Below are positions 1 to 42,983 of a stretch of 42,983 nucleotides of DNA, piece by piece. The stretch is taken from the IMG/VR virus record IMGVR_UViG_3300030382_004293, positions 1,156 to 44,138 of that record, one strand, 5' to 3'. The first letter of the stretch is position 1. Every line of letters starts with the position of its first letter. This stretch comes from a virus. The notes below the pieces were generated by a model. The model saw only the letters and a program-made list of their open reading frames with translations, ran no database searches and was not told the DNA's origin. The position numbers and the translations under genes were made by a program.

Positions 1-296
1 TCAAACTCATCCTTAGATAATTCAACACGTTGTTCTTGAACTGCTGGTTGACCACCCTGAACCATACCACTAATGGTATTTACAATATCAGGTCGTGATT
101 CCAACATTTGTCCAATTTGTTCATATTGTTTTAACTTTTGGTTTTCAGCTTGAAGTTTATCTTTTTCTGATTGAAAATACTTAGCTTGAGATTGCCAATC
201 ATCAGTAGATTCTTGCTGCTGAGTTGCTTCATCTTGCCCTACATTATCAGTAACTTGACCTTCTTCAAGATTGTTATTTTCTAATGCGTTATCCAT
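1..296 (-). CDS. Putative capsid scaffolding protein (N-terminal part, runs off window)
   Basis: An open frame starts at ATG 294-296 and is still open at base 1, so about 98 residues are visible and the C-terminus is missing. The protein is acidic and Gln/Glu-rich. A predicted coiled coil covers roughly residues 38-60 and begins with the stretch YFQSEKDKLQAENQKLKQYE. It lies 1 bp downstream of the portal stop codon and has its own ribosome site (GGAGAG). In tailed phages the gene right after the portal is often the scaffold or a scaffold-protease fusion, and low-complexity acidic coiled coils are typical of scaffolds. The call rests on position and composition, not on a recognised domain; another head-assembly protein is possible. 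Confidence 0.55.
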   Translation of the reverse strand, partial: MDNALENNNLEEGQVTDNVGQDEATQQQESTDDWQSQAKYFQSEKDKLQAENQKLKQYEQIGQMLESRPDIVNTISGMVQGGQPAVQEQRVELSKDEF

Positions 297-297
297 T

Positions 298-2319
298 TTA
301 CTCTCCTTTTTTTTGCAATCTCTCTTGCTTTTCTTGAGTTTGGCTACGTAAACGTAACTTCTCTGCTTCGAGTTTAACTGCGCTTTCAAGTTTACCAACC
401 GCTAAATTATTAGCTGATTTGGCTTGTGATTCTTGTGATTTTAACTCAGATTTGAATTTCTCAACTTCTGTACGCTTCCTTGCTGAGATTGACTCTCGAT
501 GAGCTGTTTGTAAATCACCTTCCAAGTTTTTAACTGCTTCTTGAGCTTGTTGTAATTGTTGTTGTAATTGTTGAACAATATCCATTCTTTGTAAAACACC
601 TTCTTTATCAAATATATCTGTTTTCATTAAAGCTTCTGTTCTATCAATAAGTCCTGCTTGATAAGCTTCCATATAAATTGACCATTCTCCCCATCTATTT
701 GATGGCATAGTTGAATTACCAACTATATTAATATCATATTGTCCAATTGTTAAATCATTTTGCATTTCACTAATTGCTTGAGATTTATCATTATACCAAT
801 TAACCATATATTCACTCATATCGTTATTAGGTTGAACTACTCTAAATACTTTCTTATAATCATAATGTTCTTTTGATAAATTATATAAAACTTGACCTAA
901 TCTTCTAAGTGAACCTTCAATATCTCTTAATTTTGATTTACTTCTTCTTTGCCCAAAATCTTCAAGCATCATTGTTGCTGAAGATGTTTTTGGAGCAACT
1001 TCAGTATTTCCTTGCATCATTTCAAATATACCCATATTTAAATCCATATATTTTTCAACAAGTTGAGGCAATTGCATAACTGAATTAGATAAAGGTTGAG
1101 GAGAGGGAAAATGCGGTTCACCAAAAGAAGGGTCATATTCAATAGTTGCATTCGGATTTGCCCAATCTCTTTCAAGTTCTTCAATATCATCTACACTCCC
1201 TTGTGGTATAAGTAATTTAAGACCAGAAGATGCTTGAGCATGTGAAGTTATTAATGACATTGTTTTATTTAAAAATCTTTGAAAATCTTTATTCTTTCTA
1301 ACATCACTCATTGGATATGGAGTATTAGTCCAAATATTAGGAACTGGTACAATTGGATATTTATCCGTATTTAATATATATTCATATAAAACTATTTGAC
1401 CTAAAGTACATACAAGTTTAATTCTTGTTTGTTGAACCTCTACAACATCAATAAGACCTTGTTCTAATGCTTTGGCTATTTTCTTATCAGATAAGAATTT
1501 TTCCATATTTTCAGAATCAAGTATTCTTTCTTCGCCTGATTGTATATCAAGTATTCTATAATAAGGAACTTTAATTTTTGAAAAATGTTCAATTAATTGA
1601 TATTTCTCAGAACCTTCTCCTGTATCTTTATCTTTAATATAATCAGGAGTAAATGTTCCCATAGTTCTTTTATTAAGAGGTGATGGATAAGTTTCATCTT
1701 CACTATATCCTTCGACTAAATCAATAAGCATTTTACCATCTTCTTGTTCTTCAGATAATTGTGGGTATAAATCTAATAATTGAAATTTTGTAAATATAGT
1801 AGATAACATCATTCCAGCTGAATCATCAAAATATCTACTTCTAGCATTTGGGTCAACTACGACTCTAAATGGGTCAACATATGTAAATTTAACTTCACCT
1901 CTTCCATAATCAGCTTCTCTATCTACATATGCATAAAAATATCCTAATCCAGTTACAGCATAATCATGTATACTTTGTTTAAATACTTCATTACCATCAG
2001 ATATATTCCATATATATTCAAGTATAGTTTTCCATACATTTGCTAAATCACTATCAGAATCTTCTCTTGGCATAGCTGAGAATTTTGGAGGTTTAGAAGT
2101 TATAATTGCTTTAAACTGTTCAATTGCTGAATATAATCTATCAAGAGGTATATTTGATTGATTTCTTGATGCGAGTTCATCAGATTCTGCTTCACTAAAA
2201 TGATTTCCTAAATAAAAGTCAATATCTTCACGAGCATGGTCTTCCCATTCTTTTCTAGCATCATGCCATCGTTTCCATAATTCCTTAGTATATATTGCTC
2301 TTTTATCTGTCTCTATCAT
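298..2319 (-). CDS. Portal protein
   Basis: A 673-aa protein of the size and composition of P22-like portal proteins. The portal is the dodecameric ring at one capsid vertex through which TerL pumps DNA and to which the tail attaches. The N-terminal third is helical and Trp-rich (residues 15-30), followed by a segment around AVTGLGYFYAYVDRE and VDPFRVVVDP, which resembles the portal wing/stem region. The C-terminal 90 residues are a long Gln/Lys/Glu-rich helix, as in portal barrel/tail regions. The gene sits between TerL and the scaffold candidate, the standard place. The start is the only ATG after a 30-bp AT-rich gap, and no strong ribosome site is visible in front of it. Confidence 0.85.
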   Translation of the reverse strand: MIETDKRAIYTKELWKRWHDARKEWEDHAREDIDFYLGNHFSEAESDELASRNQSNIPLDRLYSAIEQFKAIITSKPPKFSAMPREDSDSDLANVWKTILEYIWNISDGNEVFKQSIHDYAVTGLGYFYAYVDREADYGRGEVKFTYVDPFRVVVDPNARSRYFDDSAGMMLSTIFTKFQLLDLYPQLSEEQEDGKMLIDLVEGYSEDETYPSPLNKRTMGTFTPDYIKDKDTGEGSEKYQLIEHFSKIKVPYYRILDIQSGEERILDSENMEKFLSDKKIAKALEQGLIDVVEVQQTRIKLVCTLGQIVLYEYILNTDKYPIVPVPNIWTNTPYPMSDVRKNKDFQRFLNKTMSLITSHAQASSGLKLLIPQGSVDDIEELERDWANPNATIEYDPSFGEPHFPSPQPLSNSVMQLPQLVEKYMDLNMGIFEMMQGNTEVAPKTSSATMMLEDFGQRRSKSKLRDIEGSLRRLGQVLYNLSKEHYDYKKVFRVVQPNNDMSEYMVNWYNDKSQAISEMQNDLTIGQYDINIVGNSTMPSNRWGEWSIYMEAYQAGLIDRTEALMKTDIFDKEGVLQRMDIVQQLQQQLQQAQEAVKNLEGDLQTAHRESISARKRTEVEKFKSELKSQESQAKSANNLAVGKLESAVKLEAEKLRLRSQTQEKQERLQKKGE

Positions 2320-2352
2320 AACTCGTAATATATAATAAATTTAATATATAAA

Positions 2353-3921
2353 TCAATACCTTGCTCCCGAAACCCAATTATATGATTTTTTTGGATTTTC
2401 CCATTCATCTTTTTTATTTTTAACTTTTTTTATTTTACTTGCTGACTTGCTACCTTTAGCATATTGAGTTGATAACCAAAATGCATCAATAGTATCATCA
2501 TGACTTCCTTTTGGAAAATCAAGTAATTCTCCAATAAATTCATGCATATCTTTTTTTAAATGTACAGCCCCAGCTTTAAACATAGGTTGTAATCCTTCAA
2601 ATAATCTATCTTTTTTCTTTTGATTACCATATCCTTTAATTCCCATTTCTATTCCTGGAAGAAATTTTCCTTCTTTTTTACTTCTTTTATGTATATAATC
2701 TCTTAACATCTCTTGATATGAAATTGTTTCAATATTTATTCTTTTAATCGGATTGTATCGTTCAGAGATTTTAAATATCTCATCTGCGCAGTCCATGGGT
2801 AATACTCTTTGTCTCCAATACTCAATAACATAATAATCATAATCAGCGGTAACGCCAATAACCATAATAACACTATAATCATTTTTAGCACTAAGCGTAG
2901 AAGCAGGGTCAACACCCATATAAATATTGACATATTCAATCCTCCCGTCATCTAATTTTATATACCAAGAATTTCTTTCATCATCGAATTTTACATTACC
3001 TTTATAGAGATTATCCGTTATATCTTCTTCACTAAAGATTTGGTCTTCAGGAGATTTAGCTTGATTCATATATTCTTGATAAAACTTCGAAGGAGTACCA
3101 GAATCTATATAAAATTGCTTTCTCTCTGCTAATTTCTTTAAAGGCCATCTTGAAGGCCATAGCGGAGTACCATCATCAAGTATAGCTTTATATGTTGTTA
3201 TATCCCAAGAATATTCTTCTCCATTATTCATAGCTTCTTTATGGTTTTTAACAAGACCATTTAAAAATGAATCATAATGTACAATAGTTCCATTGCACCA
3301 CAAAAACCCACCTTTATCAAAATCAATAGCTGGATATACTGCTGCTGTTACCCAGTTTTTAATTTGAAGCCTAGCCTCAGGAGTTTTAGTGTTTAATTCT
3401 GATTCAAAGTCATCAAGTATAATTCCAGTATATCTTGTTGATAATTGCTTTTTACCTCTAAGTCTTTGTGCTGTACCTTTCGCAATAAGCCTACAATTAT
3501 TCTTCAATACAATTTCGGTTTTAGTCCACTTATCGCCTTCCAAATCACCAAAATAGTAATGAATTGCAGGATTCTCGTATATATGATTTGAAATCCAATT
3601 AAGATTATCTGTTGCTTGGTCTTGAGCCTCGCCAACCCAAGCGATAAATTCTGGGCTTTCTTTGTTCGCAAATAAGAACCGATGTAAGACAGCCGTTGCT
3701 GCTAAGGTTGACTTTGCGTGGTCACGAGGCAATACAAGAGCCAATTGTTGATTTTCTTTATCTAAAAGCTTTTTTCCTACTATATTATGAAAATTTGGTG
3801 TTGCGGATGCTAAAAAATCTTGTGGTGAGAATAACTTCCCAAATACAATAAGGTCTTTATACGCCATTTCAAGAACCTTTTCATTTTGAGATACATTCCC
3901 ATTAAGATTTAAATTTGCCAT
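2353..3921 (-). CDS. terL: Terminase large subunit (ATPase/nuclease packaging motor)
   Basis: A 522-aa TerL. It would power translocation of the genome into the prohead and cut the concatemer. The ATPase half shows a Walker A-like LPRDHAKST at residues 64-72 and a Walker B IILDDFE at 167-173. The RNase H-fold nuclease half shows the acidic set D338 (MGVDPA), E398 (INIET) and D475/D476 (HDDTIDA). Length and motif spacing fit TerL. The stop codon is 1 bp from the preceding unknown gene in the same late transcript, and the portal follows after 33 bp. All catalytic acids appear to be present, so it is probably functional. Confidence 0.93.
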   Translation of the reverse strand: MANLNLNGNVSQNEKVLEMAYKDLIVFGKLFSPQDFLASATPNFHNIVGKKLLDKENQQLALVLPRDHAKSTLAATAVLHRFLFANKESPEFIAWVGEAQDQATDNLNWISNHIYENPAIHYYFGDLEGDKWTKTEIVLKNNCRLIAKGTAQRLRGKKQLSTRYTGIILDDFESELNTKTPEARLQIKNWVTAAVYPAIDFDKGGFLWCNGTIVHYDSFLNGLVKNHKEAMNNGEEYSWDITTYKAILDDGTPLWPSRWPLKKLAERKQFYIDSGTPSKFYQEYMNQAKSPEDQIFSEEDITDNLYKGNVKFDDERNSWYIKLDDGRIEYVNIYMGVDPASTLSAKNDYSVIMVIGVTADYDYYVIEYWRQRVLPMDCADEIFKISERYNPIKRINIETISYQEMLRDYIHKRSKKEGKFLPGIEMGIKGYGNQKKKDRLFEGLQPMFKAGAVHLKKDMHEFIGELLDFPKGSHDDTIDAFWLSTQYAKGSKSASKIKKVKNKKDEWENPKKSYNWVSGARY

Positions 3922-3922
3922 T

Positions 3923-4582
3923 TTAATATTGTTTAGATGTTCTTCCTATATTAGGAGGTTCTCCTCCCATATCATCTCCTACTGAAGATAATAATAAAAA
4001 TGGTAATAAATTATCAAGATTAGACGCTCCTTCTTTGGTAGCAACCTCACCTCTTCCATAATTAGCATATCTCGGGTCTCTTTGTTCTATTTGTTTTAAA
4101 ATATTATCAATTGGATTTCTTTGAACTTCTTGATATGGTATTTCTTTAGCTGATTTCACTGCTCTATTACTCATCATATTTTTAAAAAAATCCTCACCTA
4201 CGCCAAGGTCTTTACCAAATTTTTTAGAAATAGCATCAATATTTGGTTTTTTTAATTGTTTTTTAGAAAAATCTACAATATCTTTTTCAAAAAATGATGG
4301 GTCATATGTAGTTTTTGATTTTCCTCCTCCAACAATTCCTTGACGAATTGGTTGTGATGGAATCATCTTACCACCTTTAATTTTACCCTTGAGAGCAAGC
4401 ATCAATTGTCTTAAACCTTTACCTCCACCTCCACCAACAGTTCCCATAACAATATTCATTAAATCTTTTTGCAAATTATTATCAATAAGAGAATCTATCT
4501 CATCATGAGCTTTAGGTTCTTCTTCGATTTCCATACCATATGGCAATCCACCTTGTCCAATTAATTCATCAATAAATGCCAT
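3923..4582 (-). CDS. Hypothetical late protein, Gly/Lys-rich
   Basis: A 219-aa protein of no recognised family. It opens with an acidic segment (residues 18-35). A glycine run (VGGGGGKG) and a basic stretch (LKGKIKGGK) follow around residues 49-72. A second Gly/Lys patch near residue 85 leads to mixed charged helices. The composition suggests a flexible, possibly nucleic-acid- or capsid-associated protein. It lies directly between the endolysin and terL in the late operon with 1-bp gaps on both sides, so it is certainly co-expressed with packaging genes. No function is assigned. Confidence 0.7.
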   Translation of the reverse strand: MAFIDELIGQGGLPYGMEIEEEPKAHDEIDSLIDNNLQKDLMNIVMGTVGGGGGKGLRQLMLALKGKIKGGKMIPSQPIRQGIVGGGKSKTTYDPSFFEKDIVDFSKKQLKKPNIDAISKKFGKDLGVGEDFFKNMMSNRAVKSAKEIPYQEVQRNPIDNILKQIEQRDPRYANYGRGEVATKEGASNLDNLLPFLLLSSVGDDMGGEPPNIGRTSKQY

Positions 4583-4583
4583 C

Positions 4584-4979
4584 TTAATCCTTTCTTAATT
4601 CAAAATGAGGAAAATCATCAAATCGATTATCCTTTACATTAAAGTTCATATTCCAGTCCCCTCCCCATCTAAGTCTAATATCCATCCCACGAGCCACACC
4701 CATAACAAAACCAGCAAACAAAGTTTGTCGCTCTCTGTCATTCCAATCGACTGGATAGGGAGTAACATCAACAGCATTGCTAGGGTTAGAATTATGACGC
4801 CCAACGGGATATTTAACTTTTGTTTTTCCTTCTTCAAAGAGTTTATTTTGTCTTTCCTCACTCCTATGACCTTCCAAAACAGAGCAGTCAACATATTTAA
4901 TGACTTCGTTAAATACTTTTTGTAATTTTTTATCACAAGTAGCCAACCTTTCTCTTGATTTTCTACCAAATTTGTACAT
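4584..4979 (-). CDS. M15-family peptidoglycan peptidase (endolysin)
   Basis: A 131-aa protein matching small phage L-alanyl-D-glutamate peptidases of the T5 endolysin / VanY-like M15 group, which cut the peptide part of peptidoglycan at lysis. The zinc ligands are visible as H62 (GRHNSNPSNAVDVTP), D71 in the same motif and H125 (FPHFEL), with the usual acid just before the last histidine. An EGHRSEERQ motif at residues 36-44 and WGGDW near 105 also fit the family. The start used here (ATG 4977-4979) has GGAAAAG in front. A longer frame from 5039 would add 20 hydrophobic residues, but it has no ribosome site and overlaps another small gene. Without that extension it has no signal peptide, so it would need the holin. 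Confidence 0.85.
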   Translation of the reverse strand: MYKFGRKSRERLATCDKKLQKVFNEVIKYVDCSVLEGHRSEERQNKLFEEGKTKVKYPVGRHNSNPSNAVDVTPYPVDWNDRERQTLFAGFVMGVARGMDIRLRWGGDWNMNFNVKDNRFDDFPHFELRKD

Positions 4980-5115
4980 TGCTTTTCCAATCTGCAATAT
5001 TTGAAAAACTAGCCACAAATGAAGAAGGATACAGAGCATAACTAACTACATAAGGGGATGTGAGGGGTATTTCATACTTCTTATCTGTGGCTATATATTT
5101 GTAAATTATTTCCAT
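4963..5115 (-). CDS. Small hypothetical protein (50 aa)
   Basis: An open frame of 50 residues, beginning MEIIYKYIATDKKYEIPLTS. Its ATG overlaps the stop of the upstream 53-aa gene as TAATG, and its last 17 bases overlap the start of the endolysin gene. This interlocking suggests translational coupling and supports a real gene, although no independent Shine-Dalgarno site is seen. It is rich in aromatic residues and lacks a clear membrane segment. No known family is recognised. It lies in the late lysis/packaging block. Confidence 0.5.
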   Translation of the reverse strand: MEIIYKYIATDKKYEIPLTSPYVVSYALYPSSFVASFSNIADWKSNVQIW

Positions 5116-5276
5116 TATTGATTAAGATGAGTTGTAAGACTTCTTGTTGATGCATCAGTTGAAGTAAAACCCATATTTTTAATTAATTGTTCTTTTAATT
5201 TTGTAAGTTCTTTAAGACTATCAACCTCTCCCATAACGGATTTACTTAAAGCATCTGCTAAACTATCATCTAACAT
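5115..5276 (-). CDS. Small hypothetical protein (53 aa)
   Basis: An open frame with a strong ribosome site (AGGAG, 6 bases before the ATG at 5274-5276). It encodes 53 residues with a charged helical middle (VDSLKELTKLKEQLIKN). Its stop overlaps the next start as TAATG. It could be a small late morphogenesis or lysis accessory protein, but no family is recognised. Confidence 0.55.
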   Translation of the reverse strand: MLDDSLADALSKSVMGEVDSLKELTKLKEQLIKNMGFTSTDASTRSLTTHLNQ

Positions 5277-5306
5277 TTTATCTCCTATTTAATTAAGTAC
5301 TACTAA

Positions 5307-5636
5307 TTATTTTTTATATTTACGATTATCCCAAGTAAATGTTGAACCTTTTTTAGCCCCAGCATAAGCTTTTCTAAAAGATTTAGCTGCTGCACTTTCC
5401 TTACCATAAGATGCATAAGCTCCACCTTTAGTAACTTTAACTGACTTAGCTCCAGCTCTTATTTTACCTGTAGGTTTTAAATCTTTGCTTTCTTTGTAAG
5501 ATTTTGCTGTATGTGTAACCTCAGCACCTTTCTTTTCAAGTTTAGATATTTTTCTTAAATTTCTTCTTGACTGTCTTCTTTCTTTACCAGCAGCAGAAAA
5601 AAAACCAGTTCGTTTTCTTGCATCTTTTACTTCCAT
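5307..5636 (-). CDS. Hypothetical strongly basic protein
   Basis: A 109-aa protein dominated by Lys, Arg, Ala, Gly and Ser, with Arg/Lys clusters such as ERRQSRRNLRKISKLEKK in the first third and a Gly/Ala/Lys-rich second half. The ATG has an AGGAG ribosome site 7 bases upstream. The composition suggests nucleic-acid binding or a small virion component that coats or condenses DNA. It lies between the zinc-ribbon protein and small late genes in the packaging operon. No family is recognised. Confidence 0.65.
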   Translation of the reverse strand: MEVKDARKRTGFFSAAGKERRQSRRNLRKISKLEKKGAEVTHTAKSYKESKDLKPTGKIRAGAKSVKVTKGGAYASYGKESAAAKSFRKAYAGAKKGSTFTWDNRKYKK

Positions 5637-5656
5637 GTTATCTCCTATTTAATTAT

Positions 5657-5902
5657 TTATGCTTTTCCAGCGTCGAAATCTTCGCCGTAAATATACATAA
5701 TATTATCCTTATTATCAAATTCCGATTTACATTTAGGACATTGCCACCCAATAATCTCATGGTCAGACGTATTTACATCAAATAAACCAACTCTTTTAGA
5801 ATAATGTTGATTATGATATAAATCTTTATCACAAATAGGACAAGGGTCTTTAATCCTCGTCTTTTTCCTTATGTGCGATGAGCTTGCTTTCGCTTTTTCC
5901 AC
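5657..5902 (-). CDS. Small zinc-ribbon protein
   Basis: An 81-aa protein with two CxxC knuckles, CPICDKDLYHNQHY near residues 21-34 and WQCPKCKSEF near 53-62. This spacing is typical of a zinc ribbon. The start is a GTG at 5900-5902 preceded by GGAGG. The first 53 bases overlap the 3' end of the small terminase gene in another frame. The position right after terS suggests a late, packaging- or DNA-associated role, but nothing more specific can be read. Confidence 0.7.
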   Translation of the reverse strand: MEKAKASSSHIRKKTRIKDPCPICDKDLYHNQHYSKRVGLFDVNTSDHEIIGWQCPKCKSEFDNKDNIMYIYGEDFDAGKA

Positions 5903-6617
5903 CTAATGCCTCCATTTGTTCTGGTGTAAACCCTTGAAATACTGTTAATTGCTCTTGTTTTCTCTCTGTATCGAATAATCCAGACATTTTAGCAAGAGCC
6001 TCTAGAGAACGTAGCTTATCAGTATCTCTATCTGATAGTTCCGCAATGTCTTTATACTTTCCAACAATCCATTCAGGTGAAATACCCTCATCAGCAAGTA
6101 TTTTCTTGATTTCTTCTTTAACCATTGTTCTTACTTCCTCTTTATTTAATAAAATGCTAGATTTTTCTTGTATATACTTTTCACTTTTTGCTTTTGGATA
6201 TGCTTTTTTGTATGCTTCAACTGTTTCTTCTCCTGCTGCAACATATCTAGCAAATAAAAATTCACGACTTTTAAGTTTTCTTTTCTTTGCTCTATCATAA
6301 GTGGAGTTATAATTACCAGAAAATGTGAATATGTTCTCCGCAACTCCATGTTCTCCTAATATTTGATGTGTCTTCTGCTCAACAATGAAAGAACCACATA
6401 CAGTTAAAACAACACTTCTTGGCTTTTTATAGCCAGGATGTTTAATGCCACTACGTTTAATGATTTGAAGAACATGCATGTCATCAGTGAATACCCAGTC
6501 CCCAGTTGAACCCTCACGCCAGTTGCCAATAATCTTTTCATCAGGATTGAATGCACGAAATTCAATATCATCATCGTATAAATAATTCTCTACGCCTTTT
6601 ATAACTTTAATATCCAT
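5850..6617 (-). CDS. terS: Terminase small subunit-like protein
   Basis: A 255-aa protein. The C-terminal half resembles terminase small subunits: a helix-turn-helix-like segment (FLFARYVAAGEETVEAYKKA, near residues 120-139), then EEVRTMVKEEIKKIL and a helical oligomerisation-like region with the phrase KLRSLEALAKMSGLF. TerS recognises the packaging site and loads TerL. The N-terminal ~100 residues are an extra domain of unknown role containing DEKIIGNW and GDWVFTDDMHVLQIIKRSG. It is the first gene of the leftward packaging operon. The start is the first ATG after an AT-rich leader; the nearest AGGA is about 23 bases away, so translation initiation is unusual. Confidence 0.72.
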   Translation of the reverse strand: MDIKVIKGVENYLYDDDIEFRAFNPDEKIIGNWREGSTGDWVFTDDMHVLQIIKRSGIKHPGYKKPRSVVLTVCGSFIVEQKTHQILGEHGVAENIFTFSGNYNSTYDRAKKRKLKSREFLFARYVAAGEETVEAYKKAYPKAKSEKYIQEKSSILLNKEEVRTMVKEEIKKILADEGISPEWIVGKYKDIAELSDRDTDKLRSLEALAKMSGLFDTERKQEQLTVFQGFTPEQMEALGGKSESKLIAHKEKDED

Positions 6618-6691
6618 AAAATAATATAAAAAATATTTTCCTAAAAAAAAAGTCTTGCAGAATTCATTTATTTGATTATATTAATTCTATA

Positions 6692-6740
6692 TAATAGAGA
6701 ACTATATAATATAGAACTTCTCTAGAGATAATCCCTATTA
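6692..6740. repeat. Palindromic element, copy A (intergenic)
   Basis: The left arm TAATAGAGA (6692-6700) is followed by one A and then the 13-base palindrome CTATATAATATAG (6702-6714). The perfect palindrome TCTCTAGAGA lies at 6719-6728 and the right arm TCCCTATTA at 6732-6740, matching the left arm in 8 of 9 pairs. The same layout recurs at 13991-14036 inside the exonuclease gene. The inner palindrome differs there by one compensatory pair. Both copies are followed by an A-rich tract. It could be a protein-binding site, a structured RNA or a small mobile palindrome. Confidence 0.5.
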
Positions 6741-6849
6741 GAAAGAAAAATTAATAATAAAAAGAAAAACACTTTTTAATTACAAAAGAAAGTTGTTACA
6801 TAATTTGAAAAATAGAGTTAGAATGGGTGTGAGTGTTATTTTATCGTGC

Positions 6850-6879
6850 AACCCCCCGTCAAAAGTCTTCTAGGGGGTT
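6850..6879. other. C/G-rich hairpin upstream of terS
   Basis: An inverted repeat AACCCCC (6850-6856) ... GGGGGTT (6873-6879), with a 16-base gap, stands out in otherwise very AT-rich DNA. No T-tract follows on either strand, so it is not an obvious intrinsic terminator. Candidate roles are a packaging-site element, a regulator binding site or a structured leader of the terS transcript. Only the repeat itself is seen directly. Confidence 0.5.
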
Positions 6880-6960
6880 AGAATTAGGTTGAAAATTGGA
6901 TTACAATCAATATTATAATTATTAATTTAATTTGATAACTTTTAAAGATAAGGAACACAA

Positions 6961-6986
6961 ACAAAAACGCCCCAACAAGTGGGGCG
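6961..6986 (-). terminator. Rho-independent terminator for the 7652-7022 operon
   Basis: On the minus strand a 7-bp stem CGCCCCA/TGGGGCG with a 5-base loop is followed directly by TTTTTGTTTG. It lies 36 bases after the stop of the last small minus-strand gene. It should insulate that operon from the packaging operon further downstream, which must therefore have its own promoter. Confidence 0.85.
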
Positions 6987-7021
6987 CTATTGTAAACAAT
7001 CGGCAATTTATTTATTATTGT

Positions 7022-7201
7022 TTAATCATCGCAACAAGCTTGAACAAATCTATGTTTATCAAAGTTATTATTATCACATACAAATATATAACTCAAATCA
7101 TTTATTAAACTTGCTTTGTTTATAGATGTTTTATTATCTATTGTATTTGTATTTTCTTTAATTGCTTTCGCTATCATCTCATAATACTTTCTACTAAGCA
7201 T
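7022..7201 (-). CDS. Small conserved-type phage protein (59 aa)
   Basis: An open frame of 59 residues with GGGGG as ribosome site before ATG 7199-7201. The pattern is a start MLSRKYYEMIAKAIKENTNT, then INKASLINDLSYIF, and an end RFVQACCDD. This matches, from memory, a short protein family common in environmental phages (an N-terminal RKxYxxIAxxI and a C-terminal FxxxC). No function is known to me. It is the last gene before the terminator at 6961-6986. Confidence 0.7.
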   Translation of the reverse strand: MLSRKYYEMIAKAIKENTNTIDNKTSINKASLINDLSYIFVCDNNNFDKHRFVQACCDD

Positions 7202-7212
7202 AACAACCCCCT

Positions 7213-7464
7213 TTAATTAGTTAAGTTAATATGTTTGTTAATTAGTTCTTTTAGTTCTTTTATTTCTTTTTTTAATGCTTTAATATCTTTATAATTATCA
7301 AATATTTCTTCTTTATATCCTATATAATTATAAGCAACCCACTCTAAAACATTTTCTAACATTTTATAACATTTAGTATATATTTTATTTAACATTGCAA
7401 TTAATCCCCCATTATTATTTATTATTGATAATCCTATTTTATACCTATTTATTTTATTATTCAT
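7213..7464 (-). CDS. Small hypothetical protein, C-terminal coiled coil
   Basis: An 83-aa frame with GGGAGA upstream of ATG 7462-7464. An internal ATG preceded by GGGGG, giving MLNKIYTKCYKM, is an alternative start that would shorten it by about 23 residues. The last 25 residues (IKALKKEIKELKELINKH) form a short coiled coil. No family is recognised. It is the middle gene of the three-gene leftward operon. Confidence 0.55.
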   Translation of the reverse strand: MNNKINRYKIGLSIINNNGGLIAMLNKIYTKCYKMLENVLEWVAYNYIGYKEEIFDNYKDIKALKKEIKELKELINKHINLTN

Positions 7465-7466
7465 TT

Positions 7467-7652
7467 TTATGCTCTCCCTATGCTATTTTTAAGAGTTATT
7501 TTTATTTCGATAGTATTTTCTTTATGTAATATAATAACGTCATAATTGTCGTTTATTCTACTTAAATAACTATCAACAATAGTTTTATTAACTTGTTCAT
7601 ACTTCGACTTACTTATTATTATTTTTTTTGTATCAGCTTTTAAAATACTCAT
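7467..7652 (-). CDS. Small hypothetical protein (61 aa)
   Basis: A 61-aa frame with an AGG-type ribosome site (ATGAGGTAAAAAA) before ATG 7650-7652. It alternates Lys-rich and beta-prone stretches (YDVIILHKENTIEIKITLK). It is the first gene of the leftward small operon facing the divergent control region, so it is likely expressed early. No family is recognised; a small host-takeover protein is possible but unsupported. Confidence 0.55.
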   Translation of the reverse strand: MSILKADTKKIIISKSKYEQVNKTIVDSYLSRINDNYDVIILHKENTIEIKITLKNSIGRA

Positions 7653-7676
7653 TTTTTTACCTCATTTATTTTGTTT

Positions 7677-7706
7677 TTGTGTCATGTGATACATATTAAG
7701 TATAAT
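7677..7706 (+). promoter_or_regulatory. Candidate sigma70-like promoter for the rightward operon
   Basis: A consensus -10 TATAAT (7701-7706) is preceded by TTGTGT (7677-7682) at 18-base spacing. The -35 match is weak (TTG only). It lies in the divergent gap between the leftward small operon and the first rightward gene, where an early promoter is expected. The DNA is so AT-rich that chance -10 matches are common. Confidence 0.35.
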
Positions 7707-7765
7707 ATCTATAATAAACAATATATTTATATCTTGTATTATATCTTTTTATATGTATATTTGAT

Positions 7766-7788
7766 GGCGCACTCGTGCGTGGCTTTTT
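7766..7788 (+). promoter_or_regulatory. Leader hairpin with T-run (possible attenuator)
   Basis: On the plus strand, CGCA (7768-7771) and TGCG (7776-7779) pair around CTCG, and TGGCTTTTTG follows. It sits in the 5' leader of the rightward operon, about 50 bases before the first gene. The short stem and T-run suggest a weak terminator or attenuator that could reduce read-through until an antiterminator acts. The stem is short, so this is tentative. Confidence 0.4.
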
Positions 7789-7830
7789 GAAATAATGTTA
7801 ATAATAAAAGTAAATGAAAGGTATTTTGCT

Positions 7831-8250
7831 ATGAAAAAAACAACAAACAATACTACTGAAAACATAACAAAACGTGTTGATTTACAAAACTTGTTAGGCA
7901 TTGAGAAAACACAAGTTGTAAAAGAAAATAAACAACTAAGTGAAAAGGCTCAACTAATGAAAGATGTAAACACCGAAATTCATAAACTACTTGTTACTAA
8001 ATATGGAGAATATTACAAAGATATTTCTACCGATATTGTAGTAAAGCAAAAAGACGGCAAATACAATATTAAATCAGTAAGAGGATATTTTTTATTGTTT
8101 CCTAAAAAAGTAACACTTAACACAAAAGAAGGTAAAAAAGCAAATTATGATGGTTTTTCAATTTGCAAACCTACTTTATATGTTAAAGGTGGCTCTAGTT
8201 ACGAGTGTTTAGATTTTACTGAACAAGGTAAAACAACATTCAATGACTAA
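7831..8250 (+). CDS. Hypothetical protein, first gene of rightward operon
   Basis: A 139-aa protein. The start at ATG 7831 is preferred because GAAAGG lies 9 bases upstream; an earlier in-frame ATG at 7795 has none. The first 60 residues are charged and helical, and the second half is beta-rich (DIVVKQKDGKYNIKSVRGYF, then a Gly/Ser-containing end). No family is recognised. It is followed by its own terminator at 8279-8312, so it forms a single-gene unit that may be the strongest early transcript. Confidence 0.65.
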   Translation: MKKTTNNTTENITKRVDLQNLLGIEKTQVVKENKQLSEKAQLMKDVNTEIHKLLVTKYGEYYKDISTDIVVKQKDGKYNIKSVRGYFLLFPKKVTLNTKEGKKANYDGFSICKPTLYVKGGSSYECLDFTEQGKTTFND

Positions 8251-8278
8251 TTAACAATAACACAACATAAAAACACTA

Positions 8279-8312
8279 AGCCCTTATCAATTAATTTTGG
8301 TAAGGGTTTTTT
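8279..8312 (+). terminator. Rho-independent terminator after the first rightward gene
   Basis: A stem CCCTTATCA (8281-8289) with TGGTAAGGG (8298-8306), eight Watson-Crick pairs plus one G-T pair, is followed by TTTTTTG. It ends the 7831-8250 transcript or lets only part of it through to the genes that follow. Confidence 0.8.
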
Positions 8313-8340
8313 GTTATATGTCAATTCGAGGTACTGAAAT

Positions 8341-8592
8341 ATGAAATTGAATATTAATGAAAAGAAGTATAATGTAAAGAAAAGGCAAGTCGATACTGAT
8401 TCATATGATTTGATTGTTACACCAAAGAAAAGGACTTGCTTTGCGTGTAAGAAGGGTTTTGATTCAGTTGGTAATGAAACACTTGCTTGGTATGATGATG
8501 AAGGTTTTTATAGAATAAAGTATTTCTGTAATAAAGATTACAGACTTGCAAGAATGTTATTAATTGAAGCAAAAAGGAAAGCATTTGATTAA
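8341..8592 (+). CDS. Small hypothetical protein with CxxC
   Basis: An 83-aa protein with a CFAC motif near residue 33 and a further Cys around residue 63 (YFCNKDYRLARML), which could bind zinc together. The ribosome site GAGGT is 8 bases before the ATG. Its last codons and stop form the 5' arm of the long RNA stem at 8587-8703. No family is recognised. Confidence 0.6.
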   Translation: MKLNINEKKYNVKKRQVDTDSYDLIVTPKKRTCFACKKGFDSVGNETLAWYDDEGFYRIKYFCNKDYRLARMLLIEAKRKAFD

Positions 8593-8703
8593 TTGAGAGC
8601 CAATAACTGGTCCTGTAAGTCCTAGCTATATATTGTAAGACCTGCGCAATGCGGTGGCTGTATATACTATAGGCAAAGGAATATGTGAGGCTCTCAGTTA
8701 ATC
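8587..8703 (+). ncRNA. Candidate structured RNA of unknown class
   Basis: A 15-nt arm GATTAATTGAGAGCC (8587-8601) pairs with GGCTCTCAGTTAATC (8689-8703): 14 Watson-Crick pairs and one G-U. Inside, CCTA...TATATA pairs with TATATA...TAGG around 8620-8674, capped by a GC-rich hairpin at 8640-8655 (ACC-T-GC / GCGGT, loop GCAAT). The insert is much less A/T-biased than its surroundings and contains no credible ORF. The 5' arm includes the stop codon of the gene at 8341. The element ends about 30 bases before the next start. It does not match any riboswitch, ribozyme or tRNA pattern I know. Confidence 0.5.
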
Positions 8704-8734
8704 GTAAAAGAAAAGAAAAGGAAAGGAAAAGGAA

Positions 8735-9076
8735 ATGGAATGGAACAGTAATCCAACATGGCAGGAAGCATTAAATGAACTAACTGATAAAGAAGTTGAT
8801 GATGCATTATTTAAAAGAAAAAAGTATCAATTTCTGAAATATCCAGTAATAAAACTGAATAAAGAAATGTCTTACAGGTGTGTTGAAGTAGAAATTTATG
8901 GAAGTGAGCCCAGAGTAAATTACTTGCTTCAGTGTAAATGGTGGCAAGATGATGAATGGGTTGATGTAACTGATTTGACTGAACTGAAGATATGGGAACA
9001 CGCTGAACTTGTTAATGCGTTACATAAGCATTATCCTGATTATCCAATTGACCATCTTGAAGGGAGGTTTGTGTAA
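8735..9076 (+). CDS. Hypothetical protein
   Basis: A 113-aa acidic protein preceded by a purine tract with several AAGG ribosome sites. The sequence is rich in Trp (WW at about residue 70 and single Trp elsewhere), with a beta-like middle (RCVEVEIYGSEPRVNYLL) and a helical C-terminus (ELVNALHKHYPDYP). Its stop overlaps the next start as TAATG, indicating coupled translation. No family is recognised. It begins the dense run of small early genes. Confidence 0.65.
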   Translation: MEWNSNPTWQEALNELTDKEVDDALFKRKKYQFLKYPVIKLNKEMSYRCVEVEIYGSEPRVNYLLQCKWWQDDEWVDVTDLTELKIWEHAELVNALHKHYPDYPIDHLEGRFV

Positions 9077-9459
9077 TGAACAAGATAACTAGGACAGTAG
9101 AAATATCAGATGAAATGATTGAAGATATACTCTGCTCTGCATTTGAAGGTGGCATAACATATTGGGCAGAAAATATTAGCTGTAAAGATAATGATGATAT
9201 GAAGAAGGTTGGTGGCTGGAAACACGAGTATTTAACAAAAACAAAGAAAAAAGATGCTGTAATGTTTATACACGATGCTTATGATGGCGACAAACACCCA
9301 ATAACAAAGAAATCTATCATTGATGCATTACAGAAGATGGATAATCCTAAATATCAATATACAAAAGCATTAAACAGAATATTGATTGGACAATCAGATG
9401 CTGATGATGCAGATATAGTAGTACAAACTGCTTGCTTTGGGGAGGTGGTCTATGGATAA
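9076..9459 (+). CDS. Conserved-type phage hypothetical protein
   Basis: A 127-aa protein. Its N-terminal ISDEMIEDILCSAFEGGITY and C-terminal DADIVVQTACFGEVVYG match, from memory, a family of short phage proteins of unknown function found in many phages: a helix with a 'GG.tYW' motif and a C-terminal 'DAd.ivQ.A.FGe.vyG'. Start and stop overlap with neighbours (TAATG at the front, 8 bases at the back). The function is unknown and likely early. Confidence 0.7.
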   Translation: MNKITRTVEISDEMIEDILCSAFEGGITYWAENISCKDNDDMKKVGGWKHEYLTKTKKKDAVMFIHDAYDGDKHPITKKSIIDALQKMDNPKYQYTKALNRILIGQSDADDADIVVQTACFGEVVYG

Positions 9460-9757
9460 TGACTATTTATATCACTGCAAAGGCTGTGAGAAGCCTGATA
9501 AAGAATATCCTAACAAAGATATTAAATGTGATGAATGTAAAGGAACAGGTGGAGATTGCTGGAAATGTGAGGGATATGGTGAGTATTTACCAAGAACATC
9601 AGTAAAGTATCATATGTGGTCAAGAAATGATGCTTATGGTATATATACAGGATTATACTGTGATAAATGTTATGATGACCCACATAAATATACTTACAGA
9701 AAAGATGAATACTATGACCCAGCTTATGCTGGAGAAAATATGGAACCAGATGAATAA
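9452..9757 (+). CDS. Cys-rich DnaJ-type zinc-finger protein
   Basis: A 101-aa protein from ATG 9452, chosen over an upstream TTG because GGGGAGG lies just before it. It has CxxC pairs at CKGC, CDEC, CWKC and CDKC. The pair of motifs CDECKGTGG and CWKCEGYGEY resembles the CxxCxGxG zinc repeats of DnaJ. It lacks a J domain, so it is not a co-chaperone by itself; a protein- or nucleic-acid-binding zinc protein is more likely. Its start overlaps the upstream gene by 8 bases. Confidence 0.65.
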   Translation: MDNDYLYHCKGCEKPDKEYPNKDIKCDECKGTGGDCWKCEGYGEYLPRTSVKYHMWSRNDAYGIYTGLYCDKCYDDPHKYTYRKDEYYDPAYAGENMEPDE

Positions 9758-9777
9758 AATAAACAAAGGAGAACACA

Positions 9778-10044
9778 ATGAAAACAAATGACATAAAAAA
9801 AGGCACAAACATAAGAACAAAACAGCTTGGTGTGTCTGTTAGTGGAGTAATGATGGATAGTTTGAAGGGTAACACACGATTAATCAAAACATTCGGCTCT
9901 GAAATAGGTATGTTTGATGAAGTTGGTAGTGTATATGCAACAGATATAGTAATGGCTGAGAATAGTGAAGGTATATGGGAAGATGTTGAATATACTGATA
10001 AACAAGTACAATCAATAAAAATGAGAGAACAGTTTGGATTTTAA
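9778..10044 (+). CDS. Small conserved-type phage protein (88 aa)
   Basis: The protein opens MKTNDIKKGTNIRTKQLG and contains the phrase GSVYATDIV. From memory this fits a widespread family of ~70-90-aa phage proteins ('MktnDIkkGtrv...GSvya.dI') that look like small beta-barrels with an SH3/KOW character. The function is unknown. AAAGGAG precedes the ATG by 6-7 bases. Confidence 0.7.
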   Translation: MKTNDIKKGTNIRTKQLGVSVSGVMMDSLKGNTRLIKTFGSEIGMFDEVGSVYATDIVMAENSEGIWEDVEYTDKQVQSIKMREQFGF

Positions 10045-10064
10045 ACAACATAAAGGAGAATGAA

Positions 10065-10355
10065 ATGTCACAGATTAATAGAAATGATGAGTTATTAGCA
10101 AATATAACTGATAACATAAGGAAAATAGACAATGTAAATGATTTAAGATTATTGTCAAAGGAAATAAAAGAGCAAAGAAATTACATTGGAAGAACAATAG
10201 GTAATCAGTTGCAGAGAGGAGATAAGGTAAGAGTTAATAGTGGAACAGGCATTGAATATGGAGAGGTAATAAAAGTCAATAGAACAAGAGCAGTTGTAAA
10301 TATTGATGATAGACAATGGAATGTTCCATTTTCAATGATAACAAAGGAGATATAA
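10065..10355 (+). CDS. Small protein with KOW/SH3-like C-terminus
   Basis: A 96-aa protein. The N-terminal 45 residues are helical (LRLLSKEIKEQRNYIGRTI). The C-terminal 50 residues (GDKVRVNSGTGIEYGEVIKV, then NRTRAVVNI and WNVPFSMI) look like a KOW/SH3-like barrel of the type that binds RNA or ribosomal and transcription factors. AAAGGAG lies before the ATG. It ends directly at the ATG of the next gene. The function is not known. Confidence 0.65.
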   Translation: MSQINRNDELLANITDNIRKIDNVNDLRLLSKEIKEQRNYIGRTIGNQLQRGDKVRVNSGTGIEYGEVIKVNRTRAVVNIDDRQWNVPFSMITKEI

Positions 10356-10658
10356 ATGAGTAAAAAAGAAGATTACAGTATATCATCATTGATTATTGAT
10401 GCCTGTAATACATACGATGAAGAAATAGAGCATTATGATGATGAAAATGATGCAATACACGAGATAGCAGATGGTGCTGTGCCTATATATTACTATGATA
10501 TTGGTCGTTATGCAGCAAGTGAAAGTTGGCTTATGACAGAAATACCTGAAATTAATCCAAATGGTAATGCACACGACCAAATACAGGCAAATATATATCA
10601 AGCAGTCTGTGAAGGATTATATGAACATATAGCAGAAAAGGAGAAAGAAGATGAATAA
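10356..10658 (+). CDS. Acidic small hypothetical protein
   Basis: A 100-aa protein with many Asp/Glu (EEIEHYDDENDAIHEIADG) and a Tyr-rich patch (PIYYYDIGRYAA). From memory it resembles a class of phage proteins with the pattern 'I.E.ADs.vPiYysdi...a' whose role is unknown. It has AAAGGAG before the start and overlaps the next gene by 8 bases. Confidence 0.65.
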   Translation: MSKKEDYSISSLIIDACNTYDEEIEHYDDENDAIHEIADGAVPIYYYDIGRYAASESWLMTEIPEINPNGNAHDQIQANIYQAVCEGLYEHIAEKEKEDE

Positions 10659-10920
10659 ACACGATATAGAGAAAATAGTAAGATGGGCAGTTGATTCTGA
10701 TTTACAACAATTTTCAGAAGATGCTTATGGAATAACAGGGAGTGCGTTTGATAGGATGAATCAAGGAGATGACTATCTTGTAGGAAAATTTAAACAGATG
10801 CAATCAAACTTTATTATGTGGATTGCAGGGTTAAGCGATATAAACAGAGGTCGGTTAATCCGAGCAATAAACAAACAAAAAACACTTAACGATGTATTAA
10901 ATAAAACAAAAGGAGAATAA
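10651..10920 (+). CDS. Small hypothetical protein (89 aa)
   Basis: An all-helical-looking protein with a central hydrophobic segment (FIMWIAGLSDINRGRLIRAI) and basic C-terminus. A strong AAAAGGAG site lies inside the end of the previous gene. No family is recognised. It lies in the tightly packed early block with 1-bp spacing to the next gene. Confidence 0.6.
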   Translation: MNKHDIEKIVRWAVDSDLQQFSEDAYGITGSAFDRMNQGDDYLVGKFKQMQSNFIMWIAGLSDINRGRLIRAINKQKTLNDVLNKTKGE

Positions 10921-10921
10921 G

Positions 10922-11104
10922 ATGGAAATAACAAAAGAACAATGGGATGAATACAGAGATGTACAAGATAGTGGTATGTATAATATGTATGACCCAAATG
11001 CAAGAGCAATGACTGATTTGTCAAAACAGGAGTGGATTCATATAATGGAGAACTACTCAGAACTTAAAACAAAACACGAAGGAGAACAAGATGATAACAA
11101 GTAA
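10922..11104 (+). CDS. Small conserved-type phage protein (60 aa)
   Basis: A 60-aa protein whose pattern EITKEQWDEYRDVQDSGMYN, then MYDPNARAMTDLSKQEW and IMENYSEL recalls a very common short phage family ('iTkeqy..y..Vq.SGlyNMfdp.ar..tgls...y..im.nY..L'). The family's function is unknown to me. AAAGGAG precedes the start. The last 14 bases overlap the ParB-fold gene. Confidence 0.75.
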   Translation: MEITKEQWDEYRDVQDSGMYNMYDPNARAMTDLSKQEWIHIMENYSELKTKHEGEQDDNK

Positions 11105-11834
11105 ATATGTAAAAACAGGAGAAACAAAGAAATACTCAACATTTATATCACCAGCTCATCAGAGAGATATAAAGAACAGCAGTATTAAGTCCATAATGGA
11201 GAGTATGAAAGAACATGGAATAATATCAGCTGTTTCTGTGAGAAAATCATTAAAACATAGGGGTAAACTTGAGGTATTTGATGGTCAGCACACAGTTGAG
11301 GCCTGCAAGAGATTAAGTCTTCCAGTTATATACTGTGAATTTACAGATATAAGTAATAAGGCTATGATTTCACTTAATGGTTCATCTAAAAAATGGCCGA
11401 TGAAAGCCTATCTTAAGTTTGGAGTAACAGATGGTATTAAGGATTACATCTTTCTTGATAGAATATACAGAAAAGAAAGATTACCATTAACTGCTCTTAT
11501 AATGATGTATGGTGGAGCTTATGGAAACAAATCATTTAAAGACTTAAAATGGAGAGGTCTTACTATTCCTAGAGGCAACACAATACTGGAATACATAAAA
11601 GAGATTGAAACTACATTCAATATCAAACACGTTAGATTTGCAAGATTCATATGGGGATTTGGTAAAGTAATTGATTCAGGTAAATATGACCACGATAGAA
11701 TGATATATCAACTAGGTAAATGCTCAAGTATGCTAACAAAACAAGCAAATCCAGAGGGTTATACAGCAAATATTGAAATGGTATACAACTATGGGGTATC
11801 AAAAGAAAACAGAGTACAATTCACACAAAAATAA
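11091..11834 (+). CDS. ParB-like nuclease-fold protein
   Basis: A 247-aa protein. The N-terminal ~90 residues fit the ParB/sulfiredoxin-like fold: basic AHQRDIKNSSIKSIMESMKE, then a strand/turn and the hallmark VFDGQHTVEACKRL at residues 62-75, followed by LPVIYCEF. The rest is a helical extension seen in phage ParB-like proteins, with no obvious helix-turn-helix. In phages such stand-alone ParB folds are often DNA-binding, ATP/CTP-binding or regulatory rather than true segregation factors, and no parA or parS is visible here. The ribosome site is GAAGGAG, and it overlaps the previous gene by 14 bases. Confidence 0.75.
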   Translation: MITSKYVKTGETKKYSTFISPAHQRDIKNSSIKSIMESMKEHGIISAVSVRKSLKHRGKLEVFDGQHTVEACKRLSLPVIYCEFTDISNKAMISLNGSSKKWPMKAYLKFGVTDGIKDYIFLDRIYRKERLPLTALIMMYGGAYGNKSFKDLKWRGLTIPRGNTILEYIKEIETTFNIKHVRFARFIWGFGKVIDSGKYDHDRMIYQLGKCSSMLTKQANPEGYTANIEMVYNYGVSKENRVQFTQK

Positions 11835-11845
11835 GGAGAAATAAA

Positions 11846-12445
11846 ATGGGAATGGATGTATATGGAAAAAATCCAAAACAGAATAAAACAAGAGATGAAT
11901 TTCCTGTGTTTGATAGATTCAAAAAAATGGAAGAAGCTGATAAATTCGAACAAAAATGGAAAGAACTTGAAGATGAAAAACTAAGTGAACAGTATATTAA
12001 TGAAATGGAAGCCTATGAGAACTCAAATCCAGGGTATTATTTCAGAAATAGCTGTTGGGGGTGGCGACCACTATGGAACTATTGCTATACAATCGCAGAT
12101 GACATAATAACTGAAGAGGTATTTAACAGTGGTCATCATAATAACAGAGCAGGACTAAATGATAAAGATGCAAAGCTACTTGGGAATAGATTGATGGAGC
12201 ATATTGCTGATGGTAGAACGATTGAATATCAAGCTGAATATGAACAATACTTAAATGACCTTCCTGATGATGATTGTATTATGTGTAAGGGCAACAATAG
12301 AGGTAATAGGAAAAGGAAAGACTGTAAAAGTTGCAATGGTACAGGCAAAGGAACTAACTTTAACAAATCATATCCATTTGATGTAGAAAATGTTGAAGAA
12401 TTTGCATTGTTCTGTATTGAAAGTGGAGGGTTTGAGATATGCTAA
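11846..12445 (+). CDS. Conserved-type phage protein with zinc knuckles
   Basis: A 199-aa protein. It starts MGMDVYGKNP and has YFRNSCWGWRPLWNYC (about residues 65-80), then CIMCKGN...CKSCNGTGKG (147-172), and ends VEEFALFCIESGGFEIC. This series matches, from memory, a widespread phage family of unknown function with an optional DnaJ-type CxxCxGxG zinc site in the middle. Here the zinc insert is present. An AAGGAG site precedes the ATG, and the end overlaps the next gene by 7 bases. Confidence 0.75.
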   Translation: MGMDVYGKNPKQNKTRDEFPVFDRFKKMEEADKFEQKWKELEDEKLSEQYINEMEAYENSNPGYYFRNSCWGWRPLWNYCYTIADDIITEEVFNSGHHNNRAGLNDKDAKLLGNRLMEHIADGRTIEYQAEYEQYLNDLPDDDCIMCKGNNRGNRKRKDCKSCNGTGKGTNFNKSYPFDVENVEEFALFCIESGGFEIC

Positions 12446-12714
12446 AACTAACAAAACAAATGAAAGCTGATATAAGAAAACTGAGAGAACAAGACATAAT
12501 AGTATGTGATTCTTGTGGCTTAGATGATATGGCTGAAAAAATATGGGTTGATGTTAACAGCTATATATCAATCGATGGAGAATCATACTATAAATATGAT
12601 GAAGCCACAGACGGAAGTACACCTCAGTATTGGTGTAATGAATGCGATGAAGAGGCATCGCCTGTTCATATATCAGAATATAAAGGAGATAAAGATGCCG
12701 AACAGAAAAGCTAA
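12439..12714 (+). CDS. Small zinc-binding hypothetical protein
   Basis: A 91-aa acidic protein with two CxxC pairs (VCDSCGLDDMA near residues 22-32 and WCNECDEEA near 64-72), which form a likely four-Cys zinc site. Its start overlaps the previous gene and uses GGAGGG as ribosome site. Its last 20 bases overlap the next small gene. No function is assigned. Confidence 0.65.
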   Translation: MLKLTKQMKADIRKLREQDIIVCDSCGLDDMAEKIWVDVNSYISIDGESYYKYDEATDGSTPQYWCNECDEEASPVHISEYKGDKDAEQKS

Positions 12715-12802
12715 AGAACGTAAGATGGAACGTAAACAAAGACACGAAGCGATTAAACGCTGGAAACGTGAACAAAAGAAACTGAAAAAGGAGAAAAAAT
12801 GA
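12695..12802 (+). CDS. Very basic small protein (35 aa)
   Basis: A 35-residue peptide beginning MPNRKAKERKMERKQRHEAI. It is mostly Lys/Arg, with a strong AAAGGAG site 6 bases upstream. From memory, similar 'MPNrn.KakeRk' peptides are frequent in phages. The composition suggests nucleic-acid or ribosome binding. It overlaps the previous gene by 20 bases and the next by 4 (ATGA). Confidence 0.65.
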   Translation: MPNRKAKERKMERKQRHEAIKRWKREQKKLKKEKK

Positions 12803-12924
12803 AATTTAATTTAGATAAATTTACAAAAGTATTCAGAGATTTAGGATTACTACAAAGAGCTGGAATAAGTGGTAAGAAAATAAAGAATATACTTAAATCA
12901 AAATACAGAAAGGATAAGAAATGA
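12799..12924 (+). CDS. Small basic hypothetical protein (41 aa)
   Basis: A 41-residue frame (MKFNLDKFTKVFRDLGLLQR, then AGISGKKIKNILKSKYRKDKK) joined to the previous gene through ATGA and to the next by 4 bases. AAAAGGAG precedes it. The peptide could be a small helix-turn-helix-like DNA binder, but it is too short to be sure. Confidence 0.6.
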   Translation: MKFNLDKFTKVFRDLGLLQRAGISGKKIKNILKSKYRKDKK

Positions 12925-13106
12925 GCAAATTATTTAATATAATGCAGGATTTTCTTGATGATGGTGGAACAGAGCTTGGTTATTCACATTATGATATGCC
13001 TAACCTTGCTGATATAAGTTCGATACTTGAAAACTCTGTTAAAGTATGGGAATATCACGGAATGTCAGAAAGAGAATATTATACAACTGGAAAGGATGGA
13101 ATCTAA
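12921..13106 (+). CDS. Small hypothetical protein (61 aa)
   Basis: A 61-aa acidic protein with ribosome site AAAGGA. It overlaps the previous gene (ATGA) and hands over to the next as TAATG. The sequence has an amphipathic start (MSKLFNIMQDFLDDGG) and a short tyrosine-rich end. No family is recognised. Confidence 0.6.
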   Translation: MSKLFNIMQDFLDDGGTELGYSHYDMPNLADISSILENSVKVWEYHGMSEREYYTTGKDGI

Positions 13107-13174
13107 TGATTGGATGGATTGCAACAGCTGTATTGATATTGTTGATTATTGAAATTGTTAACGAAAAAAGATAA
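13106..13174 (+). CDS. Single-span membrane micropeptide (22 aa)
   Basis: A 22-residue frame, MIGWIATAVLILLIIEIVNE followed by KR. It is almost entirely one hydrophobic helix with a charged C-terminus, typical of a single-pass membrane peptide. Its ATG overlaps the previous stop (TAATG) and AAAGGA lies 10 bases upstream. Such peptides are often missed by gene callers. It could act as a membrane or lysis-timing factor, but nothing in the sequence proves a function. Confidence 0.5.
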   Translation: MIGWIATAVLILLIIEIVNEKR

Positions 13175-13196
13175 ATATAAACAGAAAGGAGTTTTA

Positions 13197-13367
13197 ATGG
13201 ATATTGTGCGTGAATTGTTAAGTAATATGGATGATGATACAAAGAATAGTATTTATTTGCGTGAAATTGCGCTTTTAATGGGAGAAATAGATGCGCTTAA
13301 GGGTACAATAAGGGTTAAAGAAGAACTCTTGAAAAACTACGAAAAACAAATAGGAGATAAAAAATGA
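13197..13367 (+). CDS. Small hypothetical helical protein (56 aa)
   Basis: The start at ATG 13197 is preferred because AAAGGAG sits right before it; an in-frame ATG at 13149 has none and would overlap the micropeptide. The 56 residues form one long charged helix (ALKGTIRVKEELLKNYEKQI), likely a coiled coil. It overlaps the next gene as ATGA. Confidence 0.55.
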   Translation: MDIVRELLSNMDDDTKNSIYLREIALLMGEIDALKGTIRVKEELLKNYEKQIGDKK

Positions 13368-13513
13368 CAAATACGAGAGAAGAAATATTAGCTGAAATAA
13401 ATGCGCTGAAAATAATGGTTTTTGATTTATGGGAAACACATTATGGAGAGGTCGAAACAGATACATATGACGCATTCAAGAAAAATATAATAAAAAAGAT
13501 GAAAAATAATTAA
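13364..13513 (+). CDS. Small hypothetical protein (49 aa)
   Basis: A 49-residue frame coupled to the previous gene by ATGA, with AGGAG upstream. The sequence (REEILAEINALKIMVFDLWE, then a basic end IIKKMKNN) is helical and may dimerise. It is the last gene before a short gap with an inverted repeat. No family is recognised. Confidence 0.55.
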   Translation: MTNTREEILAEINALKIMVFDLWETHYGEVETDTYDAFKKNIIKKMKNN

Positions 13514-13518
13514 CAAGA

Positions 13519-13551
13519 TATGTATATTTATGTTTATATTACATATACATA
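13519..13551. promoter_or_regulatory. Inverted repeat upstream of the RHH-like gene
   Basis: Perfect 9-base arms TATGTATAT (13519-13527) and ATATACATA (13543-13551) flank a 15-base spacer containing TATATT. The site lies in the only sizeable gap of this block, just before the ribbon-helix-helix-like gene. An operator for that protein, possibly autoregulatory, with an internal promoter is plausible. The simple A/T composition lowers confidence. Confidence 0.4.
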
Positions 13552-13578
13552 CCGAGAGATAATAGAAGGGAGTTATTA

Positions 13579-13728
13579 ATGAGTGATAAGACTACATATA
13601 TTATAAAAGATATAGATAGAAATACGTGGATGAAGTTCAGAGCTAAGTGTTTGACAAATGGATACAGTTCTGCAGCTGTTGTGCTGCGAGATTTAATTAA
13701 AAAATACTCAAAAGGAACAATTGAGTGA
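13579..13728 (+). CDS. Ribbon-helix-helix-like small protein
   Basis: A 49-aa protein. The pattern of a short strand, then DIDRNTWMKFRAKCLTNGYS and AAVVLRDLIKKYS, fits the ribbon-helix-helix (CopG/Arc-like) fold used by small dimeric DNA-binding repressors. GGGAG precedes the ATG. Its stop overlaps the GTG start of the exonuclease gene. An inverted repeat lies just upstream. Regulation of the downstream recombination genes is a reasonable inference. Confidence 0.6.
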   Translation: MSDKTTYIIKDIDRNTWMKFRAKCLTNGYSSAAVVLRDLIKKYSKGTIE

Positions 13729-14525
13729 TTAAAGTACACAGTCCGATAGATATTGAGGGAATTTACAACGACTACCTTGATGAAAAACAAGAACAAAATA
13801 GAATAAACAGATATGAAGGTAATGAGCATTGGTATCATGCCTCTGGAGCAGGTTCTTGTTCAAGGAAATTGTATTTTGAATCAGTAGAAAAAGTACAGCC
13901 AACCAATTTATTTGATGAAAGAACAAAAAGACTGTTAAGTTTAGGTAATTTGGTACATGAAGACATACAAAATTCTCTTACGCACACACGTAATAGAGAA
14001 CTCTATAATAGAGATAATAATAAAGATTCTCTATTAGAAAAAGAAATTAAAAATAAAGAAAAAGGAACTGAGTTTTTAGTTGAAGGTGAGGTTAAAATAG
14101 AGGAATTGAATGTCAGAGGTTTTTATGATATAGTTGCAAAACAAGGTGTACGTGAGCAACAAGAAGTTTATTTATATGATATTAAAACTTGTGGTGGCTG
14201 GTCATGGAAAATGAAATTTGGTAGAAATAAAAAGATTAATACAAGCATACATTATGAGTTACAGTTAGGTACTTATGGATATGCTATACAAAAACAATTC
14301 GGTCAGTTAGATGGTATGTATCTTTATTATTACAATAAAGATGATTCAAAAATGAGAGCTGTACAAGTTCCATTGACATATGTATCAAGAGCATATCTTT
14401 TTTGGCGGAATATAAACGATGAACATAAACAAGGATTACCTGAGTTTAGAACTGGAATATCGCCAGTCCAAAAATGGCAGTGCAACTATTGTCAGTTTTT
14501 AGACCATTGTAATCCACCAAGATAG
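13725..14525 (+). CDS. Cas4/RecB-like PD-(D/E)XK exonuclease with Fe-S cysteines
   Basis: A 266-aa nuclease. It carries the RecB/Cas4 signature set: H78 (GNLVHED), D135 (RGFYD), D152 and K154 (YDIKT), and Q180 (ELQLGTYGYA). A Cas4-type iron-sulfur cluster is suggested by C45 (GAGSCSRKLYF) plus C253, C256 and C262 (WQCNYCQFLDHCNPP). Such enzymes resect DNA ends for the annealing protein encoded next. It starts at a GTG overlapping the previous stop, with AAAGGAA upstream. Residues about 85-117 form a charged, low-complexity insertion encoded by the palindromic element at 13991-14036. No cas1/cas2 is nearby, so the role is phage recombination, not CRISPR. Confidence 0.85.
   Translation: MIKVHSPIDIEGIYNDYLDEKQEQNRINRYEGNEHWYHASGAGSCSRKLYFESVEKVQPTNLFDERTKRLLSLGNLVHEDIQNSLTHTRNRELYNRDNNKDSLLEKEIKNKEKGTEFLVEGEVKIEELNVRGFYDIVAKQGVREQQEVYLYDIKTCGGWSWKMKFGRNKKINTSIHYELQLGTYGYAIQKQFGQLDGMYLYYYNKDDSKMRAVQVPLTYVSRAYLFWRNINDEHKQGLPEFRTGISPVQKWQCNYCQFLDHCNPPR
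13991..14036. repeat. Palindromic element, copy B (inside the exonuclease gene)
   Basis: The arm TAATAGAGA (13991-13999), one A, the palindrome CTCTATAATAGAG (14001-14013) and a right arm TCTCTATTA (14028-14036) that matches the left arm perfectly. The intergenic copy is at 6692-6740. The inner palindromes differ at positions 3 and 11, which pair with each other (A-T there, C-G here). In this copy the element is read as codons for a hydrophilic loop (about residues 89-104 of the nuclease). Confidence 0.5.
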
Positions 14526-14534
14526 GAGAGTAAA

Positions 14535-15101
14535 ATGAGCAATACAAAAAACAGCACATTCATGAAACTCTTCAAGACAGATGTAAGTAAATATACTGAG
14601 AAAAAGGGAAAGTTTAATTACTTGTCTTGGGCATATGCGGTAGCAGAGCTTAAAAAGGCTTGTCCTACTGCAAGATGGGGAGTAACGAAAGCGGAGGATG
14701 GTTCTCCATTCTTCAAAACAGAGTGTGGTTACTTTGTAGATGTATGGGTTGAGGTTGATGGTGTATCACTATCACAGATTCATCCTGTACTCGATAATCG
14801 TAATGATGCGATTGAAAAACCAAATGCGTTTCAAATCAATACGAGCTTACAGAGAGCTTTAGCAAAAGCAATAGCATTACATGGTTTGGGGTTATACATC
14901 TTTGCTGGTGAAGACCTTCCAGAACCTGATGCTTTAACTTCAGCTGAAGAAGATAATCTTTATGATTTAGCAAAACCTTTAGGTAAAAAGTTTGTTGATG
15001 ATTTAAAGAATAAAGCTAAGAGTATGGATTTAAATGCACATAACTATGAAGCTGTTATAGAAAAAGTACAAAACATGATAAAAGAGAAAGGAGACAAATA
15101 A
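14535..15101 (+). CDS. DUF1071-type single-strand annealing protein
   Basis: A 188-aa protein. The hallmark FNYLSWAYAVAELKKACPTA (residues 27-46), the beta-rich middle (FVDVWVEVDG) and the late motif NTSLQRALAKAIALHGLGLY (about 107-126) match DUF1071, described as a Sak3-like branch of the Rad52-type annealing proteins. It would bind ssDNA and anneal complementary strands with the exonuclease (upstream) and SSB-like protein (downstream). TAGGAGAG precedes the start, and the stop overlaps the next start by 1 base. The C-terminal 55 residues are a charged, likely flexible tail. Confidence 0.82.
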   Translation: MSNTKNSTFMKLFKTDVSKYTEKKGKFNYLSWAYAVAELKKACPTARWGVTKAEDGSPFFKTECGYFVDVWVEVDGVSLSQIHPVLDNRNDAIEKPNAFQINTSLQRALAKAIALHGLGLYIFAGEDLPEPDALTSAEEDNLYDLAKPLGKKFVDDLKNKAKSMDLNAHNYEAVIEKVQNMIKEKGDK

Positions 15102-15727
15102 TGGCAGACGTAAATGATATGTTTAATGAGGTAACAAAAGAACAGAGCTTTTACACAAAATCAAAGAAAAAGCAATTTACTCCATATGGAAAAGGTGAAT
15201 ACTTTGGACATATAATTGATGTAGATTCTAAAGTTCTTGATGTTAAAGGGGGGCAGTACAAAGCGAGGCTATATACATATACAGTAGAGGTAGCTCCTGA
15301 GAACAAAAGTAAGAGTTTTCAGTATGAAGGTATTGATGGTAAGCCTGTTGATACTAAAGGCGATGTATATGTTGGTGGTAAATTCAAAGGAAAACTTTGG
15401 AGGTTTTTAGAACCATCTAAAGATGATGATTTTGAATCTAATGCTAATGGTAACACAGGATACTTAAAATTCTGTGAAACTATTGGTGTTGAATGTCCTA
15501 CTGAAACAAGAACAATAGATGGTGAAGACGTTGAGGTTCAGCTTCTTCCAAATCTTACTTCTGATGTGATGCTTGGGCAACCTATTGTCGCTTTTGTTGA
15601 TAAAGGTAGACCATTTACAAACAAAGAAGGAAGAGAAGTATTCTTCTGGGATTGTAAGTTCTGTAAAAAATGGACAGGTGGAAAGAAGAAGAAAATAAGC
15701 ACAAAAGGTGGCGATTTACCATTTTAA
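15101..15727 (+). CDS. Single-stranded DNA-binding-like protein
   Basis: A 208-aa protein that ends GGDLPF, close to the acidic DIPF-type tip by which SSB proteins recruit partners. It has a beta-rich core (YFGHIIDVDSKVLDVKGGQY; YTYTVEVAPENKS), Cys-containing segments (KFCETIGVECP; WDCKFCKKW) and a basic linker before the tip. Location directly after the annealing protein supports an ssDNA-binding role. It has AAAGGAG before the start. The OB fold itself cannot be proven by eye. Confidence 0.7.
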   Translation: MADVNDMFNEVTKEQSFYTKSKKKQFTPYGKGEYFGHIIDVDSKVLDVKGGQYKARLYTYTVEVAPENKSKSFQYEGIDGKPVDTKGDVYVGGKFKGKLWRFLEPSKDDDFESNANGNTGYLKFCETIGVECPTETRTIDGEDVEVQLLPNLTSDVMLGQPIVAFVDKGRPFTNKEGREVFFWDCKFCKKWTGGKKKKISTKGGDLPF

Positions 15728-15739
15728 GTGTGTCGGAAA

Positions 15740-15798
15740 GTGTGGATGCAGAGGTATTTGTAATGTCAAATAGTTTAGAGATACCTTTGTATCCATAC
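15740..15798 (+). promoter_or_regulatory. Long RNA hairpin with G-U pairs before the oxygenase gene
   Basis: The 18-nt arm GTGTGGATGCAGAGGTAT (15740-15757) pairs along its whole length with ATACCTTTGTATCCATAC (15781-15798): 15 Watson-Crick and 3 G-U pairs. All three wobble pairs work only in plus-strand RNA; on the minus strand they would be C-A mismatches. An alternative small stem TATTTG/CAAATA (15755-15760 / 15767-15772) is possible in the loop. No T-run follows, so it is not a standard terminator. It ends 14 bases before the next start, which lacks a ribosome site. Confidence 0.65.
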
Positions 15799-15812
15799 AG
15801 AAATATATTAAT

Positions 15813-16547
15813 ATGAAAAAAAATAAAAAACCAACAGAAAGAGATACAATAGATGTTTTAGTAGAAACTCTTGAACGTGCTAATGTTGATTATGTTCAAT
15901 GTTTTGATAACATGCTTGATAAAAAAACCTGCAAAGAATATATAAAGAAATTTAATGAAATCAATGAAAAAGGTCTTTGTGCTGAGGGGAGAACAGTACT
16001 TGAGTATAATAAGGATAAAAAAACAAGCTATGATTATGCGCTTCATCCAGGAGATGCGGATAGTGAGCTTGTAGAAATACATAATCATGTTTATAATATT
16101 GTAGGAACGTGTGTATATTCATATCTACTTAATATTGGACAAATGGGATTAATATTCACAGGATTAACTTTAGATACATTGAAAGATAATGTTCCTGCTG
16201 AGCATATTCCTGATATCCCTAAAAGTATTGGACTTGAATCTATGTGGTTCAGAAAGTATCCCAAAAACATTGGAGGTTATCACATGCCTCATTCTGATAA
16301 TGATTCATCTAAGGGTGATGCAAGGATGTTGGCAGTTGTTGTTTATCTTAATGATATTAAATATGGTGGGGAAACAGTTTTTCCTATTTTAAATAGGAAC
16401 GTAAAACCTAAAGCTGGAAGAATTGCAATATTTCCATCGTATTTTACACATATACACTATGGCGCAAGAACAAGGTCTGATAGATATGTTTTTGTTTGTC
16501 ATATTGATAAAATTAATGAAACAAAAGAGGAGGAAGAAAATGGGTAG
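15813..16547 (+). CDS. 2-oxoglutarate/Fe(II)-dependent oxygenase (prolyl-hydroxylase-like)
   Basis: A 244-aa protein. Its C-terminal 100 residues form a P4Hc-like double-stranded beta-helix: iron ligands H160 and D162 (YHMPHSDND), a distal histidine H213 or H215 (YFTHIHYG), and R224 (SDRYVF) as the likely 2-oxoglutarate ligand. The motifs YGGETVFP (184-191) and KAGRIAIFPS fit the fold. The N-terminal half is a helical extension containing four Cys. The substrate is unknown; it could hydroxylate a host or phage protein, or a nucleic acid. No Shine-Dalgarno site is visible, and a long hairpin precedes it. The last 8 bases overlap the next gene. Confidence 0.85.
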   Translation: MKKNKKPTERDTIDVLVETLERANVDYVQCFDNMLDKKTCKEYIKKFNEINEKGLCAEGRTVLEYNKDKKTSYDYALHPGDADSELVEIHNHVYNIVGTCVYSYLLNIGQMGLIFTGLTLDTLKDNVPAEHIPDIPKSIGLESMWFRKYPKNIGGYHMPHSDNDSSKGDARMLAVVVYLNDIKYGGETVFPILNRNVKPKAGRIAIFPSYFTHIHYGARTRSDRYVFVCHIDKINETKEEEENG

Positions 16548-16857
16548 AGCGATAGGTATGGAAAAAGATATTTATGCACTAAAGATGAAGGTTGAAAAAC
16601 TTGAAAATACTGTTAGAGGCATGGTATCAAAGCTTGATAGTCTAGATGAAAAATCAAGTAAGACAATAGAAGTTAATTTAACTGAAGATGTTGGGGCGCT
16701 TGATGCAGAAGAAATTGGCTCAACAATGACACTTGATGCAAAAACATGCAAAATGGAGAAAGTTGATGAAAAAGAAAAAACCAACGATAAAAGAAGTGGT
16801 AAAGGTAGTAAACAGTCTGATAGTAAGGCTGGAAAGTCTAGCAAAAAGAACGTATAA
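16540..16857 (+). CDS. Hypothetical coiled-coil protein with basic Ser/Lys/Gly tail
   Basis: A 105-aa protein from ATG 16540, which has a strong AGGAGG site. Residues 7-45 are a coiled coil (ALKMKVEKLENTVRGMVSKL). The last ~25 residues are Ser/Lys/Gly-rich (RSGKGSKQSDSKAGKSSKK). That tail coincides with a region where another gene is read in a second frame, so its odd composition may simply reflect overprinting. No family is recognised. Confidence 0.6.
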   Translation: MGRAIGMEKDIYALKMKVEKLENTVRGMVSKLDSLDEKSSKTIEVNLTEDVGALDAEEIGSTMTLDAKTCKMEKVDEKEKTNDKRSGKGSKQSDSKAGKSSKKNV

Positions 16858-16984
16858 CATAGAATTTGTTATAGATAGCTATCATGAGTGGAAAGATGAA
16901 AAAAAAGAGTTCACAAAATACCTTGATAAAAAGGCTAAAGAACTCTCTAAAAACAGAACTAGCGATAGTGTATCTAGCAAGTGA
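16766..16984 (+). CDS. Small coiled-coil protein overlapping its neighbours
   Basis: A 72-aa frame from ATG 16766 with GGAG 7 bases upstream. The protein has a regular amphipathic helix (KEVVKVVNSLIVRLESLAKR) followed by FVIDSYHEWKDEKKEFTKYL, a pattern recalling short phage proteins with 'FxxYxxxKxDxxxFxKYL' ends. It overlaps the preceding gene by 92 bases and the next by up to 101. The protein-like composition in this frame argues that it is real rather than a shadow. Confidence 0.5.
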   Translation: MKKKKPTIKEVVKVVNSLIVRLESLAKRTYNIEFVIDSYHEWKDEKKEFTKYLDKKAKELSKNRTSDSVSSK

Positions 16985-17351
16985 TGATACAAAATTCTTA
17001 GATGAATATAAGGCTGTTATTCATGAAAACTATTTAAAGGAAAAAAAAACAACAGACAGGAGATGGAAACAAATGAAAACAAAAATAGCAGAACTTGTGT
17101 GTGAAATATTAAAAGAGAAACAATGGGGTATCTTCTTTAAAAATGAGCCAGTACAAGCTTTGCCAGTTCAAGATAATACAACGCTATATAAGGTTAATGA
17201 AGTAAAATATGACGAGTTGTTGGATGCGATTGAACATAAAATGGAAAGGACTGTTGAATGGCAAAATTATCAGGCCAAAGAAGAGGAAAGTCAGACAACG
17301 AAAGAATCATTGAATGGTACGAAGCAGACCTCGAACAATATAGAGGAATGA
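16884..17351 (+). CDS. Hypothetical protein, start uncertain
   Basis: An open frame of up to 155 residues. The stretch VYLASDDTKFLDEYKAVIHE looks like a conserved small-protein core, and MKTKIAELVCEILKEKQWGI follows. Possible starts are ATG 16884 or 16896 (no ribosome site), GTG 16968, or ATG 17073 (AGGAG 10 bases upstream, 92 aa). The frame after 16984 is free of overlap, so at least the later part is coding. The 3' end overlaps the next gene by 94 bases and is Glu/Thr/Asn-rich there. Confidence 0.5.
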   Translation: MSGKMKKKSSQNTLIKRLKNSLKTELAIVYLASDDTKFLDEYKAVIHENYLKEKKTTDRRWKQMKTKIAELVCEILKEKQWGIFFKNEPVQALPVQDNTTLYKVNEVKYDELLDAIEHKMERTVEWQNYQAKEEESQTTKESLNGTKQTSNNIEE

Positions 17352-17485
17352 TTGGAGAATATACTGTTCATAATGTTCTTGTTACTGAAAAATTGATAAA
17401 AGAGACTGAAAATAGAATAGAAGTACTTAAAAAAAGAGAAAGAAGGTGGAATGATACTGTTAGGAAACTCTCACGAAAAGATTGA
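17258..17485 (+). CDS. Small charged helical protein overlapping its neighbours
   Basis: A 75-aa frame from ATG 17258 with AAAGGA 7 bases upstream. The sequence (NERIIEWYEADLEQYRGMIG, then EKLIKETENRIEVLKKRERR) is a charged helical hairpin similar in style to small phage coiled-coil proteins. It overlaps the upstream gene by 94 bases and the methyltransferase by 35 bases. No function is assigned. Confidence 0.55.
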   Translation: MAKLSGQRRGKSDNERIIEWYEADLEQYRGMIGEYTVHNVLVTEKLIKETENRIEVLKKRERRWNDTVRKLSRKD

Positions 17486-18257
17486 TGAAGTATTTCCAAA
17501 TAGTGTCCAAACAGTTGTAACAAGTCCTCCTTATTGGGGACTCAGAAATTATGATAACGATGAACAGCTAGGTCAAGAGTCATCGCCTGAGATATTTGTC
17601 TCAAATCTAATAAAATTATTTAGTAAAATAAAGAAAGTCTTAAGAGACGATGGAACTGTTTGGGTAAACATCGGAGATACATTTTTTGGCCCAAAAGGTG
17701 GTCATTACGATAAAAATAGTATAACGCAAGTAGATACTGGAAGTGAATATAGACAAAAAAGAGCAGCACCTCCAAAGCATTCATATTTAAAAAATGGAGA
17801 CTTATCAGGTGTTCCTTGGATGTTTGCAATAGAAATGCAAAAACAAGGATGGTATTTAAAACAGGATATTATATGGCATAAACCAAATCCAATGCCAGAA
17901 GCTGTTAATAATAGATGCTCAAAAGCACATGAATATATATTCTTGTTTACTAAGAGCAAAAAATACTACTTTAATGCTGATGCTATAAGGATAAATAATG
18001 TAAGACGTACAAGTGTATGGTCTTTAAATACAGCCTCATGTAAAGAAGCACACTTTGCAGTATTCCCAGAGGAATTACCAGCTATGTGTATCAAAGCTGG
18101 AAGTAAAGAAGGAGACACAGTTCTTGACCCATTTATGGGTAGTGGGACAACAGCATTTGTTGCGCAAGAACTAGGAAGAGAATGGATTGGAATCGAACTT
18201 AATCCAAAATACGTTGAAATAATAAAGCGAAGAACAGCACAAAATACTCTGTTCTAA
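17451..18257 (+). CDS. Beta-class DNA methyltransferase (N4/N6 type)
   Basis: A 268-aa enzyme with catalytic motif IV TSPPYW at residues 24-29, placed before the SAM-binding motif I DPFMGSGTT at 226-234, then IGIELNPKYVEIIKRR. This order (catalytic first, SAM later) defines the beta class of amino-methyltransferases, which modify adenine N6 or cytosine N4. The variable middle (about 80-150) would be the target-recognition region. There is no matching restriction gene, so it is an orphan methylase, perhaps protecting phage DNA from host restriction. It starts at ATG 17451 with GAAGG, and the helicase follows after 14 bases. Confidence 0.88.
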   Translation: MILLGNSHEKIDEVFPNSVQTVVTSPPYWGLRNYDNDEQLGQESSPEIFVSNLIKLFSKIKKVLRDDGTVWVNIGDTFFGPKGGHYDKNSITQVDTGSEYRQKRAAPPKHSYLKNGDLSGVPWMFAIEMQKQGWYLKQDIIWHKPNPMPEAVNNRCSKAHEYIFLFTKSKKYYFNADAIRINNVRRTSVWSLNTASCKEAHFAVFPEELPAMCIKAGSKEGDTVLDPFMGSGTTAFVAQELGREWIGIELNPKYVEIIKRRTAQNTLF

Positions 18258-18271
18258 TAAGGAGACACACT

Positions 18272-19606
18272 ATGGAGTTAAATCTACCATATGATACCGA
18301 AACTGAGGATGCAATTCTTGGCGGTGTCATAAGCAATCCTTTAGAGTATGATTCTGTTAGTAAATATATAACAAGTAAAGATGTCTTTTACCAAAATAAG
18401 GCACAATTGTTATGGTATAAAATAACAGAAATGAAAAGAGGAAACCAACATATTGACATGTTGACAGTTTGCTCATCTCTAAATGAGAAGGAAACAAATA
18501 AAGGACTTACAGCCTATTATATAACTAAATGCACATCAGATTCACCAACAAAAGGTATGTGTGAATTTTATGCAAATCAGATATATGAAAAATATCTTTT
18601 AAGAAAGATTATTGTTCAATCTGAAGAAATTAAAGATAAGGCAAAGGGAAATACAAGAGATGTATATGAATCAATAAATGAAGCTCATTCATTATACGGA
18701 GAGCTTTTAAATATCAGACCAAGTCAAGTTCAAGATATAGAAGATGTAATATCAGATACACTTATAAGTATTAAAAATCAAACAAGCAAATTAATCAAAA
18801 CTGGATATGATAATTTGGATAAATATTCAGGTGGTCTAACAAGAGGTGAGATAACAATTATAGGTGGTAGGCCAGGGCATGGTAAGACCACTGTAATGAT
18901 TAATATGTTATCAAAAGCTTTAGAGCAAGGATATAGGGCGATGTTCTTTAGTAGAGAACTACCTAATTCTGAATTAATGAAAAAGATAATATGTTTAGAA
19001 TCAGAACAGCTATCTTATTCAATGGTAAGAAAGAATATATTTAGCGACCAAAGTTTACAGCTCGTAAATGAAACCATTGCAAGTATAAGAAAAAAGTATT
19101 CAAAAGATAAGTTTTTAATGTTTGATAATCTTAAAGACTTTTCAGCATCATCTGCTGAGGTTAAAAGATTTAAACCCGATATAATATTTGACGACTATAT
19201 ACAGCTTGTATCTTGTGATGGTCATAGGGTTGATAGAAGGCTACAGATAGAAAAGCTTGTTAATGATTATAAGTGGTTAGCAAAGGAAAACGATTGCGTT
19301 GTCGTTCTTGCATCTCAATTAAATAGATTTATAGAAAGAAATAATACAAGAGGCAAGGCATATGAGCCACAATTATCAGACTTAGCTGAAAGTGGTGCTA
19401 TTGAGCAAGTAGCTGAAAATGTATTCTTTTCATATTATGACTATAAAGTACAAGGAGAAGCTGGTAAAGGCAAAAATATTATTACTCTCATTGCATCTAA
19501 GGTTAGATATGGCGATTCAGGTCGTTCTGATTTAGGATATGATGGAGATAAATGTAAATTATATAATTCAATAGAGGAGATGGTTAATGAAGAAATCCCG
19601 TTTTAA
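18272..19606 (+). CDS. dnaB: DnaB-like replicative helicase
   Basis: A 444-aa protein. The N-terminal domain starts NLPYDTETEDAILGGVISNP, as in DnaB. The RecA-fold domain carries Walker A GRPGHGKTT at residues 199-207, MFFSREL (224-230), Walker B IIFDDYIQL at 304-312, and a QLNR motif followed by LSDLAESGAIEQVAE near 350-385. It would unwind the fork as a hexamer. No helicase loader, primase or DNA polymerase is seen in the window, so host factors are likely used. AAGGAG precedes the start. The last 20 bases overlap the resolvase gene. Confidence 0.92.
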   Translation: MELNLPYDTETEDAILGGVISNPLEYDSVSKYITSKDVFYQNKAQLLWYKITEMKRGNQHIDMLTVCSSLNEKETNKGLTAYYITKCTSDSPTKGMCEFYANQIYEKYLLRKIIVQSEEIKDKAKGNTRDVYESINEAHSLYGELLNIRPSQVQDIEDVISDTLISIKNQTSKLIKTGYDNLDKYSGGLTRGEITIIGGRPGHGKTTVMINMLSKALEQGYRAMFFSRELPNSELMKKIICLESEQLSYSMVRKNIFSDQSLQLVNETIASIRKKYSKDKFLMFDNLKDFSASSAEVKRFKPDIIFDDYIQLVSCDGHRVDRRLQIEKLVNDYKWLAKENDCVVVLASQLNRFIERNNTRGKAYEPQLSDLAESGAIEQVAENVFFSYYDYKVQGEAGKGKNIITLIASKVRYGDSGRSDLGYDGDKCKLYNSIEEMVNEEIPF

Positions 19607-20066
19607 ATATATAGGAATAGACCCAGGAGCTGGAGGTGGCATTGCATGTATAGATGAAAAGGGGAGTATAACAGCTCACAAGTGCGCACAATCAAGCGAA
19701 GATATGGCTTTATTGTTTGAGGTATTAATTGGGAATACTGCTCCAGATGATATAAGGCTATTAATGGAAAGAGTGTGGGCAAGGCCTACCAATGCTGTAA
19801 GAGCTGCATTTTCTTATGGCACAAACTATGGTCAATGGCTTGGCATCGCAGCATCACATGAAATTAAAATGAACACAGTCATACCATCTGAATGGATTAG
19901 ATGGATTGGATGCCCAAAAGCTTTAAAAAGTGTTATAAGAAAAAGATGGTTAAAAGAAAAGGCTCAGGAGTTATATCCTGAAATAAAAAGAGTAACACTT
20001 AAAACATCAGATGCAATATTAATAACTAAATATGCAAAAGAGGAGTACTTTAATAATGATAAATAA
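19587..20066 (+). CDS. RuvC-like Holliday junction resolvase
   Basis: A 159-aa RNase H-fold protein with an acidic triad: D12 (YIGIDPGAGGGIA), E61 (LLMERVW) and D142 (KTSDAILI). The IDPG start and TSDAxLI end are typical of RuvC-type resolvases and related phage enzymes, which cut four-way junctions formed in recombination or before packaging. GGAG precedes the ATG inside the end of the helicase gene. The order helicase-resolvase-nuclease is common in phage replication modules. Confidence 0.82.
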   Translation: MKKSRFKYIGIDPGAGGGIACIDEKGSITAHKCAQSSEDMALLFEVLIGNTAPDDIRLLMERVWARPTNAVRAAFSYGTNYGQWLGIAASHEIKMNTVIPSEWIRWIGCPKALKSVIRKRWLKEKAQELYPEIKRVTLKTSDAILITKYAKEEYFNNDK

Positions 20067-20220
20067 AAAATGTAATTTTGTAAGGTTATCAAAAGACCCA
20101 TTAAAACCATTTAAGAAAGCAAAGAAAAGAAAGATGGATACTGGGTATAAATTAAAAGCTTTAAAAGAGTTTAGAGATGGGTGGTTCAAAGGACAGTATG
20201 AGTTAACTGAATCAAAATAG
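20056..20220 (+). CDS. Small basic hypothetical protein (54 aa)
   Basis: The start at ATG 20056 has AGGAG 10 bases upstream; an earlier in-frame ATG at 20032 has none. The peptide is Lys-rich (KDPLKPFKKAKKRKMDTGYK) with an aromatic end (FRDGWFKGQYEL). It overlaps the resolvase by 11 bases and abuts the next gene. No family is recognised; nucleic-acid binding is possible from its charge. Confidence 0.6.
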   Translation: MINKKCNFVRLSKDPLKPFKKAKKRKMDTGYKLKALKEFRDGWFKGQYELTESK

Positions 20221-20229
20221 TTGTTTAAA

Positions 20230-20691
20230 ATGATGGATATATATAAACTTGTAGGCAAGAATGCCTTAATACAGAAAGGGGATAGTTGGATGCCATTAAC
20301 AGAGGGATATTGCAAAGAATATGATTTGCACGTAAAAAAAGATATGTTGTTTGGTAAGATTGGTGAGGAATTTACTGAAAAGCTATTTGAAGGTAATACA
20401 AAAATAGAAATAAAAACAGAGCGAGATATTTGGAAAAATACAGGAAATATTGCCATTGAAATTCGCTGTAAAGGTAAGCCATCAGGTATTTCTACAACAA
20501 CATCAAGTGTTTGGATGCATTTATTGGCTTATAAAGGGGTCATAGAGGGCGGATTTATATTAAAGGTAGATAAGCTTAAGGCTAAGATAAAAAAGCTCCA
20601 AGAAAGCGGTAATTTAAAAATGGTCATGGGGGGAGATTTTAACGAAAGTCAAATGGTATTGCTACCAATTAAGGAATTATTTGAGGATTAA
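20230..20691 (+). CDS. PD-(D/E)XK-type nuclease
   Basis: About 153 aa from ATG 20230; a TTG at 20221 and an internal ATG after GGGGATAGTTGG are alternative starts. The core is GKIGEEFTEKLFEG, then IEIKTERDIWKNTGNIAIEI, then KPSGISTTTSSVWMHLLAYK. The E-x-K in IEIKTE with the upstream Glu matches the PD-(D/E)XK active site. From memory this resembles a family of small nucleases in environmental phages (with 'KTErd.w..tGNiaie...GkpSGi'). It may act with the resolvase in processing DNA. Its stop overlaps the stop of the opposite giant gene by 3 bases. Confidence 0.7.
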   Translation: MMDIYKLVGKNALIQKGDSWMPLTEGYCKEYDLHVKKDMLFGKIGEEFTEKLFEGNTKIEIKTERDIWKNTGNIAIEIRCKGKPSGISTTTSSVWMHLLAYKGVIEGGFILKVDKLKAKIKKLQESGNLKMVMGGDFNESQMVLLPIKELFED

Positions 20692-23600
20692 TATGGGTAT
20701 ACTGAATACTTATTTCTCCATTTATGATTATTTATTATCTTATTAAGTCTCCTCACTTTCATGTAGTATGTTTTTTCTAAATCAAGGGCAAGTTTTTTAT
20801 TCTCAGGGGAAAGGTAGTTTAAAAATTCATTTCTCTTTGAATCAATCCTATATTTACCTTCATCAGAAACATTTATTGGGTTCATATGTTTAATAACAGC
20901 ATTAAGGGCTTTTGTAGCTTCTTTTATTCTTTTATTTTTATAAGTAATATTTTTAATTGATTCAGCTTCATTGCATATAGCATTAAAAGCAGCATAGTAT
21001 ACTCTTGCAATTTCTTCATCTGACTTTCCTAATATTATAGCTTGTTTTAACTTATGATAATATGGCTGTCTATTTGAAAGTATTTGAGCATGTGGTTTTG
21101 TATATCCCATTTGTTTTTGAAACTGACTCGAAAGAGTTTTAATTCTAACATCGCCTACTGCGTAAGGATGTGTCATTTTTTTCCAAGCTTTTTCAGCTTG
21201 AGAAAATATAACAATAGTATCAAGTGAAAAATCTTTTAAAGCTTGGTCAACACCTTTTCCGTATTTTAAAACAGATAACATTTCGTTTGAAGCTGCCTTG
21301 ATATTTCTAAGAACAACTGGCTCCATTAAAGGGTTTACGTTCTGACCATAAGGAGATAGCACTTCACCAAATACTCCAAGCATTTCACCTCTCCATATAT
21401 TTGCCATAATTTTATCAATAGGTTCACTTTCTTCCACTGGTATCTGTTGTCCTAAAAGCTTGTCGTACATAAAGAAAAGTGATGCTCCTGCCATGCCATG
21501 GCCAATAGTTGCTTTCAGAAGTGGAGCTATATTACGATTTTTAAGAGGTTTTATATAATTTTTATAACTGTCAATAGTTACTGAGGCTGCCATTCTTTGG
21601 AAAAGGGTAAATGGTTTTGCGTATTTACTTGACATCCATAAGGGCAAATCTCCTACTCCAGTTGCACCTGCGCCAGCTTTATGAGATTGATGTCCTACCC
21701 AATCTAATATATCTTGATACCTTTTAGTTCCTTCTATATTTTTTCCTTCTGTTATAAATTTAATATCAGATTCATTTAATTTCCATGTTTCTTTAAACAT
21801 TCTTAATACTTCTGCTTTTTTACCTTTTGGATGAAATAGAGACTTATATCCTTTTGCTACATTAGCAAGCTCAGCGAAATGAAGTCTCCCTGCTTCTGCT
21901 AAAATTATTCTATTAAAATTTTCAGTTTGTGTCATAAGATTAACATTTTCAAACCAATATTTGATAAGAGCTGCTTCTTTTCCTGAGCCTGTTTCTGCAA
22001 TAATTTCTTTTTGTCCATATCCAGTTTCACCTCTTTTTATAGCTTCTCTAAAAGCGTTAGGATTTCTCCATGAATGTAAAGCAAATTTTACAGCTTGAGC
22101 TGTATTTCTTGTTCCATATAATGCAACACTTCTTGGTATTTGTATAATAAGGTTTTTTATACCAGATAAAGGAGAGGATAATCCAACCAAAGCTGATACA
22201 TTTGTTATTTTACCAGCCCAAGTTTGAGGTTTGCTTGTAAGAATATCCTTCATACTATAATCCATACCTAATTGAGTTTTTATAAGTTGATAAGCATAAG
22301 CTCCTATTTCTTGATTCTTAGCCATAGCATCAAGTGTTCTTATTTTTTGATTTGCTGCAATAGAAAATTTACCAGCCAACTCAGTAAATTCTGGGAAATG
22401 ACGAACAGTTGCAAGAAATTTAGACATTCCATTTACATAATGATTCATTGTTCCATCAAGACTTGTTTCATATGATTTTACAAGTTTTCTTCTTCCATCT
22501 TTTGTTTTAATTTCAATATACTCAGGTAAAGTATTTCCTCTTTCTTTAAGAAAGGCAGGTTTAACTTTTGCTGGCCCGTATTCGAACATAGCCATAATTT
22601 CATTTGCTACAAGGTTATTAAGCGCTTCGCTTTCCTTTTTCATAACAGCTTCGTATTCTTTTGAGCCTTTTTGAAAATCAAGTGCTTTTGCTGCTTTTTC
22701 TAAATCTTTTTTTGATAAATCTTTAAGGTTATCTTTAATCATTCTTTGTATTTCAGTAGTTTCTGTATTAATATGCTCAACTACTTCTCTTCTTACTCTT
22801 CTCACAAAATAATTTTGAAGAAATTTAGAATTTAAATCAGACATTATTTTATCAAATTCTCTTTGTCCTTTTGTATGTCTTGATATTTCAACTCCTAACT
22901 GATTCCAATACCAATTAGATATTTCTCCCCATATTTCTCTTGCCTCAGAGTATTTCCCTTGTTTAGAAAAATCAAGAACTGCATTTTTTGCTTCATTATA
23001 TTCTATTGTAAATTTTCCACCATATTTTTTAGATAATTCTTCTAATTGTTTTAATGAATTTGCAGAAAGCTCAGGGTCTATTAAATGCATAAATTTTTTC
23101 TTAAATTTAGAATCAGTAATCACTTCATTAATTCTTGAAATCGCAACTTCTCCCTCTCCCTTAAGTCTTGTTCTTGCATAATCATGCATATCAAGAGATT
23201 CAGCTATTTTTTCAAGACTTTTTCCAGCTTTTCCACCTATTTTATTTGCAGCAATTCTAAGGACATCAGAACTTGTATTAATAGCTCTTTTAAAAAGAGA
23301 AACTCCTGCGTTTGTTTTATTATTAACAATAGTATCTAATCCATCTATCATATATTCATTTGATGGTGTTACTTCTCTTCCTTTTCTTACATAGCTTCTA
23401 TATGCTTTTATTTGCTCAGGAGTTGCGTTTTCTATTGTAGTTTTAAATGCTTTTTCAAAAAAATCATTACGCATTTTTTCAGATATATCATATTTTATTT
23501 CAACTTCTTCTACAAAAACTTCATTCTTTGATAACTCTTCTGATTTACCACTAAGTCTTTTTGTAGTTAAGGAATTAAGTCTTTCATGTAATGCTTCAAG

Positions 23601-26600
23601 CTCTCCATATGTTACATCTGCAAGTTTAAGTTTAAACCCTGCACCCATTAAATCTTCTCTTAAATTTCTTATTTGTTCTTTTGTATATCCAAATCCACCC
23701 TCTTTTACTGATTTCATTAATTCATTTTCCACGTCATGAATCTGTTTGTTTTTATCAATAATACGTTTTTCAATAATTTTTGTTGGTTTTTTACCATTTG
23801 GTTTTTTAGCCATTTGATATTTCATTTTAATCTGCGATTTAACAGGTAAATAATCCATAGGAACTTTTCCAGATAATACTTTTCCACCAATTATTTCAAC
23901 AATTTCTCTTCTAGCTTTTGTGGCATCTTCTGCGTTTGTTATTCCAAAATATTGTCTTAATCTGCTCCATGCTCTTTTAACCCAAGAACCAACTCTACCC
24001 ATCATGCTTTTATTTAAAGTTTTAGCTGAATATTTACCAAGGGCTTCAACAAAAGCTTCTTCACCTTGAGCCTTAGTCATTCCTTTTTTTCTAAATAGTT
24101 TAATGCCTTGCTCAACAAGTCTCTTGCTAAAAGGGTCTCCTGCTGCTCTAAGTGCATCAACAACATGATGAGATACTTCGTGAGGAAGTGTATCAATTCT
24201 AGCTTTTCCAGTTGCAATTTTAATCAATTGCCCTTGTATTTGACCCATAATAAACTGTCCTCTTACTTTACCTAATGACTTTTCTAATTTAACTGCAAGT
24301 TGAGGATATTTCTTTTTTACCCATTCAACTTGTGCGCTTAATTGATTTTGTTTAACTATAGCTTCAGCAGATTTAAGTTGAGTTTCTAACTGATAATCTA
24401 TTGTTTTTTTGCTTTCTATATAATCTAATTTTGCTTGTGTTTCAAAAGCTTTTAAATCCCCTTTGGTTGGAGCTATCTCATTTAATCTCGGTCCAGTTTG
24501 AATCATATAATCAAACATTGTTTTAAGTGTTAATCCATCTACATATCTATTTGTTCCTTCTATTTTTATTTGGTCATTAGATTTTATATTATCTAATTTT
24601 TCTAAACCTTCCCTTATTTGCTTATTGCTAAAACCTTCAGCAAATGTTAAATCGTGTTCTTTTTTACCAGAACGAATATCTTTTATATATTGCTTTAATA
24701 TTAAATCAGCGGCAACTTTCCTCTTCCCAGGAGTCATACCAAGTTGGTATGTCTCTGCAACACTTATGTTTTGATGCCCGATTATCCACTTATCAACAAT
24801 ATGTTCTATTTGTTTAGCAGTTAAAGAATCAGCTCCCTCAATAGAGCCATCTTTTTTTGTTATAGACCATTGTTCAATTGATTTTCTAAATAACCTTCCT
24901 TCTCCAGCGGATAACTTGTCAGCACTTTTACCAAAAATTGCTCTTGTTAATATATTTACATCTTCAGTTGTTAAAGCATGATTTCCCATATCTTTAAACA
25001 TAAAGTCTTTATGTCCTTGAGGAGAATTATCTCTATTTCTAATAACTTTTTTAGAAAGATAATCAATTGAATCTATTAGTTTTTCAGTAACATATTTTAC
25101 TAAAGATTTTCCCTTACCGCTTGTTATTATCATATTATCTTTTAATTCAAGAGTGCTATATTGTCCTCTAGGAACTTGAAGACCTGGTTCATCAGCTAAT
25201 CGCTCAACTTTTTCTATTAATTTCTTTGCAAAAGTTTCAATCTTACCTTTAATGAATGGATTTTCAGCTTTAAAAACATCTTTAGGTTTTATTCCCTCAA
25301 AATTAAGTTCATCAACAATTTTCCTATAAGATTCAGCTATGTTTCTTAAAGCCCATTTAATAGTAGATTTACCTTTTATTTTCCCTCCTGATTCAACTTT
25401 AGATGAAAGCCATTGAGTAATATCTTTTTCAGTTACTTCAAAAAGACTTTTTCCTCTATCGGATAAAAATTTTGCAAAATTATCCATATGGTTTAGCTGT
25501 GTTTGAAGTGTTCCTTTTTGTCCTTTTTCCATTAAAGCTTCTCTAGCAAACTTAGCTAGTATAATTTTACTTTCATTATAAACTTTTGATTCTTTTGAAT
25601 CAGTTTTTACAATTTCTTTAGTTTTAGGGTCAAGTGTTTCTACTTGTCTATAATTTGAAGCTTGTATATCAGCATCTGTTTGTAATACTTTTCTTCTTTT
25701 AGCTTTGTCAGTAACTCCTGGTGTATTTTCAAGATAACTTCTTGCATCTTCATTAGACTCTATCTTATCTTTAACTAATTCTTTTGGTTTTGTAGAAACA
25801 ATTTGATTTGGGGTTGTTAATGTTTGTCCTCTTTGTATAACTGCCTCAGATTTTGATTTTATTTCACCTGTAGATGCTTTTGACCAATCCATAGTTTGAG
25901 TCTTAGGATTCCAACCATCAATATATTCTCCACTATCTTTTTCTGTTAAAAATTTTAAAGTATCTTTATCACCTTCTCTTATAGCTTTATTTATAGAATC
26001 TGTGAAATTTAATCTAGCTCTTTGTCTTTCAACTGGGTCTTCTTGGATATTTAAATTTTTTACATCTTCGAGATTGTTTATCTTTTGAAGTATTTCATCT
26101 CTAAATTTATCTCTTAAATCTTCCATTTTTTTAAGTTCAATTTTCGATGCATTAGTTTCAATAGGATTGTCTGTTTTAAAGTTTTTAATATTTTCATTTA
26201 ATGCACCATATGCTTCTTGTAAAAATTGATATGTGTCCATTAAATCTTTTTCATTATAACTTCCTTCTTCAATAGCTTTTTCAATTCTTTTTATTCTTTC
26301 TGGTAAATCATCATATTCTTTTCTTGAAATCTTTTTATTTTCAATTGAAGAATCAATAAAGTCATTTGTTGCTTTTTTAAGTCCTTCTGTATATTCTCCT
26401 TGTTCTTTTGTTTCTCCTGTCTCTTTTTTATTATATTCTTTTTGAACATTTTCAAGAGAAGATTGACCAGCTCTCTCTGCATCAATTCTTGCTTTTTCTC
26501 TTTGATAATAATCCTTAACAGACGTTTTAGCTTCTCCCATAAGATGATGTTTTGCCTTTAATATCCCCATCATACCAATATTTGTTGCAAAACTTTTAAA

Positions 26601-27587
26601 TAAATCTCTTGCTGTATAATCTTCATCCATTATAAGATTTTTAATTTCAGGAGCTGTAAATACACCAGCTTCAGCTAATACTTGACCACCCTTTCCTGTT
26701 CTCCAAAAACCAAGAGCTTTTTCTTCTGCTCTTGTAAGTACATTTCCTTTTTGTGATGCTTTTGCAAAAAGCTCAGCATGTTTTACATTTAAACTTGCTC
26801 CAACAAAACCAGCAGCAGCGCCCATCATACCACCATGCATTACACCATGCCCAATTCCTTTCCATACATCTTCACCATTAACAGCAGCTTGAATCCCACC
26901 TCTCGCTCCTTCAAATGTAGCTAAAGTTGCTGCTTGACCTATAGAACCTGCTGCCCTTGGAGCATATTGAGAAAATAAAGCTGAATATCCTTTTTCACTT
27001 ATAAGTTTTTCTGCTGATACTTTAGCTAGTGCTGTTCTTGTCGCAAGCTCTTCAGCTGTTTCTTTTGCTAACAATTCTTTAGTCTTTCCTTTTGCGCTTA
27101 ATTTAATAAAATTATCTACAGCAGCATCTTTCATTCCTTTACCAGCAAGAGCATTAAACCCCTTACCTGCAGCTCCACCAACCCACATTGATAAGAAATC
27201 TAATGGCATAGAAAATGATAATACAGCGCTAAAAATATCCTCTGCCATTCCAGGGTTATATTTATCTAAATTAAACCTTTGTTCTCCATTGTAGTATTGA
27301 TAAGCTAAGCCTGTTATAGAATTGTTATATGCAGATTTTGCCCAATTAGCGGAATTTTCATTAATTCCATAATCAGTCCAATCAAACAATGAATTAACGA
27401 AGTCTGGGTTTTGTTTTATTTGATATTTTGTCTTACGAGATTTAGATTTAGTTTCACGAGCCTCCCAATATGGAAGATTAGGGTCATCTTGGCTTTTTAA
27501 TTCATCGTAAATATACCTAATACTTTTAAATGCATATTCAGGATTTTCTCTTCTTTTCTTCTCTAAATAATCTTTAATTGTAGCCAT
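20688..27587 (-). CDS. Giant multidomain virion protein: tyrosine-recombinase-like region + HExxH peptidase (polyvalent/ejection protein)
   Basis: A 2299-aa protein. Residues 100-330 are Gly/Ala-rich with hydrophobic stretches (GVMHGGMMGAAAGFVGA near 250), suiting membrane insertion, and about 390-520 are coiled coil. Residues 685-770 (LNHMDNFAKFLSDRGKSLFE) look like an integrase core-binding domain. Residues 790-950 hold R807, K825, R901, H938 (WIIGHQN) and Y947 (AETYQLG); the 9-residue H-to-Y and 76-residue K-to-R spacings equal those of lambda Int. A second integrase-like phrase, MIQTGPRLNEI (R1034), follows. A zinc peptidase motif HEVSH lies at 1136-1140, with E1176/E1177 or E1181 as third ligand. 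The C-terminal 900 residues are helical, with a hydrophobic patch near 2026. By size and position it is a T7 gp16-like injected protein. Confidence 0.7.
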   Translation of the reverse strand: MATIKDYLEKKRRENPEYAFKSIRYIYDELKSQDDPNLPYWEARETKSKSRKTKYQIKQNPDFVNSLFDWTDYGINENSANWAKSAYNNSITGLAYQYYNGEQRFNLDKYNPGMAEDIFSAVLSFSMPLDFLSMWVGGAAGKGFNALAGKGMKDAAVDNFIKLSAKGKTKELLAKETAEELATRTALAKVSAEKLISEKGYSALFSQYAPRAAGSIGQAATLATFEGARGGIQAAVNGEDVWKGIGHGVMHGGMMGAAAGFVGASLNVKHAELFAKASQKGNVLTRAEEKALGFWRTGKGGQVLAEAGVFTAPEIKNLIMDEDYTARDLFKSFATNIGMMGILKAKHHLMGEAKTSVKDYYQREKARIDAERAGQSSLENVQKEYNKKETGETKEQGEYTEGLKKATNDFIDSSIENKKISRKEYDDLPERIKRIEKAIEEGSYNEKDLMDTYQFLQEAYGALNENIKNFKTDNPIETNASKIELKKMEDLRDKFRDEILQKINNLEDVKNLNIQEDPVERQRARLNFTDSINKAIREGDKDTLKFLTEKDSGEYIDGWNPKTQTMDWSKASTGEIKSKSEAVIQRGQTLTTPNQIVSTKPKELVKDKIESNEDARSYLENTPGVTDKAKRRKVLQTDADIQASNYRQVETLDPKTKEIVKTDSKESKVYNESKIILAKFAREALMEKGQKGTLQTQLNHMDNFAKFLSDRGKSLFEVTEKDITQWLSSKVESGGKIKGKSTIKWALRNIAESYRKIVDELNFEGIKPKDVFKAENPFIKGKIETFAKKLIEKVERLADEPGLQVPRGQYSTLELKDNMIITSGKGKSLVKYVTEKLIDSIDYLSKKVIRNRDNSPQGHKDFMFKDMGNHALTTEDVNILTRAIFGKSADKLSAGEGRLFRKSIEQWSITKKDGSIEGADSLTAKQIEHIVDKWIIGHQNISVAETYQLGMTPGKRKVAADLILKQYIKDIRSGKKEHDLTFAEGFSNKQIREGLEKLDNIKSNDQIKIEGTNRYVDGLTLKTMFDYMIQTGPRLNEIAPTKGDLKAFETQAKLDYIESKKTIDYQLETQLKSAEAIVKQNQLSAQVEWVKKKYPQLAVKLEKSLGKVRGQFIMGQIQGQLIKIATGKARIDTLPHEVSHHVVDALRAAGDPFSKRLVEQGIKLFRKKGMTKAQGEEAFVEALGKYSAKTLNKSMMGRVGSWVKRAWSRLRQYFGITNAEDATKARREIVEIIGGKVLSGKVPMDYLPVKSQIKMKYQMAKKPNGKKPTKIIEKRIIDKNKQIHDVENELMKSVKEGGFGYTKEQIRNLREDLMGAGFKLKLADVTYGELEALHERLNSLTTKRLSGKSEELSKNEVFVEEVEIKYDISEKMRNDFFEKAFKTTIENATPEQIKAYRSYVRKGREVTPSNEYMIDGLDTIVNNKTNAGVSLFKRAINTSSDVLRIAANKIGGKAGKSLEKIAESLDMHDYARTRLKGEGEVAISRINEVITDSKFKKKFMHLIDPELSANSLKQLEELSKKYGGKFTIEYNEAKNAVLDFSKQGKYSEAREIWGEISNWYWNQLGVEISRHTKGQREFDKIMSDLNSKFLQNYFVRRVRREVVEHINTETTEIQRMIKDNLKDLSKKDLEKAAKALDFQKGSKEYEAVMKKESEALNNLVANEIMAMFEYGPAKVKPAFLKERGNTLPEYIEIKTKDGRRKLVKSYETSLDGTMNHYVNGMSKFLATVRHFPEFTELAGKFSIAANQKIRTLDAMAKNQEIGAYAYQLIKTQLGMDYSMKDILTSKPQTWAGKITNVSALVGLSSPLSGIKNLIIQIPRSVALYGTRNTAQAVKFALHSWRNPNAFREAIKRGETGYGQKEIIAETGSGKEAALIKYWFENVNLMTQTENFNRIILAEAGRLHFAELANVAKGYKSLFHPKGKKAEVLRMFKETWKLNESDIKFITEGKNIEGTKRYQDILDWVGHQSHKAGAGATGVGDLPLWMSSKYAKPFTLFQRMAASVTIDSYKNYIKPLKNRNIAPLLKATIGHGMAGASLFFMYDKLLGQQIPVEESEPIDKIMANIWRGEMLGVFGEVLSPYGQNVNPLMEPVVLRNIKAASNEMLSVLKYGKGVDQALKDFSLDTIVIFSQAEKAWKKMTHPYAVGDVRIKTLSSQFQKQMGYTKPHAQILSNRQPYYHKLKQAIILGKSDEEIARVYYAAFNAICNEAESIKNITYKNKRIKEATKALNAVIKHMNPINVSDEGKYRIDSKRNEFLNYLSPENKKLALDLEKTYYMKVRRLNKIINNHKWRNKYSVYPY

Positions 27588-27590
27588 TTA

Positions 27591-29531
27591 TTATTTGTTT
27601 ATAGAGCTTATAGTTTTAGAACCTTCTTTAACTTTTTCTAACTCATTATATTTTTTTCGCCATTTTTCTTCTACCTTTTTGTACTCATTTAAAGCCTGAT
27701 TGAGGGTAACTAATGCACCTCCAGGCTTCGAGCCCGAACGATTAACTCCCCATTTTTTCTCATATGACGTAATTATTTTTCTTAATTCTTTTACTGCTTT
27801 TCCAGCATCGGTTATATCTTTCTGTTTAAACGTACCACCAAAAAAACCTTCTCGATATTGCCACTGATGTAGTCCACTCTTTTTAATTACTTCAAGCTGT
27901 TTCTTTGCATTTTCATATTCTATTTTATCGCCATTATGTTCAATTTTAAGTGATTTTAATTCTTCAAGATTAACTGGATTGTTCCATATTTTTTTATTCC
28001 CTAAAAGCTTGTGTAATGGTGATGCAGCACTTTTAGTTCGACCTATCCATGTAAAATTATCAGACTCATTTTTAAGTTCATTAAGCTCATTACTTATCTC
28101 TTTTACTTGTTCTTTGCCAATATTTACTTGAGCTGCTTGTTTATTAGCATCTATAATTGCAAACTTACTTTTATCATCTTCTATTTTATTATCATCAAAA
28201 GTTGATTGAATACCTCCAGGTTTAGAGTATTCTACATTACTTCCAACAATAGAGCTTAAATTTTTAGTTTCTGAGTTCCAAATTTCATTTTTAGATTCCA
28301 TTTTATTCAATAATGAAACACCTGAGTTATTAACAAAGTTTTTATCAGCCTGAAGTAAATCTTCTTTTATTTTTCCTAAATCACTATCAAGATTTAAATA
28401 ATATTGATATAATGGGTCTTCCATTTTTTCTTCATTAAGAACTTCCTTTACTTCCTCATAACTATATGATTGCATTTCTCCACCAGCTCCTAATGGGAGT
28501 TCAATTCCTGATGGTAGTTTGCTTTTTTTTGTCCATTCTTCAGAATTAATATCAGTTAAATCTATATCATCAAATATTAATCGATGATTAGAAAGATGTT
28601 CTCCCATTTTAAAATTAGAATCTATTGATTCAGATAAAGAATTTATAAGAACACCTTTAATTTGTTTGTCTCTTGTTTTAAAACTATCAATATATTGAGA
28701 ATCACCAGTATTAATTGCTTGCATATAAGCATTTTTTTCTTCTTCGTCAAAAATACCATCATCTGTTGCAGATTGTAATGCAAAATTATAAATATCTTCA
28801 GTATTTTGAAGTTGTTCAAAATCATAAGCAAAAATTGGATTACCTGTTCTATCTGAATGTTTTAATAAAAAATCTCTTTTATTGCCTGAATACTTTCTTA
28901 TCTCTCTTTCTATTTCTTGAGCAATAGACTGTTTGTAATTTTCTCTATGCTCTCCAATAGTTGATTTAAACTCATCTAATGATTTTATATATGATTGTTC
29001 ATTAGCGGAACGATTAAATTCATCTAAAGGCCCAGCATCCCAAGTTTCCCAATCAACAAACCCTATATCTTCTCTTGTTGGTATTTTAACTGACATAGGA
29101 GTCTCTACTCTTTCATTTTTATCATTAAAAGAAACTGAGTTATATGTAAAATTATCTAAACTATTAGCATTATTATATTGCTCTGTTAACTTTATAATAT
29201 TTTGACTTTGGTCTTGATGTTGTAACATATACATATTATAATCAGTATTAAGTTTTTCTTGATAGTCAAATTTTTCCTTTAAAGAATCAAATCTATCTAA
29301 AGTTTGGTCATCCATATTGCTTTTATTTTCTTCATAATAAGTATTGAATCTTTCTTTAGAATAATTAAGTTTTGTATTATCATAAGATGAAGATTGTTTA
29401 TCAAAATCATCATACACATCAAGAAATCCTTTATTTCTTCTATCTTGCATTTGACTCATTTGATTCATGATTTGCATGAGTTGATTTAACCCTGCATATG
29501 GGTCTTTCTTTTCAAATCCCTTAATCGCCAT
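27591..29531 (-). CDS. Putative internal virion/ejection protein
   Basis: A 646-aa protein of no recognised domain. It opens with a Met/Gln-rich helix (NQLMQIMNQMSQMQDRR). The rest is long charged helices with many Asn/Asp/Ser/Tyr residues, and it ends with KKYNELEKVKEGSKTIS. It lacks signal or membrane segments. It is 3 bp upstream of the giant gene and follows the 326- and 149-aa genes, the order in which T7-like phages encode internal proteins gp14-gp15-gp16. A gp15-like role in the ejection tube is inferred from position and helical character only. Confidence 0.55.
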   Translation of the reverse strand: MAIKGFEKKDPYAGLNQLMQIMNQMSQMQDRRNKGFLDVYDDFDKQSSSYDNTKLNYSKERFNTYYEENKSNMDDQTLDRFDSLKEKFDYQEKLNTDYNMYMLQHQDQSQNIIKLTEQYNNANSLDNFTYNSVSFNDKNERVETPMSVKIPTREDIGFVDWETWDAGPLDEFNRSANEQSYIKSLDEFKSTIGEHRENYKQSIAQEIEREIRKYSGNKRDFLLKHSDRTGNPIFAYDFEQLQNTEDIYNFALQSATDDGIFDEEEKNAYMQAINTGDSQYIDSFKTRDKQIKGVLINSLSESIDSNFKMGEHLSNHRLIFDDIDLTDINSEEWTKKSKLPSGIELPLGAGGEMQSYSYEEVKEVLNEEKMEDPLYQYYLNLDSDLGKIKEDLLQADKNFVNNSGVSLLNKMESKNEIWNSETKNLSSIVGSNVEYSKPGGIQSTFDDNKIEDDKSKFAIIDANKQAAQVNIGKEQVKEISNELNELKNESDNFTWIGRTKSAASPLHKLLGNKKIWNNPVNLEELKSLKIEHNGDKIEYENAKKQLEVIKKSGLHQWQYREGFFGGTFKQKDITDAGKAVKELRKIITSYEKKWGVNRSGSKPGGALVTLNQALNEYKKVEEKWRKKYNELEKVKEGSKTISSINK

Positions 29532-29533
29532 TA

Positions 29534-29983
29534 TTAATATCCTTTAATTGATTGAGCTGCTTCATGCCATTGAGACATAATATCTCTTATAGGAGTACGT
29601 GCTTGAGTCATCCTTGAACGTTCTTGACCAATAACATTTGCCATTGATTGGCCATATACATCTTTAACTCCTTGCTGTTGTCTTTGGAATGCACCACTTC
29701 CTGTAATCATTTTCTGAGCTTGAGAGCCTTCCATTCCTTGTAATAATTGTGGTAACATTGATTGTCCTGCTGCTTGAATACCAGTTGGGTCATATTTCAA
29801 TGCTTTCAACATCTCAGGAGTTATTTCTCCATACATACTTCCTGGAGCATCTTGAGGGTCAAAGTCATAATATTGTGCAAATGCTTTTCCTATATCTTGT
29901 CCACTTAAATCTGCTAATCCTTGAAAAGTTTGACCTCCAAAAAATATATCTTGATTTTGTTTCATTATATCTTCTTCAAACAT
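29534..29983 (-). CDS. Small virion protein, Gln/Gly-rich
   Basis: A 149-aa protein with GGAGG 9 bases before the first ATG (9 residues further there is a second ATG, MKQNQD). It is rich in Gln, Gly, Ala and Met (LQGMEGSQAQKMITGSGAFQ), with a helical end (RDIMSQWHEAAQSI). It lies between two candidate injected proteins, 2 bp before the 646-aa gene. It is probably a structural or ejection component; no family is recognised. Confidence 0.55.
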   Translation of the reverse strand: MFEEDIMKQNQDIFFGGQTFQGLADLSGQDIGKAFAQYYDFDPQDAPGSMYGEITPEMLKALKYDPTGIQAAGQSMLPQLLQGMEGSQAQKMITGSGAFQRQQQGVKDVYGQSMANVIGQERSRMTQARTPIRDIMSQWHEAAQSIKGY

Positions 29984-29988
29984 TATTG

Positions 29989-30969
29989 TTAACCTCCCAT
30001 TTGATTCAGAAAATATTGTATTAATGATGCTTTATTTGTACCTTCTGATAACTCATTATAGTCTATCTTTTTTTTACCAAATCCTTGTAATTCTTCAAAT
30101 AAAGATTTAAATGGAGTTGCTCTACTTGTTCCCATGCTACCAATTGGATTTGCAATTAAATCAGCTTTCATTCCTCCCATAGCGCCAGAGCCCATTCCTC
30201 GCATACCTGATGCTTTTCCAGAACTGAATGCTAATTGTCCTTTTCCAGTAGAAGTTAAATCTTCTAGTCCAAACATATTTTGTGAAGCTTGAGTTCTTGC
30301 TCCACTAATACCAATATCAAATGAACCACCTGAACCTGTACCTGTAATTGTATCTTGCCACATCGGAGTTGAAGTTTGACTTGCAAGTAAATCTGTTTTT
30401 GGGTTAAATCCTACACTACTCCCAGGAGCAGTTCCAGGAACAAAACTTTCTTTTTTACCAAATATTCTTTTACCAAGACCTTCACCTTTTTCTCCTCCCA
30501 TCATTGTGCTTCCTATCCATGATTCTAATGCTCCAGCAGCACCTGATTGCAATACATCTCCTGAAGACATTTGCATTGATTCTGCTTCATCTTTATAGCT
30601 TTTTAAATCTTTTCTTAAAAATGTTTTTGAAAATCTATCCGCAGTTCCAACATCTAATAATTCTTTTCTTCCTTTTCTTTGTTGTTGTCCTTGACCAAGA
30701 CCTGCTATACCACCTGCAATAGCAGCTCCCATAGGCCCAAATAAAGAACCAATAGTTTTTATGCCCTTCCATAATCCACCATGTTTTTTTGATTTTTGTT
30801 GTGCTCTCTTATTGGCTTCTTCTAATTGTTTTTGAAGTTCTTCTCTCATTGAACCCTTTTGTCTTCCAGTAGCTAACCTAGTTTGAGTTCCACTTGCTCT
30901 ACTTTTTTCTATTAAATCTTGTAGATTTGCTTGTGGTGCTGCTAATTGGTATGGTGAAAATCTACCCAT
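29989..30969 (-). CDS. Putative ejection protein with membrane-active glycine-rich helix
   Basis: A 326-aa protein. An N-terminal basic coiled coil (EELQKQLEEANKRAQQKSKK) leads to a Gly/Ala hydrophobic segment (SLFGPMGAAIAGGIAGLGQG, about residues 75-94). The C-terminal half is Gly/Ser/Met-rich and low in complexity. A membrane-active glycine helix in a small protein at this place resembles T7 gp14, which forms the outer-membrane part of the ejection channel. AAGGAG precedes the start. It is the first gene after a 64-bp gap and may have its own promoter. Confidence 0.55.
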   Translation of the reverse strand: MGRFSPYQLAAPQANLQDLIEKSRASGTQTRLATGRQKGSMREELQKQLEEANKRAQQKSKKHGGLWKGIKTIGSLFGPMGAAIAGGIAGLGQGQQQRKGRKELLDVGTADRFSKTFLRKDLKSYKDEAESMQMSSGDVLQSGAAGALESWIGSTMMGGEKGEGLGKRIFGKKESFVPGTAPGSSVGFNPKTDLLASQTSTPMWQDTITGTGSGGSFDIGISGARTQASQNMFGLEDLTSTGKGQLAFSSGKASGMRGMGSGAMGGMKADLIANPIGSMGTSRATPFKSLFEELQGFGKKKIDYNELSEGTNKASLIQYFLNQMGG

Positions 30970-31033
30970 TATTACTCCTTTTATCTAAAATTTTACTATT
31001 AAATATATTAATTTTTCTCTTCATATACAAATA

Positions 31034-31705
31034 TCAGAAATTACATCCAAAAAATGTTGCATTATCTCCTGCTGTTGCTACTGTATAATCTATATATGGG
31101 TCACGACTTGTTCCTGTATAATCTGAATAATACAAACCTGTTGTATAAGCAACACCATCTTCAGGTTCTACATTCCTTAAATCATGAACAGATTCAATTA
31201 AACATATTTTAAAATCATCTTTATCTGCCATGTGTGTCAAAGCAGTAGCATTTAATGTTATATTGTTATATCCACCTGTACTCCAACCTGCTGACACATC
31301 ATATTCAGAAGAATATTTAGTAACATTACCTTCATTATCTACTCCTGAATTACTCCATCCTGCTATTGCATCAAAGTCATCAACAACAAGACTACTACTA
31401 TGTTCAGATTCAACTGCAAAAAAATCAGCATCATCAGTACTATATCCATATATTTTTAAAGTAGCAGATGAGGGTGGTGTACTTATGCCTGATGTATCAA
31501 ACCAAAGAAAAGTTCTATATACTCTCCAACTAAATCCACCTCCTCTTGCATTATACTTTGCTGCTGTAATAGCTACACTAGTTCTTGTTATTGTTCCTCC
31601 TGTACCTTCGCCATTTCCATCTCTTGCTAAAGACCAATTTCCTGCTGCAGGACTTGTTTTATAAATAAAAGTATCATAACCTGCTATGCTGTAAGTAGTA
31701 GCCAT
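31034..31705 (-). CDS. Structural protein with DNRLRE/carbohydrate-binding-like fold
   Basis: A 223-aa beta-rich protein. RVYRTFLWFDTSGI (about residues 60-73), then SSATLKIYGYST and the ending YTGTSRDPYIDYTV fit the DNRLRE-type beta-sandwich found on secreted and phage surface proteins, which usually binds polysaccharide or acts as a spacer. Its ATG overlaps the stop of the previous gene (TAATG). It sits in the tail region of the late operon, so it may decorate the tail or capsid and contact the host surface. Confidence 0.65.
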   Translation of the reverse strand: MATTYSIAGYDTFIYKTSPAAGNWSLARDGNGEGTGGTITRTSVAITAAKYNARGGGFSWRVYRTFLWFDTSGISTPPSSATLKIYGYSTDDADFFAVESEHSSSLVVDDFDAIAGWSNSGVDNEGNVTKYSSEYDVSAGWSTGGYNNITLNATALTHMADKDDFKICLIESVHDLRNVEPEDGVAYTTGLYYSDYTGTSRDPYIDYTVATAGDNATFFGCNF

Positions 31706-33141
31706 TAAAACTGAAAATCCAAACTTGCAACACCATAAGCTATTTCATTATCAGAATCATAAAAAAAAGAAATAATATCTACATGATTAGCATCTGTTGT
31801 TAAAGTAGGATTACTTCCTCCTGCAAATTTTACTGTAGCACTACCTGATGCTGCTGAACCCTCTTCTCTATCCCACACTTTATAGTTAGTTACTAGTCTG
31901 CTACCTGTACCATCTTGTTTTAATAATAATACAAAATTACCTGATGTTTTTGGAAATATCAAATTTAAATCTGTTATATTACCACTTCCAAAAGTAACAA
32001 ATTGCTTATTCCCAGTTTGGAAATCTACATCTGTATCATTTACATCGTATGCAGGTGTTTCTAAGTCAAAACCTACCGCACATCCATCAAATTCAACCTT
32101 TGTTCCTGCTACATCAAAATCTACATTTCCATCAATAGTAAAATGTAAATTAGCATTTGTAGCATTATCATCTACAGTAGTTATAGTTGTATCACCATGA
32201 GTAGTTGTTGCTATACTACAATAATCTCCTGTGTCTGCAGAACTAAGCAATTTAATATCAACTCCCCCATCATCAACTTTAGATTGAAATCCAATATTTG
32301 TATCTGCCCCTGTCACTATACTATTAATTCCATAATTAATTTGTGTGCCAGATGTTCCACCTGTTATCGCTAATTCCATTCCATAATTATTAATTTCTGA
32401 ATTAGCATGATGTGTTGGAGCATCACTACGAACAGATATTGATAAAGCTCTTGCATTAATACTTTGACCATCTCCCATTACTCCTGTTATATCGTAATCA
32501 ATAAATGTTGCTCCTGCATTTCCTCCTGTTGTCGCAGTATAGTTTTTGTCAAAAGTAAAACCTGTGTGAGAACCTGAACTTGCATCTAAAAATGTTGCTG
32601 AATTTGTTCCTGGGCTTAATAAAAGATTTCCATCAGGTGCTAAAGTTAAATGTCCTACTTCTGCTCCTGCATCTACTGTAGATATTGTTGTAGCTCCTGA
32701 TGTACCAACTGCTATAGAAAAAAAATCATTTGCATTAGTGTCATCATATATTCTAAATCTTGTATTATCACAATCAAATAAGAAATGAGAGGCAGTATCA
32801 TCTTTTATAGTTACTTGCCCACCATCAGCATTTAATTCTATATCTCCAGCTACATCTAATGTAAAATCACCAGTAGAAACATTATATTTGTTTGTAGTTA
32901 ATAATGTACTATTAATATGAAGTTTTTTAGTTAATAAATCTTTAATTGATGTTTTTTCTAATCTTTCCAAATTTTGAAGTTTATTGGATGCAAACCATCT
33001 TCCGTTTATTTTTGAACATAAATAAGTACCTTGACCTTTAATAGAAGCAAATATAATATCTCCATCATTACCTATGGAGCTTGTTGGAAATGAAGTTCTT
33101 ATTTGATTTCTTGACCCTTTTATATGAAGAAGATTTGCCAT
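31705..33141 (-). CDS. Tail fibre/structural protein, beta-rich
   Basis: A 478-aa protein. After a start MANLLHIKGSRNQIRTSFPT it becomes a chain of beta-strand repeats rich in Asp, Thr, Gly and Ala (GDIELNADGGQVTIKDDTAS; TLAPDGNLLLSPGTNSATFL). This pattern is typical of marine-type phage tail fibres. The C-terminus (TSGNFVLLLKQDGTGSR and following) looks like a trimer tip. It overlaps both neighbours by 1 base (TAATG), so it is translationally coupled with the giant stabilisation protein. Confidence 0.65.
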   Translation of the reverse strand: MANLLHIKGSRNQIRTSFPTSSIGNDGDIIFASIKGQGTYLCSKINGRWFASNKLQNLERLEKTSIKDLLTKKLHINSTLLTTNKYNVSTGDFTLDVAGDIELNADGGQVTIKDDTASHFLFDCDNTRFRIYDDTNANDFFSIAVGTSGATTISTVDAGAEVGHLTLAPDGNLLLSPGTNSATFLDASSGSHTGFTFDKNYTATTGGNAGATFIDYDITGVMGDGQSINARALSISVRSDAPTHHANSEINNYGMELAITGGTSGTQINYGINSIVTGADTNIGFQSKVDDGGVDIKLLSSADTGDYCSIATTTHGDTTITTVDDNATNANLHFTIDGNVDFDVAGTKVEFDGCAVGFDLETPAYDVNDTDVDFQTGNKQFVTFGSGNITDLNLIFPKTSGNFVLLLKQDGTGSRLVTNYKVWDREEGSAASGSATVKFAGGSNPTLTTDANHVDIISFFYDSDNEIAYGVASLDFQF

Positions 33142-36100
33142 TATTTTAATGATTTTTCTCTGTATATAATTGTAATATCATTTATTCTAAAATCAACTGC
33201 AGGCTTATTATCTCCATACCCTAAGGCTAAAAACTGTAATTGAAAAGAATATATATTATTTATTGCACTAGAGGGAGTTAAAATAGCTGTTGCCCAAGTT
33301 GTAGAACCAGTAAATCCAGTACTTGCTGCATAATTTGTACTATCATCACTAAATGCTGAAAAAGAATTAACACCATTAACAGAAAATTTACATAAAACTT
33401 TAGAATTTGCAGAAGAACCTCCAGAATCTTTTGATGTATAAGTTATATAAACTTTATATATTTTCTTTCTTTTTGCAATATCTCCAAATGTAAAATCTTT
33501 TGTTGTAAAGTAATAATTTCTTTGATTTAATTTGCTTGATGTTGTAAGTCCTCTTTGAGCTGCTAAGTCTTCATCATTACCCTCAGATGGTTGCCATTGA
33601 AGAATATCATTTATATCTAAACCTGTTCCAGCTCCTCCAGATGTGGTTGTTTTTTTAACATAAGATATAAGATTCCCATCTTTATCAGTAATAAAATTAC
33701 TCATATCACCACTACTTGTTTCAGCTGTTAATCCTTGGAAACTGCGATGTGTAAAATACCAAGATTTAGTAGGAATATTATATACAGCTCCATCTAAGAA
33801 ATTAATTGTTGGTCCACCTTTTTTTATATGCCTTGCTATAACTAAGTCTTTTGTATTAAAATTATAACCTATATTCCCAATATTGTAATCTTTATTTGTT
33901 CCCATCGATATAGGCCAATTAGCACCACTTTCTAATTTTTCATCTTCTGAACTTGGTATTTTATTATCTATAAGATTAATAGCTCTTGAACCATCATATA
34001 AATAACAACCATTTGAATTTATCCAAGCAATTCCATAAGGAGTTTTTACTACATTACATGGTAAAGATACTCCTGCTTGCTCATAAGTTTCTTCAATAAA
34101 TTCATAATCTCCCGATATATTAATAATATATACTTTATTTTTTTTGAATTGAAGTAATTTATCTTTAAATGATGCTAATGCTGTTATTTCATCTCCATCA
34201 TTATTAGCAACATCTATAAAATTTGATGATGGTAATATATTATATTTATTAACTGGAGATTTAATCATTCTATCTTCATATGAAGTACCATTTTGTTTTA
34301 TATTTCCAACATATAATCTATTATTTGCTACTGTTGATGTTTTATATTGACATATTAATTCTTGAATGCTTTTATTTGCGTGATTATTACTTACTAATGA
34401 TGTCTCAGATTCATAACTATCAATTTCATTATATGAAAGCATATGTTCTCTTTTTAAGCAATATCCATAAGAAGTACCTTCAAAGTCTTGACCTTCTGCA
34501 AAACCACTTGATGTTGTAGAATAAGCTCTATTATCTTTCAAATCAACATAAAATTGAAGATACCATATATCACTTGTAATATCTTTCATATAAAATTTTA
34601 ATTTATTTCTATATATATCTTCTGCTACTTCTTTTCCTACATATATATCAACTGTTGGACATTTTCCCGAAGTTATATTAGATTCATGATTATCAACTGC
34701 TGCGCTAGTTCCAGCGCCAATTTCTAAACCACCAGCTATCTCTAAATTAGATTCTTCACCATATATATTAACAGAACTTACTCCAACTTTAAATATTCTT
34801 CCTTCCCATCCAAATACTTCTGAAGATGAATTTGATGAAGGTGAATCAAAATTAAATAATGTTCTTGCAATCGCTGAATCCATTGCTCCAACTTCAAAAT
34901 CATCATTATGAAAATAAACATCTATATTTTTAAATATAATTCTTTCTTTTCTTGCAAAATCCCATTTATTATCCCTGTCATTACATTTATATTCAACACA
35001 TTTTTGTAAATCTGTAGTAGAATCTCCATTTGGATATCTCATTCTTACTTTCATCAATACACCTTGGTCAATTGGAATACCATCATCCTCAGATTTAGGG
35101 AAAGTCCAAGTTCCTTTAAATTTTTGTCTATCATATATTACATTATGGTCTTGCCCACCTGCACCTGTTTCTGAAACAGTAGATGAAGGCCAAAGATTTG
35201 AACTTGACCATTTGCCTCCTTTATCGCCATATCCATCATCCCCCCATTGATTTGAACTATTCCCAAAACGAAGGGTTGCATCTGTATTAGTAACTGATAT
35301 TTTATTTTCTATACTAGTAAACTCATTTTCAGATAATTTTCGTTGGTTAGAAACACTTACATAGTCGTCTGTGAATATATTTGTATTACTCTCACCATAT
35401 TTTCCAATTTCAATTTCAAAATATGGATGACTACTTTTTTTCCAACTACTATTTCCACTATCTGAGTCTGTTCCTTTATAAGCTGCAGCAAAATCATATT
35501 CAAATGTAAATTCTATTCTTTTAACACTTCCAGTTGTATAATCTTCCATTTCTTTTTTCATACCATGGTTTTTATCACCAGCCCATGCTAAATAAAATGA
35601 ACGTCTTTTCTCGAATGTTTCATCAAAACCACCTTTAACTCCTAATTGATTATCATGTAAAGCTCCAGTTGTTCCAGGATGTCTTAACATACAAAATGAA
35701 TGAGAATCTCCAGATTCTTTATCATCAGTTTGATAAAACATTACTCTTCCTGTATCTTGAGATATATTATTACCACTAGAATCAGTTATTTCACTACCGC
35801 CAGCAGAACCACCACCAATATCTCCTAAAGGCCATCCCGTATCTTTACCATCAAATTCTTGAGTTGTATAGCCATCTCCACTTTTCCCAAAAGTATATTT
35901 ATTAATATAATATAAAGCATTAAATGATTCATTTATTTCACTTTGTTCATTTCCTTCGAATGCTTCCAATGAAGGAGGTTTAGATAATGGGAAATTTCTA
36001 GTATACCATCCTTTTGTTATAACATTTCCATTTAATTTTGATGTATCATTCCAATAAAATAATTTACTAGTATTACCAGATTCAAAATTAGCATCAGATA

Positions 36101-39065
36101 TTTTAACCATTCCATTAATATAATCATATACAGGTTTTGCATTAGGATTATCAAATACTATTTCATTTTCAATCCAATTATTCATATTATATGAATATAT
36201 ATTTATTCTTGAATCTTTTGATGTATTATCATTTAAAAACAAAAGGTCATCTTTGCGATTTTTAGATTCAAGTTTTATTCCTCCTAAATAAACTGTCTGA
36301 TTATCTGAATCATAAGTTGAACCATCTTGCCTCCCCCATCTTCCTGCATGTAAATTTAAAATCCAATCACTTACTGTATTAGAATCAGATGGAACAGTAA
36401 ATGATGTTTGATATTTCATCCAAGTTAATTCTCCACCTAAATATGCTCCTCCCTGAGTTAAAGAAGGATTCATAGATAATAAATCTGGATAAGATTTTCT
36501 TAATGTTATTCCATCTAATTTAATAGTTCCATAAGAAGTTGCAAAAAAGTCTGTATTTGCTAAAGCAAAAGCAATCATTAATTTTCTTCCAGAGCCTTTT
36601 ATTGAAAGTGGGTGAACTCTAGTAGCTCCAGTTCCATCCAAATCAGTTAATTCTGTATTACCTGAAACAAAAAATTTATAAGGTTTAGGTATATCTCCAT
36701 CACTATTTTGTCCTAACATTCTATAAGATGTCTCATTATCAGTATTTAGCATTGTAGATTCTGAACCCCAGGGTGTTATATTTTTTGCTGTATAAAGAAC
36801 ATCATTGTCTGAAAGAGCTGTATTTATTCCTCCTTCAAATTGCAATGTATGCATTCCAGTATTTGATGCTGAATCTCCAGTATGACATGTTTTTGTTGGT
36901 ATACCAATAAAATTTCCATCTCCATCAAAAATCATCTTACCAAGAGTCTTATGGTCAATATGTTGAGATGTTTCATCATCATCGCTTCCAAAAGAACATT
37001 GTATTGTCCCACTATCAGCAGCTGCTATTCCACTCCCATTATTAACTGTAACAGTCTTATCATTTACTTTTAATTCCTCTAAAGAAGAACAATCAAAAAT
37101 AGCGAAGTCAATTCCCGTAAATATACCATCATCAATTAATACTTGACTTCCTTGGCCCATTAAAAAATTTAATTCATACCAACAATTATCATCAACGAAT
37201 ACCTCTTGATATATGAAATTATTTCTATATGCAGGGCCACCACATAATGAATTTCCATATATAAATAATGAATTTCCATTCCCTCCAGCACCCTGAGTAT
37301 AAATATATTTTTGTAGAATATTACTCGATGGAAGCGGAACAGCGACAGTTCCTACATTTTCACCCCAATTTGGTAAATACATCGGAGTATCATATGCTTT
37401 CCACCCAGTAGGAGGTCGTGTACCTGTTGATGCAGCATTATGGTCATAACCTGCATTAGAACTACCACTTTCAAAATCTCCATTATTAATAAAATTTGTA
37501 GTTATATTATCAAAATATCGATATTCTGTAGCATCGTTAGTTCCTTCATAAATATCTCCTCTAATAAATTCTGTATGTCCATCTCCTTGTTGTAATACAA
37601 GACTTGTAGCTGTTGTTGTATTTGTAAGAACTCCTGCTGTATTTGAATATAATTGAACAAAAGGTATTCTTTCAGCTTCCCCATCAACAAATAAAACTGT
37701 ATTATCAAGTAAATCAACATGTATTCCATGCTCAAATACTATAGTATTAATATCAGTTACAGATGTACAAACACCAATAAATGTTCCATCAGCATAATAT
37801 ATTTTTTTACCTTTTACAAGAGCGTTAGTTGCATTTGTTGTATCAGTTGTAACTGTTACACTGCTTGTTGTTGCTGAATTAGTACCTTCATCAACTAATA
37901 TTCCTGTAGTTCCAATTCCTTTAGGCATTATATATAATGCTATATCATTGGCTATAGCAGAATTAACTCCACCAGAAAAACCTAAAGTTTGTCCACTATT
38001 AGTTACTGAGGAGCAAGTTCCTAATTCAACTCCAGCTGATGTAAATATTCTATGTCCGACAAGAGATGGCCATAAACGAGCATCAACTGTATCTACATTA
38101 AGAGTATCACTACTTGTTGTAGCACTTACAGTTTCGTTTGTTATTATTCCTGTATTAAATACTTGCAATCCACCTGTTGCTGCTCCTTGAGCTCCATTAG
38201 CTATTAATCCCTGATATCTATTTACACATTTAGCATAAAAAGATAAAGTATATTCAACCCCAGGTTGTAAACTAAGATTTCCAAAACTTAATGCATCAGT
38301 ATCACTATGTTTAAAAGTTGCATCTTTATCTGGATTATAAGTAATAAAACCTAAATCCATAGATTGATTATTTGCTTGAGCATCAAGTGATTTACTTCTA
38401 AAGAATAATCCTGTTTCATTATCCTGATTATAATTATCTTCATCATCACCTGAATAAGATGATGCCCCAGCTTTATCTATATAATCTATATGATTTTGAT
38501 TTCCAAAATAAGCTCCATCATTTATCCAATTAAATATCATATAACTTGAATCTGAATCTGGATTAGTTCCAAAAGCAGATTCTAAATCAACTACTTTAGA
38601 GCTTCCAGTATAATCTGTTATTCTTCTTACTTGTCCGCTTCCTGACCCTAATTCACCATCAATATTACTTATCAATAAAGATTTATTATTAAAATGGTCA
38701 TTATCATCATAAAGACTTGCAGCTATATAAGGAGATGTACTTGCCAATTCAGCAGAAGCAACTCCAGATTCTTCATATGACCGAAATGTACCGATATCAT
38801 ATGGAATTATATCACCACCTTGTATTATAGTTATTTGATTATCAACTGATACACCAAATAATCCATATCCTGGCTCAAAATTTGAATTATCATGAGGAAG
38901 ATTTCTTATATTTTCAAATAAAGCTCCCCCCATTTTTATTATTCCTTCTTGTGAAACACATGCATTCCATGATAATGCAAATTCATTATCATCTATATCT
39001 CTTGGGTCAGAATAACAATTGAATCCACCAGCAAATTTATTTAATTGTAATGATTGCTTAGGCAT
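33141..39065 (-). CDS. Giant tail/DNA-stabilisation protein with inserted repeats
   Basis: A 1974-aa protein. The N-terminus (LQLNKFAGGFNCYSDPRDID, residues 6-25) and the C-terminal part (NNRLYVGNIKQNG; ITALASFKDKLLQFKKNKVY; GVSLPCNVVKTPYGIAWINS) are like P22 gp10-type packaged-DNA stabilisation or tail-hub proteins with a propeller-like fold. Between them lie over 1000 residues of insertions: a ~50-residue beta unit repeated three times (about 325-375, 415-465 and 705-755; pattern 'GK.I...DG.FIG.CTSVT...L.FEGGI...L.DND.LY') and carbohydrate-binding-like segments (NFINNGDFESGSSNAGYD). It probably closes the portal and contacts the host surface. Confidence 0.7.
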   Translation of the reverse strand: MPKQSLQLNKFAGGFNCYSDPRDIDDNEFALSWNACVSQEGIIKMGGALFENIRNLPHDNSNFEPGYGLFGVSVDNQITIIQGGDIIPYDIGTFRSYEESGVASAELASTSPYIAASLYDDNDHFNNKSLLISNIDGELGSGSGQVRRITDYTGSSKVVDLESAFGTNPDSDSSYMIFNWINDGAYFGNQNHIDYIDKAGASSYSGDDEDNYNQDNETGLFFRSKSLDAQANNQSMDLGFITYNPDKDATFKHSDTDALSFGNLSLQPGVEYTLSFYAKCVNRYQGLIANGAQGAATGGLQVFNTGIITNETVSATTSSDTLNVDTVDARLWPSLVGHRIFTSAGVELGTCSSVTNSGQTLGFSGGVNSAIANDIALYIMPKGIGTTGILVDEGTNSATTSSVTVTTDTTNATNALVKGKKIYYADGTFIGVCTSVTDINTIVFEHGIHVDLLDNTVLFVDGEAERIPFVQLYSNTAGVLTNTTTATSLVLQQGDGHTEFIRGDIYEGTNDATEYRYFDNITTNFINNGDFESGSSNAGYDHNAASTGTRPPTGWKAYDTPMYLPNWGENVGTVAVPLPSSNILQKYIYTQGAGGNGNSLFIYGNSLCGGPAYRNNFIYQEVFVDDNCWYELNFLMGQGSQVLIDDGIFTGIDFAIFDCSSLEELKVNDKTVTVNNGSGIAAADSGTIQCSFGSDDDETSQHIDHKTLGKMIFDGDGNFIGIPTKTCHTGDSASNTGMHTLQFEGGINTALSDNDVLYTAKNITPWGSESTMLNTDNETSYRMLGQNSDGDIPKPYKFFVSGNTELTDLDGTGATRVHPLSIKGSGRKLMIAFALANTDFFATSYGTIKLDGITLRKSYPDLLSMNPSLTQGGAYLGGELTWMKYQTSFTVPSDSNTVSDWILNLHAGRWGRQDGSTYDSDNQTVYLGGIKLESKNRKDDLLFLNDNTSKDSRINIYSYNMNNWIENEIVFDNPNAKPVYDYINGMVKISDANFESGNTSKLFYWNDTSKLNGNVITKGWYTRNFPLSKPPSLEAFEGNEQSEINESFNALYYINKYTFGKSGDGYTTQEFDGKDTGWPLGDIGGGSAGGSEITDSSGNNISQDTGRVMFYQTDDKESGDSHSFCMLRHPGTTGALHDNQLGVKGGFDETFEKRRSFYLAWAGDKNHGMKKEMEDYTTGSVKRIEFTFEYDFAAAYKGTDSDSGNSSWKKSSHPYFEIEIGKYGESNTNIFTDDYVSVSNQRKLSENEFTSIENKISVTNTDATLRFGNSSNQWGDDGYGDKGGKWSSSNLWPSSTVSETGAGGQDHNVIYDRQKFKGTWTFPKSEDDGIPIDQGVLMKVRMRYPNGDSTTDLQKCVEYKCNDRDNKWDFARKERIIFKNIDVYFHNDDFEVGAMDSAIARTLFNFDSPSSNSSSEVFGWEGRIFKVGVSSVNIYGEESNLEIAGGLEIGAGTSAAVDNHESNITSGKCPTVDIYVGKEVAEDIYRNKLKFYMKDITSDIWYLQFYVDLKDNRAYSTTSSGFAEGQDFEGTSYGYCLKREHMLSYNEIDSYESETSLVSNNHANKSIQELICQYKTSTVANNRLYVGNIKQNGTSYEDRMIKSPVNKYNILPSSNFIDVANNDGDEITALASFKDKLLQFKKNKVYIINISGDYEFIEETYEQAGVSLPCNVVKTPYGIAWINSNGCYLYDGSRAINLIDNKIPSSEDEKLESGANWPISMGTNKDYNIGNIGYNFNTKDLVIARHIKKGGPTINFLDGAVYNIPTKSWYFTHRSFQGLTAETSSGDMSNFITDKDGNLISYVKKTTTSGGAGTGLDINDILQWQPSEGNDEDLAAQRGLTTSSKLNQRNYYFTTKDFTFGDIAKRKKIYKVYITYTSKDSGGSSANSKVLCKFSVNGVNSFSAFSDDSTNYAASTGFTGSTTWATAILTPSSAINNIYSFQLQFLALGYGDNKPAVDFRINDITIIYREKSLK

Positions 39066-39213
39066 TTAAAGCTTTTTTAAATTCTTTTATTAAAACATCA
39101 TCTAATTTATTACTACTTTTAGCTGCAAGATATTCACATACCTTAATTACAATAGCTACCATAACTTTTTGAGTTAATATTTTTGTTGCTAAACTTCCTA
39201 ATAATGCTCCCAT
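39058..39213 (-). CDS. Small late protein, hydrophobic core (51 aa)
   Basis: A 51-residue frame from ATG 39211-39213 with AAAGGAG upstream: MGALLGSLATKILTQKVMVA, then IVIKVCEYLAAKSSNKLDDV and LIKEFKKAL. One hydrophobic helix is followed by a charged helix. Its stop codon overlaps the start of the 1974-aa gene by 8 bases. It belongs to a cluster of very small membrane-type genes around the holin candidate. The precise role is unknown. Confidence 0.6.
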   Translation of the reverse strand: MGALLGSLATKILTQKVMVAIVIKVCEYLAAKSSNKLDDVLIKEFKKALNA

Positions 39214-39345
39214 TTATTTCTCCTTTATTTTTTTTTTACATCTTTCACATCTAACAAAATCTCTTATTGGATGTGAATCTTTTTCAAGTATATATAATCT
39301 TTTCCTTATATCTTTAAGTTCATCTTCAAATTGTTTTTTCCACAT
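39214..39345 (-). CDS. Small hypothetical protein with CxxC (43 aa)
   Basis: A 43-residue frame. A charged helix (MWKKQFEDELKDIRKRLYIL) is followed by CERC and a Lys-rich end. A single CxxC could bind zinc only as a dimer. It abuts the next gene directly (TAA then ATG) and lies in the small late gene cluster. The ribosome site is weak, so coupling to the upstream gene is likely. Confidence 0.55.
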   Translation of the reverse strand: MWKKQFEDELKDIRKRLYILEKDSHPIRDFVRCERCKKKIKEK

Positions 39346-39346
39346 A

Positions 39347-39469
39347 TTAATCAAGCCAATCTTCGTCTTCCTCTAACATTAATTCTAAATTAAATATTAG
39401 TTTTTTATATATAATTAATCCTCCAATAAATACAACAATAAATCCCCATAAAAAAGCTAAAAATCCCAT
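39347..39469 (-). CDS. Single-span membrane micropeptide (40 aa)
   Basis: A 40-residue frame with AAAGGA about 10 bases upstream: MGFLAFLWGFIVVFIGGLII followed by YKKL and an acidic tail (MLEEDEDWLD). It has one membrane helix and a charged C-terminus, reminiscent of small holin or spanin accessory proteins. It lies 6 bp after the holin candidate, so a lysis role is likely but unproven. Confidence 0.55.
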   Translation of the reverse strand: MGFLAFLWGFIVVFIGGLIIYKKLIFNLELMLEEDEDWLD

Positions 39470-39475
39470 AATTTA

Positions 39476-39649
39476 TCATCCTTTAAATTTAGCATATAGA
39501 GTCATTAATCCAACAACTATACCTATTGATAATGATAAAAACGTCAGAATAGGGTTTAAAACCTTTAAAAAGCCTATTGCTGTTGAAAAAAAGCTTGTAC
39601 CTATACCTATCTCTGGGTAGGTAGATAAAACCTTTAAAGTGTCGTTCAT
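39476..39649 (-). CDS. Holin candidate (57 aa)
   Basis: A 57-aa protein from ATG 39647-39649 with AAGGAG 5-6 bases upstream. The N-terminal 18 residues are polar. A hydrophobic, partly amphipathic stretch (SFFSTAIGFLKVLNPILTFL) and a second hydrophobic stretch (SLSIGIVVGLMTLYAKF) would give two spans, ending in a short basic tail. Size, topology and position next to other membrane genes fit a holin that makes membrane holes for the M15 endolysin, although that enzyme is encoded far away on the left arm. It overlaps the previous gene by 4 bases (ATGA). Confidence 0.6.
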   Translation of the reverse strand: MNDTLKVLSTYPEIGIGTSFFSTAIGFLKVLNPILTFLSLSIGIVVGLMTLYAKFKG

Positions 39650-40011
39650 TCTTTCTCCTTACAATCATCCCATTTTTTCAAGTCTAGCATTGGTAAAGGC
39701 TTTTCTATCATATGGTCTTTTAATTTATCATTTTGTATAGCTACTTTATTTCCACCTTTTATATAAGGTTTTCCATTACTACATCCTACTTCATATACAA
39801 ATAATATCGTTTTCCAAAATCCTACTCTAACTACACGTGCAGGTCTATCATCAAATATTATCACATCATCAGTATTTAAATCATCTCCTGCAAAAACTTT
39901 AATAGCTTCAATGGTTGATTCAATTGTTTTTCTTCCAATTAGAAAAAGAAATCCAGCTAAAAGCATCCATCCATATTGACCAATTAATCCTTCTAATATT
40001 TCTTTTTCCAT
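39646..40011 (-). CDS. Membrane-anchored MscS-like beta-domain protein
   Basis: A 121-aa protein. The first 35 residues contain a single span (YGWMLLAGFLFLIGRKTIES). The following 70 residues (DDVIIFDDRPARVVRVGFWK, then TILFVYEVGCSNGKPYIKGG and VAIQNDKLKDHMIEKPLP) resemble the beta domain of MscS-type mechanosensitive channels, including the typical 'IpN.kL.d..I'-like ending. The full channel has three spans, but here only one is present. It ends with ATGA overlapping the holin candidate, so it may tune membrane permeability or lysis. Confidence 0.65.
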   Translation of the reverse strand: MEKEILEGLIGQYGWMLLAGFLFLIGRKTIESTIEAIKVFAGDDLNTDDVIIFDDRPARVVRVGFWKTILFVYEVGCSNGKPYIKGGNKVAIQNDKLKDHMIEKPLPMLDLKKWDDCKEKE

Positions 40012-40029
40012 ACTTCTCCATATTTACTA

Positions 40030-40521
40030 TTATGTACATGCTACAAAAACTTCTAAATGACAACTTCCAGAATTAGCATCAGCTTGAATATTTGTTAAAT
40101 CTCCTAAAGCTGTATCCGAAGCTGCATCAGCATCTTGAGTTGCATTAAAAACATCTACCATCCCATCTGTTAAATCACCATTCCATATAAAAGATTGTCC
40201 TTTATCAAGTTTAATAGCGACTTCATCATTGTCTTGATTCCTAAATGTCAATGTGATAAAATTAGTATTATCCTTATTAGTGAATCTCATATATTTTACA
40301 TCAGCTGCAACAAAATGTCCAGCTTGAGCAGCAGCAGCACTAAAAGTTAATAATGTAACTTCACTAGTAGTAATTAGGATAGTTCTTTTATATATATCAG
40401 CAACATTTGTAATTATTTGAGTATTACTTGAGTTGACAGTATCCTCATGAGTTCCATCATTTAATGTCCATGCCTCCGTATGAACAATAGTTAATCCTGC
40501 TGTTTGAATCGTTGAAGACAT
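40030..40521 (-). CDS. Hypothetical virion protein
   Basis: A 163-aa beta-rich protein preceded by AAGGAGG. It contains many Thr, Asn, Asp and Ala residues (TSEVTLLTFSAAAAQAGHFV; NTNFITLTFRNQDNDEVAIK; GQSFIWNGDLTDG). Proteins of this type occur among tail or decoration genes of environmental phages. Its start follows directly on the stop of the phosphoesterase gene. No specific fold is recognised. Confidence 0.55.
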   Translation of the reverse strand: MSSTIQTAGLTIVHTEAWTLNDGTHEDTVNSSNTQIITNVADIYKRTILITTSEVTLLTFSAAAAQAGHFVAADVKYMRFTNKDNTNFITLTFRNQDNDEVAIKLDKGQSFIWNGDLTDGMVDVFNATQDADAASDTALGDLTNIQADANSGSCHLEVFVACT

Positions 40522-41316
40522 TTATCCTCCTTTTTTATTTCCATCGATAAGTTCTCCCCATAAGGAAGTCTTACCATTTATTATTTGTATTATGTGAACT
40601 GTAAAAAGTCCACCTTTATAAAAATCTACAATTGCAAATGCATGTGCCCAATTTGTTTGTCTATTATTTAACCATTCATTCTTTTTTGGAGACATATCTT
40701 TTAAACATCCAATAGACCATGCTGATTTAGGGCCATCCATGTGAGTTACACTCATTTGTTGTAAATCATGCCAATGACCATACATTATATTACATCCTCT
40801 TTTTCTTAGATGATTAGCCGTATGATATTGACCTCCAAATTCATGTCCATGATAAAAATATAATTTTCCCATTTTAAGTTCTTTCCCAAATGGATAATAT
40901 TTATATCCTCTTCCTTTTAAATCAACAGCATTTGCAAATTTATATTGAGGTATGTATGGATACTTTTCAACACATAAATTAAGCCAATTATCATGATTAC
41001 CTTCTGTTATATATCTTTCTTTACAATTAGCCTTATCTAAAGATTCATCAATACTATCCATTCCTTTGTTTACATCTTTAACATCTTTTTCAAAGTCTTT
41101 AATCAAATATTCAAGTGGTGGTGCTTTTTTACGTTTAAATTTCCATGCTGAAAAAGCATTCCACTCTCCGACATCTCCTAAATCTATATAAACATCTGGT
41201 TTAACTATTTCAATTGTTTTTTTAAGACAATTAATTGCAGGCTTATCTTCATATGGAAAATGCTTATCTGGAGTAACGATAGCCCTTCTAACGACTCCAA
41301 TATCTTGTTTCGCCAT
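40522..41316 (-). CDS. Calcineurin-like metallophosphoesterase
   Basis: A 264-aa enzyme with the full motif series: D17-K-H19 (VTPDKHFPYED), GD at 47-48 (IDLGDVGEWN), GNHD at 107-110 (ITEGNHDNW), H158 (YFYHGHEFGG) and GHWH at 180-183 (YGHWHDLQ). These residues bind two metal ions and hydrolyse phosphodiesters or monoesters. The substrate is unknown. Location among late structural genes suggests a late role, for example degrading signalling nucleotides or nucleic acid. AGAGG precedes the start. Confidence 0.88.
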   Translation of the reverse strand: MAKQDIGVVRRAIVTPDKHFPYEDKPAINCLKKTIEIVKPDVYIDLGDVGEWNAFSAWKFKRKKAPPLEYLIKDFEKDVKDVNKGMDSIDESLDKANCKERYITEGNHDNWLNLCVEKYPYIPQYKFANAVDLKGRGYKYYPFGKELKMGKLYFYHGHEFGGQYHTANHLRKRGCNIMYGHWHDLQQMSVTHMDGPKSAWSIGCLKDMSPKKNEWLNNRQTNWAHAFAIVDFYKGGLFTVHIIQIINGKTSLWGELIDGNKKGG

Positions 41317-41341
41317 AACTACCTCTTTTTATTTCAAAAAA

Positions 41342-41503
41342 CTATTTTTTATCTTCTTTTTTTGAAGACTTATCTTTTCCCTCTTTATCTTCTTCTTTCA
41401 AAGCCTCTAAGAGCTCAATAGCTCCTTGACATTTAACAAAGATTTCCTTTGCTTGTTCTTGTTGACTTTTTAAGTTCTGTATTTTTTCATCCAGATTTTC
41501 CAT
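41342..41503 (-). CDS. Small coiled-coil protein (53 aa)
   Basis: A 53-residue frame from ATG 41501-41503 with AAAGGG upstream. The sequence (ENLDEKIQNLKSQQEQAKEI, one Cys, then a Glu/Lys/Asp tail) is a coiled coil with a highly charged, probably disordered end. It lies between the fibre-associated coiled-coil protein and the phosphoesterase. It may be a small chaperone or assembly factor for the tail fibre. Confidence 0.55.
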   Translation of the reverse strand: MENLDEKIQNLKSQQEQAKEIFVKCQGAIELLEALKEEDKEGKDKSSKKEDKK

Positions 41504-41529
41504 TTATTTCACCCTTTTTTTGTTATTAT

Positions 41530-41778
41530 TTATAATGCTTCAATATCTTCAATAATTTTAGCAAGTTCAGCAATATTAGCTTCAAGTACCGCTTTTTCTG
41601 CTTCTAAACGAACTTTATCTGATTCATATTCTTTAAGTTCAATCTCATGAACTACATCACTTTCTGCTTCTCCTGTAGATGAATTGAATTTCTTCTCAGT
41701 TAATGAAACCACATCTCCATCTTTTGAGAAAGCAACCTTGCTTGCTGATTTTAATGTTGAATAATCTTTTACTCTCAT
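41530..41778 (-). CDS. Fibre-associated coiled-coil protein (82 aa)
   Basis: An 82-aa protein: a beta-like first half (STLKSASKVAFSKDGDVVSL) and a long C-terminal helix (KVRLEAEKAVLEANIAELAK). Its ATG lies on the stop codon of the S74 fibre gene (1-base overlap). A trimerising or attachment protein for the fibre is plausible from the coiled coil and position, but no family is recognised. Confidence 0.55.
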   Translation of the reverse strand: MRVKDYSTLKSASKVAFSKDGDVVSLTEKKFNSSTGEAESDVVHEIELKEYESDKVRLEAEKAVLEANIAELAKIIEDIEAL

Positions 41779-42983
41779 TATTTCTCCTTATTTTCTAATT
41801 CTTCGACCTTTTTTGATAATTCTTGTACTGCTTTTACAAGAGTAACTACCATAGATTCTTTTGATACTCTCTGTCTTCCATCAGGTTCAACTGCCCATGC
41901 ACTATAATCAGACATATTATATTTATCTATAGCCTTTTTTACATCTTGTGCAATAAAACCATAATAATATTTATCACTACCACCCATTGGAGTTATATCA
42001 TTTTCATTATAAGCTGTCCATTCTTGTGGAAATTCACTTGGTGATTTATGTTTATATTTAACTGGCTTTAAAGCATTAATAAAACCTAATCCTGCTTCTA
42101 TATCTTTTATATCTTTCTTTTGTCTCATATCTGATGATGCATCCCATGTTTGGTCGGCATTAAAATCACATCTTATATGACTACTGTCATTACCTATATG
42201 TACTGCATTATCAGCTGTACCAATAACATTATTACCAATAACAATTTGATTTGTTGAATTATCACCAGAAGTTTCTACATTATATCCAATACAAGTATTC
42301 TCAACTCCATATTCTGTTGTATTCCCCGCATTAGTTCCTATTAAGGTATTACTATGTGCTGCTCCTTCCAGTTCTACTCCAGAATTATGACCTAAACATG
42401 TATTGCCATTTCCTTCTATTTTTGCGCTTGTAATTCCTTTTCCCGAATTTGCTCCAATAAATGTATTTTCAGTGCCTGTTGAGACATAATATCCAGCTTC
42501 TTTCCCAACTGCAGTATTATTACCATGACCATCTGAATCAGCTTCAAATTGATTTAAAGCAGCATATCCAATTGCGGTATTAGCATCACCATCAATATTT
42601 GCACCTAATGCATAATTTCCAACTGAAATATTATATTGACCAGTGGTTATTTCATCACCTGTATAACTACCAACCGCAACATTATGTTGTCCACTTGTTA
42701 AATCTTTACCTGCCTCATAACCTATAGCTATATTATAGTTTCCTGTTATTACTCCTGAACCTCCCGAACTAGTTCCTAAAAATACATTGTACTCACCTGT
42801 TGTTAAATTTTTTGCTGAATCGTATCCTATTGCTGTATTATATCCATATGCGCTTGTTTGGTCAGTTTGATTCATATCTTGTAATGCCCGCCAACCTATT
42901 GCTGTATTACTAGTAGGAAGACCAGCTGCATCGCTTCCATTTGTTGTCACAGCAGCTAAACTTTGATAACCAACTACAACATT
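41778..42983 (-). CDS. Tail fibre with YadA-head-like repeats and C-terminal S74 chaperone (5' end outside window)
   Basis: The frame is open to the window edge, so 401 residues are visible and the N-terminus is missing; an internal GTG at 42950 is not the true start, because the same repeat pattern (NVVVGYQSLAA) continues upstream. The first ~260 visible residues are repeats of the type TAIGYxA..LTxGxxN(V/I), like the left-handed beta-roll of trimeric adhesin heads. The last ~125 residues (SSDMRQKKDIKDIEAGLGFI, then YYYGFIAQDVKKAI, then coiled coil VKAVQELSKKVEELEN) form an S74 intramolecular chaperone that trimerises the fibre and is then self-cleaved near the SD motif. It is a likely receptor-binding fibre. 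Confidence 0.82.
   Translation of the reverse strand, partial: NVVVGYQSLAAVTTNGSDAAGLPTSNTAIGWRALQDMNQTDQTSAYGYNTAIGYDSAKNLTTGEYNVFLGTSSGGSGVITGNYNIAIGYEAGKDLTSGQHNVAVGSYTGDEITTGQYNISVGNYALGANIDGDANTAIGYAALNQFEADSDGHGNNTAVGKEAGYYVSTGTENTFIGANSGKGITSAKIEGNGNTCLGHNSGVELEGAAHSNTLIGTNAGNTTEYGVENTCIGYNVETSGDNSTNQIVIGNNVIGTADNAVHIGNDSSHIRCDFNADQTWDASSDMRQKKDIKDIEAGLGFINALKPVKYKHKSPSEFPQEWTAYNENDITPMGGSDKYYYGFIAQDVKKAIDKYNMSDYSAWAVEPDGRQRVSKESMVVTLVKAVQELSKKVEELENKEK

Follow-up and report, generated by a model that had tools for sequence, protein, structure and literature searches.

The 42,983-nucleotide stretch of viral DNA analysed here (the window) carries an open reading frame for a protein of 2299 amino acids, P0001, among the genes for virion proteins. 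Motifs in its translation raise the question whether a phage could deliver a tyrosine recombinase, together with a zinc peptidase, as part of a protein that enters the cell with the DNA. In our assessment, P0001 is probably an ejection-type protein in gp16 position, encoded by an uncultivated marine podovirus-like phage and carrying a permuted tyrosine-recombinase module and a zincin-like peptidase.

The frame of P0001 has no internal stop codon and is likewise open in the parent record (50,391 bases). The open reading frame of the original prediction is thus real, with the strand to be given as minus. Its assignment to the giant virion-type proteins is supported; the gene is located at the end of a structural operon, behind small proteins similar to gp14 and gp15 of phage T7. 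The gene closes a long minus-strand block that also encodes the terminase, a P22-like portal, the capsid, a tail fibre, and a 1974-aa protein. Downstream of the 1974-aa gene in block order, three genes precede that of P0001:

29989–30969, minus strand: 326-aa Gly/Met-rich gp14-like protein (from synteny)
29534–29983, minus strand: 149-aa small protein of the same cassette (from synteny)
27591–29531, minus strand: 646-aa gp15-like ejection-protein candidate, directly upstream of P0001 (from synteny)
20688–27587, minus strand: P0001, 2299-aa virion-type protein in gp16 position (from the open frame and marine relatives)

In related contigs, a comparable set of three upstream genes, or the gp15-like one of them, was found, and the homologue of the 646-aa protein adjoins the giant gene upstream in relatives of canonical as well as permuted domain order (see below). 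Gene order, relative sizes (small, approximately 650 aa, giant), and the terminal position within the structural operon correspond to gp14-gp15-gp16 of T7. In contrast, sequence similarity to the T7 ejection proteins was not detectable, P0001 is larger than gp16, and no match supporting gp16 homology was found in PHROGs or in 50,697 phage records. Because of its gene position, P0001 is implied to be a gp16-like ejected protein. T7 gp16 carries a transglycosylase, in place of which P0001 contains the putative recombinase and peptidase.

Searches with P0001 by phmmer against the PDB, in PHROGs, and by exact-peptide scans found nothing. The 50,697 phage records gave no match in tblastn with P0001, L131, L096, or L115, and 84,980 cellular genomes contained no homologue at the sensitivity used. 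Relatives were reached via the portal gene, which led to many marine contigs and to the giant proteins in their records. About 25 giants of 2150 to 2800 aa were collected, a few of them cut at contig ends; P0001 shares 26–44% identity with its relatives, which are found in uncultivated marine viral contigs. A tyrosine-recombinase module occupies the same slot in nearly all giants inspected and is usually followed by a zincin motif. In 13 relatives (type 1), the module has the canonical order of core-binding domain, R..E, sheet with Lys, second Arg, GH, and Tyr, the second Arg being lost in a few of them. In 12 members including P0001 (type 2), the module is permuted, and this arrangement is common to a whole group of related ocean phages.

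The gathering cut-off of PF00589 (Phage_integrase) was reached by no single sequence, and G000 gave no hit. The profile of the canonical-order relatives matched XerA (E 1.1e-6) and a XerC-like protein (E 0.0015) in the PDB, and XerD and IntI4 more weakly; a profile built from permuted members only found nothing there. In hhalign, where each E-value refers to a single comparison, the permuted profile aligned with the canonical one at 94.8% (E 4.9e-8), with a P2/lambda/Cre set at 76.9% (E 2e-5), and, built from 12 members, with 15 diverse recombinases (FimB/E, XerC/D, five E. coli prophage integrases, lambda, Cre, HP1, P2, and two others) at 95.6% probability (E 1.1e-8; 4.5e-7 for the core without the core-binding domain). 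The original prediction had named profile searches as the place where the resemblance might fail, and in the profile–profile search recombinases were found. The core-binding-like stretch it had described is real, too: PF13495 (residues 677–759) and PF02899 (687–742) match P0001 below the cut-off, the domain exceeds the Pfam cut-off in the relative L131 (2.8e-6), and the crop of residues 660–769 aligned with canonical-order relatives at 94.5% (hhalign). At the sequence level, P0001 is thereby supported as the carrier of a divergent module of the tyrosine-recombinase type, with the following elements:

25278–25559, minus strand: core-binding (SAM-like) domain, residues ~677–770 (weak PF13495/PF02899; hhalign)
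25158–25196, minus strand: canonical first-Arg slot, degenerate, residues 798–810, with Q804 at the Arg column and R807 within it (alignment)
25086–25154, minus strand: predicted beta-sheet hairpin, residues 812–834, with the Lys K825 (AlphaFold2; K column)
24849–24902, minus strand: second Arg motif GEGRLFRKS with R901, residues 896–913 (R901 invariant in 12 relatives)
24741–24785, minus strand: IIGHQNISVAETY, with H938 and the putative nucleophile Y947, residues 935–949 (conservation)
24456–24635, minus strand: apparently relocated first-Arg (RI) block, residues 985–1044, TGPRLNE, with R1034 and E1037 (conservation; column shuffles; AlphaFold2)

Five catalytic residues had been proposed for this module. 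Four of them, K825, R901, H938, and Y947, are located exactly at these positions and coincide with the catalytic K, R, H, and Y positions in the alignment of known recombinases; since they align to catalytic columns, they are not due to chance. The spacings given for them (K–R 76 and H–Y 9 as in lambda Int, R–H 15 longer) proved correct when compared with the lambda Int sequence. The fifth, R807, could not be upheld: it is unconserved among 11 relatives, the profile sets Q804 at the first-Arg column, and conservation rules R807 out as the first Arg. The canonical slot contains Arg in L092, L103, and L093 and Gln in P0001, L099, L101, L104, and L125. Y947 is retained in at least 11 of the 12 type 2 members, with a one-place shift in L097; the catalytic Lys is near-invariant, and the H938 column is occupied by His in seven and by Asp in five of the 12. 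The whole R-K-R-H-Y set is kept by most canonical-order relatives. In P0001, the catalytic set most likely comprises K825, R901, H938, and Y947 together with R1034. The module shares with tyrosine recombinases (XerA/XerC/XerD, lambda Int, P2/HP1 Int, FimB/E, Cre) the SAM-like core-binding domain, the three-stranded sheet with Lys, the second-Arg helix, and GH...Y at lambda spacing. It differs from them in the helical first-Arg block past the Tyr, in the Arg (R898) that replaces the His of the HxxR motif, and in its location below Pfam cut-offs within a virion-type protein of 2.3 kaa.

Structures were predicted with AlphaFold2 using 12 sequences, for residues 660–1062 (pLDDT 73, pTM 0.65) and for residues 797–1050 (pLDDT 84, pTM 0.87). 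The hairpin of residues 812–834 has three strands in both models, and from the sheet through the Tyr helix, the predicted elements follow one another as in recombinases. In the shorter model, the relocated block (pLDDT 86–97) is part of a single domain with the core. In the proposed permuted domain, the usual active site would be made up of R1034, K825, R901, H938, and Y947; this assembly is the weakest point of the proposal. Foldseek searches with the longer model gave Cre structures as top hits (E 0.04–1) and the SroF repressor as the second hit, none of them significant; nothing significant was found in the viral library, and no recombinase was among the hits listed for the catalytic-only model. 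Foldseek compares structures in linear order and cannot join permuted pieces, but a collinear part of approximately 150 residues might still have given a hit, and the missing match counts against the proposed module.

The module might also be a recombinase-derived DNA-binding domain that has lost recombination, comparable to SroF, and that holds or condenses DNA during ejection; the moved or decayed first Arg would then be a sign of lost catalysis. The exchange of Arg for Gln in the canonical slot of five members, the Asp replacing H938, the SroF hit (not significant), and the faster evolution of the module compared with the rest of the protein agree with such a role. On the other hand, R901 and R1034 are invariant and Y947 and the Lys near-invariant across very divergent relatives, and the full catalytic set persists in most relatives of canonical order. 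A purely DNA-binding function is therefore rather unlikely.

In P0001, the position of the first Arg before the beta-sheet is occupied by Q804, and the RI-type Arg, R1034, is located past the Tyr; for this reason, the module is classed as a permuted relative and not as a regular member of the family. R1034, 87 residues after Y947, and E1037 are invariant in all 12 type 2 members; the original prediction had overlooked this RI-type motif, TGPRLNE. All 12 share the pattern T..(T/A)M..Y(M)(I)(Q)T(G/A)PR(L/I)NE, which resembles the first-arginine segment of recombinases. The fit of this block was assessed by placing its columns ahead of the core in the profile, for the purpose of the analysis only. 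With the diverse reference, the profile score rose from 50.7 to 59–65. At a score of 64.6 for the RI block, shuffled columns attained at most 55.7, and none of the 150 shuffles reached the block. Unrelated blocks from the same proteins (174 in total) scored 51.6 on average and 60.7 at most; depending on the boundary chosen, the RI block scored 65.4, exceeding all of them, or 60.6, tying with the best. The RI block without the core did not align to the RI slot, while block plus core did. Because the invariant TGPRLNE follows the Tyr and the block surpassed 150 of 150 shuffles, the catalytic domain appears to be circularly permuted with a vestige of the earlier arrangement. With the narrower P2-like reference, the RI block scored 45.3–49.8, the degenerate native segment 43.2, and the best unrelated block 42.2. 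Because of its score with this reference, the native segment has the appearance of a degenerated copy, consistent with a duplication-and-loss route to circular permutation. The alignments suggest that the first-Arg segment, originally at the front of the enzyme, has come to lie behind the active-site tyrosine. In the open-access literature, we found no tyrosine recombinase whose catalytic domain is naturally circularly permuted.

If there were no permutation, the module would have the canonical order with a weakened first-Arg slot (TGAR in some relatives), and the TGPRLNE helix would be an unrelated conserved linker before the peptidase. The Arg retained in the canonical slot by L092, L103, and L093 is in accordance with this, as is the P2-like reference, in which the native block exceeds all 174 unrelated blocks. 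With the diverse reference, however, the native block adds nothing (50.5 compared with 50.7 for the core alone) and the later block adds 10–15, and R1034 is the only invariant residue among the first-Arg candidates. In addition, the later block is absent from the canonical sister L129, in which the early one has been kept. An unpermuted module is thus unlikely. The clearest comparison for the relocation is that of L128 with L129, L130, and L134: the permuted L128 has an RI block past the Tyr and none before it, in its canonical sisters, the first-Arg motif precedes the sheet and is absent past the Tyr, and L128 groups inside these three in the tree of the C-terminal region.

The second putative enzymatic region of P0001 follows the relocated block:

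23808–24410, minus strand: zincin-like peptidase region, residues 1060–1260, with HEVSH at 1136–1140 and E1176 (alignment A5; weak Pfam)

The HEVSH had been predicted at exactly this place, and the giant protein does contain a zinc-peptidase motif of the HExxH plus E kind. In alignment A5, the first His, the Glu, and the downstream Glu are invariant in 10 sequences, and the second His is substituted in L126. HEVSH and the conserved distal Glu are shared with zincin metallopeptidases such as SprT-like proteins and the MPTases of polyvalent proteins; in contrast to known zincins, the region scores below the cut-offs of the zincin-family profiles in Pfam, and SprT-like matches were weak and sub-threshold in six of 10 relatives. 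Polyvalent proteins are thought to be processed by a zincin-like peptidase (Iyer et al., 2017, PMC5512222). By analogy, our best guess is that the putative peptidase processes the giant protein. P0001 resembles polyvalent proteins in its very large size, its several disparate domains, its location beside virion genes, and the zincin-like peptidase, but differs in that no LPD or other listed Pfam domain was detected. Neither "recombinase" nor "integrase" appears in the main text of Iyer et al. (2017).

Taken together, P0001 would be packaged and enter the cell with the DNA, where the peptidase would clip the polypeptide and free the recombinase, which could nick and rejoin DNA via a 3'-phosphotyrosine. 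The virion-delivered recombinase would most likely act on phage DNA, most likely the incoming genome, either converting terminally redundant DNA into circles or separating multimers; that circularisation is its specific task is a tentative guess. If this is true, site-specific DNA strand exchange could start before any phage gene is expressed, which would bear on the handling of incoming DNA by podoviruses that have headful-type packaging genes and no integrase. Studies of active-site assembly would also gain a new scaffold, together with a series of natural permutations (canonical L129/L134 compared with permuted L128). A separate PF00589 integrase gene was absent from the 23 records of the group, some of which are fragments, and both sub-threshold PF00589 matches in these records lie within giant proteins. 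In L096, a second, sub-threshold PF00589 match (7.7e-4) near the C-terminus (residues ~2020–2087, G035:8480–8680) is probably due to chance. No phage delivering a tyrosine recombinase as a virion protein was found in the open-access literature.

The same superfamily chemistry could instead serve a topoisomerase-IB-like swivel that nicks and reseals DNA without site specificity and relieves torsion during ejection or early transcription. In some jumbo phages, a topoisomerase whose catalytic domain belongs to the recombinase superfamily has been reported (PMC7824862), and a search for inverted repeats identified no recombination site, yielding only AT-rich palindromes that are probably chance occurrences. 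The adjoining SAM-like core-binding domain, however, is typical of site-specific recombinases, and the relatives' sequence matches in the PDB are Xer recombinases and not topoisomerases, which makes a swivel unlikely. That a structural domain without recombinase ancestry resembles these enzymes by chance is very unlikely and was already disfavoured, as the lack of significant Foldseek hits and of Pfam hits above the cut-off in P0001 itself is opposed by the profile–profile match to known recombinases (E 1.1e-8) and the independent PDB sequence hit of the canonical-order relatives.

One palindromic element in the window is shaped like a recombinase core site: a 14-nt imperfect inverted repeat with a 6-nt spacer (TTCACATCTAACAA/TTATTGGATGTGAA) at 39244–39277, in the interval that separates the 1974-aa gene from the next listed ORF. 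It is likely due to chance, since 45 such pairs occur in the AT-rich DNA.

The tree of the C-terminal region forces three changes of type, and whole cassettes have therefore probably been exchanged. Canonical and permuted cassettes appear to have been swapped in the same slot between close relatives, namely L128 and L129/L130/L134 as well as L097 and L094/L095. The wider proposal, a widespread marine phage lineage delivering a permuted tyrosine recombinase in a processable ejection protein and swapping both kinds of cassette in this slot, seems to us evenly balanced. In two pairs, dN/dS values of 0.29–0.35 indicate purifying selection on the recombinase module. Between L101 and L104, residues 690–1075 changed at approximately twice the rate of the rest (dN/dS 0.35), and the zincin region is unchanged in protein sequence.

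The capsid gene is divided between the two ends of the contig, and the genome is therefore circular or circularly permuted. Close to these ends, L232 and L233 (at the ends of G000) contain short masked runs (X residues), which suggest assembly joins; the sequence flanking the run in L232 is repeated. The beta-rich structural protein of 1974 aa (33141–39065) is without a Pfam or PHROG match and has relatives in several contigs. Exonuclease, Sak annealing protein, DnaB helicase, and DNA methylase genes are located in the other gene block. Between the gene blocks, an AT-rich noncoding region with overlapping palindromes (6618–7212) is a possible origin or control region. A 2OG-Fe(II) oxygenase gene (PF13640; 15813–16547) is located in the early block, near the DNA methylase gene.
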